44,274 bases of DNA from Ignavibacteria bacterium. Lineage in GTDB: Bacteria > Bacteroidota > Ignavibacteria > SZUA-365. Positions 1 through 44,274 of this stretch are shown here, piece after piece; the stretch's first letter is position 1, and every line of letters starts with the position of its first letter. The stretch spans positions 1 through 44,274 of the forward strand of contig PKTF01000404.1 in assembly GCA_002869275.1 (NCBI GenBank), read 5' to 3'. The notes under the pieces are model-generated. The model was not told where the DNA came from. It saw nothing but the letters and a program-made list of their open reading frames with translations, and searched no databases. Position numbers and translations under genes: made by a program.

Positions 1-122
1 AGACATCGCCTCGTGGATGTTGGCATTGACGTACTCATCGCTCCTGGTTTCCGGAACTCGTTATCCTTTACTGCGATACGTTTCAATGATGAGAATACGC
101 ATTCTCCTCGTGCAATTCAAAA

Positions 123-151
123 ACCGCCTCACCTTCATGAGGTGAGGCGGT
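123..151 (-). terminator. intrinsic terminator-like hairpin (leftward)
   Basis: A perfect 12-bp GC-rich stem pairs 123-134 with 140-151 around a 5-nt loop. Read on the minus strand the stem is followed by five T residues (complement of 119-123), the layout of a Rho-independent terminator. On the plus strand the downstream bases are not T-rich. No minus-strand gene can be seen to its right, so what it terminates is unknown. Confidence 0.5.
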
Positions 152-351
152 AAATCCCCTCCCTGTATTCTGATCTTCCGCGAGTGGAAGACATGATATC
201 GGGAGAACCTCCATGGCCGCTTTCTTGATGCTGCCGGGGGTAAAAGTACCACATTCGCGTGCTGATATCTTTCACGCATGGCTCAAAACGTATCAGAACC
301 TGCTCAAAACACCGATTTCTTGCCTTTTGTCAAAAAATGAAGAGGTTTGCC

Positions 352-483
352 ATGACGCAGCGATCATTCACAGGGCGGAGATCGGGTGACATTTTCCAGG
401 TGTGGGAGAAACACCTGCTTCTCCTCCTGCCGTTTCTGATACTGCGGCTCGTCTATGGCGAGAAAAACCAGGCTTTCTCTTGA
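352..483 (+). CDS. possible small membrane protein (43 aa)
   Basis: I do not recognise this ORF. The ATG at 352 follows an AGAGG sequence (341-345) with 6-nt spacing, which is a usable ribosome-binding site. The 43 residues have a polar, Arg/Ser-rich N-terminal part followed by one hydrophobic stretch (about residues 20-35, Leu-rich), as in a single-pass small membrane protein. It lies upstream of the exported repeat protein at 633, with about 150 nt between. There is no homology evidence and the length is within what chance allows, so it is listed only as a candidate. Confidence 0.2.
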   Translation: MTQRSFTGRRSGDIFQVWEKHLLLLLPFLILRLVYGEKNQAFS

Positions 484-632
484 CTCTTGCAAAGCAGATG
501 ACGATGTTCTCCTGAACACGGGTGGAGGGCCCCATGAAAATCAGATTGTTCTGTACTCTCGTGGATGTCACCCGCATCACACACATATCATCGATTCCCT
601 TGGGGGGAGTCACGCAATCGGAGGGTTCCATC

Positions 633-2873
633 ATGATGCATCGTCTTCTCATCTCTTCCTGTTTTCTGATAGCCATCTGCATGCAGATTTCGGCGCAGCA
701 ACTGCGCTGGGAGGCTCTGCCGGATTTTAGCGCCGGCGTGTGCCGCGACATGGTGGAAACCCCCGATGGAGCGCTGCTGCTCGCGGGTCCTGTCTCCCTC
801 ATCGGACAGGACGGCCGCGGTCTGTTCCGGTTGGAAAAGGGTGAAACGTCGCTGCAGGATGTGTCACCGACCTGGTCACGAATCACGGCTCTGGAAGTCC
901 CCGGCGACGGAAGTCTGCTCTGCGCCAGCGAGGAAGCGCTGTGGAGATCGGAAAATGACGGGCGCAACTGGCGGAAAACACAGGATTCCCTGCGCGGATC
1001 CTTCAGGGATCTGCGAAAGCTGTACGACGGGAACTGCTATGCGATCACTTCACGCGGGGCATTTTTTCGCTCCACCGACGACGGGATGTCCTGGGATACC
1101 GTCTCCACTTCGCTGCAGCCACGGGAGAACTGGGGACTCCTGGACTTCATCGGCATGACGCCTCGGGGATGGTATATCGTCGCAACAACGTCCTTCAATC
1201 CGCGGTTCAGCAGTGACGGCGGGGTCACCTGGCTGCGGTACTATCTCCACGAGGACTCGATCCATGCTACACCGCGACTCCTGTACCATTCATACCTCAG
1301 TCCCCATGACGGTGCGTTAATCAGTGCCTGGCAGAGCAGCATCGAACGGCAACCACCGGACTGGCACAGTTACGATATAGTGGAGATACTCCCTGCCGCG
1401 GATTTCAGAGATGACGTGGCACCCACAGATCTCATCTCCAATGGAGACAGCACGCTGTACTGCGGAATCGGGACCACGAACTATTTCTTTTTCGGTCACA
1501 CCGGGGCACCGGATATTCCGCAGGATTCCGTCGGCATTCTGCGCTCATGGGATGATGGCCGCAGCTGGTCCTGGCTGCAGCGCGGGCTCGACGTGCAGTC
1601 TCTCCTTCTGACCAGTGACGGAGAGCTGATTGTCTCGACACTCTTCGAGGGCTTCCGTCGCGTCGATACCGCCGACGGCAGCAGCAGCGCGATGCGCTTC
1701 GCCTATGGCCATGTCAGCGACATCCTCTGTACCGATGATGCCCTCCTCGTGACAGTGGACAGCAGTCATGCGCAGGGTGTGCTGCGTTCGAAGGACGCGG
1801 GTTCGACCTGGAACTGGAGTGACAGCCTGAAGCAGTGGTTTCACGACAGAGCTCCTCAGCTCAGCATGCAGAGCGACGGAACGCTACTCCGTGGCGGACC
1901 GGACGGAATGCTGAGCTCATCCGATGGAGGACGGAACTGGTTTTGGGTACGAAATTCCCTGGCAAGCATGGCACGTTTCACCGACGGATCATGGTTAGCG
2001 GCGGAGTATATCTGGCCCTGGCAAAACCGCACAGAGTGCACGCTGTACTACTTCGATGCGTTCCTGCAGCTAGAAGATCGGTTTCCTGCCGAGGGCATGG
2101 GGAGAATCTACGATCTGCATGTCGGATCAACCGGGCTCGTGATCGCCGCTGCGGACTCGGGATTGTTTACCTCATTAGACCGCGGGCGCTCCTGGCAGCA
2201 GCATCGCACGGAGGTTGTGACGCGTCTGTTTCCTCAACGCGACGGCAGTCTGCTCGCAGGGACGCGCGGCGGGTTTTTGGCGTCGGGTAATGGCGGTGCA
2301 TCATGGACGGAAATCCCCGTCTATTCGGAGTTCATGGTCCATACAGTGCTCAGGTACGATGAGACGATTATCTGTTCCTGTTCGCGCAGCTACGATGAAC
2401 GCGGGATACCGCCCCCGGGTGACAGAACCGGAATCATCCGTTCGGTGCAGGGTGGTGAGTGGTTCGGAGTGATGGAGGGGTTGCCCACTCCGGAGATCAC
2501 GTGCCTGGCGATGGATGCACAAGGGGTCCTGTATGCCGGTACCCGGGGCTGCGGAATGTTCCGCAGTACGGAGGCTGTGACAAACCTGCGCCATGAAGAA
2601 CTGGCCTTGCCGCATGCTCTCGAAGTGTCGGTCTATCCGCAGCCCCTTGTATCACAGGGGAGCTTGCGTCTTCGACTGCCAGCGAGATCGACGGTCTCCA
2701 TCACGATGCGCGATCTTCTTGGCAGGATCGTCCTCCCGACCCGTTCCTGCAGTCTGACAGCCGGGACAACCACACTGCCGTTGAACGTCTCCGGGCTCGT
2801 CCGAGGTATCTATTTGCTCGAGGTACGCTGGAAAGGCACCCTGCGGTTGCTAAGCGTTTCCGTGCTCCCGTAA
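633..2873 (+). CDS. secreted Asp-box (BNR/sortilin-like) repeat protein with T9SS sorting domain
   Basis: This is an exported surface or extracellular protein of about 746 residues. The start at 633 (ATGATG) follows GGAGGG at 620-625 and opens a typical signal peptide: a short basic start, then a hydrophobic core, with likely cleavage after ISA at residue 21. The body carries repeated S-x-D/N-x-G-x-x-W Asp-boxes (for example residues 106-113 and 147-154, and several more through about residue 560), the hallmark of beta-propeller BNR/sortilin-like folds. The last 80 or so residues form a T9SS type A sorting domain: a YPQP start, an LLGR turn and a final GIYLLEV strand. Such proteins are moved across the outer membrane by the type IX system and often anchored at the surface. 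Propeller folds of this kind bind carbohydrate or protein, but the ligand cannot be read from sequence. A strong terminator follows at 2990. Confidence 0.85.
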   Translation: MMHRLLISSCFLIAICMQISAQQLRWEALPDFSAGVCRDMVETPDGALLLAGPVSLIGQDGRGLFRLEKGETSLQDVSPTWSRITALEVPGDGSLLCASEEALWRSENDGRNWRKTQDSLRGSFRDLRKLYDGNCYAITSRGAFFRSTDDGMSWDTVSTSLQPRENWGLLDFIGMTPRGWYIVATTSFNPRFSSDGGVTWLRYYLHEDSIHATPRLLYHSYLSPHDGALISAWQSSIERQPPDWHSYDIVEILPAADFRDDVAPTDLISNGDSTLYCGIGTTNYFFFGHTGAPDIPQDSVGILRSWDDGRSWSWLQRGLDVQSLLLTSDGELIVSTLFEGFRRVDTADGSSSAMRFAYGHVSDILCTDDALLVTVDSSHAQGVLRSKDAGSTWNWSDSLKQWFHDRAPQLSMQSDGTLLRGGPDGMLSSSDGGRNWFWVRNSLASMARFTDGSWLAAEYIWPWQNRTECTLYYFDAFLQLEDRFPAEGMGRIYDLHVGSTGLVIAAADSGLFTSLDRGRSWQQHRTEVVTRLFPQRDGSLLAGTRGGFLASGNGGASWTEIPVYSEFMVHTVLRYDETIICSCSRSYDERGIPPPGDRTGIIRSVQGGEWFGVMEGLPTPEITCLAMDAQGVLYAGTRGCGMFRSTEAVTNLRHEELALPHALEVSVYPQPLVSQGSLRLRLPARSTVSITMRDLLGRIVLPTRSCSLTAGTTTLPLNVSGLVRGIYLLEVRWKGTLRLLSVSVLP

Positions 2874-3287
2874 GCATTGAGCGATGTCTGTGCCTGTGAG
2901 CCAGATTTGCTTCCGAGCGGTCGATTATTAGATTCGCCTGCATTCCACAGGCTGCGATAATTTCCGTCAGTCTATCATATACCCGCCTCGACACAGCCCC
3001 GCACCCCCGGGGCTGTGTCTGTTTTTCGGTCGTTCCGTCCCCCCTTGTGCCCCCATCCGCACTGGTAGATTCCGCATAATCGTTCAATCCAACCCAGATT
3101 CGAGGATTTCAGTGTTATCCAACAGAGCATTGGAGTAATGTTAACAAGCTGTAAGTGAATCGTAATCGCTCTGTAATGGTGAATTCAGGCCAGTGAAAGG
3201 TACCCCTCCTAGATTTCATGGTGAACGATAGGTACTCCCCACTCCGGAGATGCATGATCGGAACCATAGAGATTTTATGGAGGAAGT
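2874..3287. other. intergenic region with terminator
   Basis: This 414-nt gap holds the strong terminator at 2990-3027. The remaining roughly 250 nt before the protease gene are more AT-rich (about 3110-3280) and presumably contain its promoter. I could not find a convincing -33/-7 or -35/-10 pair; TAGATTTC at 3212-3219 resembles a -7 element but lacks an upstream TTG at the right distance. No ORF of interest is present. Confidence 0.5.
2990..3027 (+). terminator. Rho-independent terminator
   Basis: A perfect 11-bp GC-rich stem (2990-3000 with 3009-3019) encloses an 8-nt C-rich loop and is followed by TGTTTTTC. It lies 116 nt after the stop codon of the Asp-box protein and insulates it from the protease gene downstream. 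Confidence 0.85.
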
Positions 3288-4991
3288 ATGAACAGGAAGT
3301 ATGAAACAGGTTGGCTTCGAAGAGGGCTTTTGCCCGTCGCACTGACGATTTTTCTTGGACTTGTGCTCGGACTGTCCCCTGCCTTGGCGCAGGAGGACAG
3401 CGGTGAAGGCGGCGACAGCTACGTCCTCGCCCATGACAATCCTGCCGTCATCCATACGATGGAAGTGCAGGACAGGCACACGGATTACCTGATGGATATT
3501 CCCGGCGTGGTGGGTACGGGTACCGGCATGAACGAATATGGTCAGCCGGCCGTCATCATTTTCACGCAGCATGAAATCGGGAACGTGTTTCTTCCCACGC
3601 AGCTGGAAGGAATTCCTGTCATTGAAAAGGTGCTTCCGGACCTGGGACCGGCTTCGGACGGAAACGGTAACGGAGGCGCACAGGGTGGCAGCATTTCCAC
3701 GAGTTCAGGGACCAACACTGTCAACGCGCTCACGCAGCGGTTCACACGTCCGGTCCCGATCGGCTGCTCGACGAGCAACTGGAATGAATGCGTTGGCGCC
3801 ACCATCGGTGTGCGCGTACGAAACGGTACGAATTATTATGTGCTCTCGGCGAACCATGTATTCGCCCGCAATAACTATGCGAGTCTCGGTGAGAAAATCG
3901 TGCAGCCGGGTCGCGGCGATGTAAGCTGTGCCTATATCACCAGCGACGAAGTCGGTCAGCTCGCTGACTACCAGCAGCTGGTTTTCTCCTATAGTGCCAG
4001 CAACACCATGGATGCTGCCATCGCGACAACCACTCCCGCACTTACGGGAACCGCCACACCGCTCGATGGCTACGGCACACCAAACAACGTGACCAAGCTG
4101 GCCTCTATCGGCATGGAAGTGCAGAAGTACGGCAGAACGACGGGGCTGACCGTCGGCAAGGTGTACGCAATCAACACGACCGTAGTGCTCAGCTACAGTG
4201 TCGGCGGCATTCGTTTCGTGAATCAGATCGTCGTCGAACCGAAGAAGAAGAACTCGACGTTCGTAGATGGTGGTGACTCTGGTTCCCTGCTCGTGACCAA
4301 CGACGCCAGCGTTAATCCGCTCGGACTGGTATTCGGCAAGAGCAGCAACTATGCAATCGTCTCGCCGATCGATCCCATCCTTCAGCGTTTCAATGTTGAA
4401 ATCGACAACGGTACATCACCGCTTCCCGTCGAACTGGAATATTTCTCCGGTGCACTCATGGGTGATGACGTCCACCTGAAATGGCGTACCACCACCGAGC
4501 TGCAAAACCACGGTTTCTTCGTCCAGCGTTCGCAGGACAAGGACCGCTGGGAAGACCTCGAGATGATTCCGGGAGCCGGCAACAGCAGCATCCCGATTCA
4601 GTACAGTTATGTCGACCGCAACGTCACGAACTTCTTCGGCGGACAGCGTCTCTACTACCGCCTGCTGCAGGTGGATCGCGACGGCACCGAGACGTATTCA
4701 TCAGTTCTCGATGTCGACCCGCTGCCACGTGCGGCTTCGATGGTGGTCTTCCCCCATCCGGTGCGCAGTTCGGCAAACGTCCAGGTCAATGTGACCCAGG
4801 ACGTACCCGGCGACCTGCACGTATACGATGCCACGGGAAGAAGGCTCGATCAGTTCTCCAATACACTGCCGGGTACGACCGGCACATACAACGTCCCGCT
4901 GCAGATGGGTGATATCGGTCCGGGTAACTATTTCCTGGAATACCGTACAGCCACCAGCGTGCTGCGGAAACGCATACTCGTGGTGCGATGA
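3288..4991 (+). CDS. NAL1-like trypsin-fold serine protease with T9SS sorting domain
   Basis: This 567-residue exported protein has a signal peptide (residues 1-34, ending ALA before QED). Residues about 50-120 match the N-terminal region of the NAL1-like family (RHTD.L..IPGVVGTGTG pattern). Residues about 150-375 form the chymotrypsin-like domain with an intact candidate triad: His190 (in SANHVF), Asp242 (in TMDAAIA) and Ser331 (in GGDSGSL). In this family, named after plant NARROW LEAF 1, a His-Asp-Ser triad has been reported. An FN3-like module (about 380-485) and a T9SS sorting domain (about 490-567, FPHP start) follow. The ATG at 3288 sits 4 nt after GGAGG. The substrate is unknown. The next gene shares the FN3-plus-sorting-domain tail, so the pair may act together at the cell surface. 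Confidence 0.85.
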   Translation: MNRKYETGWLRRGLLPVALTIFLGLVLGLSPALAQEDSGEGGDSYVLAHDNPAVIHTMEVQDRHTDYLMDIPGVVGTGTGMNEYGQPAVIIFTQHEIGNVFLPTQLEGIPVIEKVLPDLGPASDGNGNGGAQGGSISTSSGTNTVNALTQRFTRPVPIGCSTSNWNECVGATIGVRVRNGTNYYVLSANHVFARNNYASLGEKIVQPGRGDVSCAYITSDEVGQLADYQQLVFSYSASNTMDAAIATTTPALTGTATPLDGYGTPNNVTKLASIGMEVQKYGRTTGLTVGKVYAINTTVVLSYSVGGIRFVNQIVVEPKKKNSTFVDGGDSGSLLVTNDASVNPLGLVFGKSSNYAIVSPIDPILQRFNVEIDNGTSPLPVELEYFSGALMGDDVHLKWRTTTELQNHGFFVQRSQDKDRWEDLEMIPGAGNSSIPIQYSYVDRNVTNFFGGQRLYYRLLQVDRDGTETYSSVLDVDPLPRAASMVVFPHPVRSSANVQVNVTQDVPGDLHVYDATGRRLDQFSNTLPGTTGTYNVPLQMGDIGPGNYFLEYRTATSVLRKRILVVR

Positions 4992-5048
4992 TCCAGTGGG
5001 GGAGGGATGGAAATGGAAGGAAGTTTTGGAAGGAAAGGAGTTGTAATC

Positions 5049-5990
5049 ATGCCCTACACAGATCAACAGACCACATGGCCCCCGGTGACAGCCCGTGAAG
5101 CGGCGCTCATGACGCGCATTGCGATCGCCCTCATTCTGCTGTTGCTGCTGCCGATTCTCGTACTTGCCCAGCCGGTGCCGCTCACCACGACGAGCATCGC
5201 GGGACTGCTTGACAGCGAGATCGCCGCCATGCATGGCAAGCGACTGTCGCTGATGAGTTCCGAAACGGAGTCACGCGACGCCGACGCGCAGAAAGCTCTG
5301 AAGCTGCGTCCGCTCATGCCGCAGCCGGCGTTTCCCCGCGCGTTCCATGCCATGCCGGTGTTCGAGTCCATGCAATCCCTCAATGCCGCGGAAGTCTTTG
5401 CATCCTCGGCTTCATCGCGCTCATCAGCCGCCGCGTTGTCCGTTTTCTCCGGCGCCCGTTTTCGCGATGTCGTTCAGCTCCACTGGGAAGCAGCATCCGT
5501 TCCGGAAGTGATCGGTTTCCAGGTGGAGCGACGCTCTCAAAAACACAATCAATGGGAAATGGTGGGTTACGTGCGCAGCAGCGCACGTCCGCACACACGC
5601 GAGCAGTTTACATTCCTGGACCACCTGGGCGATGAAGGCGTGGCATACTACCGTCTGCGTCAGATCAATGCCGATACGGAAGGAAGTGTATCCCCGGTGA
5701 TCAGCGTCACACCGGACAACGTGCTTCCCTCATTTTCCCTGTGGAAACACACCATGCAGCCATTCCATAATTACGGGACGGTGTCGTTCGGACTGAGCAG
5801 CCGCACGGCGGTCAAGCTCACGCTGCACGATCGCTTCGGCAATACCGTGGCAACCCTGCTCGACTATACGACCATGGACAAGGGACACCATGTTTTGCCG
5901 TTCAGCAAGGCGGCACTCCGCCCCGGCCTCAACACGCTTCGCCTGCACACGGCCGCAGGAATACAGCATATCAGGGTAAAACACTGGTAG
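5049..5990 (+). CDS. small exported protein: FN3-like module plus T9SS sorting domain
   Basis: This is a 313-residue exported protein. I chose the ATG at 5049 because AAAGGAG (5034-5040) lies 8 nt upstream; an in-frame ATG at 5007 has no such site. A rather long polar N-terminus (about 20 residues) precedes the hydrophobic signal core (about residues 23-40, ending VLAQP). Next comes a low-complexity Ala/Ser/Met/Pro-rich stretch of about 100 residues with no recognisable domain. The C-terminal half repeats the arrangement of the upstream protease: an FN3-like unit (QVERRSQ...WE..GYV, then YYRLRQIN) and a degenerate sorting domain ending HIRVKHW. The gene begins 57 nt after the protease stop, probably in one transcript. 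It has no visible catalytic domain and could be an adaptor, surface anchor or inhibitor; that is inference. Confidence 0.75.
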   Translation: MPYTDQQTTWPPVTAREAALMTRIAIALILLLLLPILVLAQPVPLTTTSIAGLLDSEIAAMHGKRLSLMSSETESRDADAQKALKLRPLMPQPAFPRAFHAMPVFESMQSLNAAEVFASSASSRSSAAALSVFSGARFRDVVQLHWEAASVPEVIGFQVERRSQKHNQWEMVGYVRSSARPHTREQFTFLDHLGDEGVAYYRLRQINADTEGSVSPVISVTPDNVLPSFSLWKHTMQPFHNYGTVSFGLSSRTAVKLTLHDRFGNTVATLLDYTTMDKGHHVLPFSKAALRPGLNTLRLHTAAGIQHIRVKHW

Positions 5991-6018
5991 AGGTAGCATT
6001 CTCACCTGTGTAAGGCAG

Positions 6019-6046
6019 AGGGGTCGGTTTGCTCACCGGCCCCTTT
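6019..6046 (+). terminator. likely intrinsic terminator
   Basis: A 10-bp stem with one G-T pair (6019-6028 with 6035-6044) encloses a 6-nt loop and is followed by only a short T run. It lies 29 nt after the stop of the FN3/sorting-domain gene and ahead of the promoter of the HMG-CoA synthase operon. Confidence 0.55.
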
Positions 6047-6069
6047 GCTGCGTTATAGGGACCGGGCGC

Positions 6070-6099
6070 TTGACATTGCAGCAAAGTCTTGTATATTCA
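6070..6099 (+). promoter_or_regulatory. promoter of the HMG-CoA synthase operon
   Basis: TTGACA (6070-6075), 16 nt, then TATATT (6092-6097) is a near-consensus housekeeping promoter. Read in the Bacteroidota scheme it is TTG, 19 nt, TATATTCA, a partial -7 match. Either way, transcription would start near 6104, leaving a leader of about 190 nt before the ATG at 6293. Confidence 0.6.
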
Positions 6100-6103
6100 G
6101 ATA

Positions 6104-6292
6104 CGTTAATCCATAATTTTCGCGACAACCGTTTCCCCGATTCCGGCGCTCCGCCGTGTTATCCCGTGCACCACATCCGCAGGCACGCGCAAGCCTGTGC
6201 GTTTCGGTGTGCGGCCATCTTTCTCTGAGTCCACGGCAGCCCGGGAAACACCATGACATGACGTTCACAATCCCATAGAAAGGAGATGAGCT
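6104..6292 (+). other. long 5' leader of the HMG-CoA synthase operon
   Basis: If the promoter at 6070 is used, the mRNA has an untranslated leader of about 190 nt. It contains a hairpin (6178-6184 with 6193-6199, one G-U pair) and a competing pairing, CCGCA 6177-6181 with TGCGG 6210-6214. It ends in a clear ribosome-binding site, AAAGGAGATGA, just ahead of the ATG. I do not recognise a known riboswitch class. Confidence 0.35.
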
Positions 6293-7339
6293 ATGGTTGG
6301 CATTGTTGGATACGGGACACAGATACCGCGGTACCGCATCCGGGTCGAGGAAATAGCCAAGGTGTGGGGTGCCGATGCCCCGGCATATCGTCGGGGGCTG
6401 AACCTGAACGAGAAATCCGTCCCCGCGCCGGACGAGGACTGCGCGACACTCTCGGTCAACGCCGCGTGGAACGCCGTGAAGCGCGCCGGCATCCATCCGC
6501 AGCAGCTCGGTGCCGTGTATGTTGGGAGCGAATCACATCCGTATGCGGTTAAACCCACGGGTACGATTGTGTCGGAGGCGCTCGGCGCCTGTCCCCACGT
6601 GCATACGGCTGATCTGGAATTCGCCTGCAAGGCGGGGACCGAGGGACTGTTCATCGCGCTCAACGAAGTGCAGTCGGGGATGATTCCCTACGCCCTCGCG
6701 ATCGGTGCGGACACCTCGCAGGGTGCGCCCTCGGATGCGCTCGAATATTCCGCCGCCGCGGGTGCCGCTGCGTTCGTCGTCGGTGCCGAGAACCTGGTCG
6801 CCGAACTCCTGGACACCCACGTGTTCATGACCGACACGCCGGATTTCTGGCGTCGCGAGCATACGCATTATCCTGAGCACGGCGGTAGCTTCACAGGCGC
6901 ACCGGCGTATTTCAAGCACGTGACCGGTGCCACGAAAGGCATCATGGAAAAAACCGGGATGAAGCCCGAGGCCTTCGACTATGTCATTTTCCACCAGCCC
7001 AACGGAAAATTTCCGGTGATCGCTGCGAAAAAGCTCGGTTTCAAGGAAGCACAGTGGACCCCGGGCCTGCTTTCGCCGACACTCGGGAATACCTACTCGG
7101 GCTCCTCGCCGATGGGTCTCGCTGCCACTCTTGACGTCGCCGAGCCGGGGAATCTGATTCTCCTCGTTTCGTACGGTTCGGGTGCGGGCAGCGACGCTTT
7201 TGTGTTCCGCACGACTGAGCGGCTGATGGCCGTACGTGATCTCGCCCCGCTGGTGCGCCGTCAGCTCGACGAGCACCGGCAGTACATCGAGTACGGCACG
7301 TACGCCAAGTTCCGAAGAAAAATTCTCAAGGCGGAATAG
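6293..7339 (+). CDS. archaeal-type hydroxymethylglutaryl-CoA synthase
   Basis: This 348-residue thiolase-superfamily enzyme is expected to condense acetyl-CoA with acetoacetyl-CoA to HMG-CoA, the committed step toward mevalonate. The candidate catalytic set of the HMG-CoA synthase family is present: Glu80 (in VGSESHPY), Cys112 (in [10 protein letters not shown]) and His234 (in FHQPNGKFP). The length and the AVKPT and GNTYSGSSP patterns match the short archaeal/bacterial form rather than the longer eukaryote/firmicute type. The start has a strong AAAGGAG site. A thiolase follows after 9 nt and a DUF35 protein after that, the same trio that forms the channelling thiolase/HMGCS complex described in methanogenic archaea. 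Possible alternatives are another acyl condensation in a secondary pathway; no HMG-CoA reductase is in this window. Confidence 0.9.
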
Positions 7340-7348
7340 GAGGTGCAC

Positions 7349-8506
7349 ATGAGAGACGTAGCGATCATCGGCATTGGAATGATGCACTGGGGCGAGCTCT
7401 GGGAGAAGTCCATCCGCGACCTTTGCGTGGAGGCCTCCCTCGCCTGCATCGAAGACGCCGGCGTCGACCACATCGACGCCATGACCATCGGAAGCATGTC
7501 GAGCGGGCTGTTCACCGGACAGGAACATCTCGCGAGCATGGTACCCGACTATCTCGGAAGAAAACACCTTCCCGCTACACGCGTGGAGTCGGCATGCGCC
7601 TCGGGCGGACTCGCCGTGCGCACCGCCTTTCTCGAAGTTGCTTCGGGCATGTCGGACTACGTGCTCGCGGTCGGCGTGGAAAAGATGACCGACGTCAGCG
7701 GAGGCATGGCCACCTATGCGCTGGCGACGGCATCGGATCAGGATTACGAAGCATTCCACGGCGTGACGTTTCCCGGGCTGTACGCCATGATGGCACGAGC
7801 GCATATGGAACGCTTCGGCACCACGCGCGAGCAACTGGCGCAGGTACCGGTGAAGAACCATGCCAATGGCAGCAAGAACCCGCACGCGCAGTTTCCCTTT
7901 ACCGTCACGACGGAACAGGTGATCGGCAGCGTCATGGTCGCTGATCCACTGACCCTGCTTGACTGCTCTCCCATCACCGACGGTGCCGCCGCCGTGCTGC
8001 TCGCTCCGGCGGAGAAAGCGCGCAAACTCGGGAAGCATCCAACGACTGTCATTACCGGTATCGGACAGGCCACCGACACCATCGCACTTGCTCAGCGCAA
8101 GGACCTCCTTCAGATGGGCGCCGTGGAAGAAGCCACCCTGCGGGCACTGTCCATGGCCGGAAGGAGCATCAAGGATATCAGCTTTGCCGAGGTACACGAC
8201 TGCTTCAGTATCGCCGAGATCATGGTCATCGAGGCCATGGGTGTTGTACCTGCCGGACAGGGTGGTCCGGCGACTCTTGATGGATACACCGCGATCGAGG
8301 GTGCATTTCCGGTCAATCCCTCGGGCGGGCTCAAGTCGAAAGGACATCCTGTCGGCGCCACAGGCGTCGCCCAGATCATCGAGGCCGTCACCCAGCTTCG
8401 CGGTGCGGCGGGCGAACGACAGGTCGCGGGCGCGACGGCCGCCCTGACGCAAAACATGGGTGGTTCAGGTGGCAGCAGTGTCGTACATATCGTGGAGGTG
8501 CAATAA
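7349..8506 (+). CDS. thiolase family protein, acetoacetyl-CoA thiolase of the HMGCS complex
   Basis: This 385-residue thiolase likely makes acetoacetyl-CoA from two acetyl-CoA and hands it to the neighbouring HMG-CoA synthase. The nucleophile is Cys83 (in ESACASGG). Other active-site residues are His283 (EVHDCF) and His333 (in KGHPVGATG). The EVHDCF and [12 protein letters not shown] patterns place it with the archaeal/SCP2-thiolase-like branch, not the FadA/AtoB branch. I prefer the ATG at 7349, 5 nt after GGAGG (7339-7343), over the GTG at 7343 that overlaps the site. The stop codon overlaps the start of the DUF35 gene by one base (TAATG), suggesting translational coupling. Confidence 0.9.
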
Positions 8507-8904
8507 TGCAGGTCCCAAGATTCTGGAGAGAAATCCCCCGCTATTATCGGCTCGAGGCCGGTAAATGCTCGGGCTGCGGTACAATCGCATTACCTCCTCG
8601 ACTGGTGTGCGCCGATTGTGCCGGACGAGAATTCGAAACGGTCACGCTCTCGGGCCGCGGAACGCTGCAGACGTTCACCATCATCCGCATTCCACCCGAG
8701 GGTTTCGGCGACCAGGCCCCCTATGCCATCGGCATCGTGGAGATGGAAGAAGGTGTGCGCCTGATGGCGCAGATCACGGACTGCGACGTCGAGCAGCTCG
8801 GAATCGGAGACAGGCTGGTAACGAAGTTCCGAAGAATTCGCGAGGAAGGATTTACCGGCGTCATCATGTACGGCTATAAATTCGTACCCGACGTCGGACT
8901 GTAA
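8506..8904 (+). CDS. DUF35 Zn-ribbon/OB-fold protein, scaffold of the thiolase/HMGCS complex
   Basis: This 132-residue protein has a rubredoxin-like zinc ribbon (Cys21, Cys24, Cys35, Cys38 in two CxxC pairs) followed by an OB-fold (about residues 45-130, beginning with the G-x-L-x-x-F-T pattern). In the archaeal complex the DUF35 protein bridges thiolase and HMG-CoA synthase and presents a shared CoA site, so the thiolase step is driven by the next one. Here it is the third gene of the same operon, preceded by GGAGG (8494-8498) and overlapping the thiolase stop by one base. It ends 6 nt from the convergent stop of the heparinase-like gene. Confidence 0.88.
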   Translation: MQVPRFWREIPRYYRLEAGKCSGCGTIALPPRLVCADCAGREFETVTLSGRGTLQTFTIIRIPPEGFGDQAPYAIGIVEMEEGVRLMAQITDCDVEQLGIGDRLVTKFRRIREEGFTGVIMYGYKFVPDVGL

Positions 8905-8917
8905 CCTGGATTACAGT
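8898..8917. terminator. palindrome holding both convergent stop codons
   Basis: ACTGTAA (8898-8904) and TTACAGT (8911-8917) are exact inverted repeats around a 6-nt loop. The plus-strand TAA of the DUF35 gene and the minus-strand TAA of the heparinase-like gene sit in the two arms. An extra CGGAC/GTCCG pairing further out could lengthen the stem with a bulge. This is the only candidate element for ending transcription of either operon here; it lacks a long T run. Confidence 0.4.
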
Positions 8918-10764
8918 TTCGGTCCGATCTGCAGTTCCGGCAGACCCGGCCGCTGAATATGAACGGTTTCCCCATCGTCGTCAAAGCGAATGGGCAGATC
9001 GGTCACTCCGATGAGAAACACCACGGCACTCAGCTGCGGCATGAGTGCGCGGTTCTGCAGTATGACAGACTGCCGGGACTGTTTTTCACCGAAGGCCGGG
9101 TAGCATTCGGTTTCCTGGATGATCAAGGATTCGGGGCCGAGCGTCTGCATGATGACTGTGGCATCGCCAAGGCGGATATCGACGCGTCCGGTTGTCGCGG
9201 CAATGTCGGCGTCGGGATGGAAATGGAAAAAGCTGCGATACTGATGCGTACCCTTTCCGTGCAGCCAGTCGATCACCGCGATCCACTCGTCTCCACCCAT
9301 CACCACCGCGCGTTCGTGTGTCACCGGCTTGGCGAGTCGGCGATACCCGTCATGCGCCCCGTGCAGCACCGTAATGCCGTCCACCTCTTCATGCGAGGCA
9401 TGAAGGATCTTTGCCCTCCGGCCCACCCGGAAGCTTTTCCATACCTCAGACTGCTCCACCCCGTCAATTTCCACGGTACTGTGTGCCGCCGTGCTGCGTG
9501 AATAACTGCGTTCACGGGATTCACGGTAATGGAACACGCCGGTGTCGGTTACCAGGCGCCGATTATCGAGCGACCACTCGAAGCCCAGGGTGTCGCAATG
9601 CGCATGACCGGGCTGATAATCAGGACCGACGTTCCCTGCGTCGAACACGATCCAGTTCCGTGCACTACTCGCGGTCAGGAGTCCCGAGACATTCGCGGGC
9701 TTTTCCGACGCCGCGGCCCGCGGCTGATGCGCATCGGGTAAAGTCCACTCCATCTCAGCACAGAGCTGTGTACCCCGCTGCAACACCTCACCGGTGCGAA
9801 GGAAGAAGCTCCTGGTGCTGTCGTTGAAATACGGGATCTCACCATCGGGATGGCGCATGCGTTCGAGGAAGGCCGTCATCGATGCGGCCGCCTGCGCGAG
9901 TTCTTCCGGGACTGCACTCTCTGCCATCGCGATGGCTTCCGCCATATCGAGAACGTCGCTGAGCATGGACACATGGTACATCGGACTCCGTTCAAAATGA
10001 CATCCATCCGCCAGCACCTGTTCGCGCAATTCACGACCGAGCAGCTTGAGCCCGATCCGCCGCGCCTGCGCGCCGGTTTTCGTATCGAGGAAGAGTCCGG
10101 ACAACACCATCGCCTTGATGTTGCGCAGCAGGTGGTTGGCCATGGTTCCCTTCTCCAGGTTGCGCAGCAGAGAGCGCGTCATGGCTTCCACTCCCCTTGC
10201 AAGCTGTTTCAGATCTGCTTCCTCCGCGGTTCGACCGGACTCCAGCGCCCTCGTATACAGCCGTATCCACGCTTCGATACGAATTGAAAGTACGTACGGA
10301 TGCCAGGAGCTGCGGCGGACGCCCGTTCCGGTGGCGGGGTAAAGACGTTCCCAGTCCGCGGTGAAACGCAGAGCCTCATCGAGAAGCCCGGGAGCTGCAT
10401 CCTCCCTGTCGAGCAGTGCGAGCAGATAGTCATGGTAACCGAAGTGAAACTGCCACAGCAGAGGCTGTCCGGCCACGGCCGACCGGATGGATCCGTCGTC
10501 CGTCGGCAGCGTGAGCACATCCTTGAGGAAACTGAAGCGCCGGGCATTGAGGTCGATGTCTTCACAGTGGTAACGCGACCCCAGCCGTGCGATCGGCGAC
10601 ACCGAAGCATCCTCGCGCACATCTGTCATGAGCTTCGAGGTGAGGCCGGTGCGATCGAGCAATGAGACAAGTCCGCCTTTCACGGTCCGATGTACACGCC
10701 AGTAAATCATCGACGGACGAAGATGAACGAGAGACCAGAAGACAACAGGCAGATTCGTGGCCAT
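8911..10764 (-). CDS. heparinase II/III family polysaccharide lyase-like protein
   Basis: This 617-residue protein has the heparinase II/III layout: an alpha/alpha-toroid (about residues 60-340; note NHLLRN 210-215 and RSPMYH 259-264) and a beta-sandwich beginning near residue 360 with the family signature PGHAHCDTLGFEW (385-397). These positions carry the Asn/Tyr/His residues used for lyase chemistry in the family. There is no signal peptide, which is common for versions encoded in exopolysaccharide clusters. It is the last gene of the EPS operon and may trim or remodel the glycan, or clear misrouted polymer. The start has only a distant AAGGA site, so the exact N-terminus is less certain. 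It converges with the HMG-CoA operon. Confidence 0.85.
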   Translation of the reverse strand: MATNLPVVFWSLVHLRPSMIYWRVHRTVKGGLVSLLDRTGLTSKLMTDVREDASVSPIARLGSRYHCEDIDLNARRFSFLKDVLTLPTDDGSIRSAVAGQPLLWQFHFGYHDYLLALLDREDAAPGLLDEALRFTADWERLYPATGTGVRRSSWHPYVLSIRIEAWIRLYTRALESGRTAEEADLKQLARGVEAMTRSLLRNLEKGTMANHLLRNIKAMVLSGLFLDTKTGAQARRIGLKLLGRELREQVLADGCHFERSPMYHVSMLSDVLDMAEAIAMAESAVPEELAQAAASMTAFLERMRHPDGEIPYFNDSTRSFFLRTGEVLQRGTQLCAEMEWTLPDAHQPRAAASEKPANVSGLLTASSARNWIVFDAGNVGPDYQPGHAHCDTLGFEWSLDNRRLVTDTGVFHYRESRERSYSRSTAAHSTVEIDGVEQSEVWKSFRVGRRAKILHASHEEVDGITVLHGAHDGYRRLAKPVTHERAVVMGGDEWIAVIDWLHGKGTHQYRSFFHFHPDADIAATTGRVDIRLGDATVIMQTLGPESLIIQETECYPAFGEKQSRQSVILQNRALMPQLSAVVFLIGVTDLPIRFDDDGETVHIQRPGLPELQIGPKL

Positions 10765-10799
10765 AGAGTTTCAGTTTCCTTGTATCATGGGAAGCGCGT

Positions 10800-12281
10800 T
10801 TATCCGCGCAGGCGCTGCCTCGCCTTCGGCGAAAAGGCCAGCAGCAGCAATGCTCCGACAAAAGACAAAAGGCTTGCGTCGAAACAGATATTTGCAAGAT
10901 ACAGATGTTTGAGCAGATCCCGCTGCCCATCTCCGAACACCTGCATCCACAGTTCGGCGAGTGTCGCCAGAGCGAGCACGACAGTCACACGCGCAAATGT
11001 CGACAGCAGCCGGTGCCGTGCATTCCACAACGGCAGTGGCAGCAGCGCGAGGAGAACCAGGACGATGATCAGGGCATACCCTCTCGGGAAGATGTTGCGC
11101 TTCAATGTCGTCCAGACACTCAGGGGCGTTGCTGTTGCAGCCGTTGCAGGGAGCCATGCAGACCAGGGACGCGAGGTGCCGGGGTCGTTGTACAGCACGC
11201 GTTTCGACAGGTGTGTCAGCTGCGAGCGTTGCATGCTGTCCGCGGCAAACACCAGCATATCCCATGCGATTCCCGGTTCATGCGCGATGATGTCGAGCGC
11301 GACTCGATGGTTCATTTTCGGACGGTAGCGTTCCATTGCCTCAATCCCTTCATCACAAAAGGCGTGATAGCCGATGTATTTCGCACCGTCTCCCATGCTC
11401 AGCCGGTCGAGATGTTCCTGCGGACGGTCGCTGAACACGAGCGCGCCGCAGTAAATGCTCTGATAGGCGTTGACGATACGCGAGTGATACAACGTTGCCT
11501 GCAGCAGCGAAAAACCTACTGGCAGAGCGACGATGAAAAGGGCGTATGAAATCACGCGGCGTGGGCGCTGCCTGAGCGATTCCCACGGCAGCAGCAGCAG
11601 CGCGCCGACCAGTGCCCAGTGCACGTTGCTCAGCTTGGCCGTGGTCATGAAGAACACCGCCAGCATGGACAACCAGGGTCGCGCTCTGCTGTGTCCCTTT
11701 CCACGATAGTAGGCGGAAGCGATGAGAATGAGCAGTAGTCCGATCAGGGATGCCGGTTCCTGGAAGAGGCTGGTGAAGTAGGCGATGTAGTCGGTGTTGA
11801 AGCCGATAAGAACCAGCGGGATCCCGGGAACGAGATACAGCACCGGGGCAGCGGTCTCCGCCTCGCGGTCGACCCATCGCAAAAAGAGCCAGACGAACAA
11901 CAGTACCACCAGCCGCGGCGTCACCGAGATGAATGGGAGGTACAGCGTATCATGCGAGTACAGCAGCAGATTGAGAAACAGTCCGGGAAGCCATACCAGG
12001 AGAATCGAACTGAGCCAGCGGCCGGTCATCGGAAAGTCGAGCTTCCAGAACATCGGCAGGTGCTTGAAGAAACGTTCTTCATGTGCCTGCGTCCCTTCGG
12101 CCGGCCAGTTTTCGACAAAGCCGCTCGGAGCCGAGGTCATCCAGACCATGAGGCGCGAGTAGTCACCGCTATCCGCGAGTCCCACATGCAGCTGCACGGC
12201 GCTTCCGACGAGCAGGATTCCAAGCAGGATGATTTTGAAGGCGCGTCGTGCGCGCGGAACTGCTGCTGCGGGTTTCATCAC
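10800..12281 (-). CDS. polytopic membrane protein, GT-C-like glycosyltransferase candidate
   Basis: This 493-residue integral membrane protein has about ten hydrophobic segments. Soon after the first membrane segment is a DSGDYSRLM motif (about residues 37-45), an acidic first-loop motif of the kind seen in GT-C glycosyltransferases that use lipid-linked sugars. A large non-membrane loop lies at about 270-360. It overlaps the asparagine-synthase-like gene upstream by 4 nt (ATGA) and sits inside the EPS operon, which supports a role in glycan assembly or modification. The resemblance to WsfD-type hexose transferases is an impression from the motif, not a tested match. A membrane protein of unknown function remains possible. 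Confidence 0.6.
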   Translation of the reverse strand: MMKPAAAVPRARRAFKIILLGILLVGSAVQLHVGLADSGDYSRLMVWMTSAPSGFVENWPAEGTQAHEERFFKHLPMFWKLDFPMTGRWLSSILLVWLPGLFLNLLLYSHDTLYLPFISVTPRLVVLLFVWLFLRWVDREAETAAPVLYLVPGIPLVLIGFNTDYIAYFTSLFQEPASLIGLLLILIASAYYRGKGHSRARPWLSMLAVFFMTTAKLSNVHWALVGALLLLPWESLRQRPRRVISYALFIVALPVGFSLLQATLYHSRIVNAYQSIYCGALVFSDRPQEHLDRLSMGDGAKYIGYHAFCDEGIEAMERYRPKMNHRVALDIIAHEPGIAWDMLVFAADSMQRSQLTHLSKRVLYNDPGTSRPWSAWLPATAATATPLSVWTTLKRNIFPRGYALIIVLVLLALLPLPLWNARHRLLSTFARVTVVLALATLAELWMQVFGDGQRDLLKHLYLANICFDASLLSFVGALLLLAFSPKARQRLRG

Positions 12282-14245
12282 GCGTTATCCTTTGATGCGA
12301 CATTCGGGAGTGCGTCGGGATCCGCCGTCGGAGTCCAGTCTCGGTGATCGGCAAACTGCTGCATCCAGTGCTCAAAGACCAGCAGGGTCCACAGCTGCAT
12401 GCCATGTTCGCTGCGTCCCTCTGCGTTGGCATCGATCATGTGTTCGATGCGGGCGGACGAAAACAGTCCACGTGCGCGGGCAGTTTCCCCGAGCAGGATT
12501 TCGCGCGTATACTCGCGTAGGCTGTCACGCATCCACCCACGGACGGGCGGGCTGTAACCGGTTTTCGGCCGCTGGAGGATCTGATCGGGAATACGTCCTT
12601 TCCATGCGCTGCGCAGAAGCACCTTGCGTTCGTCACGGCCTCTGATTTTATCCTCATCGGGAAGCATCATGGAGTATTCGACGAGCCGGTGATCGAGATA
12701 CGGAACGCGCATCTCCACCGCGTTGGCCATGCTCGTCTTGTCCATGTTTTCGAGATTCAGTTCCGGAAGAAACGTGCAGAGATCCACGGCCAGCATACGC
12801 GAAAGCGGCGACAGTCCGTCGGCCTGCGCGAAGAGCTCATTGTGGAATCCGTACAGGGATTCCTCGTCTGCATGTCGCTGCAGGTCGGACGTGAGCAGCG
12901 CATGAATTTCCTGTTCCCTCCAGTAGGAGGAATACCCGAGAAAGCGATCGCGGAAAGGTCGGTGCAGGTGCGCCAGGAGCTGCGCCGGCCGGCGGCCGCG
13001 TTCGGCGGAAAGAAGTCCGCTGCGCATTGCGGCCGAAACGCCAACCGACGCCGCGCGCATGAGAGGTGCGGGCAGCCAGCGCATCGATTCCCCGAGCAGC
13101 ACTGCGGGGTAGCGCGGGTAGCCGGCGAAAATTTCATCCGCACCCATGCCGCTCAGCAGCACTGTCATATTCTTCCGGGCAAGGCGTGTCAGGGCGAGGT
13201 TGGTGACGATTGTCGGATCCGCCAGTGGTTCGTCGCAATGCCAGACGGCTTCGGGAAGCAGGTCAGAGACCGCCGCTTCCAGCACACCTTCATCCAGCGA
13301 CACTCCGAAGGCCTCCGCAGCCATGCGGGCGTAGGGCAGGTCGTCCTGAAACACGTCGCGTGCCCGGCTTTCCCGTGTGTATGTCGCGGTAAATGCCTGC
13401 GGCACGTTGCCATGAGCCGACATCTCGGCGAGCATGATGGTCGAATCCACTCCGCCACTGAGCAGCAGTCCGAGCGGCACGTCACTCACCAGCTGTTCGC
13501 GCACCGCATTGCCCAGCAGAGATCGAAGCTCCTCCTCGCGCTCTTCCCTGCCCAGTGATGTTTGTGCGATCTGTTTCCATCGCGCTACCGGATCCCAGTA
13601 CCGGGTTGTCATGAGACGCCCGTCACGCCATACCGCGCGTGTCCCCGGCTCCAGTTTACTGATTCCCGAAAACAGGGTTTCGTTTCCGGGGATCCAGAGG
13701 AAGGCGAGGTAACGCGGGAGCAGGCGGAAGTCGGGCTGTCGGGTTTGCGGCAGTACGGCGGCGAGTGCCTTCGCCTCGGACGCGAAATACAGCGTCTCGT
13801 TGTGCTCGGTGTAATAGAGCGGTTTGATCCCAAGGTGGTCGCGCACGAGCAGCAGCCTGCGTTCGACCGTGTCATAGAAGGCAAAAGCGAACTGTCCGAC
13901 GAGCCTGTCGGTTACCTTGTCACCCCACTCGACGCAGGCGTGCAGCAGCACCTCGGAATCGCTTTCGCTGCGAAACTGATATCCCGCCGCGATGAGTTCG
14001 CTGCGCAATTCGCGATAGTTAAAGATCTCACCGTTGAATGCGAGCACCCAGCGTCCGTCGGAGGAGAGCATGGGCTGACGCGCGTTGTCGGAAAGATCGA
14101 TAATCTTCAGCCGGCGATGTCCCAGACCGGCTTCCGGACCGGTCCACACCGCCCCGTCATCCGGGCCGCGGTGGACGAGCATCTGCGTCATGACGCGCAG
14201 CGCCTGTTCGTCGACGGATCCGATCATGCCGGCGATACCGCACAT
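12278..14245 (-). CDS. asnB: asparagine synthase (glutamine-hydrolysing)-like amidotransferase
   Basis: This 655-residue two-domain enzyme begins MCGIAG, so Cys2 is the N-terminal nucleophile of the class II glutaminase domain (to about residue 200). The synthetase domain contains the PP-loop SGGVDS (263-268) that binds ATP. Housekeeping AsnB makes asparagine from aspartate and glutamine. Copies embedded in polysaccharide clusters, as here, are thought to amidate a sugar acid or amino-acid substituent; the sequence cannot separate the two. Its end overlaps the next gene by 4 nt, and 46 nt separate its start from the preceding glycosyltransferase. Confidence 0.88.
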   Translation of the reverse strand: MCGIAGMIGSVDEQALRVMTQMLVHRGPDDGAVWTGPEAGLGHRRLKIIDLSDNARQPMLSSDGRWVLAFNGEIFNYRELRSELIAAGYQFRSESDSEVLLHACVEWGDKVTDRLVGQFAFAFYDTVERRLLLVRDHLGIKPLYYTEHNETLYFASEAKALAAVLPQTRQPDFRLLPRYLAFLWIPGNETLFSGISKLEPGTRAVWRDGRLMTTRYWDPVARWKQIAQTSLGREEREEELRSLLGNAVREQLVSDVPLGLLLSGGVDSTIMLAEMSAHGNVPQAFTATYTRESRARDVFQDDLPYARMAAEAFGVSLDEGVLEAAVSDLLPEAVWHCDEPLADPTIVTNLALTRLARKNMTVLLSGMGADEIFAGYPRYPAVLLGESMRWLPAPLMRAASVGVSAAMRSGLLSAERGRRPAQLLAHLHRPFRDRFLGYSSYWREQEIHALLTSDLQRHADEESLYGFHNELFAQADGLSPLSRMLAVDLCTFLPELNLENMDKTSMANAVEMRVPYLDHRLVEYSMMLPDEDKIRGRDERKVLLRSAWKGRIPDQILQRPKTGYSPPVRGWMRDSLREYTREILLGETARARGLFSSARIEHMIDANAEGRSEHGMQLWTLLVFEHWMQQFADHRDWTPTADPDALPNVASKDNA

Positions 14246-14291
14246 CAGGCGTCATGCCTCCGCAACTGGCTGCGTGCTGTGTCAGAAGTCC

Positions 14292-15470
14292 TCACGCGTC
14301 CTCCTTTTCGAGGCTGTCAAGTACGGCGCGAACCCGGTCCGAAGATGCATCCCAGGTTTCCTCCTGCACGAGCAGCCTGCGATGCCTGCGGCGCTCCTCG
14401 CTGTCGGTATCCATCGCTTCCTGGATGCGCTCGGCGAACTCTTCGGGATTTCGGGAAGTGAGTCCCTCCCCTTCATACGCTCGCTCCACCTCGATGATAT
14501 GCGGGGCCACCACGGGGAGTCCCAGCGCCAGGTATTCGCGGTACTTGATCGGACAGCCGTACATCGTGTAATCGGTCTGCTTGAAACTGATGATGCCCAC
14601 ATCGAAATGCACACCGTAGAGCGGGATCTCCTCGATCGGGAGGAAACCGGGATAATGCACGTTGGGCAGCGCTTCAATCTGCGAGACGTCGACCATTTTG
14701 CGGCCGAAGAACACGAATGACCATTCCGGATGGCTGGTAGCGAGTGCGTAGATCAGGTCGCGGTCATGCAGAGATTCGATCGAACCCCAGTAGCCGATGA
14801 TGGGACGCGACAACCCCTGCAGTTTTTCTGGGAGATACTCGCTGCGTTCGAGCGACGCATTGAGGAACACCGGATTGACGCCTTGCGGAATGTATTCCAC
14901 TCTACGGGCGATTTTCGATTCGCGTTCCTTGAGCCCGATCGACGCGCAGATGACCACGTCCGATGCGCGGAGCATTTCTTCATGGTCGTCGTTTCCGCGC
15001 ATGAACATCTGGTGGTCGAAACTGGAGTAAGACGGGTAGTCATCCTGCACGTAGTACACGCAGTGGCGATGCGGGATGGTCTTTCGCAGCAGCGCCGCCG
15101 TGGGGAGTCCCGCCCAGAACACGCCCGGCTGCATGCCCGCGCGTTTCATGGCGTAGCGTACCTGCATGGTGATCAGCCGGACGTTCAGCCGTCGCACCCA
15201 GCCGACGGACCACAGCGGTAGCAGCACCGGGGTCATGACCCAGACACCCTCGGATTTGCGGAGCCAGTATCGGAGGATGCTGCGGATTTTCCTGAACAGC
15301 CGTTTCAGCATGAAGGGTGAACTTGTGCCGGGGAAACCCACCCCGATGCTGTTGACGAAGAGGACCGTCCACCCCTGCCGCGCGAGATAGCGGGTCCACT
15401 GTTTCTCGGTCAGCGGATTGTGCAGCCACCAGTCATTGCCGGCAAAACAGACGAGAGATTTATTCTGCAT
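14292..15470 (-). CDS. GT4 family glycosyltransferase
   Basis: This 392-residue GT-B fold glycosyltransferase is probably cytoplasmic or peripheral on the inner membrane. The C-terminal Rossmann domain carries the usual donor-site region (IKYREYLALGLPVVAP, about residues 295-310) and the PIIGYWGS strand at its beginning. The start at 15470 (MQNKS) lies inside the 3' end of the previous gene (11-nt overlap) without a good ribosome-binding site, consistent with translational coupling. An upstream in-frame start would extend far into the previous gene and adds non-homologous sequence. It is expected to add one sugar to the EPS repeat unit; donor and acceptor are unknown. Confidence 0.85.
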   Translation of the reverse strand: MQNKSLVCFAGNDWWLHNPLTEKQWTRYLARQGWTVLFVNSIGVGFPGTSSPFMLKRLFRKIRSILRYWLRKSEGVWVMTPVLLPLWSVGWVRRLNVRLITMQVRYAMKRAGMQPGVFWAGLPTAALLRKTIPHRHCVYYVQDDYPSYSSFDHQMFMRGNDDHEEMLRASDVVICASIGLKERESKIARRVEYIPQGVNPVFLNASLERSEYLPEKLQGLSRPIIGYWGSIESLHDRDLIYALATSHPEWSFVFFGRKMVDVSQIEALPNVHYPGFLPIEEIPLYGVHFDVGIISFKQTDYTMYGCPIKYREYLALGLPVVAPHIIEVERAYEGEGLTSRNPEEFAERIQEAMDTDSEERRRHRRLLVQEETWDASSDRVRAVLDSLEKEDA

Positions 15471-16641
15471 GGTATGTATCGTAGAGTTCGTGATAGACGG
15501 AGCGGAGCACATCGGCCTGGTCGCTCCAGCGCCAGGTCTCGCGTGCGCGCCGGGCGATGACCTCACCCGGGATCAGGTCCGACGCCTGTTCGATGGCGCG
15601 GGCGATATCTTCGGGACGGGCCGGATCACAGCAATACCCGTACGCGCCGCCTTCGACGGCGGATTGGAGTCCCGGGAAAGCACTGGTGACGACGGGAAGC
15701 CCGGCGAACAGGTATTCGTACAGCTTGTTCGGTGCCGCGTAATAGTTGTTCCGACCCCGGTTACGGTACAGCAGCACCCCCACATCCGCTGACGCGGTGA
15801 AGGCGCGCAGGTCTTCGGGGTGCATCCAGTCGAGCAGATGCAGGCGCCCTCCGGACGCGCGTACCACTTCACGCAAATCGTTCATATACGCCTCCTCACC
15901 CAGCCCGATGAGTACGAGGTGAAAGCGCGAAGGCAGCTGCAACACGGCCTGCGCCAGCTCCAGCACGCAGCGTGTTTCACCGAGCAGGCCCTGGTACAGG
16001 ATACAGACTGCATTGTCGTCAACACCCAGATGTTCTCGCAGCAGCGTGCCGCGTTCGAAAACAGGCGGAGCATGAGGCACGTTCATGACCACGGCCGGCG
16101 GTCGCGGGGCACCGTATTCTTCATGGACGATCCGGGCGCGATTCGGTTCCGGGACGATGATGCGGTTCGCCCGGCGCACAGCGAAGCGCTCGAGCATGCT
16201 CCACAGCGGACGGAATGGAGCGAGCTGTTCGGCGGCCTCGGTCCAGAGTTCATGCGCATGGAAAACCACCGGAGTGCGACCGCGCAGCAGTTTGCCAAGA
16301 AGCGGCAGCACTGCGGGCATGTCATGCGCCACGATGATATCCGCCTGCACGCGCCGCAGTTCACTGTGCGCCCGCAACATGAATTCCTTGAAGCGGAGCA
16401 GCTTCAGAACTGGCGTCTGCCTGTCGGACCACTCCCTGCTGCGCATGCGCAGGCAGCGCAGATACACGTCCGGGATCTGTTTCGCAAGGTACTCCGGATC
16501 CTGATCGTAACCGGGGACGATCAGAGTCTGCCGCACCGCATCGGAAAGCGTACGCAGCTCAGCCATCAACGGCGAGAGCTTTCGAGCCTGTCCGAAGAAC
16601 ACGTGCGCGACATGCGGTGTGGCGTCCCGTAGCTCGCTCAT
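15460..16641 (-). CDS. GT4 family glycosyltransferase
   Basis: This 393-residue GT-B fold protein has an N-terminal domain with VVFHAHELW and a C-terminal donor-binding domain whose ADVGVLLY...APNKLYEYLFAGLPVV region is the classical GT4 motif with the conserved acidic residue. The start at 16641 (MSELRD) overlaps the stop of the upstream GT2 by 4 nt (ATGA); a longer in-frame reading to 16875 only translates the other gene's sequence. It is presumably another repeat-unit transferase of the EPS operon, acting on the lipid-linked intermediate at the cytoplasmic face. Confidence 0.87.
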   Translation of the reverse strand: MSELRDATPHVAHVFFGQARKLSPLMAELRTLSDAVRQTLIVPGYDQDPEYLAKQIPDVYLRCLRMRSREWSDRQTPVLKLLRFKEFMLRAHSELRRVQADIIVAHDMPAVLPLLGKLLRGRTPVVFHAHELWTEAAEQLAPFRPLWSMLERFAVRRANRIIVPEPNRARIVHEEYGAPRPPAVVMNVPHAPPVFERGTLLREHLGVDDNAVCILYQGLLGETRCVLELAQAVLQLPSRFHLVLIGLGEEAYMNDLREVVRASGGRLHLLDWMHPEDLRAFTASADVGVLLYRNRGRNNYYAAPNKLYEYLFAGLPVVTSAFPGLQSAVEGGAYGYCCDPARPEDIARAIEQASDLIPGEVIARRARETWRWSDQADVLRSVYHELYDTYHAE

Positions 16642-17597
16642 CGTGTTCTTCCCCCACGCGGACCGCGCAGGCGTCCGATCAGATATCCGGCGGACATGCT
16701 GATTTCCTTCAGCAGGATCAGCAGAAATCCGCCGATGCGTTCGCCCGGAGGCAGCATGTTCCAGTCGTATGATGGCGCCAGCCGGAATGCGTACATGAGC
16801 AGCGCCACGGGAAGAAACAGGAGCAGCCAGGGATACCAAAGAGCAGGAAGAAGGTGCAGAAAAACAAGCAGCCACTTCATTGCGGTCTTCAGGTAGCGTC
16901 CGGTGCTATTGCGCGCCTCCCCGTCTCCGAGTCCGTACAGGTAATGCTGGCGTACGTACTGCATGAGTGTGGGACGTGGATACCAGTGTACCAGGGCATC
17001 CCAGCGCGTGACGAAGCGCGCGCCCATATCACGCATGCGCCGCACCAGCGCGGTGTCTTCTCCGGCGAAGGTGAGGTGTTCGGGGTACAGTCCCGCGCGT
17101 TCCAGCGGCCCTCGCCTCGCGGCGAACGAACGTGAGGAAGGAAGAAAACTCTCGGGATCCTGCCGTGTGAGCGGGATCTCGGCCGCTCGCGTCCATCGCT
17201 GGATGCGCGTTTCACCGATGAGCGTATATCCCCCGCTCACCGCGTCGACCTCTGTCTCGTCGAGCAGCGGTGCCGTGATGCGCTCCAGCCACTCTGCTTC
17301 GATGATACAGCCGGCGTCCGTGAAGGCAAGGATGTCGTTCTTCGCGGCGCGGATGGCGCAATTCCTTCCCTGCGCGATATTGGCGCCTTCCTCAACGATC
17401 ACGCGCAGCGGCAGGTCTGCACCGAGTTCGCGGAAGCGTGCGACGGTATCATCGGTGGACCCGCCGTCGCAGATCACGATGTCATCCGGCTGCACGGTTT
17501 GGGCTCGCACACCATCGAGAAACAACGGCACGTGAGACGCTTCATTGCGCGTTGTGAGAATCAGGGAGACCGGTATGTGTCGTGGGGTATGCGTCAT
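16638..17597 (-). CDS. GT2 family glycosyltransferase with C-terminal membrane segments
   Basis: This 319-residue GT-A fold transferase shows SLILTTRNEA at the N-terminus, DGGSTDDT for nucleotide binding, a TDAGC metal-site strand, and FAGEDTALVRRM (catalytic base region). Two hydrophobic segments near residues 225-260 and a third near 285-300 anchor it in the inner membrane. I chose the ATG at 17597 because AGGA lies just upstream; the gene then overlaps the polymerase-like gene by 56 nt, longer than its neighbours' overlaps but with both reading frames intact. It is likely one of the sugar transferases of the EPS repeat unit. Confidence 0.87.
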   Translation of the reverse strand: MTHTPRHIPVSLILTTRNEASHVPLFLDGVRAQTVQPDDIVICDGGSTDDTVARFRELGADLPLRVIVEEGANIAQGRNCAIRAAKNDILAFTDAGCIIEAEWLERITAPLLDETEVDAVSGGYTLIGETRIQRWTRAAEIPLTRQDPESFLPSSRSFAARRGPLERAGLYPEHLTFAGEDTALVRRMRDMGARFVTRWDALVHWYPRPTLMQYVRQHYLYGLGDGEARNSTGRYLKTAMKWLLVFLHLLPALWYPWLLLFLPVALLMYAFRLAPSYDWNMLPPGERIGGFLLILLKEISMSAGYLIGRLRGPRGGRTR

Positions 17598-19104
17598 CAG
17601 TTCCTGCGAACACGGCAACTCCCGCCAGGGCAAAGCCCAGCAGGTATTTCAGCCGGATGAAATATAAATAATTCGGTGCGAAGATGATGATCATGAGCAT
17701 CAGGGCCATAAGCACCCATTTTTCCCAGGTGCTGTGCTGCCGGTGGTACATGCGCAGCGCCGTGATCCAGAAACGCAGAATGGATGCGTATATCACCAGC
17801 ATCCCGGCTACACCCACCTTGAGCATGAACGTGAGCGCGTCGATGTGGGTCTGGATGTGCACCCCTTCGAACTGCTCTTCCGCGCCGAAGGCACCGCCGT
17901 CCCACGGCATGCTGATGGCGATCTCGCGCCAGGCCGCACCCCAGCCCAGTCCCCACAGCACGGCGTTGTCACGCATCAGCACGGCCCAGACATTCACGAT
18001 CTCGAGGAAGCGCGTTCCGAAAGAGAGATCGCCGTAGAGCTTGAGAGCGTCCCACCAGTTGAACGCTGAACTCAGGGCATAGAGAATCGTATCGCGTCCT
18101 TCGGCCGGGAGCACGGTGAAAAACACCACAAGGGACGCCACAAAGCCGAAGGCAATCACAGCGGCAACGGTGCGGTAATGGATTTCACGGAGATGCAGAA
18201 GAAAGATCATGATGAGGGAATATGCGGCCTGCAGGTACGACAGCTTGCCGAGTCCGGCGATAAGCATCACGCTGAAATAGGCCGCGAGCGCCAGCAATGC
18301 CCAGTGCTGCATCTGCGAACCGTGACGGTGCTCGTGCCGGCTGCGCCGGAACAGCAGCAGTGCGGCAACGGTAAGCGCCAGCGCGAGTGCCGTGAGCGGG
18401 AGGTCCGATCCAAGGAGTACGCGGTGATAGGAACCGGTGTGGAGCCCCCCACCGGTGAGATAGCGAAAGAAGAACACGGCATGCTTGGCGAGAAAGACGG
18501 CGCCTGCCACGATCAGCGCGTACAGGTAGTCGCGTCGTGTCGTGAACGTGCGGGAAAAGATGAAGTAGAACACCAGCACATGCAGCAGCATGCGCAGGTC
18601 CCAGGTAAAATCGCCGCGCGAATGCATGTTCATCGCGCCGGGTATCATACCGTAGAGCCAGACGATCGCCAGGGGCAGCAGCAGCCAGTCGGCTCGCAGC
18701 CAGCGCCAGCGGCCCGTCTCCACGGCGCGACTCCATTCGCGCAGCAGCACGGGAAGAAGAAGCACGAGTGAGATGACGTCCATCAGGGCGAAGCCGAAGA
18801 TTTTCACTGCCATGACAGTGCCCTTGATATTTTCTTCGACAAAGGCCTGTTCGCTGGTGAGATTGAATTCTTCGTATGCGAGGAGAAACGCGACGAACAG
18901 CAGTACCGCCAGCCGCAGATCGATGAGCATGAGGGCGACGGCCGCGATGGTGACGGCGATCGAAACGGCGAATATCGGGGATTCCGCCAGCTTGTCCCCT
19001 GTGGACAACAGAAACAGAATACTGAGCAGTGTGACGGACACCGGCAGAAAGTACCAGTTGCCGGTGAGCGTCCGCAGCTGCGGAATGCGCGTCAGAGGAG
19101 CCAT
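17542..19104 (-). CDS. O-antigen ligase/polymerase-like membrane protein (Wzy candidate)
   Basis: This 520-residue integral membrane protein has about a dozen hydrophobic segments and a long periplasmic-type loop at about residues 330-415 (containing RDTILYALSS, GTRFLEIVN and a Trp/Gly-rich stretch), the topology of Wzy polymerases and O-antigen ligases. Sequence in this family diverges quickly, so the assignment rests on topology, on the FGTR.LE-type loop and on its place between a flippase and glycosyltransferases. It would polymerise the flipped repeat units in the periplasm. Its ATG shares one base with the flippase stop (TAATG). Confidence 0.7.
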   Translation of the reverse strand: MAPLTRIPQLRTLTGNWYFLPVSVTLLSILFLLSTGDKLAESPIFAVSIAVTIAAVALMLIDLRLAVLLFVAFLLAYEEFNLTSEQAFVEENIKGTVMAVKIFGFALMDVISLVLLLPVLLREWSRAVETGRWRWLRADWLLLPLAIVWLYGMIPGAMNMHSRGDFTWDLRMLLHVLVFYFIFSRTFTTRRDYLYALIVAGAVFLAKHAVFFFRYLTGGGLHTGSYHRVLLGSDLPLTALALALTVAALLLFRRSRHEHRHGSQMQHWALLALAAYFSVMLIAGLGKLSYLQAAYSLIMIFLLHLREIHYRTVAAVIAFGFVASLVVFFTVLPAEGRDTILYALSSAFNWWDALKLYGDLSFGTRFLEIVNVWAVLMRDNAVLWGLGWGAAWREIAISMPWDGGAFGAEEQFEGVHIQTHIDALTFMLKVGVAGMLVIYASILRFWITALRMYHRQHSTWEKWVLMALMLMIIIFAPNYLYFIRLKYLLGFALAGVAVFAGTDDAYPTTHTGLPDSHNAQ

Positions 19105-20549
19105 TACGCGGCCTCCTTTCTGCGCAGGATCAGCGCGGCGATTTCCTGCAGATCCTCACGTGTGAGCACCTTGAATACGGCTATCAGCCCGGCGGAGGTC
19201 AGCGCGGAGAGTATCCCGAGAAGAGGACCCGCAGATATTCCTGCGGTGACGAAGGCGAGCGGCGGCACGACGACGGCCGCGACACCGAGAAGAAGTCGCG
19301 TCCACGGGAGATGCAGTTTGAGGGTCGCGCGTGTCCATACCAGGTACAGCGCTGCGGCCACGGCTTCCGCGATGAGCACGGCTACGGCCGCGCCGGTGAT
19401 TTCAAAGATTCCGATCAGGATGGGAGAAGCGATGACTCCGACAATCATACCCGCAATGCTCGCCCAGACGGCATGCCAGACCCTGTGGCTGACCATGAGC
19501 ACGTTGCTCGCGAGGAGGCCGACACCGAAGAGCGGGATGAACAATGCCAGCAGCTGCAGAATGTGTACGGCTTCCATGAACGCTTCGCCGTACAGCAGGC
19601 CGATGATCGTCGGTGCGAAGGTCATGATGAGCTGCGCCAGCACCAGGGAAAGCAGCGTAACGTACAGTGTGCCCCGGGCGTACAGCTCCTGCGCGCGCTC
19701 ACGGTTTTCCGCCAGCAACCGACTGAACACCGGGTACAGCAAAGCACCGACCGAGGCCAGGACAAACAGTGATGCGAAAATGAGGCGTGAGGCCGCTGCG
19801 TATATGCCGACGCGTTCCTCGGTCACCGTCCACGAAAGGAACAGAACATCCATACGCTGAATTGCGAAATGGGTGCCGTTGATGAGCAGGAACGGCAGGC
19901 CTGCTGCGAGCATGGCCCGTACGGTTCGCAGGCGCATTCGCCAGTGCACACGCATGTCGAAGCGACGCGCCCAGAAAGCACCGAGTATCCATTTCACCAG
20001 ACTGACGACGGAGGTCACAGCCACGAGCGCCAGTAGTCCCTCGCCCAGCATTACAACAACGACGTTGCCGGCGAGAAACACCATCATGCATACGACCTCG
20101 ATAACGGCGAAGGGATAAAACAGCTCATGCGCGTTCATCAGGGCCTGATACGCGTTGGAGAGCCCGCTGAAAAACGGTCCGAGCGAACCGACCGCGAGTG
20201 CGATGAGCAGAAGCCTCTCGTAACCCGCGAGGAGGCCGGTCAGCATGATCAGTCCGATCAGGAGCAGTCCGACAAGGAACTGCAGGAGAAAGAAATTGTC
20301 GAGGTATTCCGACGAGCGGCTGCGGTCGCGGCTGACATCCTTGATGACGAGGTTGGTGACGCCGAGATCGGCGAAGGCGAGAAAGAGCGTGAGCACGTTC
20401 ATGACGGTGGCATAGCCGCCGAGGACACCGGCACCCAGAGCGCGGGCGAGATACATCGCCACACCGATGCTGACGAGACGATACAGCACCTTGGACGTGG
20501 TCAGCGTCCAGAAGTTCAGGGCAAACTGCCGTAGGACAGGGGCGGACAT
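19104..20549 (-). CDS. Wzx-type polysaccharide flippase (MOP superfamily)
   Basis: This 481-residue polytopic protein has about 12-14 membrane segments. The N-terminal arrangement (SKVLYRLVSIGVAMYLAR, then GGYATVMNV...FADLGVTN) is typical of the polysaccharide-transporter branch of the MOP/MATE superfamily. It should flip the undecaprenyl-linked repeat unit from the cytoplasmic to the periplasmic leaflet. It lies between the chain-length regulator and the polymerase-like gene, the expected neighbourhood for a Wzx/Wzy pathway. Confidence 0.88.
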   Translation of the reverse strand: MSAPVLRQFALNFWTLTTSKVLYRLVSIGVAMYLARALGAGVLGGYATVMNVLTLFLAFADLGVTNLVIKDVSRDRSRSSEYLDNFFLLQFLVGLLLIGLIMLTGLLAGYERLLLIALAVGSLGPFFSGLSNAYQALMNAHELFYPFAVIEVVCMMVFLAGNVVVVMLGEGLLALVAVTSVVSLVKWILGAFWARRFDMRVHWRMRLRTVRAMLAAGLPFLLINGTHFAIQRMDVLFLSWTVTEERVGIYAAASRLIFASLFVLASVGALLYPVFSRLLAENRERAQELYARGTLYVTLLSLVLAQLIMTFAPTIIGLLYGEAFMEAVHILQLLALFIPLFGVGLLASNVLMVSHRVWHAVWASIAGMIVGVIASPILIGIFEITGAAVAVLIAEAVAAALYLVWTRATLKLHLPWTRLLLGVAAVVVPPLAFVTAGISAGPLLGILSALTSAGLIAVFKVLTREDLQEIAALILRRKEAA

Positions 20550-20568
20550 GCCGGTTTCCGCTGCCGCG

Positions 20569-21801
20569 TCACGATTGCGCGGTGCGGTCTCCTGTGTTGG
20601 CGTTATGGGAAGCGCGTGAGCGCAGGTAGGTGCGCAGCATCACGGCGAGCACGGCGAACAGCGTGCTGAAAAACAATGTCATCAGCATCCAGACGGCACG
20701 GCGCGGCGCGGTGCGCTTGATTGCGGGGACCGCAGCATCGAGCACCTGCACGGTTGGCGTATCTTTGGCTTCCTGCACGCGATCCTGGAAATACTGTTGG
20801 CTCAGGTAAAGGATGACCTGTTCGAGCGTCTTGACATCGCGCAGATAGCCCGCCATTTCACGTGCCACCTCGGGTACGCGCATGAACGGGACGCTGAAAT
20901 CGGCATCGGCTTCTTTCGATCCTGTACTGAGCGCGGCGTATTGCTTCGACAGCTCGTCGATCTCTGCCTGCAGCTGCCTGATGTGCTTGCTGCTTTCGGT
21001 GAAATCCTGCCGGCTGAGGCTCAGTTCGACCTTCAGTTCCATCATTTTTTCGCGAAGGTCCGCCGCACCGCCGAGCGCCGCTTCCATCTGTTTTTCGAGG
21101 AAGACGGACTTGTTTTCGCGCTGGAAGCGCACGAGGCGTGCATAGGCTGAATCGAGTTCCGCTTCCGTGCGTTCGATTTCCTCTTCGATGAACATGCGAG
21201 AATTGCGTGCGCTGGAAATGAGCTTGTCGCGATTGATACGATCGAGCCAGATCACGTAGTCGTTCGTCACGCTGGCTGTGAGCGCCTTGATACTGTCGAT
21301 CTCGTCACCGGAGGCGAAGAATCCCGTCCCGAGCGTTACCGACACGCGGATCAGGCCGTTTTTGTTCACTTCGATGTCCGTGCTTTCGCGCAGCAGATCG
21401 ACCGCATGCCGGTACGAAAGGTCTTCCGGGATACCGAAAAACGGGGCGAGGTCGTGCTGGACGATCAGACTTTCGGCAACGCTCTGGCTTTTGAGAATTT
21501 CCGCAAAGATATCGGACGGGCGTCCGCCGAATCCGAGCGATGAGCCGATGTCGAACATGGGGAGTGAAGACGCGCCCTGGAGGAGGGAACCGAGTCCGAG
21601 AGATTTGTTTTCCTTCTGCGGTGGCAGCAGTGACACCGTCGAGGTAAAGGTCTGCGGCATGATGAGCACGTAGACAAGCATGACCACCACGACAGCACCG
21701 ACGATGCCGGCGACGGTTTTCTTTTCTGCCCACAGTGCCCGGATCAACCGGCGATAGGAATCAATGTCTCGGGGCTCCACGGGGAGCTGCTTTTCTGTCA
21801 T
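20569..21801 (-). CDS. Wzz/GumC-type chain-length determinant protein
   Basis: This 410-residue inner-membrane protein has a short cytoplasmic N-terminus, a first membrane helix at about residues 29-48, a PQTFTSTVSLLPP strand typical of the Wzz domain, a long periplasmic coiled-coil region (about 185-300), and a second helix near the C-terminus (about 370-390). It regulates polymer length and links the polymerase to the outer-membrane exporter. No C-terminal tyrosine-kinase domain is fused. I chose the ATG at 21801 (MTEKQ); the longer reading to 21864 runs into the upstream gene. It begins 7 nt after the exporter stop. Confidence 0.9.
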   Translation of the reverse strand: MTEKQLPVEPRDIDSYRRLIRALWAEKKTVAGIVGAVVVVMLVYVLIMPQTFTSTVSLLPPQKENKSLGLGSLLQGASSLPMFDIGSSLGFGGRPSDIFAEILKSQSVAESLIVQHDLAPFFGIPEDLSYRHAVDLLRESTDIEVNKNGLIRVSVTLGTGFFASGDEIDSIKALTASVTNDYVIWLDRINRDKLISSARNSRMFIEEEIERTEAELDSAYARLVRFQRENKSVFLEKQMEAALGGAADLREKMMELKVELSLSRQDFTESSKHIRQLQAEIDELSKQYAALSTGSKEADADFSVPFMRVPEVAREMAGYLRDVKTLEQVILYLSQQYFQDRVQEAKDTPTVQVLDAAVPAIKRTAPRRAVWMLMTLFFSTLFAVLAVMLRTYLRSRASHNANTGDRTAQS

Positions 21802-21808
21802 GCTGCGT

Positions 21809-23416
21809 TTACCTGCTGACTGCGATGATGATACCGACAATACCCGCGAGCTGCGAAACCACACCGAGCGTGGTCAGGGCGATTTCCCAGAACTCTGTTT
21901 TCGGAACTTCCGGCACCCAGATGATGTCGCCCGGTTCCAGAATATAGTCGCTCTCGTCCGACGCATCCACCAGCTCACCCGTGCGGGCTTTGACCACACG
22001 CACATCGCCGTCGTCGGCCCGCCAGCCGAAGCCGCCGGCATTCCTGATATAATCCATGAATTTCCACTCCTCATGAAACGTCAGGTTGCCCGGATTGTCC
22101 ACACGTCCGATGATGCGGATATAGTCTTTGAGCTTGGGAATTTCGACCATGTCGCCTGCGCGCATGATGATGTCCTGCGAGTCGTCGCCCTCGAGAAAAA
22201 GCTGTTTGAAGTTCACCACCATGTTACCCACTTTTTCACGCGAGCGCGCCTTGAAGTACTGGTATTCGTCCTCGCGCATGTCGGCGGCGGGAATTTTTTT
22301 CAGGCGCTCGAATTCCGGGTCCTTCTCTGATTCCGGCGGTTTGCGGATGACGACGGCCTCCTCGAGCGAGGCATCGCGCGTGAAGCCCCCCGCCCGGGTG
22401 ATCAGTTCGCGCAGCGACGTTTTACCGGGTACGATCGCATAACTTCCTTCGTGCCGCACCTCGCCGGTAACCAGCACGAGGCGATGCTGCTGGAATTCCG
22501 GTTTCTGCCGTATGAGGATGAGATCACCTGCCTTGATGGCGATGTTCACGCTCTGGTCTGCGGGATACCCTCTGAGATCGAGGAAAAACTGGTCTGTGGA
22601 CACCTGGTCTTCGCGGAAGCGCACGATGACAACGCTGTCGAGGAAGGCAGCGGCGCGCAGTCCCTGGCACACCTCGATGAGGTCGAACAGATGTTCGCCC
22701 GGCACGAAATCGATGCGTCCTTCGATACCCACCGCACCGAACACGCCCACGATCCTGTCTTTCGGTGGAAAATAGATGCGGTCGCCGCCGCTGACGAAGG
22801 GATTGGCCTCGAGGTCGCCCGTGCGCATATACCTGAGCAGATCGGCTCTCACTTCGCTGCCGTCGGTGCGCCGCACGACGATGTTGCGGAAAGAGGTGGT
22901 GTCTTTTACAGCTCCGCCCGACATGGCAAGCGCCTCGGAGACGCGGGCCGTTGCGGGAAGCACGGCGATGCCGGGCTTGCGCACTGCCCCGGCAACGGTC
23001 ACCTTCACCTGCCGTGCCATTGTGAGGCTCACACTGATATCCGCGCGGCTGACCTCGCGACGCAGCATGGTATGGATACGTTCACGTACGTCCCTCAGCG
23101 TGAGATTGCGTACGCGCACCATTCCCAGTTTCGGAATGACGATCGTCCCATCGCTGTTGACGGGCACGGTATGGGAATAGTACTTCGTCCCGAAAATACT
23201 GATACCGATCATATCGCCGGGACCGATCACATAGGTGGAGTCGCTGACAGGGACCTCGACGGCCGGAGCGATGAACTGTTCGGTTTTCCTGTCCTGCTCC
23301 TTCTCCGGATCCTCACGTTCGACGCCGAGATCCTGCGCAACGGCGGGCACGGAGAGGAGAAGCAGCGCGATAGATGCGGAAACCGCAAGAACGTGCGAAA
23401 AAATTGCAGTTTTCAT
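21809..23416 (-). CDS. Wza-like outer-membrane polysaccharide export protein (OPX, SLBB domains)
   Basis: This 535-residue exported protein has a signal peptide (1-27, ending AVA before QD) without a lipobox. A polysaccharide-export domain follows (about 60-135: YVIGPGDMIGISIFG and the SDGTIVIPKLG strand), then several SLBB repeats (beginning V-x-V-x-GAVRKPG near 140; further copies around 220, 330 and 440). A hydrophobic C-terminal segment (about 510-530) may span the outer membrane. It forms the exit channel for the EPS. The ATG at 23416 has an A/T-rich leader without a Shine-Dalgarno sequence. It is the first protein gene of the EPS operon, 41 nt downstream of tRNA-Leu. Confidence 0.9.
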   Translation of the reverse strand: MKTAIFSHVLAVSASIALLLLSVPAVAQDLGVEREDPEKEQDRKTEQFIAPAVEVPVSDSTYVIGPGDMIGISIFGTKYYSHTVPVNSDGTIVIPKLGMVRVRNLTLRDVRERIHTMLRREVSRADISVSLTMARQVKVTVAGAVRKPGIAVLPATARVSEALAMSGGAVKDTTSFRNIVVRRTDGSEVRADLLRYMRTGDLEANPFVSGGDRIYFPPKDRIVGVFGAVGIEGRIDFVPGEHLFDLIEVCQGLRAAAFLDSVVIVRFREDQVSTDQFFLDLRGYPADQSVNIAIKAGDLILIRQKPEFQQHRLVLVTGEVRHEGSYAIVPGKTSLRELITRAGGFTRDASLEEAVVIRKPPESEKDPEFERLKKIPAADMREDEYQYFKARSREKVGNMVVNFKQLFLEGDDSQDIIMRAGDMVEIPKLKDYIRIIGRVDNPGNLTFHEEWKFMDYIRNAGGFGWRADDGDVRVVKARTGELVDASDESDYILEPGDIIWVPEVPKTEFWEIALTTLGVVSQLAGIVGIIIAVSR

Positions 23417-23457
23417 GAAAATTGATCTGTGTGAGCGATCGTGTGCCTGATAAAATG

Positions 23458-23544
<87 letters not shown>

Positions 23545-23560
23545 AGGGGGGTATATTAGG

Positions 23561-23591
23561 GAAAGTTACCCCACCACGCTGTCCGAAACAA
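23561..23591 (-). promoter_or_regulatory. Bacteroidota-type promoter of tRNA-Leu
   Basis: On the minus strand TTG (23589-23591), 20 nt, then TAACTTTC (23561-23568) fits the -33/-7 pattern. The predicted start lies about 10 nt ahead of the tRNA. Because no terminator follows the tRNA, it may also drive the EPS operon. Confidence 0.6.
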
Positions 23592-23603
23592 GGCTTTACC
23601 GCG

Positions 23604-23984
23604 CTACGTGCGGGCCTTGTATTCGCCCTGCGCGTCCTCTGCCACGATCCGCAGCGTTCCGGAAGCAGGCGCCCTTTTCCTGACCTGGCGGCCAATCTTT
23701 TCGCGGAGTTCGTCGTTCAGAAGATCAAGCTCATACGAAGCCTGAAGATTCATCCAGAATTTCTCAGATGTGCCGAAATACAGGGATAGCCGCACAGCGG
23801 TATCCGGCGTTATCGCACGTTTCCCATTGACGATCTCATTCACCCGACGAGGCGATACGCCAATATCCTTTGCGAGAGCGTTCTGTGAGATACCGAACGG
23901 CTCCATAAACTCCTCAAGCAGAATCTCTCCAGGATGGATAGGGGCAGAAAGAGACATTTCATTGTTTTTGGCTTTCGACGGCAT
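23604..23984 (-). CDS. higA: HigA-type antitoxin (XRE family), orphaned
   Basis: This is a 126-residue DNA-binding protein with the HigA/VapI signature: HPGEILLEEFMEPFGIS leading into a helix-turn-helix (ALAKDIGVSPRRVNEIVNGKR, about residues 36-56), then TAVRLSLYFGTSEKFWMNLQ. In intact modules HigA neutralises the HigB RNase and represses the operon. Here only the last part of higB remains 12 nt upstream (23997-24080), so this antitoxin has no toxin partner in place. It carries about 17 residues beyond the usual HigA end. The ATG at 23984 has an AAGG site 8-9 nt upstream. It may persist as a regulator or as protection against related toxins. Confidence 0.88.
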   Translation of the reverse strand: MPSKAKNNEMSLSAPIHPGEILLEEFMEPFGISQNALAKDIGVSPRRVNEIVNGKRAITPDTAVRLSLYFGTSEKFWMNLQASYELDLLNDELREKIGRQVRKRAPASGTLRIVAEDAQGEYKART

Positions 23985-23996
23985 GACACAACCTTG

Positions 23997-24080
23997 CTAA
24001 TGATAATCCACAATCTCCACTTCAAAAACCGCACCATCCCGCCAGACAAAGCAAATCCGGAATTGATCATTAACAATAAC
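23997..24080 (-). pseudogene. higB toxin remnant (C-terminal stub)
   Basis: The frame ending at 23997 encodes VNDQFRICFVWRDG followed by VFEVEIVDYH and a stop. This is the well-conserved C-terminal end of HigB/RelE-type toxins, which in intact modules directly precedes higA. The usual 65 or so N-terminal residues are missing: upstream the frame runs into the terminator hairpin and tRNA-Cys, with no in-frame start. This is therefore a 5'-truncated toxin gene. Confidence 0.8.
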
Positions 24081-24105
24081 GCCCCGCCGGGTGAACAGCG
24101 GGGCG
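24080..24105 (-). terminator. terminator of tRNA-Cys
   Basis: A perfect 8-bp GC stem (24080-24087 with 24098-24105) has a 10-nt loop. On the minus strand it is followed by TTATTGTTAAT, a T-rich tail. It begins 6 nt after the tRNA-Cys 3' end and its edge coincides with the start of the toxin remnant. Confidence 0.8.
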
Positions 24106-24111
24106 CGTGAG

Positions 24112-24185
24112 AGGCGACGATCGGATTCGAACCGATGAATAACGCTTTTGCAGAGCGTCCCCTTAAGCCACTTGGGTACGTCGCC
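24112..24185 (-). tRNA. tRNA-Cys (anticodon GCA)
   Basis: A 74-nt tRNA folds on the minus strand: acceptor GGCGACG/CGTCGCC is perfect, the anticodon stem ACGCT/AGCGT encloses CTGCAAA with anticodon GCA, and the T arm ATCGG-TTCGAAT-CCGAT is perfect. The U discriminator is the strong identity base for cysteine. CCA is not encoded. A dedicated promoter and terminator flank it. Confidence 0.95.
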
Positions 24186-24194
24186 AGGGGATTG

Positions 24195-24225
24195 TAAAGA
24201 TACGGAGTCACCACGCGAAAAGCAA
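24195..24225 (-). promoter_or_regulatory. Bacteroidota-type promoter of tRNA-Cys
   Basis: On the minus strand TTG (24223-24225), 20 nt, then TATCTTTA (24195-24202) matches the -33/-7 consensus except for the last base. It lies 10 nt ahead of the tRNA and back to back with the promoter at 24246. Confidence 0.65.
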
Positions 24226-24245
24226 TGTCCGAGGGCGCCTGCGCC

Positions 24246-24276
24246 TTTGTTCATCAGGCCGCAAGGTGTATCTTTG
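24246..24276 (+). promoter_or_regulatory. Bacteroidota-type promoter of the GT2/GT-C pair
   Basis: TTTG (24246-24249), 19 nt, then TATCTTTG (24269-24276) is an exact match to the Bacteroidota housekeeping consensus. The predicted start near 24283 gives a leader of about 40 nt for the GT2 at 24324, which lacks a Shine-Dalgarno sequence. Confidence 0.75.
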
Positions 24277-24323
24277 AAGATTGCGCGGACGCAGATCCAT
24301 CTTCCCTGCCCGCCCGTTTGACC

Positions 24324-25025
24324 ATGAGCAAAACACTCTCCATCATCATCCCCTGTTACAACGAGGAAGGAACCATCCTCGAACTGCTCCGTCGCGTGGA
24401 AACGACGGATATCGGCGATGTGCGGAAACAGCTCGTGATCGTCGACGACGGTTCGACGGACAGCACACCGGCGCTGCTGCGCGAGCATGCAGGCGACCAT
24501 ACGCTGATCTTCTCGGAGCAGAACGCAGGCAAGGGCGCTGCGATCCGCCGTGGACTCGAGGCCGTCACAGGCGACATCGTCATCATCCAGGATGCTGATC
24601 TCGAATACAATCCCGACAATTACGCCGACCTGATCGCACCTATCCTCGCAGGAGAAAGCCGGGTGGTGTACGGTTCACGCGAACGCAATGCCGCAAACCG
24701 CACGCATTCCGGTATGAGTTACTATGCAGGCGGGAAGTTTCTCTCTGCGCTGACCAACCTTCTGTATGGATCACGCATCACCGACGAACCGACCTGCTAC
24801 AAGGTGTTCGACGCTGCACTGCTGCGCAGCATTCCCCTCACCTGCACCCGTTTTGAGTTCTGTCCGGAAGTGACGGCCAAAGTTCTGCGCAGGGGCCATG
24901 ATATCGCGGAAATCCCCATCGATTACTTTCCACGGAAAAAAAATGAGGGGAAGAAAATCCGCCTCCGCGACGGTGTCGAAGCCGTGTGGACGCTCCTGAA
25001 ATTCCGTTTCTCTTCACGTATCTGA
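24324..25025 (+). CDS. GT2 family glycosyltransferase, dolichyl-phosphate-sugar synthase-like
   Basis: This 233-residue GT-A enzyme has IIIPCYNEEGTI at the N-terminus, VDDGSTDST for nucleotide binding, QDADLEYNP with the metal-binding DxD, and GSRIT plus EVTAKVLRRG in the C-terminal part. This is the pattern of dolichyl/polyprenyl-phosphate mannose or glucose synthases. It has no C-terminal membrane segments. Such enzymes charge a polyprenyl phosphate with a sugar that a GT-C membrane enzyme then uses; the next gene, 10 nt downstream, is of that class. I chose the ATG at 24324 because upstream in-frame residues overlap the promoter region and show no family similarity. Confidence 0.88.
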   Translation: MSKTLSIIIPCYNEEGTILELLRRVETTDIGDVRKQLVIVDDGSTDSTPALLREHAGDHTLIFSEQNAGKGAAIRRGLEAVTGDIVIIQDADLEYNPDNYADLIAPILAGESRVVYGSRERNAANRTHSGMSYYAGGKFLSALTNLLYGSRITDEPTCYKVFDAALLRSIPLTCTRFEFCPEVTAKVLRRGHDIAEIPIDYFPRKKNEGKKIRLRDGVEAVWTLLKFRFSSRI

Positions 25026-25035
25026 CCGCATACGC

Positions 25036-26301
25036 ATGTTCGCCCGTCTGCTCGACATTCTCGACCGCTTCCCCACGGGACGCATTATCGGTGCCGCCGT
25101 GCTGCTGCGGCTTGTGTTCGGACTGTTCTGGATGCTGGCGGTGAACGCGCCGCCCGAGAACGTCCCCATCGCGGGAGACAGCTGGCACGATGCCGGTGCG
25201 GACGGCTACCTGCAGATCGCGCGCACACTGCTCGTCAGCGGCGAATACGCGTTCGAACCCGGCGGCGTCCCGGTACACAACCGACCGCCCGTGCAGGTGC
25301 TGCTCATGCTCATCTTCGGCGCCTGGCTTCCCGCGCACTGGTACATCGTCTGGATGTTCGGCAGCGCCCTGCTCTCCCTGCTCATGCTTCTCGTCGTCCG
25401 GCGGCTCGCAGACGACATGGACATCTCTCCACGCATGCAGAAACTGCTGCTCGTGCTCGTGGGCTTTCACCCGTACCTGATTTTCATCACGAAGACGACA
25501 ACGTTCATCAACGCCGCGGCGCTGCTTCTGGTGCTCGTCGTCTGGCTGGGCTTTCGCATTTCGCGCAAACCAATACACTATGCGATACCTGCCGGGCTCG
25601 CCATGGGCGCAGGCGCCCTCACACACGGGACATTTCTTCTCATGCCGCTTCTCGCGGCGCCCTACATCCTTTCCCGCCGCAACGTCCGGGTAGGCAAGCG
25701 CCTTGCCGCTCTGACCATGGTGATCATCTGCGCCGCTGCCGTGGTAGCACCCTGGACGCTGCGCAATTATTACACCTTTGACCGTGTCATCCCTGTAGTG
25801 ACCGGAAACGGCTACCACTACTGGAAAGGAGAGGCTGTGTATTTCGGCGGCGATTATCCGATGGCGGACCTCTATGTCGAGGCCACCGGCCGGCCCTTCG
25901 AGGAAAAGTACTACGGTGCGGTGTATCCCGAGGCGGATGCCGTACTCTGGAATCTTGCCAGGGAAGACATGCTCAACCGGCCGCACTTCATTCCCATGCG
26001 TCTGTTGATCGGCTCGGGCGCATTCTTCGCTCCGTGGGACGGCGGGCCGAAGAAGGCTGTCGCGTCAGCAATTTTGAATGTCCCCCTGCTGCTGTTTCTG
26101 CTGTATTTTCTCTTTCGACGCCGGCGCTCACTGAATACCGAACAGATCACCTTGATGCTGCTGCTCCTCTATATCGTGGAAGCATTCGCGTTCTTTGTGT
26201 CCTGGGGATCGTACTTCACGATGATTCTCCCCCTCATGCTGCTGCTCACCGTCAGCCTCGCCGATCCCCTCACCCGCAACCCCGCGATGAAACAGGAATA
26301 A
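25036..26301 (+). CDS. ArnT/PMT-like GT-C glycosyltransferase
   Basis: This 421-residue membrane protein has about ten hydrophobic segments. The first periplasmic loop carries DGYLQIARTLL (residues 56-66), and HNRPP and a hydrophobic ladder follow, as in the ArnT/PMT_2 group of GT-C enzymes that take sugar from a polyprenyl-phosphate donor. The GT2 10 nt upstream could supply that donor. The acceptor may be lipid A, a surface glycan or protein; it cannot be read from the sequence. The 3' end faces the convergent UDP-glucuronate decarboxylase gene across a repeat-containing gap. Confidence 0.8.
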   Translation: MFARLLDILDRFPTGRIIGAAVLLRLVFGLFWMLAVNAPPENVPIAGDSWHDAGADGYLQIARTLLVSGEYAFEPGGVPVHNRPPVQVLLMLIFGAWLPAHWYIVWMFGSALLSLLMLLVVRRLADDMDISPRMQKLLLVLVGFHPYLIFITKTTTFINAAALLLVLVVWLGFRISRKPIHYAIPAGLAMGAGALTHGTFLLMPLLAAPYILSRRNVRVGKRLAALTMVIICAAAVVAPWTLRNYYTFDRVIPVVTGNGYHYWKGEAVYFGGDYPMADLYVEATGRPFEEKYYGAVYPEADAVLWNLAREDMLNRPHFIPMRLLIGSGAFFAPWDGGPKKAVASAILNVPLLLFLLYFLFRRRRSLNTEQITLMLLLLYIVEAFAFFVSWGSYFTMILPLMLLLTVSLADPLTRNPAMKQE

Positions 26302-26305
26302 AAAA

Positions 26306-26365
26306 CGCTCCCACGCAGGCCTGTCCGTCCGTAGCCCGGAGGGCGAAGGCGGAAGCGTGGGAGCG
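26306..26365 (-). terminator. long imperfect hairpin, leftward terminator
   Basis: An 11-bp perfect stem (26306-26316 with 26355-26365) encloses 38 nt that fold further (GCCC/GGGC at 26333-26343 and a six-pair stem with one G-U outside it). On the minus strand the stem is followed by TTTTTATT, so it can end transcription of the UDP-glucuronate decarboxylase operon; on the plus strand the tail is weak. The inner bases look like an inserted intergenic repeat. Confidence 0.55.
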
Positions 26366-26380
26366 ATAATCTGCCCCTCG

Positions 26381-26402
26381 TTCCAACGCTCCAGCGTTGG
26401 AA
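26381..26402. repeat. REP-like palindrome
   Basis: TTCCAACGC (26381-26389) and GCGTTGGAA (26394-26402) form a perfect 9-bp stem with the tetraloop TCCA. Very similar palindromes of the GTTCC-ACGCTCCAGCGT-GGAA type recur between genes in many unrelated bacteria and are thought to be spread by REP-associated tyrosine transposases. This window holds one copy. Confidence 0.6.
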
Positions 26403-26424
26403 TGAAAAGATATATGGCGATGCG

Positions 26425-27363
26425 CTATCCCTGCAGTTTCTCGCGGAAATACGCGGCCGTGCGTTCGAGCCCTTCGCGGCGATCGACCCGCGGCTGCCAG
26501 CCGAGAATGCTGCTTGCCAGGCTGATATCAGGCTGGCGCACCTTGGGATCATCTTCCGGCAATTCGCGATGCACGATCGTGCTGCTGCTTCCGAGCACCT
26601 CGAGCACTTCCCGGGCAAGCTCCAGCATGCTGATTTCATCAGGATTCCCGATGTTCACCGGATCGGAATAATCCGACATCAGCAGGCGGTAGATACCGTC
26701 CACGAGATCCGAAACGTAACACACGCTGCGGGTCTGTAGTCCGTCGCCGAAAACCGTCACGTCTTCACCGCGAAGGCCCTGCGACATGAAGGCAGGAATG
26801 GCCCGGCCGTCATTGACGCGCATGCGTTCGCCGTACGTATTGAAGATGCGCACGATGCGTGTTTCCACACCGTGATAGCGGTGATACGCCATGGTCATGG
26901 CCTCGGCGAAGCGCTTGGCCTCGTCGTAGACACCGCGCGGACCCACGGGATTGACATTCCCCCAGTAACTCTCCACCTGCGGATGGATTTCCGGGTCGCC
27001 GTACACCTCTGAGGTGGAGGCGAGCAGGAAGCGCGCGTTCTTGGCCTTGGCGAGTCCGAGCGCCTTATGCGTGCCCAGTGAACCCACTTTCAGCGTCTGA
27101 ATGGGGAGTTTGAGGTAGTCGATGGGACTCGCGGGCGATGCGAAGTGCAGGATATAATCGAGCCCGCCCTCAACGTGGACGAACTCTGTGACGTCGTATT
27201 TGATGAATTTGAAGCCTTCGTGTCCGAACAGCTGATCGATGTTGGCGAGGTCGCCGGTGATCAGGTTGTCCATGCAGAGGACTTCATGCCCCTCGGCGAG
27301 CAGGCGCTCACAGAGATGGCTTCCGAGAAATCCGGCTCCGCCGGTGATGAGTGTGCGTGGCAT
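26425..27363 (-). CDS. UDP-glucuronate decarboxylase (UDP-xylose synthase)
   Basis: This 312-residue short-chain dehydrogenase-type enzyme converts UDP-glucuronate to UDP-xylose with a bound NAD. It has the GGAGFLGS nucleotide loop (8-15), the [11 protein letters not shown] segment diagnostic of this subgroup, Ser118 in STSEVYG, and the catalytic Tyr146/Lys150 (YDEAK). The [13 protein letters not shown] region binds the UDP-sugar. It follows the DUF2723 gene by 8 nt and would supply xylose, or the 4-keto intermediate, for glycan synthesis in the envelope. It is the last gene of a long minus-strand run. Confidence 0.92.
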
Positions 27364-27371
27364 GGTTTCGC

Positions 27372-30182
27372 CTAGTTTGTCTCCGTCTCGGTTTCAGCGA
27401 TCGGCACTTCAATTTGAGTACCGCCGCCCTGAATCAGGCTCTGGAATTTCCGGATCTCTTGCTGCACGCCGGGATCCGTCGGATACATCGCTTCGAGCCG
27501 GCGCAGCAGATCGATCGCTTTTTCGTACTCACCGGTGACTTCGTAATACGTCAGGAGGAACACGTATGCCGAACGTCCGCCCTGGTTCTGCGCCGGATCG
27601 TCGTTGTCGAGACGCGGGATGAACCAGTCGCGCAGCTCATCGGCGATCTCGCGGTACGAGGTCGTGTCGCCCATCATCAGGTAGAAGCTCGCCAGATCGG
27701 TGCGCAATGAGTTGTCGAAATTGTGGAACGCCGGCGGCATGACCTCGTCCATCTTCTTCAGTACCGAGGTGGCGCTTTCCACGTCGCCGCGGTCCTGCGC
27801 AATCACCTGGGCGAGTCCCATGTACAGCGCACGGAAGCTGAAGATCATCTTCGTGCTGGCCTCGTCGAGGTTGATTTCGGGATTGTCGAGTTCGCGGAAC
27901 ATGAAGCCGTAGGCACGGTTGCTGTCTGGTTCGACCCGGGTTTCGAGAAGATGCTTCTTCGTCGTCTCGATGTTCACGGTTTCATAATAACGTCCGCCAC
28001 GCTGCTGGAAGGGAATCGGCGACACGCGATAGGCCAGGCCTTCAACCACGAGGTGGTTTTCGAGTCCCACGCGATCGCTCGGCGCCGTGCTGAGCGCGAA
28101 ATAAATCGGACGTGTATTGAAGTTGTTGTTCATGATGTCGATGATGAGGATGTCCTGGATACGAATCCCCTTCACTCCGGCGGGATCAGTAAAGGTCTGC
28201 GGCACGGTGAAACTCATCGCGGCAGGCAGCTGCTCCAGCTGGCTGATGGAAGGGATGTACTCCAGTGACGACATCGCGAAGTTTTTCTGGTCCAGCGGAA
28301 TGCTGATCCGCTGCGGTTCCCACTGTACGGGACGCAGCGTTTCGAGCTCGGCATCGGAATACTGCATGCCCACGAGTTTCGCACCGTAGGGACGCTCGTT
28401 CTTCAGCTGTTTGCTGTACCAGCTGGTGTTGAGCAGACTGAGATTCACCACGCGAACGTCACGGCGCACCCCGGCGGCGTACTGCAGGTACCACACCGGG
28501 AAGGTATCATTGTCTCCGCCGGTGAACAGAATCGCATCCTGCTCGCAGCTCTGCAGCAGGTTATACGCGTAGTCGAACGCCACGTAATTGTAGTGACGAT
28601 CATGCGACTGATAGTTCTGCGCCAGCATGTTGATCGGCGCCATGATGAAGAGCAGTCCGGCCAGTGCCAGTCCGACAGCCTCGTTACGACCGGTTTTGTT
28701 CGTAAACATCTCCACGACCGAATAGATGCCCAGGCCCGCCCAGAGGGCGAAGACATAAAACGAACCGATAAAGAAGTAATCACGTTCACGCACCTGTGGT
28801 TCGGCCATGTTGAAGTACACGACGAGTCCCACACCTGTTATCAGAAAGAGGACTGCAGTGGCGATACCGGTTTTGTAATCCTTCCGGAAATGATACCACA
28901 TGCCCAGGAGCCCGAGAATGAGCGGGATCGCGTAGAAGCGCACCGGGTAGCCCTGGCTTTCGGACCAGTTCCCCTCCTGCTTGAACCAGGTGACGGGTGC
29001 GTCCTGGATGTCTCCGGCGCGGCCCACGAAATTCCATAGGAAGTAGCGCATGTAGATGTGCCCGAACTGGAACTTCATGAAGTATTCCATGTCGCTGGAA
29101 TACTTCTGGTAAGAAGAAATATGCTCATGGTTATAGCGGCGCGGGAAATACACTTCCTTACGCATGTTGATGGAACGCGTACGGTCGTCGAAATTGTGTC
29201 CCTTCAGCAGCGGATAGGTACCGTACTGATCACGATTGAGATAGCTGTAGAGTTTCTCCAGGGTAGCGGGAGCATTCTCGTTGAGCGCAGGGGTCTGGTT
29301 GGCGCGGATGAGTACGAGCGCGTAGGTGCTGTAACCCAGTGCGACGAGCAGGATGGCCAGCGACACCATGCGCAGCTGCGGATGCAGCTTCTTCATGGCG
29401 ACGACGGTGATGAGTCCGCCCAGGACGATCACGAGGAAATAGCGCCCGAAGCTTCCGCCGAGGAGTTCGGGTATGTATTTCACGATACCGGGATAGATCG
29501 CTCCGAACCCGACCACCATGAGAAGAAGCGCGAGGCTCGCGGTCTTCAGTGTGAGGTCTTCCTTGCTGCGGTCACGGAAGTAAATCAGGAAGAACACGAA
29601 AAACAGCGCCAGCAGAGACAGAAGGTGCACGCCGATGCTGAGACCCATCAGGTACGCGATGAGCAGCAGTGAGCGTTCTGAATCGAAGACGCCGATATGG
29701 AAATACCACTCGATCGCGATCCACACCACGATGGAGATGAAGAACATGCCGATGCCGTATACTTCCGCCTCGGAAGCGTTGAACCAGAAGGTATCACTGA
29801 ACGACAGCATCAGCGCACCGCCTGCGGCCGAGAGCAGCATGGTCAGGGCGGAAATCGGCGACTTGGGGTCACCCTTCCACTGACGAAGCAGGCGCATCGA
29901 CACCAGGTACACGAAGAGTACGGTCAGGGAACTGGAGAAGGTGGACATCAGGTTGACGCGGAATCCGAGGTCGTCGGAAAAGGGAATCAGCGACAGCATG
30001 CGGCCGATGAGCTGGAAAAACGGCGCACCCGGGGGATGCGGCACACCCATGGTCACTGCGGCAGTGATGAACTCACCCGCATCCCAGAAGGAAATGGTCG
30101 GCGCGACGGTCATCAGAAAGACGATCGTCGAGAATAGGAAAACTGCGGCGGCGGTAACGCGATGCCAGAGATTGAAATTCAT
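27372..30182 (-). CDS. DUF2723 membrane protein, putative protein O-mannosyltransferase
   Basis: This 936-residue protein has about a dozen membrane segments in the first 510 residues and a large soluble C-terminal part. The N-terminus holds the DUF2723 signature: [12 protein letters not shown] (28-38) followed by a HPPGAP motif (49-54). The acidic Asp34/Glu37 pair in the first loop resembles the catalytic loop of GT-C enzymes. Human TMEM260, which carries this domain, is an O-mannosyltransferase, so a role in glycosylating exported proteins is plausible but not shown. The C-terminal 160 or so residues are helical and TPR-like ([11 protein letters not shown]..., [18 protein letters not shown]). 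It sits between a DUF3098 gene and the UDP-glucuronate decarboxylase. Confidence 0.85.
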
Positions 30183-30272
30183 GGTAATATCTTCGCTGTT
30201 AAAACGTTTCGAATGTAATGAACCGTCCGCCCGGCCCGTGATGGCCGCAGCGGTTCCGTGACGCGGAGAGCC

Positions 30273-30542
30273 TTATTCGGCTTTCGCTTCCGCCGGCTTG
30301 TTTTTCTTCCTGTACATGATCCCTGCGGGAACGATCACGCAGAATCCGATGAAGAGAAGCAGCGGCGCGATGGTCACGGACAGTGAGCTGACGGCGTCTC
30401 CGGCACTCATGACGAGAAATCCGATGATGATGACGACCACTCCTGCGACGAGGATCATGTAATTCGTGCGTTGCGGCAGTTCAGCCTCGGGCAGCGCCTG
30501 CTGCTTGCGGCTTCCTTTACGCCTTTTCTGCACCTTTGCCAT
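30273..30542 (-). CDS. DUF3098 small membrane protein
   Basis: This 89-residue protein has a strongly basic N-terminus (KVQKRRKGSRK) and two hydrophobic helices (about residues 28-47 and 57-75) with SVTIAPLLLFIGF between, the layout of the DUF3098 family common in Bacteroidota. The ATG at 30542 has GGAG 9-10 nt upstream; longer in-frame readings cross an AT-rich intergenic stretch. The family has no established function; in this group it is often found near permease genes, and here it follows lolD by 73 nt. Confidence 0.75.
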   Translation of the reverse strand: MAKVQKRRKGSRKQQALPEAELPQRTNYMILVAGVVVIIIGFLVMSAGDAVSSLSVTIAPLLLFIGFCVIVPAGIMYRKKNKPAEAKAE

Positions 30543-30615
30543 GAAAGTACTCCGTTCGTGAGATTGTATAATAGTAGACCAAACCTGAAAAATACGAAAC
30601 TTGCCCCGTAATTCG

Positions 30616-31302
30616 CTATTCCTCGCGAAGGAGTTTTCCATCGTGCAGACGCCAGGTCGCATCCGCACGCGAAGCGATCGCGGGATCATGCGTGACAATA
30701 ATGAAGGTCTGCCGCTGCTCATGCGCGAGATTCCAGAGCAGGTCGTGCAGAAGAGCCGCATTTTCCTCATCGAGATTGCCGGAGGGCTCATCGGCGAGTA
30801 CGATGCGCGGACGGTTTACCAGCGCCCGCGCCACCGCGACACGCTGCTGTTCCCCTCCCGACAATTCGGAAGGACGCGCCTCCGCGCGATGCTGGACACG
30901 CACCAGTTCGAGCAGTTCGTCCGCACGCTTCTGCGCATCATCCAGAGCGATGTTCCCGATCATGGCGGGAATGGCGATGTTTTCGCGCGCTGAAAATTCA
31001 GGCAGCAGATGGTGAAACTGGAAGACGAAGCCCATGCTCCGGTTGCGAAACGCCGCCAGATCATGGTCGTTCATCGCGAACATGTCTTCACCGTCCATGA
31101 GCACCCTTCCGCTGTCCGGACGATCGAGTGCGCCGATAATATGCAGCAGGGTACTCTTTCCCGCACCCGAGGCACCGACGATGGCGACGACCTGTCCTTC
31201 CTCCACCTCCAGCGCCGCGCCGCGGAGTACATCAAGATGGCCCTTTTCCCCCGTGGGATAAGACTTGTGGACGTCAGCGACCTGTACGATTGAATTACTC
31301 AT
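30616..31302 (-). CDS. lolD: LolD-like ABC transporter ATP-binding protein
   Basis: This 228-residue ATPase has Walker A GASGAGKS (43-50), the Q-loop in FQFHHLLPEF, signature LSGGEQQR (147-154), Walker B IVLADEP (167-173) and a switch His in IVTHD. The spacing and the FQFHHLLPEF segment place it in the LolD/MacB group. It would power the two LolC/E-type permeases encoded just upstream, releasing lipoproteins from the inner membrane for transfer to the outer membrane. A 77-nt gap with a hairpin separates it from the nearest permease. Confidence 0.88.
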   Translation of the reverse strand: MSNSIVQVADVHKSYPTGEKGHLDVLRGAALEVEEGQVVAIVGASGAGKSTLLHIIGALDRPDSGRVLMDGEDMFAMNDHDLAAFRNRSMGFVFQFHHLLPEFSARENIAIPAMIGNIALDDAQKRADELLELVRVQHRAEARPSELSGGEQQRVAVARALVNRPRIVLADEPSGNLDEENAALLHDLLWNLAHEQRQTFIIVTHDPAIASRADATWRLHDGKLLREE

Positions 31303-31349
31303 GATACTCCATCGGTAGAGTTCTTAGACGTATTGTTGCCGGCGGCGTT

Positions 31350-31377
31350 CCCGGGTCATGTGTTTTTGTCACCCGGG
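31350..31377 (-). other. intercistronic hairpin between permease and lolD
   Basis: CCCGGGT (31350-31356) pairs with ACCCGGG (31371-31377) around a 14-nt loop. No T run follows on the minus strand, so it is not a classical terminator; it may stabilise the upstream message or reduce read-through into lolD. Confidence 0.35.
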
Positions 31378-31379
31378 GC

Positions 31380-32597
31380 CTATTCCCACCGCACGGCATC
31401 GATGATCTCGGTCGTACGCGCCCGCAGGGCCGGATACCAGGCCGCGAGCAGGCAAAGGCCAAAGGTCGTCAGCACGATCAATGCAAGATCGGCGATGCGC
31501 AGTTCCACGGGAATCGCGGGAATGATGAACGCTTCATCCAGCTCGAAGATGCCGAATTCCGCCTGTACCCATGTCAGCACAAGTCCGATGATGAGTCCGG
31601 CGATCACGCCGATGATAGCGATCCACAGCCCTTCGAGCAGAAAGATGTTGCGGATGCGCCGCGCCGACATTCCCATCGTGCGCAGGATGCCGATATCGCG
31701 GCGTTTTTCCAGCACGAGCATCGTCAGTGATGCGAGGATATTGAATACGGCAACCGCGATGATGATGCCGAGGAGGATAAAGGCGCTCCATCGCTCGATG
31801 GTCATCACCGAATACAGATCCCTGTGCAGATCGTACCAGGTGAGTACGTTCCAGCCTTCGCCGATCGATGCGACAAGCTCCTCTTTGACCTCGTCGCTGT
31901 TGTCGGCGTCGTCGAGGCGCAGCTCAAAACCCGATACCTCGCCGCGCATGCGGAAAAGCTTCTGCGCGTCGTCGAGCGCAAGAAATGCGAATGCTCCGTC
32001 GTAGACGTTGTTCTCGGAAAGGTAGATCCCGGTCACCGGACAGCGCAGCACCGTGGGTGTGACATACTGGGTGAGGATATTCTCCATACCGGCGGGACTG
32101 TACAGCAGCAGGGTGTCGCCCACGCCGACACGCATTTTATCCGCCAGCGTGGCCCCGAGCACAACCGCATTGTTCTGCGAGAGGCGGAAATCACCGAGCA
32201 CGATTTTTTCTCCGACGCGCGACACCAGCCGCAGGCTGTCGGGATGCACGCCTTTTACCCAGACGAAATGCGATCCTCCGCGCACCATGGCCATGGCCTT
32301 GCGCTGCACGAACGGTGCCTTGCCGCGGACGTCATCACGCGCATCGAGCACGGCGCGCACGGCGGAGATGCTTTTCCCTGTGCTGCGCGGAATGCGTTCG
32401 ACCTTGATATCCGGATCGAAATCCTGCAGGATGGAAGTAACCAGCCCGTTGAACCCGTTGAACACCGACATCACAACGATGAGCGCGGCTACGCCGAAGG
32501 TGATTCCCAGCGTTGCCATCATCGAAATGATGTTGATGAAACTGAAGCGTTTCTTTCCGACCAGGTAGCGGCGGGCGATATAGTGTTCGACCTTCAT
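31380..32597 (-). CDS. LolC/LolE-type lipoprotein-releasing permease
   Basis: This 405-residue inner-membrane protein has one N-terminal helix (about 23-45), a large periplasmic MacB-like domain (about 46-265) and three C-terminal helices of the FtsX fold (about 268-390). The RRYLVGKKRFSFINIISMMATLGITFGVAALI start and the EKRRDIGILRTMGMSARRI coupling segment are typical of LolC/E. It begins 3 nt after the stop of its paralogue and presumably pairs with it and with LolD. Confidence 0.88.
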   Translation of the reverse strand: MKVEHYIARRYLVGKKRFSFINIISMMATLGITFGVAALIVVMSVFNGFNGLVTSILQDFDPDIKVERIPRSTGKSISAVRAVLDARDDVRGKAPFVQRKAMAMVRGGSHFVWVKGVHPDSLRLVSRVGEKIVLGDFRLSQNNAVVLGATLADKMRVGVGDTLLLYSPAGMENILTQYVTPTVLRCPVTGIYLSENNVYDGAFAFLALDDAQKLFRMRGEVSGFELRLDDADNSDEVKEELVASIGEGWNVLTWYDLHRDLYSVMTIERWSAFILLGIIIAVAVFNILASLTMLVLEKRRDIGILRTMGMSARRIRNIFLLEGLWIAIIGVIAGLIIGLVLTWVQAEFGIFELDEAFIIPAIPVELRIADLALIVLTTFGLCLLAAWYPALRARTTEIIDAVRWE

Positions 32598-32600
32598 GGC

Positions 32601-33815
32601 TCAGTGGAACCTGATGGAGCGAATGGGATTGAGTCGAGCGGCGAGCGCGGCGGGGATGAACGACGAAAGAAACGCGAGTACGACACCCGCGAGCGCAACG
32701 CCCGCAAACACCTCGACCGACAGATGAATCGGCACGGTAGTCATGAAATAGACATCCTGGGGCAGGCTGAAAAATTGCAGTTCCTGCTGCGCGAACGCAA
32801 AGGCAAAGGCAATGGCAGCTCCGATCAACGATCCCAGGACACCAATGGAGAGTCCCTGCATCACGAAAATTTTCCTCACGTGGCGACGAGACGCGCCCAT
32901 GGCCAGCAGGATGCCGATATACTGGGTTTTTTCGATCACGAAAAGCAGCAGTGTGGCGATGACGTTGAACACCGATATCAGGATCAGCGAACCGACCACG
33001 ATGGGGATCAGTTCCTGCTGCAGGTCGATCCACACGAACAGGTGATGGTAGAGCGCAAACACCGATCGGGGATCGAAGGGATATCCGATTCGATGCTGTA
33101 TGGCGTCGACTGTCTCTTCGACCCTGTCGACGTCATGGCAGAGCACATCATACCCGTTGATGCGGCTGCTGAAGCCGAACACGCGCTGGGCGGTGGGCAG
33201 CGCGGTGAATACGTAAATGTCGTCGAGGTATTCGGCCATCCCGGTTTCATAGATACCGCGGATGGTGCATTGCAGTTTGGGTGCGTTGTAGATGTTCGCG
33301 AAATCCGTGACGCCGAGCAGCAGCATCCGGTCTCCCACACCCAGGTTGAGCTTGTCGGCGAGACGTTTGCCGATGACGATGGAATGCTTTCCTTCGATCG
33401 GATTCAGCGCGTATTCACCGTCGACGATACGGTCGCGGATACGGGAAAGGTCCCGCAGGGAATCGAGTCCCTTCACCCGCACACCTTCGATATCATCGCG
33501 CGTGATGACCATGGCCTCGCGTTCGAGAAAGGGTCCGGCGTGCCGCACATTGGGAATGCTTTCGAGCTCGGCCTGTGTTTCCGCTTTCTCTTCGACGACG
33601 TCATTGCGGAACACACCGACATGCACATGCGCGGAAAAGCCGATGAGGTTCGTCCGGAGTTCGCGTTCGAACCCATCGAGGATCGTGAAGGTAATGATCA
33701 GCGCGGCCGTGCCAATGGCAACGCTGCCGATGGCGACAGCGGTCATAAAGGACAGGAAGCGGGATAGGTTCCGCTTCCTGAGATACCGCAGTGCTATGAA
33801 GGATTCAAAAGACAT
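32601..33815 (-). CDS. LolC/LolE-type lipoprotein-releasing permease (paralogue)
   Basis: This 404-residue protein has the same four-helix FtsX layout as the next gene, with SFESFIALRYLRKRN at the start and the EKTQYIGILLAMGASRRHVRKIF coupling segment near residue 300. The two paralogues differ clearly in the periplasmic domain, so they may form a heteromeric LolCDE complex rather than a homodimer. It starts 33 nt downstream of the prfB stop, so it is likely part of the phoH-prfB transcript. Confidence 0.88.
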   Translation of the reverse strand: MSFESFIALRYLRKRNLSRFLSFMTAVAIGSVAIGTAALIITFTILDGFERELRTNLIGFSAHVHVGVFRNDVVEEKAETQAELESIPNVRHAGPFLEREAMVITRDDIEGVRVKGLDSLRDLSRIRDRIVDGEYALNPIEGKHSIVIGKRLADKLNLGVGDRMLLLGVTDFANIYNAPKLQCTIRGIYETGMAEYLDDIYVFTALPTAQRVFGFSSRINGYDVLCHDVDRVEETVDAIQHRIGYPFDPRSVFALYHHLFVWIDLQQELIPIVVGSLILISVFNVIATLLLFVIEKTQYIGILLAMGASRRHVRKIFVMQGLSIGVLGSLIGAAIAFAFAFAQQELQFFSLPQDVYFMTTVPIHLSVEVFAGVALAGVVLAFLSSFIPAALAARLNPIRSIRFH

Positions 33816-33848
33816 CCGCAGAACATCCGTTGGTCATTACGTCATACG

Positions 33849-34968
33849 TTACGTAGGCATCGATGCGATGGCGTTGCCGAACTGCAGGAGATACGCCTGC
33901 GCGAAGGCTTCGAGGTCGCCGTCCATGACCGCCTGCACGTTACTGGTTTCCTCCCCTGTACGATGGTCCTTGACCATGTTGTAGGGATGAAAGACGTACG
34001 AGCGGATCTGGCTTCCCCACTCAATTTTCTTCTTGCTGTCTTCGATCGTATCGAGACGGCTGGCTTCCTTTTCACGTTCGATCTGGTAGAGCCGTGATTG
34101 CAGCATTTTCATCGCGGTCGCGCGGTTCTGATGCTGCGAGCGCTCCTGCTGGCACGCAACGACAATGCCTGAGGGCATATGCGTGATGCGCACAGCAGTT
34201 TCCACCTTGTTCACGTTCTGACCGCCCTTGCCGCCGCTGCGGAAGGTGTCGACTTTGAGATCGGCGGTATTGATCTCGATTTCGATGTCGTCATCGATCT
34301 CGGGATAGACGAAGACGGAAGCGAAACTCGTGTGCCGGCGCTTCGCGCTGTCGAAGGGGGAAATGCGCACCAGGCGGTGCACGCCGATTTCCGATTTCAG
34401 ATATCCGTACGCGTAGGGACCTTTCGCTTCGAACGTCGCGCTTTTAATACCGGCGCCTTCACCTTCGAGTTCGTCGACCAGCGTCACCTCGAATCCGCGT
34501 CGTTCGCAATACCGGATATACATGCGATAGAGCATGTCGGCCCAGTCCTGTGACTCAGTGCCGCCGGCGCCTGAGTGAATGGTGATAATTGCAGGGCGCT
34601 TGTCGTCCTCACCCGAAAGCATGTTCTTGAATTCGAGATCACCGAGAAGTTTCTCAAGCGCCTCGAGCTCGGGCAGAATTTCACCGCCCATGCTTTCTTC
34701 CTGTGATTCCTCGGCCAGTTCCACGAGCACCGCGAAATCGTCGGTTTTGCTGTCGACGGTTTTCCAGAGCTCCACCCATTCCTTGCGCAGGGATATTTCC
34801 TGCATCACTTTCTGGGCTTCGATATTGTCGTCCCAGAATCCTACGGTCTGGGTTTTTTCTTCGAGTACGGCGATCTCTGACGTCTTTGTATCGATGTCAA
34901 AGATACCCCCGAAGATCGTCGACACGTTTACGGATTTCTTTTCCCTTGGACAGGTATTCTTCGAACAT
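33849..34968 (-). CDS. prfB: peptide chain release factor 2, programmed +1 frameshift
   Basis: RF2 recognises UGA and UAA stop codons and triggers peptide release on the ribosome. The gene starts at 34968 (MFEEYL), reads 23 codons to an in-frame TGA at 34899-34897, then continues in the +1 frame from 34898, giving 372 residues. The SPF stop-codon recognition motif (residues 203-205) and the GGQ motif (248-250, in KGGQNVNK) are intact. The frameshift site is the classical autoregulatory one: low RF2 slows termination at the TGA and favours shifting. It lies 7 nt after a small membrane ORF and 33 nt ahead of the LolC/E-type genes. Confidence 0.95.
34896..34911 (-). promoter_or_regulatory. prfB programmed frameshift site
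   Basis: On the minus strand the sequence is CGGGGGTATCTTTGAC. From GGGGG onward it is identical to the Escherichia coli prfB recoding site: an internal Shine-Dalgarno-like G run, then the slippery CTT followed by TGA and C. It regulates RF2 level by feedback. Confidence 0.95.
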
Positions 34969-34975
34969 GCGATTC

Positions 34976-35206
34976 TTATCCTTGTATGCTGTAAAAAGAT
35001 TCAACGGAGGTAAAGCGCAGAGGTTCCCTGAAGCGCTTGCGGCCCCTGCGGCGATTGTAACGCAGGGGAATGACGTACTCAACCACCGTACGCTCGGCGC
35101 GGACGGTGTTGGTATTGACGACCGGGTCAAAAGAAAGCAGGAACATCAGCACGATGACCAGCAGCAACCGGCGTACGGTGAATATCTGCTCGCCCTGCTC
35201 AGACAT
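34976..35206 (-). CDS. small membrane-anchored or secreted protein of unknown function
   Basis: I do not recognise this 76-residue ORF. The ATG at 35206 lies in the last codons of phoH (8-nt overlap) and is preceded by GGAG with 7-nt spacing; the stop is 7 nt before the prfB start, so it fills the gap in a tight operon. The N-terminus is polar, residues 13-25 are strongly hydrophobic ([13 protein letters not shown]), and the C-terminal half is rich in Arg and aromatic residues ([13 protein letters not shown]). It could be a single-pass membrane protein. Tight packing supports it being real; there is no homology evidence. Confidence 0.5.
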
Positions 35207-36185
35207 TCTGATCTCCGTGATAGCGCTCGTATGCCTCGATGATATTCTTCACCAGCCGGTGGCGCACGACGTCGGTCTTGTCGAAATACACGAATCCCAC
35301 GCCCTCGACACCCGTAAGCACTTCACGGATCTCCACGAGTCCGCTTCCGGTTTTGGCTGGAAGATCGATCTGTGTGATGTCTCCGGTGATGATGGCGCGG
35401 GAATTGGCGCCCATGCGCGTGAGAAACATTTTCATCTGCATGGACGTCGCGTTCTGCGCTTCGTCGAGGATGATGAAGGCATTGTTCAGCGTGCGTCCGC
35501 GCATATAGGCCAGCGGAACGATTTCGATGGTGCGCCGCTCGATGTAGGATTTCAGTTTCTCATTGGGAATCATGTCATCGAGAGCGTCGTAGAGCGGACG
35601 CAGGTACGGATCGATTTTCTCCCGGAAATCGCCCGGGAGGAAACCGAGGCTTTCACCTGCTTCGACAGCCGGACGCGCGAGCACGATTTTCAGCACTTCA
35701 TGCTTGCGCAGAGAAGCAACCGCCGCGGCCACGGCGAGATAGGTTTTGCCTGTCCCTGCCGGTCCGATGGCGAACACGATATCATTGGCTTTGATCGACT
35801 TGAGATAGCCGATCTGTCCGGGCGTCCGTGCCTTGATGTAATCTTTTTTTGCATACAGCACGACATTGTCGAGTTCCTCGGGCGAAATCTCGGGAGAAGC
35901 TCCACCGGTCATGATCTCGATGACGGTCTGCACGTCGCGGTCCGACAGCGCATCGGTCTTGTTGACGATGAACACGAGTTCCTTGATCACCTTTTCGATC
36001 TGGTCGACCACCTCGGACTCACCGCGGATCATGATGCTTTCGCCGCGCGCGACGATGGTGGCTTCGAAGCGTTCTTCGAGGATACGCAGATGCGCGTCCT
36101 GAAAGCCGAAAAGCACCACGGGATTGGTACCGTCAATACGTATGCGTTTTTCTGTTTCCACAACAGCCTCAGTTCCTGGTTTCAT
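35199..36185 (-). CDS. phoH: PhoH family ATPase
   Basis: This 328-residue cytoplasmic P-loop NTPase has an N-terminal KH-like region (about 10-75), then the PhoH core with YLKSIKANDIVFAIGPAGTGKT (Walker A 141-148), LARPAVEAGESLGFLPGD, and Walker B ILDEAQN (238-245). PhoH-like proteins are linked to RNA metabolism and ribosome maturation, often beside ybeY, which is not present here. I place the start at 36185 (MKPGTE), because the longer reading to 36257 would begin inside the terminator hairpin of the preceding gene. It heads a run through prfB and the LolC/E-type and lolD genes. Confidence 0.9.
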   Translation of the reverse strand: MKPGTEAVVETEKRIRIDGTNPVVLFGFQDAHLRILEERFEATIVARGESIMIRGESEVVDQIEKVIKELVFIVNKTDALSDRDVQTVIEIMTGGASPEISPEELDNVVLYAKKDYIKARTPGQIGYLKSIKANDIVFAIGPAGTGKTYLAVAAAVASLRKHEVLKIVLARPAVEAGESLGFLPGDFREKIDPYLRPLYDALDDMIPNEKLKSYIERRTIEIVPLAYMRGRTLNNAFIILDEAQNATSMQMKMFLTRMGANSRAIITGDITQIDLPAKTGSGLVEIREVLTGVEGVGFVYFDKTDVVRHRLVKNIIEAYERYHGDQNV

Positions 36186-36214
36186 TGCCGTCCCGCTGCG
36201 TTGCGGAACAGACA

Positions 36215-36254
36215 CGGAAAAACCCTTACATCCTTGAATGTAAGGGTTTTTCCG
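36215..36254 (-). terminator. very strong intrinsic terminator
   Basis: A perfect 17-bp stem (36215-36231 with 36238-36254) has the 6-nt loop CCTTGA. Both arms carry runs of five A/T, so it can work in either direction; on the minus strand it ends the LysM gene (stop at 36288) and isolates phoH. Confidence 0.92.
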
Positions 36255-36287
36255 CAAAAGGTTGTGGTAGAAACGCGGTGGGCGTTC

Positions 36288-37082
36288 TTACTTGTTGACG
36301 TTCTCCGGCGATGCGCCGGTGTCCATTCCGCCGCCCATTTCCGCTTCTCGCTTCATGCGATAGTAGCGGCGTGCCGCGCTCTCTTCTTCCGGTGTCAGCG
36401 GCGAGGGTGCGGGAACCTTCAGCACCTGGCCCGGGAAGATGATGTCAGGATTCTTGATCTGATCGCGGTTCTTCTGCCAGATCTTCGGCCACTTGAAGGC
36501 GTCGCCGTAGATATCCGGCTTCTTGGCGATATTCCACAGACAGTCACGATCCTTGGCCCAGGTACCGACCACGTAGGTCTTCTCGGCGCGGGACAGGGTT
36601 TCGCGCAGCGTGCGGATATTCTCGCCCATGCGCTGGACGCGATCGTAGAATGCCGGCAGCAAGCTGATCTTGTTGCCCGCGAGATTCTTGTATTCCTCTT
36701 CGGCGTCATCGACTTCGTTCTTGCGTGCCAGCAGGTCCATCGGTGAAAGACGGAGCAACTCGGCAACCTTGTTTTCGAGACGCTTCAGCCGTGCTTCGAA
36801 GGCATCGACGTCCTGGCGCGTGGCGCCGACGAGAGCGTACAGCTCATCGATACACTTCTCATAATCGTCCTGCTTCTGTTTCAGGACTTTATTCTTCTCC
36901 GCGAGCTGATTATCCAGCGCGGTCTGCTGACGCTTCAGCTCAGACGTGCGTTTCTCCAGCTGCTGGATTTTCTGCATCGCCTGCTCCTCGGTCATTTCCT
37001 CTTGCTGGGCAAAAGCACCGCTGCCTGCCATGAGGAACAATCCGAGTGCGATGGTGAGCACTGAAATCCTATTCCATTTCAT
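36288..37082 (-). CDS. exported coiled-coil LysM domain protein
   Basis: This 264-residue exported protein has a signal peptide (1-25, GAFA before QQ), a long Glu/Lys/Gln-rich coiled coil (about 30-165), and a LysM domain (about 170-223; YVVGTWAKDRDCLWNIAKK, then WPKIWQKNRDQIKNPDIIFPGQVLKVP). LysM binds N-acetylglucosamine-containing glycans such as peptidoglycan, so it probably tethers a periplasmic or outer-membrane structure to the wall. A Pro/Glu/Gly-rich tail follows. The ATG at 37082 has GAGGAG upstream. It lies 50 nt after a coiled-coil lipoprotein gene and ends at a strong terminator, so the two form a unit. Confidence 0.85.
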   Translation of the reverse strand: MKWNRISVLTIALGLFLMAGSGAFAQQEEMTEEQAMQKIQQLEKRTSELKRQQTALDNQLAEKNKVLKQKQDDYEKCIDELYALVGATRQDVDAFEARLKRLENKVAELLRLSPMDLLARKNEVDDAEEEYKNLAGNKISLLPAFYDRVQRMGENIRTLRETLSRAEKTYVVGTWAKDRDCLWNIAKKPDIYGDAFKWPKIWQKNRDQIKNPDIIFPGQVLKVPAPSPLTPEEESAARRYYRMKREAEMGGGMDTGASPENVNK

Positions 37083-37132
37083 GTTTATTCTCCTCGCTTG
37101 TACGATTGTTTCTTGTGACGTGACAGTGGACA

Positions 37133-37414
37133 CTAGTTGCCCTTCCAGTTAGCAAGACGCTGCTTGACCAGCTCCTTGTCTTTCGCGCACTGTTCCAGCT
37201 TGGCTTCCTGCGCCGAAATCTGGCGGTCCAGTGTGCCGATCTGGGACTGCTTCGTTTGGATGGCTGACTCGAGGGCTGTGATTTCACGCTCCAGCTCAGC
37301 AATACGTGCCAGCTGCTCAGGCGTTGCATACGAGGTGCAGCCCGAAAGCACAGCTCCGGCACTCAGAATTGCCGTCGCACAAACGAGCACCACAGATTTG
37401 CGGAGTTTTTTCAT
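37133..37414 (-). CDS. small coiled-coil lipoprotein
   Basis: This is a 93-residue lipoprotein. The signal peptide MKKLRKSVVLVCATAILSAG leads into the lipobox LSGC with the lipidated Cys26. The mature part is almost entirely a heptad-patterned coiled coil (about residues 35-88, PEQLARIAELEREITALE...). Size and layout recall Lpp-like or LPP20-like envelope spacers, but I cannot name the family. AAAGGAG lies 7 nt ahead of the ATG and a promoter at 37481-37511. The partner downstream is a LysM coiled-coil protein, suggesting the two connect outer membrane and peptidoglycan. Confidence 0.8.
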   Translation of the reverse strand: MKKLRKSVVLVCATAILSAGAVLSGCTSYATPEQLARIAELEREITALESAIQTKQSQIGTLDRQISAQEAKLEQCAKDKELVKQRLANWKGN

Positions 37415-37480
37415 AATATTCTCCTTTGCGGTGATGAGTTAAAGTAACAGGTTAGACTCAAGAATTAAATGCATATATGG

Positions 37481-37511
37481 CAATAATAAGAAGAAAGTGT
37501 CATGTAGTCAA
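37481..37511 (-). promoter_or_regulatory. promoter of the lipoprotein/LysM unit
   Basis: On the minus strand TTGACT (37506-37511), 17 nt, TATTAT (37483-37488) is near the general housekeeping consensus. It also reads as TTG, 20 nt, TATTATTG (37481-37488), close to the Bacteroidota form. The surrounding 37415-37530 is strongly AT-rich relative to the rest of the window. Confidence 0.6.
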
Positions 37512-37530
37512 GAAAAGAAGGTCAAAAGTC

Positions 37531-38601
37531 CTAAAAACAATAACATCCGTCGGCATTTTCGGCTCCGGGGAGCTGTTCTGTGTCAATCAGGCCTCCATGG
37601 TCACCTGGCTGCAGCACCATGCCTTCGCTGAAGTACAGCAGACTGTGCAAAACGTCTTCCGCTTCGGACAGGGTTTCGGGTTTCATGAGGATGTTGCGCA
37701 TCTGCCTGCTGTTGGGAACGTACTTGAGATAGGCGATATAATGCTTGCGCATTTCCAGTACCGCGCGGCGTTCGCCTTTGATGTCCACGGACATCCGAAG
37801 ATGCCGCACGGCCGTATCAATACGCTCGCGAAAACTCGGAGGTTCCGGAAGCACGCCCGTGCGCATGTATTCCTTCGTCTCACGGAAAATCCAGGGATTG
37901 GCGATGGCTCCTCGCGCGATCATCACTCCGTCACAGCCGGTTTCATCAAAGGCACGCTTCGCGTCCCCGGGAGTCATTACGCCGCCGTTGAGCACGACGG
38001 GAATGGACACCGCCTCCTTGATCTTCGAAATCCATGACCACTCGGGATCGCCGCTGTGCCCCATCTGGCGCGTGCGGCAGTGAATCGTCAGCGCGCGGAT
38101 CCCCACATCTTCCAGCATTTTCGACAGTTCAACGATCTGAATCGAATCGTGGTCCCAGCCGAGCCGCGTCTTCAGCGTCACGGGCAGCGACACCTGTTCG
38201 ACGATGGTCTTCGCCATGCGTACCATGTAGGGCAGATCGCGCAGCAGTCCCGCGCCCGCCCCGCGCTTGGCAACTTTTTTCACCCAGCAGCCGGCGTTGA
38301 TATCGATGATGTCGGGATGTTGTGTTTCAACTATTGACGCCGCTTCGATCATGGTGTCCAGATTTCCACCGTAGATCTGGATGCCGACAGGGCGTTCCTC
38401 ATCGCGGATCAGCATTTTCTGCCGTGATTTCGTGGGTTTCTTGCTGCGTACGAGTCCGTCGGCATTGACGAATTCCGTGTACACGACATCGGCCCCGAAT
38501 TCCTTGCAGATCTTCCGGAACGAAATATCCGTGACGTCTTCCATCGGTGCGAGGAAGAGTCCGTTTTCTACGCCAAGTGTCTTGAAGATATCCTGTTCCA
38601 T
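37531..38601 (-). CDS. dusB: tRNA-dihydrouridine synthase (DusB-type)
   Basis: This 356-residue FMN enzyme reduces specific uridines in tRNA to dihydrouridine. It shows LAPMEDVTDISFR (17-29), the catalytic Cys105 in NAGCWVKKV, KTRLGWD, IHCRTRQMGHSGDPEW and VLNGGV. Most DusB proteins have Pro after the catalytic Cys; here it is Trp. The C-terminus is about 20 residues longer than typical. Its ATG lies 6 nt after the stop of the GT4 gene, so it is co-transcribed with wecB and GT4 although its function is unrelated. Confidence 0.92.
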   Translation of the reverse strand: MEQDIFKTLGVENGLFLAPMEDVTDISFRKICKEFGADVVYTEFVNADGLVRSKKPTKSRQKMLIRDEERPVGIQIYGGNLDTMIEAASIVETQHPDIIDINAGCWVKKVAKRGAGAGLLRDLPYMVRMAKTIVEQVSLPVTLKTRLGWDHDSIQIVELSKMLEDVGIRALTIHCRTRQMGHSGDPEWSWISKIKEAVSIPVVLNGGVMTPGDAKRAFDETGCDGVMIARGAIANPWIFRETKEYMRTGVLPEPPSFRERIDTAVRHLRMSVDIKGERRAVLEMRKHYIAYLKYVPNSRQMRNILMKPETLSEAEDVLHSLLYFSEGMVLQPGDHGGLIDTEQLPGAENADGCYCF

Positions 38602-38607
38602 CGTTTG

Positions 38608-39747
38608 TTATTTCCTCACCGCCCGCCTGTAGCTTTCCACTGTTGCCTGCGCCGTCTGGTCCCAGGAAAACTGCCGTACACGTCCATTGCCTTTTTCAAT
38701 GAGAGTCTGACGCAAACTACCGCTTTCTACGAAGGTTTTCAATGCCCTGACAAATTCCTCATGGTTCTCCGGATCGAAATACTGTGCGGCCTCACCTCCT
38801 ACCTCGGGCAGCGAGGCACGGTTGGAACTCAGCACGGGCGTGCCGTGCTCCATGGCGTCGAGCAATGGCAGACCGAAACCCTCATACAGCGAAGGGAAAA
38901 CGAGCCCGAGCGCGCGCGCGTACAATGCGGAAAGCTGATCACGGCTGACGTAGTCGAGAAACAGCACGCGGTCGTGCAGCGCCAGTTCCTGCACGAGTGC
39001 ATCGTACGGATAGCGCGCATCGCGTTTGCCCGCGACAGCGAGGCGCAGATTCGGCTCGCTTCCCTCAGCAAGCAGCCGCGCGAACGCCCGGAGCAGCAGG
39101 CCCAGTCCCTTGTACGGATCGTGACGGCTGACGTAGAGAAGAAAACGGCCGTCCTCGAGCGCCGCATGCGGCAGCGCGACGGGAGCGTCCGCCGGCGGAG
39201 TGAGACCGGCCGCGACATGAACGACGTCAACCTTTTCGGCGGGGGCGGAAAGTCTGCGCACGATATCGGCTTTGCTGTACGCGGAAACGGTCAGAACGCG
39301 CGCGCTGCGCCGCACCGCCGTTTGCACGGCCAGACGGTACAGCGGGAGCAGCCGCACTTTCATCGATTTCCTGAGAAATTCCGGATGTGCGAGGGGAATC
39401 AGATCATGGATGGTACTGACTACGGGAATCGAGCTGCGAAAGGGTATGAGAAAATCGGGACTGTGGTACACGTCATAGTGACCCTGGCGCAGCAGCCGCG
39501 GCAGTCGCCACTGGTGGTGCAGACGAAAAAAATCACCTTCCCGCACATCACGCGCGAGAGTCTCGATTTCGTCTTCCGTGCGGACAGGGACGATTCCGGA
39601 GGGCGTATACAGATGCAACGCCACCTGATCGGCACAGCATCGCAGCATGGCCGGAAGCAGCTGCCGGGCGTATTCGCCGATGCCCGACCGGTGGGGCGTC
39701 AGCACGTGGCCGTCGAATACGACACGTATGCGCGTCGTGTCAGCCAT
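38608..39747 (-). CDS. GT4 family glycosyltransferase
   Basis: This 379-residue GT-B fold transferase opens with [23 protein letters not shown], which includes the acceptor-side GIGEY motif of WbaZ/mannosyltransferase-like GT4s. It has [28 protein letters not shown] for the donor domain, and [22 protein letters not shown], the diagnostic EGFGLP motif. The start at 39747 overlaps the wecB stop by 8 nt. Coupling to the UDP-GlcNAc 2-epimerase suggests it acts in a glycan containing ManNAc or a derivative, but the donor is unknown. Confidence 0.9.
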
Positions 39748-40900
39748 CAAGCCGTGCGGTGAGAATGTCTGCGATCTGTGCGCTCGTGGTGCCGTCGCCG
39801 TAGGGATTGTCACCGCGCGACATCGCAGCGTACGTGTCACGGTTATCGAGCAGTTCGCTTACCGTATCGACGATGCGTGCGCGATCGGTGCCGACCAGTC
39901 GCGCGACCCCCGCATCGATGCCTTCGGGACGCTCGGTAACTTCACGCATGACGAGCACGGGCTTCCGCAGCGAGGGACCTTCTTCCTGGATGCCGCCGGA
40001 ATCGGTAAGGAGCAGGACACTGTTGTCCATCAGCGACAGCAGCTGCTCATAGCGCACCGGTTCGATCAGATGGATGCGCTTCTTCCCTTCCAGCACCCGC
40101 TTCACGGCTTCACGCACGTTGGGATTGGGATGAACCGGGTAGACGATTTCCACGTCGGGATAGCGCTCGGTGATGTCCAGCATCGCATGGAGCATGCGGT
40201 CGAACGGTGCGCCGAAGCTCTCGCGCCTGTGTGCGGTCACCGTGATGAAACGGCCCTCTCCGCCCAGCAAACGCGTGACGACGTCCGCTTCGAGTCCCGC
40301 CTCGACGAGCAGTGCCCGCCGCCGTTCCTCTTCCCACTGGCCGAGCATCTCGCGTCCCAGCAGAAGCGCATCGACGACGGTGTTTCCGGTGACGAATACA
40401 CTGTCTTCCGCCCGTCCCTCCTGCAGAAGGTTCCTTGCCGACAGCTGTGTCGGAGCGAAATGAAAGTCGGTAAGGGATGCGGTGAGCGTACGGTTCATTT
40501 CCTCGGGAAAGGGGCTGTAGCGGTCGAATGTGCGCAGCCCGGCTTCCACATGTCCGACGCGGATTTTCTGATAGAACGCCGCGAGCGCCGACGTGAACAC
40601 CGTGGTGGTATCACCCTGTACCAGCAGCACGTCGGGTTTGAAATCTTCGAGAACCCCCCGCATTTTCATCAGCACCGCGGCCGTGACGTGTTCGAGGGTC
40701 TGGTTGTGCACCATCACATCGAGATCCACGTCTTCGGTGATGCCGAAGAACTGCGTCACCTGCCGCAGGAGTTCCTTATGCTGCGAGGTCAGGCAGACCG
40801 ACACGCGGAAACGGTCGGGGAGGGACTGCATATGCTTGATCACCGGGGCCAGTTTGATGGCCTCGGGACGGGTGCCGAAGGAAAAAAGGACGTGGGTCAT
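39740..40900 (-). CDS. wecB: UDP-N-acetylglucosamine 2-epimerase (non-hydrolysing)
   Basis: This 386-residue enzyme interconverts UDP-GlcNAc and UDP-ManNAc. It has GTRPEAIKLAPV (9-20), VQGDTTT, HVEAGLRT, the PEEMNR active-site segment, TVTAHRRE, and TDSGGIQEE for UDP binding: a complete non-hydrolysing WecB. It provides ManNAc for surface glycan synthesis; no ManNAc dehydrogenase (WecC) lies next to it. Its stop overlaps the GT4 start. Confidence 0.95.
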   Translation of the reverse strand: MTHVLFSFGTRPEAIKLAPVIKHMQSLPDRFRVSVCLTSQHKELLRQVTQFFGITEDVDLDVMVHNQTLEHVTAAVLMKMRGVLEDFKPDVLLVQGDTTTVFTSALAAFYQKIRVGHVEAGLRTFDRYSPFPEEMNRTLTASLTDFHFAPTQLSARNLLQEGRAEDSVFVTGNTVVDALLLGREMLGQWEEERRRALLVEAGLEADVVTRLLGGEGRFITVTAHRRESFGAPFDRMLHAMLDITERYPDVEIVYPVHPNPNVREAVKRVLEGKKRIHLIEPVRYEQLLSLMDNSVLLLTDSGGIQEEGPSLRKPVLVMREVTERPEGIDAGVARLVGTDRARIVDTVSELLDNRDTYAAMSRGDNPYGDGTTSAQIADILTARLDG

Positions 40901-40933
40901 GGCTATAACATCCGCTGTCGGTCAAACATGAAG

Positions 40934-40959
40934 CGACCCGCGGTATTTGGCGCGGGTCG
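40934..40959 (-). terminator. hairpin between prsW-like gene and wecB
   Basis: CGACCCGC (40934-40941) pairs with GCGGGTCG (40952-40959) around a 10-nt loop. On the minus strand the tail CTTCATGTTTGA is only mildly T-rich, so this is a moderate terminator candidate in the 98-nt gap after the PrsW-like gene. Confidence 0.45.
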
Positions 40960-40998
40960 TATGGTGCAAGTTAGTATTCACGGGACTGCCGGACAACC

Positions 40999-41958
40999 TC
41001 AATGCAGCCGTGCCGCGTCGGAATGCAGTTCATCCCGCAGAAGCTCTTCTATCTGCAAGCGCAGCGACGCCACCTCATCAAGGTAACCTTCCGTCTGGTC
41101 GGCGGGACAATGCCGCGACTGGTATTTCCTGAACGCAAGCCTGGTGGCAAGGTGGAAATACCGCTTGCGGTCGACCACCGGCGAGATCCAGCCGAGCAGT
41201 TTGCGTTTACTCGTATACGGGAGGTATTGCATGTGGGTCACGGGAATCAATCCGAGCTCCGATTCCTCTGTCAGCTCTCGAACGATGAGACGGTTTTCCG
41301 CGAGCAGCGCGAGCTGCACCACCACGATGATGACGATCAGGCTGAGGAAAATGAATATCATCCCCAGTCCGACCGCGGACGGATTATTGATGCTCACGGA
41401 GAAATTCCACAGTGCGTGCATGAACATCGCGAGGACGAGACCGAGAGCACGCAGCGGCCAGCGCAGGACGGGCTGTCCAAATTTCGTCAGTCCGATAAAC
41501 GCGCCGAAAATCCCGGTCGCCATCGCATGCATCACCACGGTGTACAGCGTCCGCACCACGACGAGGAACACCCATTCCTCAGGTGTGGACGCACCGAGGA
41601 AGTACATGAAGTTCTCCGTCATGCCGAAGCCGAGTCCGATCGCCATGCCGTATACCACACCGTCGGTGATATTGTCGAAACGACGATCGCGCATCGTCCA
41701 GAGCAGAAAAATCCCTTTGGTAATTTCTTCGGTGATCGGCGCCACGAATATGGCGTCGAAAAAGGATGAGCTCCCCAGAACGCCCGAAACAATGACACTG
41801 AATACGATTCCGAAGAACACGGCCCCCAGCGCTCCCCAGATGAAATTTGCCAGCAGCAGACCGATTGGTTCACGGTCGTAGCGGTCCATGAGCCAGATGC
41901 TCCAGAGATAGAGCAGAACAGGAACGATTGCGAAAATGAGGGATGCAATGGCGAGCAC
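40999..41958 (-). CDS. PrsW-like intramembrane metalloprotease
   Basis: This 319-residue membrane protein has about eight hydrophobic segments and the conserved PrsW/CAAX-protease-related motifs: EEITK (Glu77/Glu78), GMTEN (Glu115), MHA (His144) and MHALWN (His181). PrsW in Bacillus cleaves an anti-sigma factor; in other bacteria targets are largely unknown. Unlike the minimal form, this one has a charged cytoplasmic tail of about 95 residues after the last helix, ending in a short helical region. It lies between the CNNM/CBS gene and wecB with gaps on both sides, so its target cannot be inferred from context. Confidence 0.85.
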   Translation of the reverse strand: MLAIASLIFAIVPVLLYLWSIWLMDRYDREPIGLLLANFIWGALGAVFFGIVFSVIVSGVLGSSSFFDAIFVAPITEEITKGIFLLWTMRDRRFDNITDGVVYGMAIGLGFGMTENFMYFLGASTPEEWVFLVVVRTLYTVVMHAMATGIFGAFIGLTKFGQPVLRWPLRALGLVLAMFMHALWNFSVSINNPSAVGLGMIFIFLSLIVIIVVVQLALLAENRLIVRELTEESELGLIPVTHMQYLPYTSKRKLLGWISPVVDRKRYFHLATRLAFRKYQSRHCPADQTEGYLDEVASLRLQIEELLRDELHSDAARLH

Positions 41959-42039
41959 GGATGCCTCCTCAACCGCTCGCGAGACAGCGCGAGCAGATGC
42001 CTGTGAACTCAGAGTGATACTCAGGAAAAAAGATACGGA

Positions 42040-43371
42040 TCAGTCGTCACTTTTCGTACCGTTTTCTTCCTCTGTCCGCGTAAAGCGTACCCGCGTCACC
42101 CGGCGCTCCTCGGCCCCCACGATCTCGATCTGCATCGAGGGAGGATACGGGACCACATCACCCTGATCGGGAATTCGTCCGAGAAGCGTCGTGACAAAAC
42201 CGCCGACCGTGTCATAATCGTCGCTGTCCGGAATGGTGAAATCCGCATAGGAGTTGAAATCCGAGATATTCACCATGGCTTCCACCTCGATACCGCCCCC
42301 CGGCAGCCTCTCGTAGGGGATTTCCTCGTCATCGTACTCGTCACGGATCTCCCCGACGATTTCCTCGAGTATATCCTCCATGGTGATCAGGCCTTCCGTG
42401 CCGCCGAATTCATCGACGACGATGGCCATGTGCAGACGTTTGAACTGGAATTCGCGCAGTAGTTCCGAAATCGGCTTGGTTTCCGGAACGACGAATGGCG
42501 GACGAATAATATCCTGCAGAATAATCAGATGGCGGTGTTCGACCAGACTGATGACATCCTTGGCGTAGATGATCCCGAGGATGTCGTCGAGCGATTCGTT
42601 GTACACCGGCATGCGCGTGAATCCCTGCTCGATGAACCGTTCGAGCACCTTGGTCGCCGGCATGTTGATATCCACCCCGACCATGTCGGTACGTGGAATC
42701 ATGATTTCGCGCGCGGTGGTATCGGTGAACTGAAAAATCGATTCGATCAGTTCGTGCTCGGTCTGATCGAGCAGACCGGTTTTTGCGCCTTCCTCCAGGA
42801 TATCGAGCAGATTCTCTTCGGTCGTGACAGCTTCGCTGAATCGCGCCTTGCCGCGGAAGGGACGAAGAAAGAGATTTGCGCTGATAATGAGGAGCCGCTG
42901 TGGGATGTGGAGCAGCCGCGACAGCAGATACATGCCGCCGGAGAAACGCAGGACGATGGCGTCACCGTATTTCTCGCCGATTCCCTTGGCGAAAAGGTGA
43001 ACGCCAACGAGGAAGAAGCCGGTCAGGGCGCCGGCGACCAGAAACGAGCCGGTGACGCGCAGCAGCGGACTGATCCAGCCGCTGCCGTCCGCCTCGAACA
43101 GCTGATGCACCCAGTGTCCGACATAGGGCGCGAGAATAAGAGCAGAAAAAAGGACGAGGAAAATCGTGGCGATCTGTGCTGTTCCCTGCACATCCTCGTC
43201 ATGTTCTTTCAGACGCAGCGCGGCCCGGGCTCCATCCTCACCGTCTTCGATGAGCTGATCGAGCGTGCTTCGCGATGCGGAAGTGATGGCGAATTCAGCG
43301 ACCGAGACCACGGTCGCCAGAAAAAGGGAGGCCAGAAAAAGTAAGACGTCAAGCACCGGCGAGCCGGTCAT
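42040..43371 (-). CDS. CNNM/CBS-domain protein of the CorC/HlyC family
   Basis: This 443-residue membrane protein has a CNNM transmembrane domain (about residues 1-190), a CBS pair (about 215-340; REIMIPRTDMVGVD, RMPVYNESLDDILGI, VDEFGGTEGLITMEDILEEIVGEI), and a C-terminal CorC_HlyC domain (about 355-430). Such proteins are implicated in Mg2+ (and Co2+) efflux or homeostasis, with CBS domains binding adenine nucleotide. The common annotation as hemolysin is historical. GGAG precedes the ATG. An 81-nt gap separates it from the PrsW-like gene. Confidence 0.9.
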   Translation of the reverse strand: MTGSPVLDVLLFLASLFLATVVSVAEFAITSASRSTLDQLIEDGEDGARAALRLKEHDEDVQGTAQIATIFLVLFSALILAPYVGHWVHQLFEADGSGWISPLLRVTGSFLVAGALTGFFLVGVHLFAKGIGEKYGDAIVLRFSGGMYLLSRLLHIPQRLLIISANLFLRPFRGKARFSEAVTTEENLLDILEEGAKTGLLDQTEHELIESIFQFTDTTAREIMIPRTDMVGVDINMPATKVLERFIEQGFTRMPVYNESLDDILGIIYAKDVISLVEHRHLIILQDIIRPPFVVPETKPISELLREFQFKRLHMAIVVDEFGGTEGLITMEDILEEIVGEIRDEYDDEEIPYERLPGGGIEVEAMVNISDFNSYADFTIPDSDDYDTVGGFVTTLLGRIPDQGDVVPYPPSMQIEIVGAEERRVTRVRFTRTEEENGTKSDD

Positions 43372-43459
43372 GATGGCATTTCTCCATGCGACCGGTCGAC
43401 ATCTGCTTGACTGCTGCTACTCGGAGGTTCCATAATGTTGTGCCGCGCACACGTGCGGC

Positions 43460-43490
43460 GCCCGTCATGTCGCCACAGGCGATGACGGGC
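43460..43490 (-). terminator. hairpin after rpsT
   Basis: GCCCGTCA (43460-43467) pairs with TGACGGGC (43483-43490), with a further inner 5-bp stem and a small bulge. It lies 13 nt after the rpsT stop. There is no T run, so it is terminator-like or a processing hairpin rather than a classical intrinsic terminator. Confidence 0.5.
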
Positions 43491-43503
43491 ACTTCAGTGT
43501 GAT

Positions 43504-43758
43504 CTAGCCCAGAGTCTGCACGAACTTCGCAAGCTTCGACTTGCGGTTCGCGGCGGTGTTCTTGTGAATGATACCCTTGGTGGCGAGACGATCAAGAATG
43601 GTTGTGACATCCTTGTACTTCTCTTCGGCGACGGTCTTGTCCTGCGTATCACGCAGATCCTTGATCGCCGTTTTCATCCGGGACTTGTTCATTCGATTGT
43701 ACGCGCGCTTCCGGGCGTTGGTGCGCATGCGCTTCTTTGCTGACTTATGCTGAGGCAT
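43504..43758 (-). CDS. rpsT: 30S ribosomal protein S20
   Basis: This is an 84-residue basic protein beginning MPQHKSAKKRMRTNARKR and continuing with the characteristic S20 helices (NRMNKSRMKTAIKDL, then IHKNTAANRKSKLAKFV). S20 binds 16S rRNA early in small-subunit assembly. I chose the ATG at 43758, 5-6 nt after AAGGAG; a longer reading would start upstream, near the predicted transcription start. It has its own Bacteroidota-type promoter with a leader of about 20 nt. Confidence 0.95.
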   Translation of the reverse strand: MPQHKSAKKRMRTNARKRAYNRMNKSRMKTAIKDLRDTQDKTVAEEKYKDVTTILDRLATKGIIHKNTAANRKSKLAKFVQTLG

Positions 43759-43785
43759 GATGCTCCTTGGACAAAAATACGAACT

Positions 43786-43816
43786 CAAATATACATCTCT
43801 TGTGCGACGGATGCAA
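43786..43816 (-). promoter_or_regulatory. Bacteroidota-type promoter of rpsT
   Basis: On the minus strand TTG (43814-43816), 20 nt, TATATTTG (43786-43793) is an exact match to the Bacteroidota -33/-7 consensus ahead of a highly expressed gene. The predicted start is near 43779. Confidence 0.8.
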
Positions 43817-43830
43817 TATCATGAGTCCGA

Positions 43831-44274
43831 TCAGTGCAATATCGTCAATATGCGGGCTTCGAGGCCTTCGGGCAGCTCCAGGACGTACAGATACTGTCCG
43901 CTGGCATATCCGCTCGCATCGAACATTACCTCATGCCTGCCCGCCGTGTGGAAGCCGTCCTTGAGCACAGCAACCCTCCGGCCCTGCCGGTCATAGAGAC
44001 TCAGGCAGGCATGCTGCCCCGAGGGCAGGGTAAAGGCGATACGGGTCGTTCCGTACGCGGGATTCGGCGCACTGCGGCCGAGGTGGGCTCCGCCGTTGAG
44101 CTGCACCAGGCGCCGTCCGTCGATCAGACAGAAATCCTCCAGGCCGAAGCGGCCGGATTGCACGTGATCGACCGTAATGGCAGGATGGGAAAACGTGAAG
44201 CCCGCCGGTGTGATCGCCGTCGTGGTATCATTTCCGACGAGAACCAGGCAGCGAAGATACACGAGCACATCGCT
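43831..44274 (-). CDS. C-terminal part of a T9SS-exported protein (runs off the window)
   Basis: The open frame continues without a stop to the right edge, so only the last 147 or so codons are seen. The final 80 residues form a T9SS type A sorting domain: APNPAYGTTRIAFTL, then SLYDRQGRRVAVL and GQYLYVLEL. Just before it is a short segment (FCLIDGRRLVQLNGGAH) of unknown fold. The catalytic or binding part of the protein lies outside this window. Its stop is 15 nt beyond the -33 element of the rpsT promoter. Confidence 0.85.
   Translation of the reverse strand, partial: SDVLVYLRCLVLVGNDTTTAITPAGFTFSHPAITVDHVQSGRFGLEDFCLIDGRRLVQLNGGAHLGRSAPNPAYGTTRIAFTLPSGQHACLSLYDRQGRRVAVLKDGFHTAGRHEVMFDASGYASGQYLYVLELPEGLEARILTILH

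Follow-up and report, generated by a model that had tools for sequence, protein, structure and literature searches.

A NAL1-type serine protease with T9SS cargo signals in an Ignavibacteria bacterium, and a linked free N-terminal domain in its bacterial relatives

The protease gene and its neighbors

The window, i.e., the whole stretch of 44,274 nucleotides that was analyzed, is contig 297 of the genome of an Ignavibacteria bacterium (3.9 Mb, 436 contigs, 97.6% complete). An open frame with an ATG at 3288 and a stop codon ending at 4991 encodes a 567-residue protein in which a signal peptide, an N-terminal domain (N-domain), a flexible linker, a catalytic domain, an FN3-like module and a sorting domain follow one another (Table 1). 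The start, stop and residue numbers agree with those of an earlier sequence-only reading of this DNA, which had proposed a NAL1-like protease exported through the T9SS.

Table 1. Features of the protease gene and its downstream companion (window coordinates).
Feature	Position	Strand	Basis
NAL1-type serine protease with T9SS tail, 567 aa	3288..4991	+	ORF, Pfam Nal1_C, fold
Sec signal peptide, residues 1-34, SPALA/QED, predicted mature start Q35	3288..3389	+	Sequence reading alone
N-terminal NAL1 domain, residues 51-120	3438..3647	+	Block pLDDT 93-98, rice NAL1 alignment
Flexible Gly/Ser/Asn-rich linker, residues 126-144	3663..3719	+	pLDDT < 50
Chymotrypsin-fold catalytic domain, residues 154-375	3747..4412	+	Model; streptogrisin-type/alpha-lytic proteases over 154/156-373/375
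Codon, catalytic His190	3855..3857	+	Alignment
Codon, catalytic Asp242	4011..4013	+	Alignment
Codon, catalytic Ser331	4278..4280	+	GDSGS aligned to rice NAL1
FN3-like module, residues about 379-478	4422..4721	+	Own-genome repeats, model
T9SS type A sorting domain, residues 487-565	4746..4982	+	TIGR04183
Downstream companion, 313 aa	5049..5990	+	Neighbor in genus genomes

The leader reads as a signal peptide, as had been claimed, and other T9SS-type copies of the protease carry similar leaders by sequence reading. Gln at position +1 of the predicted mature protein resembles the Q-rule of the Bacteroidetes, a rule that does not hold across the whole FCB group (PMC5837995, excerpt). The N-domain is composed of a helix (52-69) and strands at 74-81, 87-93 and 109-115; the stand-alone proteins of alignment A4 belong to its family, and no Pfam family matches the N-terminal region of the protease at E ≤ 1. 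The linker that follows it is a possible processing site. In the catalytic domain, the triad residues reside in the motifs LSANHVF (H190), NTMDAAI (D242) and GGDSGSL (S331).

Two Pfam matches fall in the second half of the catalytic domain, Nal1_C (PF25819; 29.1 bits, cut-off 26.1, residues 274-355) and Peptidase_S64 (26.1 bits, cut-off 23.6). Family S64 is the Ssy5 type; the match to it, although over the cut-off, is limited to positions 583-683 of the 692 in the model. The best PDB matches to the single sequence are rice NAL1 chains (E 0.0017-0.0023, residues 272-355), which reach E 2.6e-10 when a profile of 74 relatives is the query. The C-terminal sorting domain recognized in the sequence-only reading is recovered by the NCBIfam model for T9SS type A sorting domains (TIGR04183; 31.1 bits, cut-off 23, residues 487-565), with the Pfam tail model Por_Secre_tail (PF18962) under its cut-off (16.7 vs. 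27). For the FN3-like module, beta strands are predicted in the AlphaFold2 model (block pLDDT about 60-82); no Pfam FN3 model matches residues 380-480.

The downstream companion has a signal peptide (LVLA/QPV), a variable region, an FN3-like module and a C-terminus that is distantly T9SS-tail-like (E 8.5e-7 and 25% against the protease tail). No catalytic domain was seen in it, and no Pfam or NCBIfam family exceeds its cut-off. A homologue follows the T9SS-type protease on the same strand in five of five genomes of the genus (the host's own and four others, at 40-44% identity in the latter). A role as dedicated partner is weakened by the presence of paralogues elsewhere in those genomes and by the absence of a companion adjoining the protease of G009, the sixth genome with a T9SS-type copy. 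We therefore regard the companion as a conserved neighbor, not a proven partner, and as a candidate substrate, partner or bystander.

Farther downstream, the products of the three genes at 6293-8904 read as HMG-CoA-synthase-, thiolase- and OB-fold-like; these genes recur downstream of the protease in two other loci of the genus, and homologues of the window genes at 8911-10764 and 12278-14245 are nearby in three. Upstream, the product of 522-2873 contains YCF48/Sortilin-like repeats and a T9SS tail slightly under the NCBIfam cut-off (21.4 vs. 23), and is perhaps another T9SS cargo. Five same-strand genes in a row at one locus of G009 (L131; G009:C132:20000-39000), the protease among them, encode C-termini resembling the tail of the window protein.

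The predicted structure resembles rice NAL1

An AlphaFold2 model of the window protease, built from a 74-row alignment, has a mean pLDDT of 81. Taken in blocks of ten residues, pLDDT is mostly > 90 in the N-domain (51-120) and the catalytic domain (about 151-370). The C-terminal domain is predicted with seven strands in residues 483-565 (pLDDT about 66-85); seven strands are also reported for T9SS sorting domains of solved structure (PMC11285876, excerpt).

Comparison of the model with plant NAL1, the check put forward with the sequence-only reading, places rice NAL1 at ranks 1-10 among PDB chains (Z 23.7-28.1, model 50/51-376/383). The top match, 8pn2_A (Z 28.1, rmsd 3.2, 291 aligned, 21% identity), superposes model residues 51-379 on rice NAL1 91-456. 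As judged from the model, the NAL1-type fold holds for both the N-domain and the catalytic domain, which superpose on rice NAL1 (8pn2, 7y77, 8pme; PF25819) as one unit, and the combination of a NAL1-like N-terminal region with a trypsin fold is thereby confirmed. The GDSGS regions align as well, and in both proteins a Phe lies six residues ahead of the catalytic Ser (Ser331 in the window protein). Trypsin has an Asp six places ahead of its catalytic Ser; ‘trypsin-like’ thus applies to the fold of the window protease, not to its specificity. The rice and window proteins differ in that they share 21-22% identity and that the window protease adds a signal peptide and a T9SS tail. Rice chains 7y77 and 8hau differ from each other (LTNHHV vs. 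LTNRHV) one residue before the His that matches window His190. The matches after NAL1 are streptogrisin-type and alpha-lytic proteases, which align with the catalytic domain alone (Z about 20-21.5, rmsd 1.7-2.0).

The NAL1 protease has been called plant-specific, and the NAL1 proteins of cereals influence leaf size, plant height and flowering time (PMC12915138, excerpt). A maize NAL1 is reported in the nucleus and cytoplasm (same excerpt), in agreement with the earlier statement that plant members act inside the cell.

T9SS export and origin of the T9SS form

The host genome contains matches over cut-off to SprA (766 bits, 831 with its neighbors) and to the PorU sortase (962 bits, G000:C345:1384-4692). 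With the sorting domain, these matches support T9SS delivery of the window protease, the route predicted from its sequence. The PorU match spans one TAA, which may reflect a genuine break in the gene, a mistake in the assembly or a frame effect.

Matches to the window protease occur at 38 places in the host genome: the gene itself, a paralogue on contig 56 and 36 C-terminal matches. The latter all start from residue 330 onwards (35 of the 36 from residue 363 onwards) and are thus essentially C-terminal modules, present many times in this genome. The window protein resembles the T9SS type A cargo of Bacteroidota and Ignavibacteria in its FN3-like module and sorting domain, the part matched at these 36 further places, and differs from it in bearing a NAL1-type enzyme.

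The contig-56 paralogue matches residues 43-374 of the window protease at 59% and has no tail; six other tail-less copies are found in the host's family (G001, G002, G003, G006, G008, G011), and a lipobox is present in all seven by sequence reading. In several family members, the counterpart of the contig-56 gene (G000:C56:11936-12925; L002) is near alpha-amylase-like and methyltransferase-like genes (names by reading). A T9SS-type NAL1 protease is encoded in six of 41 genomes: five from one genus (the host and G001-G004) and one, G009, from a sister genus; all genomes examined that join a T9SS tail to a NAL1-type enzyme are members of the host's family. Pfam Nal1_C matches occur in 12 of 61 genomes (10 over cut-off) and in none of 14 control genomes.

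The deepest branches of the host-family tree are tail-less lipobox copies, and the catalytic domains of T9SS-type and lipoprotein-type copies do not split into two clades. Neither a single clade of the genus T9SS copies (p-AU 0.419), i.e., a single origin, nor a single clade of the genus lipoprotein copies (p-AU 0.462) is rejected. A quick tree paired the host's two copies with a bootstrap support of 76%; given this value and the non-rejected alternatives, gene conversion between the two types was dropped as an explanation. The T9SS form may have arisen from a lipoprotein-anchored form by gaining FN3-like and sorting modules of the kind carried by many host proteins. What can be said securely of the window itself is that it encodes a NAL1-type protease that has a complete active site, T9SS cargo signals and lipoprotein-type relatives, and that searches of its family gave no free N-domain gene.

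NAL1-type proteases are widespread in bacteria and usually have a predicted export signal

A scan of bacterial and archaeal genomes yielded at least 540 confirmed relatives, in line with the earlier statement that bacterial members are widespread, and the best 80 of the 540 loci were used for the comparisons below. These 80 come from Planctomycetota, Gemmatimonadota, Desulfuromonadales, Vibrio, Verrucomicrobia, Zixibacteria and others. Alignment A3 takes in all 80 loci and has 81 members; alignment A2 omits seven of the loci (L056, L067, L087, L098, L117, L124, L127). Among members from these best 80 loci, Nal1_C matches 73 of 74 in A2 at E ≤ 0.01 and 72 of 81 in A3 at E ≤ 0.001. Within the host's phylum, the family is found in 25 of 395 genomes at E ≤ 1e-10, with at most five candidates scored per genome. 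Distant matches occur in five of 72,556 plasmid records, all labeled ‘hypothetical protein’.

The complete His190/Asp242/Ser331 triad named in the sequence-only reading is shared by the family. All 81 members of A3 (from the best 80 of 540 relatives) have the His, the Asp, the Ser and the GDSG motif, the invariance of His being partly built in, since the scan selected on LS[CN]NH and a QKxG-type pattern; the Asp and Ser are outside these patterns. No published work on bacterial NAL1-type proteases was found among the matches listed for the topics NAL1, S64 and T9SS trypsin-like proteases, and the literature found has no bacterial member's activity on record, which would leave room for a non-proteolytic surface binding protein that retains a protease fold. 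Invariance of the catalytic residues speaks against such a protein, and we give this alternative very little credence.

An export-like N-terminus is present in 72 of the best 80 loci by a crude hydrophobicity rule, and two of the eight loci without one are cut at the 5’ end. The earlier suggestion that export marks a distinct role for the window protein is not supported by this comparison; from these sequences, secretion looks like the bacterial default for NAL1-type proteases. By the same comparison, the T9SS tail is a local addition, one of several C-terminal ends: it is found in two of the 81 A3 members, the window protein and a genus-mate, and other members of the best 80 loci end without a further domain or with CARDB, PKD, carboxypeptidase-regulatory-like, FN3 or Ig-like domains. 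In L065, L073, L086, L111 (Vibrio), L078, L100 and L128, a set that spans Vibrio, Gemmatimonadota and a Bacteroidota member, the C-terminal domains that come after the catalytic domain resemble one another and are about 85-90 residues long.

The variety of C-terminal ends, together with the occurrence of the family in 25 of 395 phylum genomes, i.e., not universally, would suit a secreted peptidase of ordinary digestive or housekeeping function whose ends can be exchanged. Any small neighboring gene would then be linked to it for expression alone. We consider this explanation improbable in view of the neighbor described below.

A free N-domain is encoded downstream of the protease

A homologue of the protease's own N-domain, about 70 residues long, is encoded in 58 of the best 80 loci (57 by the N-domain profile; L088 was added by the free-copy profile). 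In all 58, the free N-domain is downstream of the protease and on the same strand (e.g., L056:7062-7289, L094:1104-1343); 56 of 57 begin 11-354 nt past the protease stop and one (L077) begins at 1309 nt. Eight of the 22 loci without a free domain have < 250 nt of contig left. The other 14 have room for one, and a small search of 1800 nt in each gave no convincing match; the best leftovers are in L111 (E 0.002) and, on the opposite strand, L052 (E 0.005). A control with reversed ORFs gave no match at E ≤ 0.05 among 12,935.

A flank-independent test was made by searching the 395 phylum genomes with the free-domain profile, which gave 34 places in 21 genomes (E ≤ 1e-5, at most 14 candidates scored per genome). 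Half of these (17/34) lie inside protease frames. All 17 remaining places are on the same strand as a NAL1-like protease domain and 15-339 nt downstream of it, as established by comparing the two lists by hand (G374, G033, G024, G214, G295, G352, G407, G329, G088, G337, G072, G192, G307, G104, G035, G291, G115). In 8 of the 25 protease genomes, no free copy is listed (G000, G083, G172, G279, G294, G331, G342, G397). The strict position of the free gene (17/17 directly downstream) argues against the digestive or housekeeping peptidase considered above, and a gene homologous to part of the enzyme itself is unlikely to be linked to it for co-expression alone. In the host's family there is no free N-domain among 13 places in 9 of 21 genomes, all of which are within protease frames. 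Since the host has no free copy, the argument for a partner concerns the family and not the window gene.

In a quick tree, 56 free and 72 fused N-domains split on one branch (SH-aLRT 98.4), the tree being based on 74 columns with most forks unresolved; two short free domains and two rows in which the fused domain was not delimited were left out. This split suggests that the free gene is an old lineage rather than the product of repeated duplication. Free-domain distances follow catalytic-domain distances (51 pairs, r 0.72, reached by 0 of 2000 permutations), a parallel that common ancestry by itself could produce. A Cys (position 36 of the L056 copy) is present in ≥ 90% of the 58 free-domain rows and absent at that place from the 18 rows of fused domains.

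Signals on the 58 free domains are lipoprotein-like in 13, otherwise export-like in eight and absent in 37, according to a crude rule that misses some. The 37 copies predicted to lack a signal would not obviously meet an exported enzyme. In group f33 (L155-L161, L164, L165), a family of the host's phylum, the free domain has a lipobox-like leader and no signal can be read in the protease. For Gemmatimonadota, hydrophobic N-termini tend to be present on the protease and are often missing from the free domain.

The free domains have no convincing family in Pfam or NCBIfam; the scattered weak matches to LAMTOR5 (E 0.002, 1/58) and DUF6767 (2/58) look like chance, as do matches of the free-domain profile to uS19 (best E 0.00078, about half of the domain). 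A role in anti-phage defense was considered and rejected: PADLOC had no match for the protease, the companion or one of two free domains tried, and gave two matches at E 0.025-0.026 for the second. A model of the free domain (pLDDT 89.6) is closest to rice NAL1 (8pn1_A 88-173, Z 7.0, 65 aligned, 25%); Foldseek alone returned nothing at E ≤ 0.001.

Possible roles of the N-domain and its free copy

Model residue 154/156, where the catalytic domain of the window protease starts, aligns with the first residue of the mature forms of alpha-lytic protease and streptogrisin, and the N-domain and flexible linker occupy the position of their pro regions. Alpha-lytic protease depends on its prodomain for folding, and the prodomain also inhibits the mature enzyme (PMC2605481, excerpt). 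Given this shared position and the role of the alpha-lytic prodomain, the N-domain most likely regulates folding or activity of the protease, with the free copy doing so in trans.

The NAL1-type front domain differs from these pro regions, however, in that it is also a free gene in relatives and lacks a prodomain profile match: Pfam gave none to the alpha-lytic prodomain (PF02983) in the window protease at E ≤ 1, and none in the 58 free domains at E ≤ 0.1. The likeness in fold is weak and not specific. The free-domain model matches the alpha-lytic pro region (2pro, 3pro, 4pro) at Z 4.9-5.2 (68 aligned, 7-9% identity), where chance matches occur, and fold Z values under 8 can reflect a common arrangement; two unrelated chains, the MamB CTD (6qfj, Z 5.3) and a designed mini-binder (8sk7, Z 6.4), are as close or closer. 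Solved structures of NAL1 retain the N-domain next to the catalytic domain, so its removal is not required.

The main rival to a regulator is an assembly role, in which the enzyme would be oligomeric, its N-domain would serve in assembly or in binding substrate, and the free copy would be an additional subunit. Such a role would fit the presence of the N-domain in the aligned rice NAL1 structures, the several chains in NAL1 PDB entries (3 in 8pme, 6 in 8hau) and the appearance of the MamM and MamB CTD, which are small alpha/beta domains, among the weak fold matches of the free domain. Taken alone, it leaves unexplained why the free copy forms its own lineage and is not a recent copy of the fused domain, and we rate it as rather unlikely.

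Overall, we lean towards an exported NAL1-type protease whose N-domain is a regulator, with the free copy acting in trans, as the best explanation. Under the regulator model, a NAL1-type serine endopeptidase would leave via Sec and then the T9SS to the cell exterior, where PorU would remove the sorting domain and the enzyme would stay attached or be released. The N-domain would regulate folding or activity from within the enzyme. The next gene in most of the bacterial relatives examined would supply a second N-domain copy that regulates the enzyme in trans, and this copy would have been lost in the host's family. We infer that the free N-domain is a pro-domain-like regulator, which may act by inhibition, folding help or co-assembly.

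A bolder version, which we advance tentatively and as possible rather than probable, is that the NAL1 N-domain is a former pro-region kept for good, and that the free copy in several phyla is a trans inhibitor or folding helper. Protease and free domain would then form an undescribed two-gene module, of which plant NAL1 keeps the fused half and the window lineage has dropped the free half, perhaps when display of the enzyme changed.

Implications

The two-domain build of NAL1 occurs widely among bacteria, in most cases with an export signal and in many beside a free N-domain, and the T9SS form is a member of this family apparently built to sit outside the cell. The linked free N-domain points to an unstudied way of controlling a protease, and the bacterial pair of protease and free domain may offer a direct way to learn what the NAL1 N-domain does.
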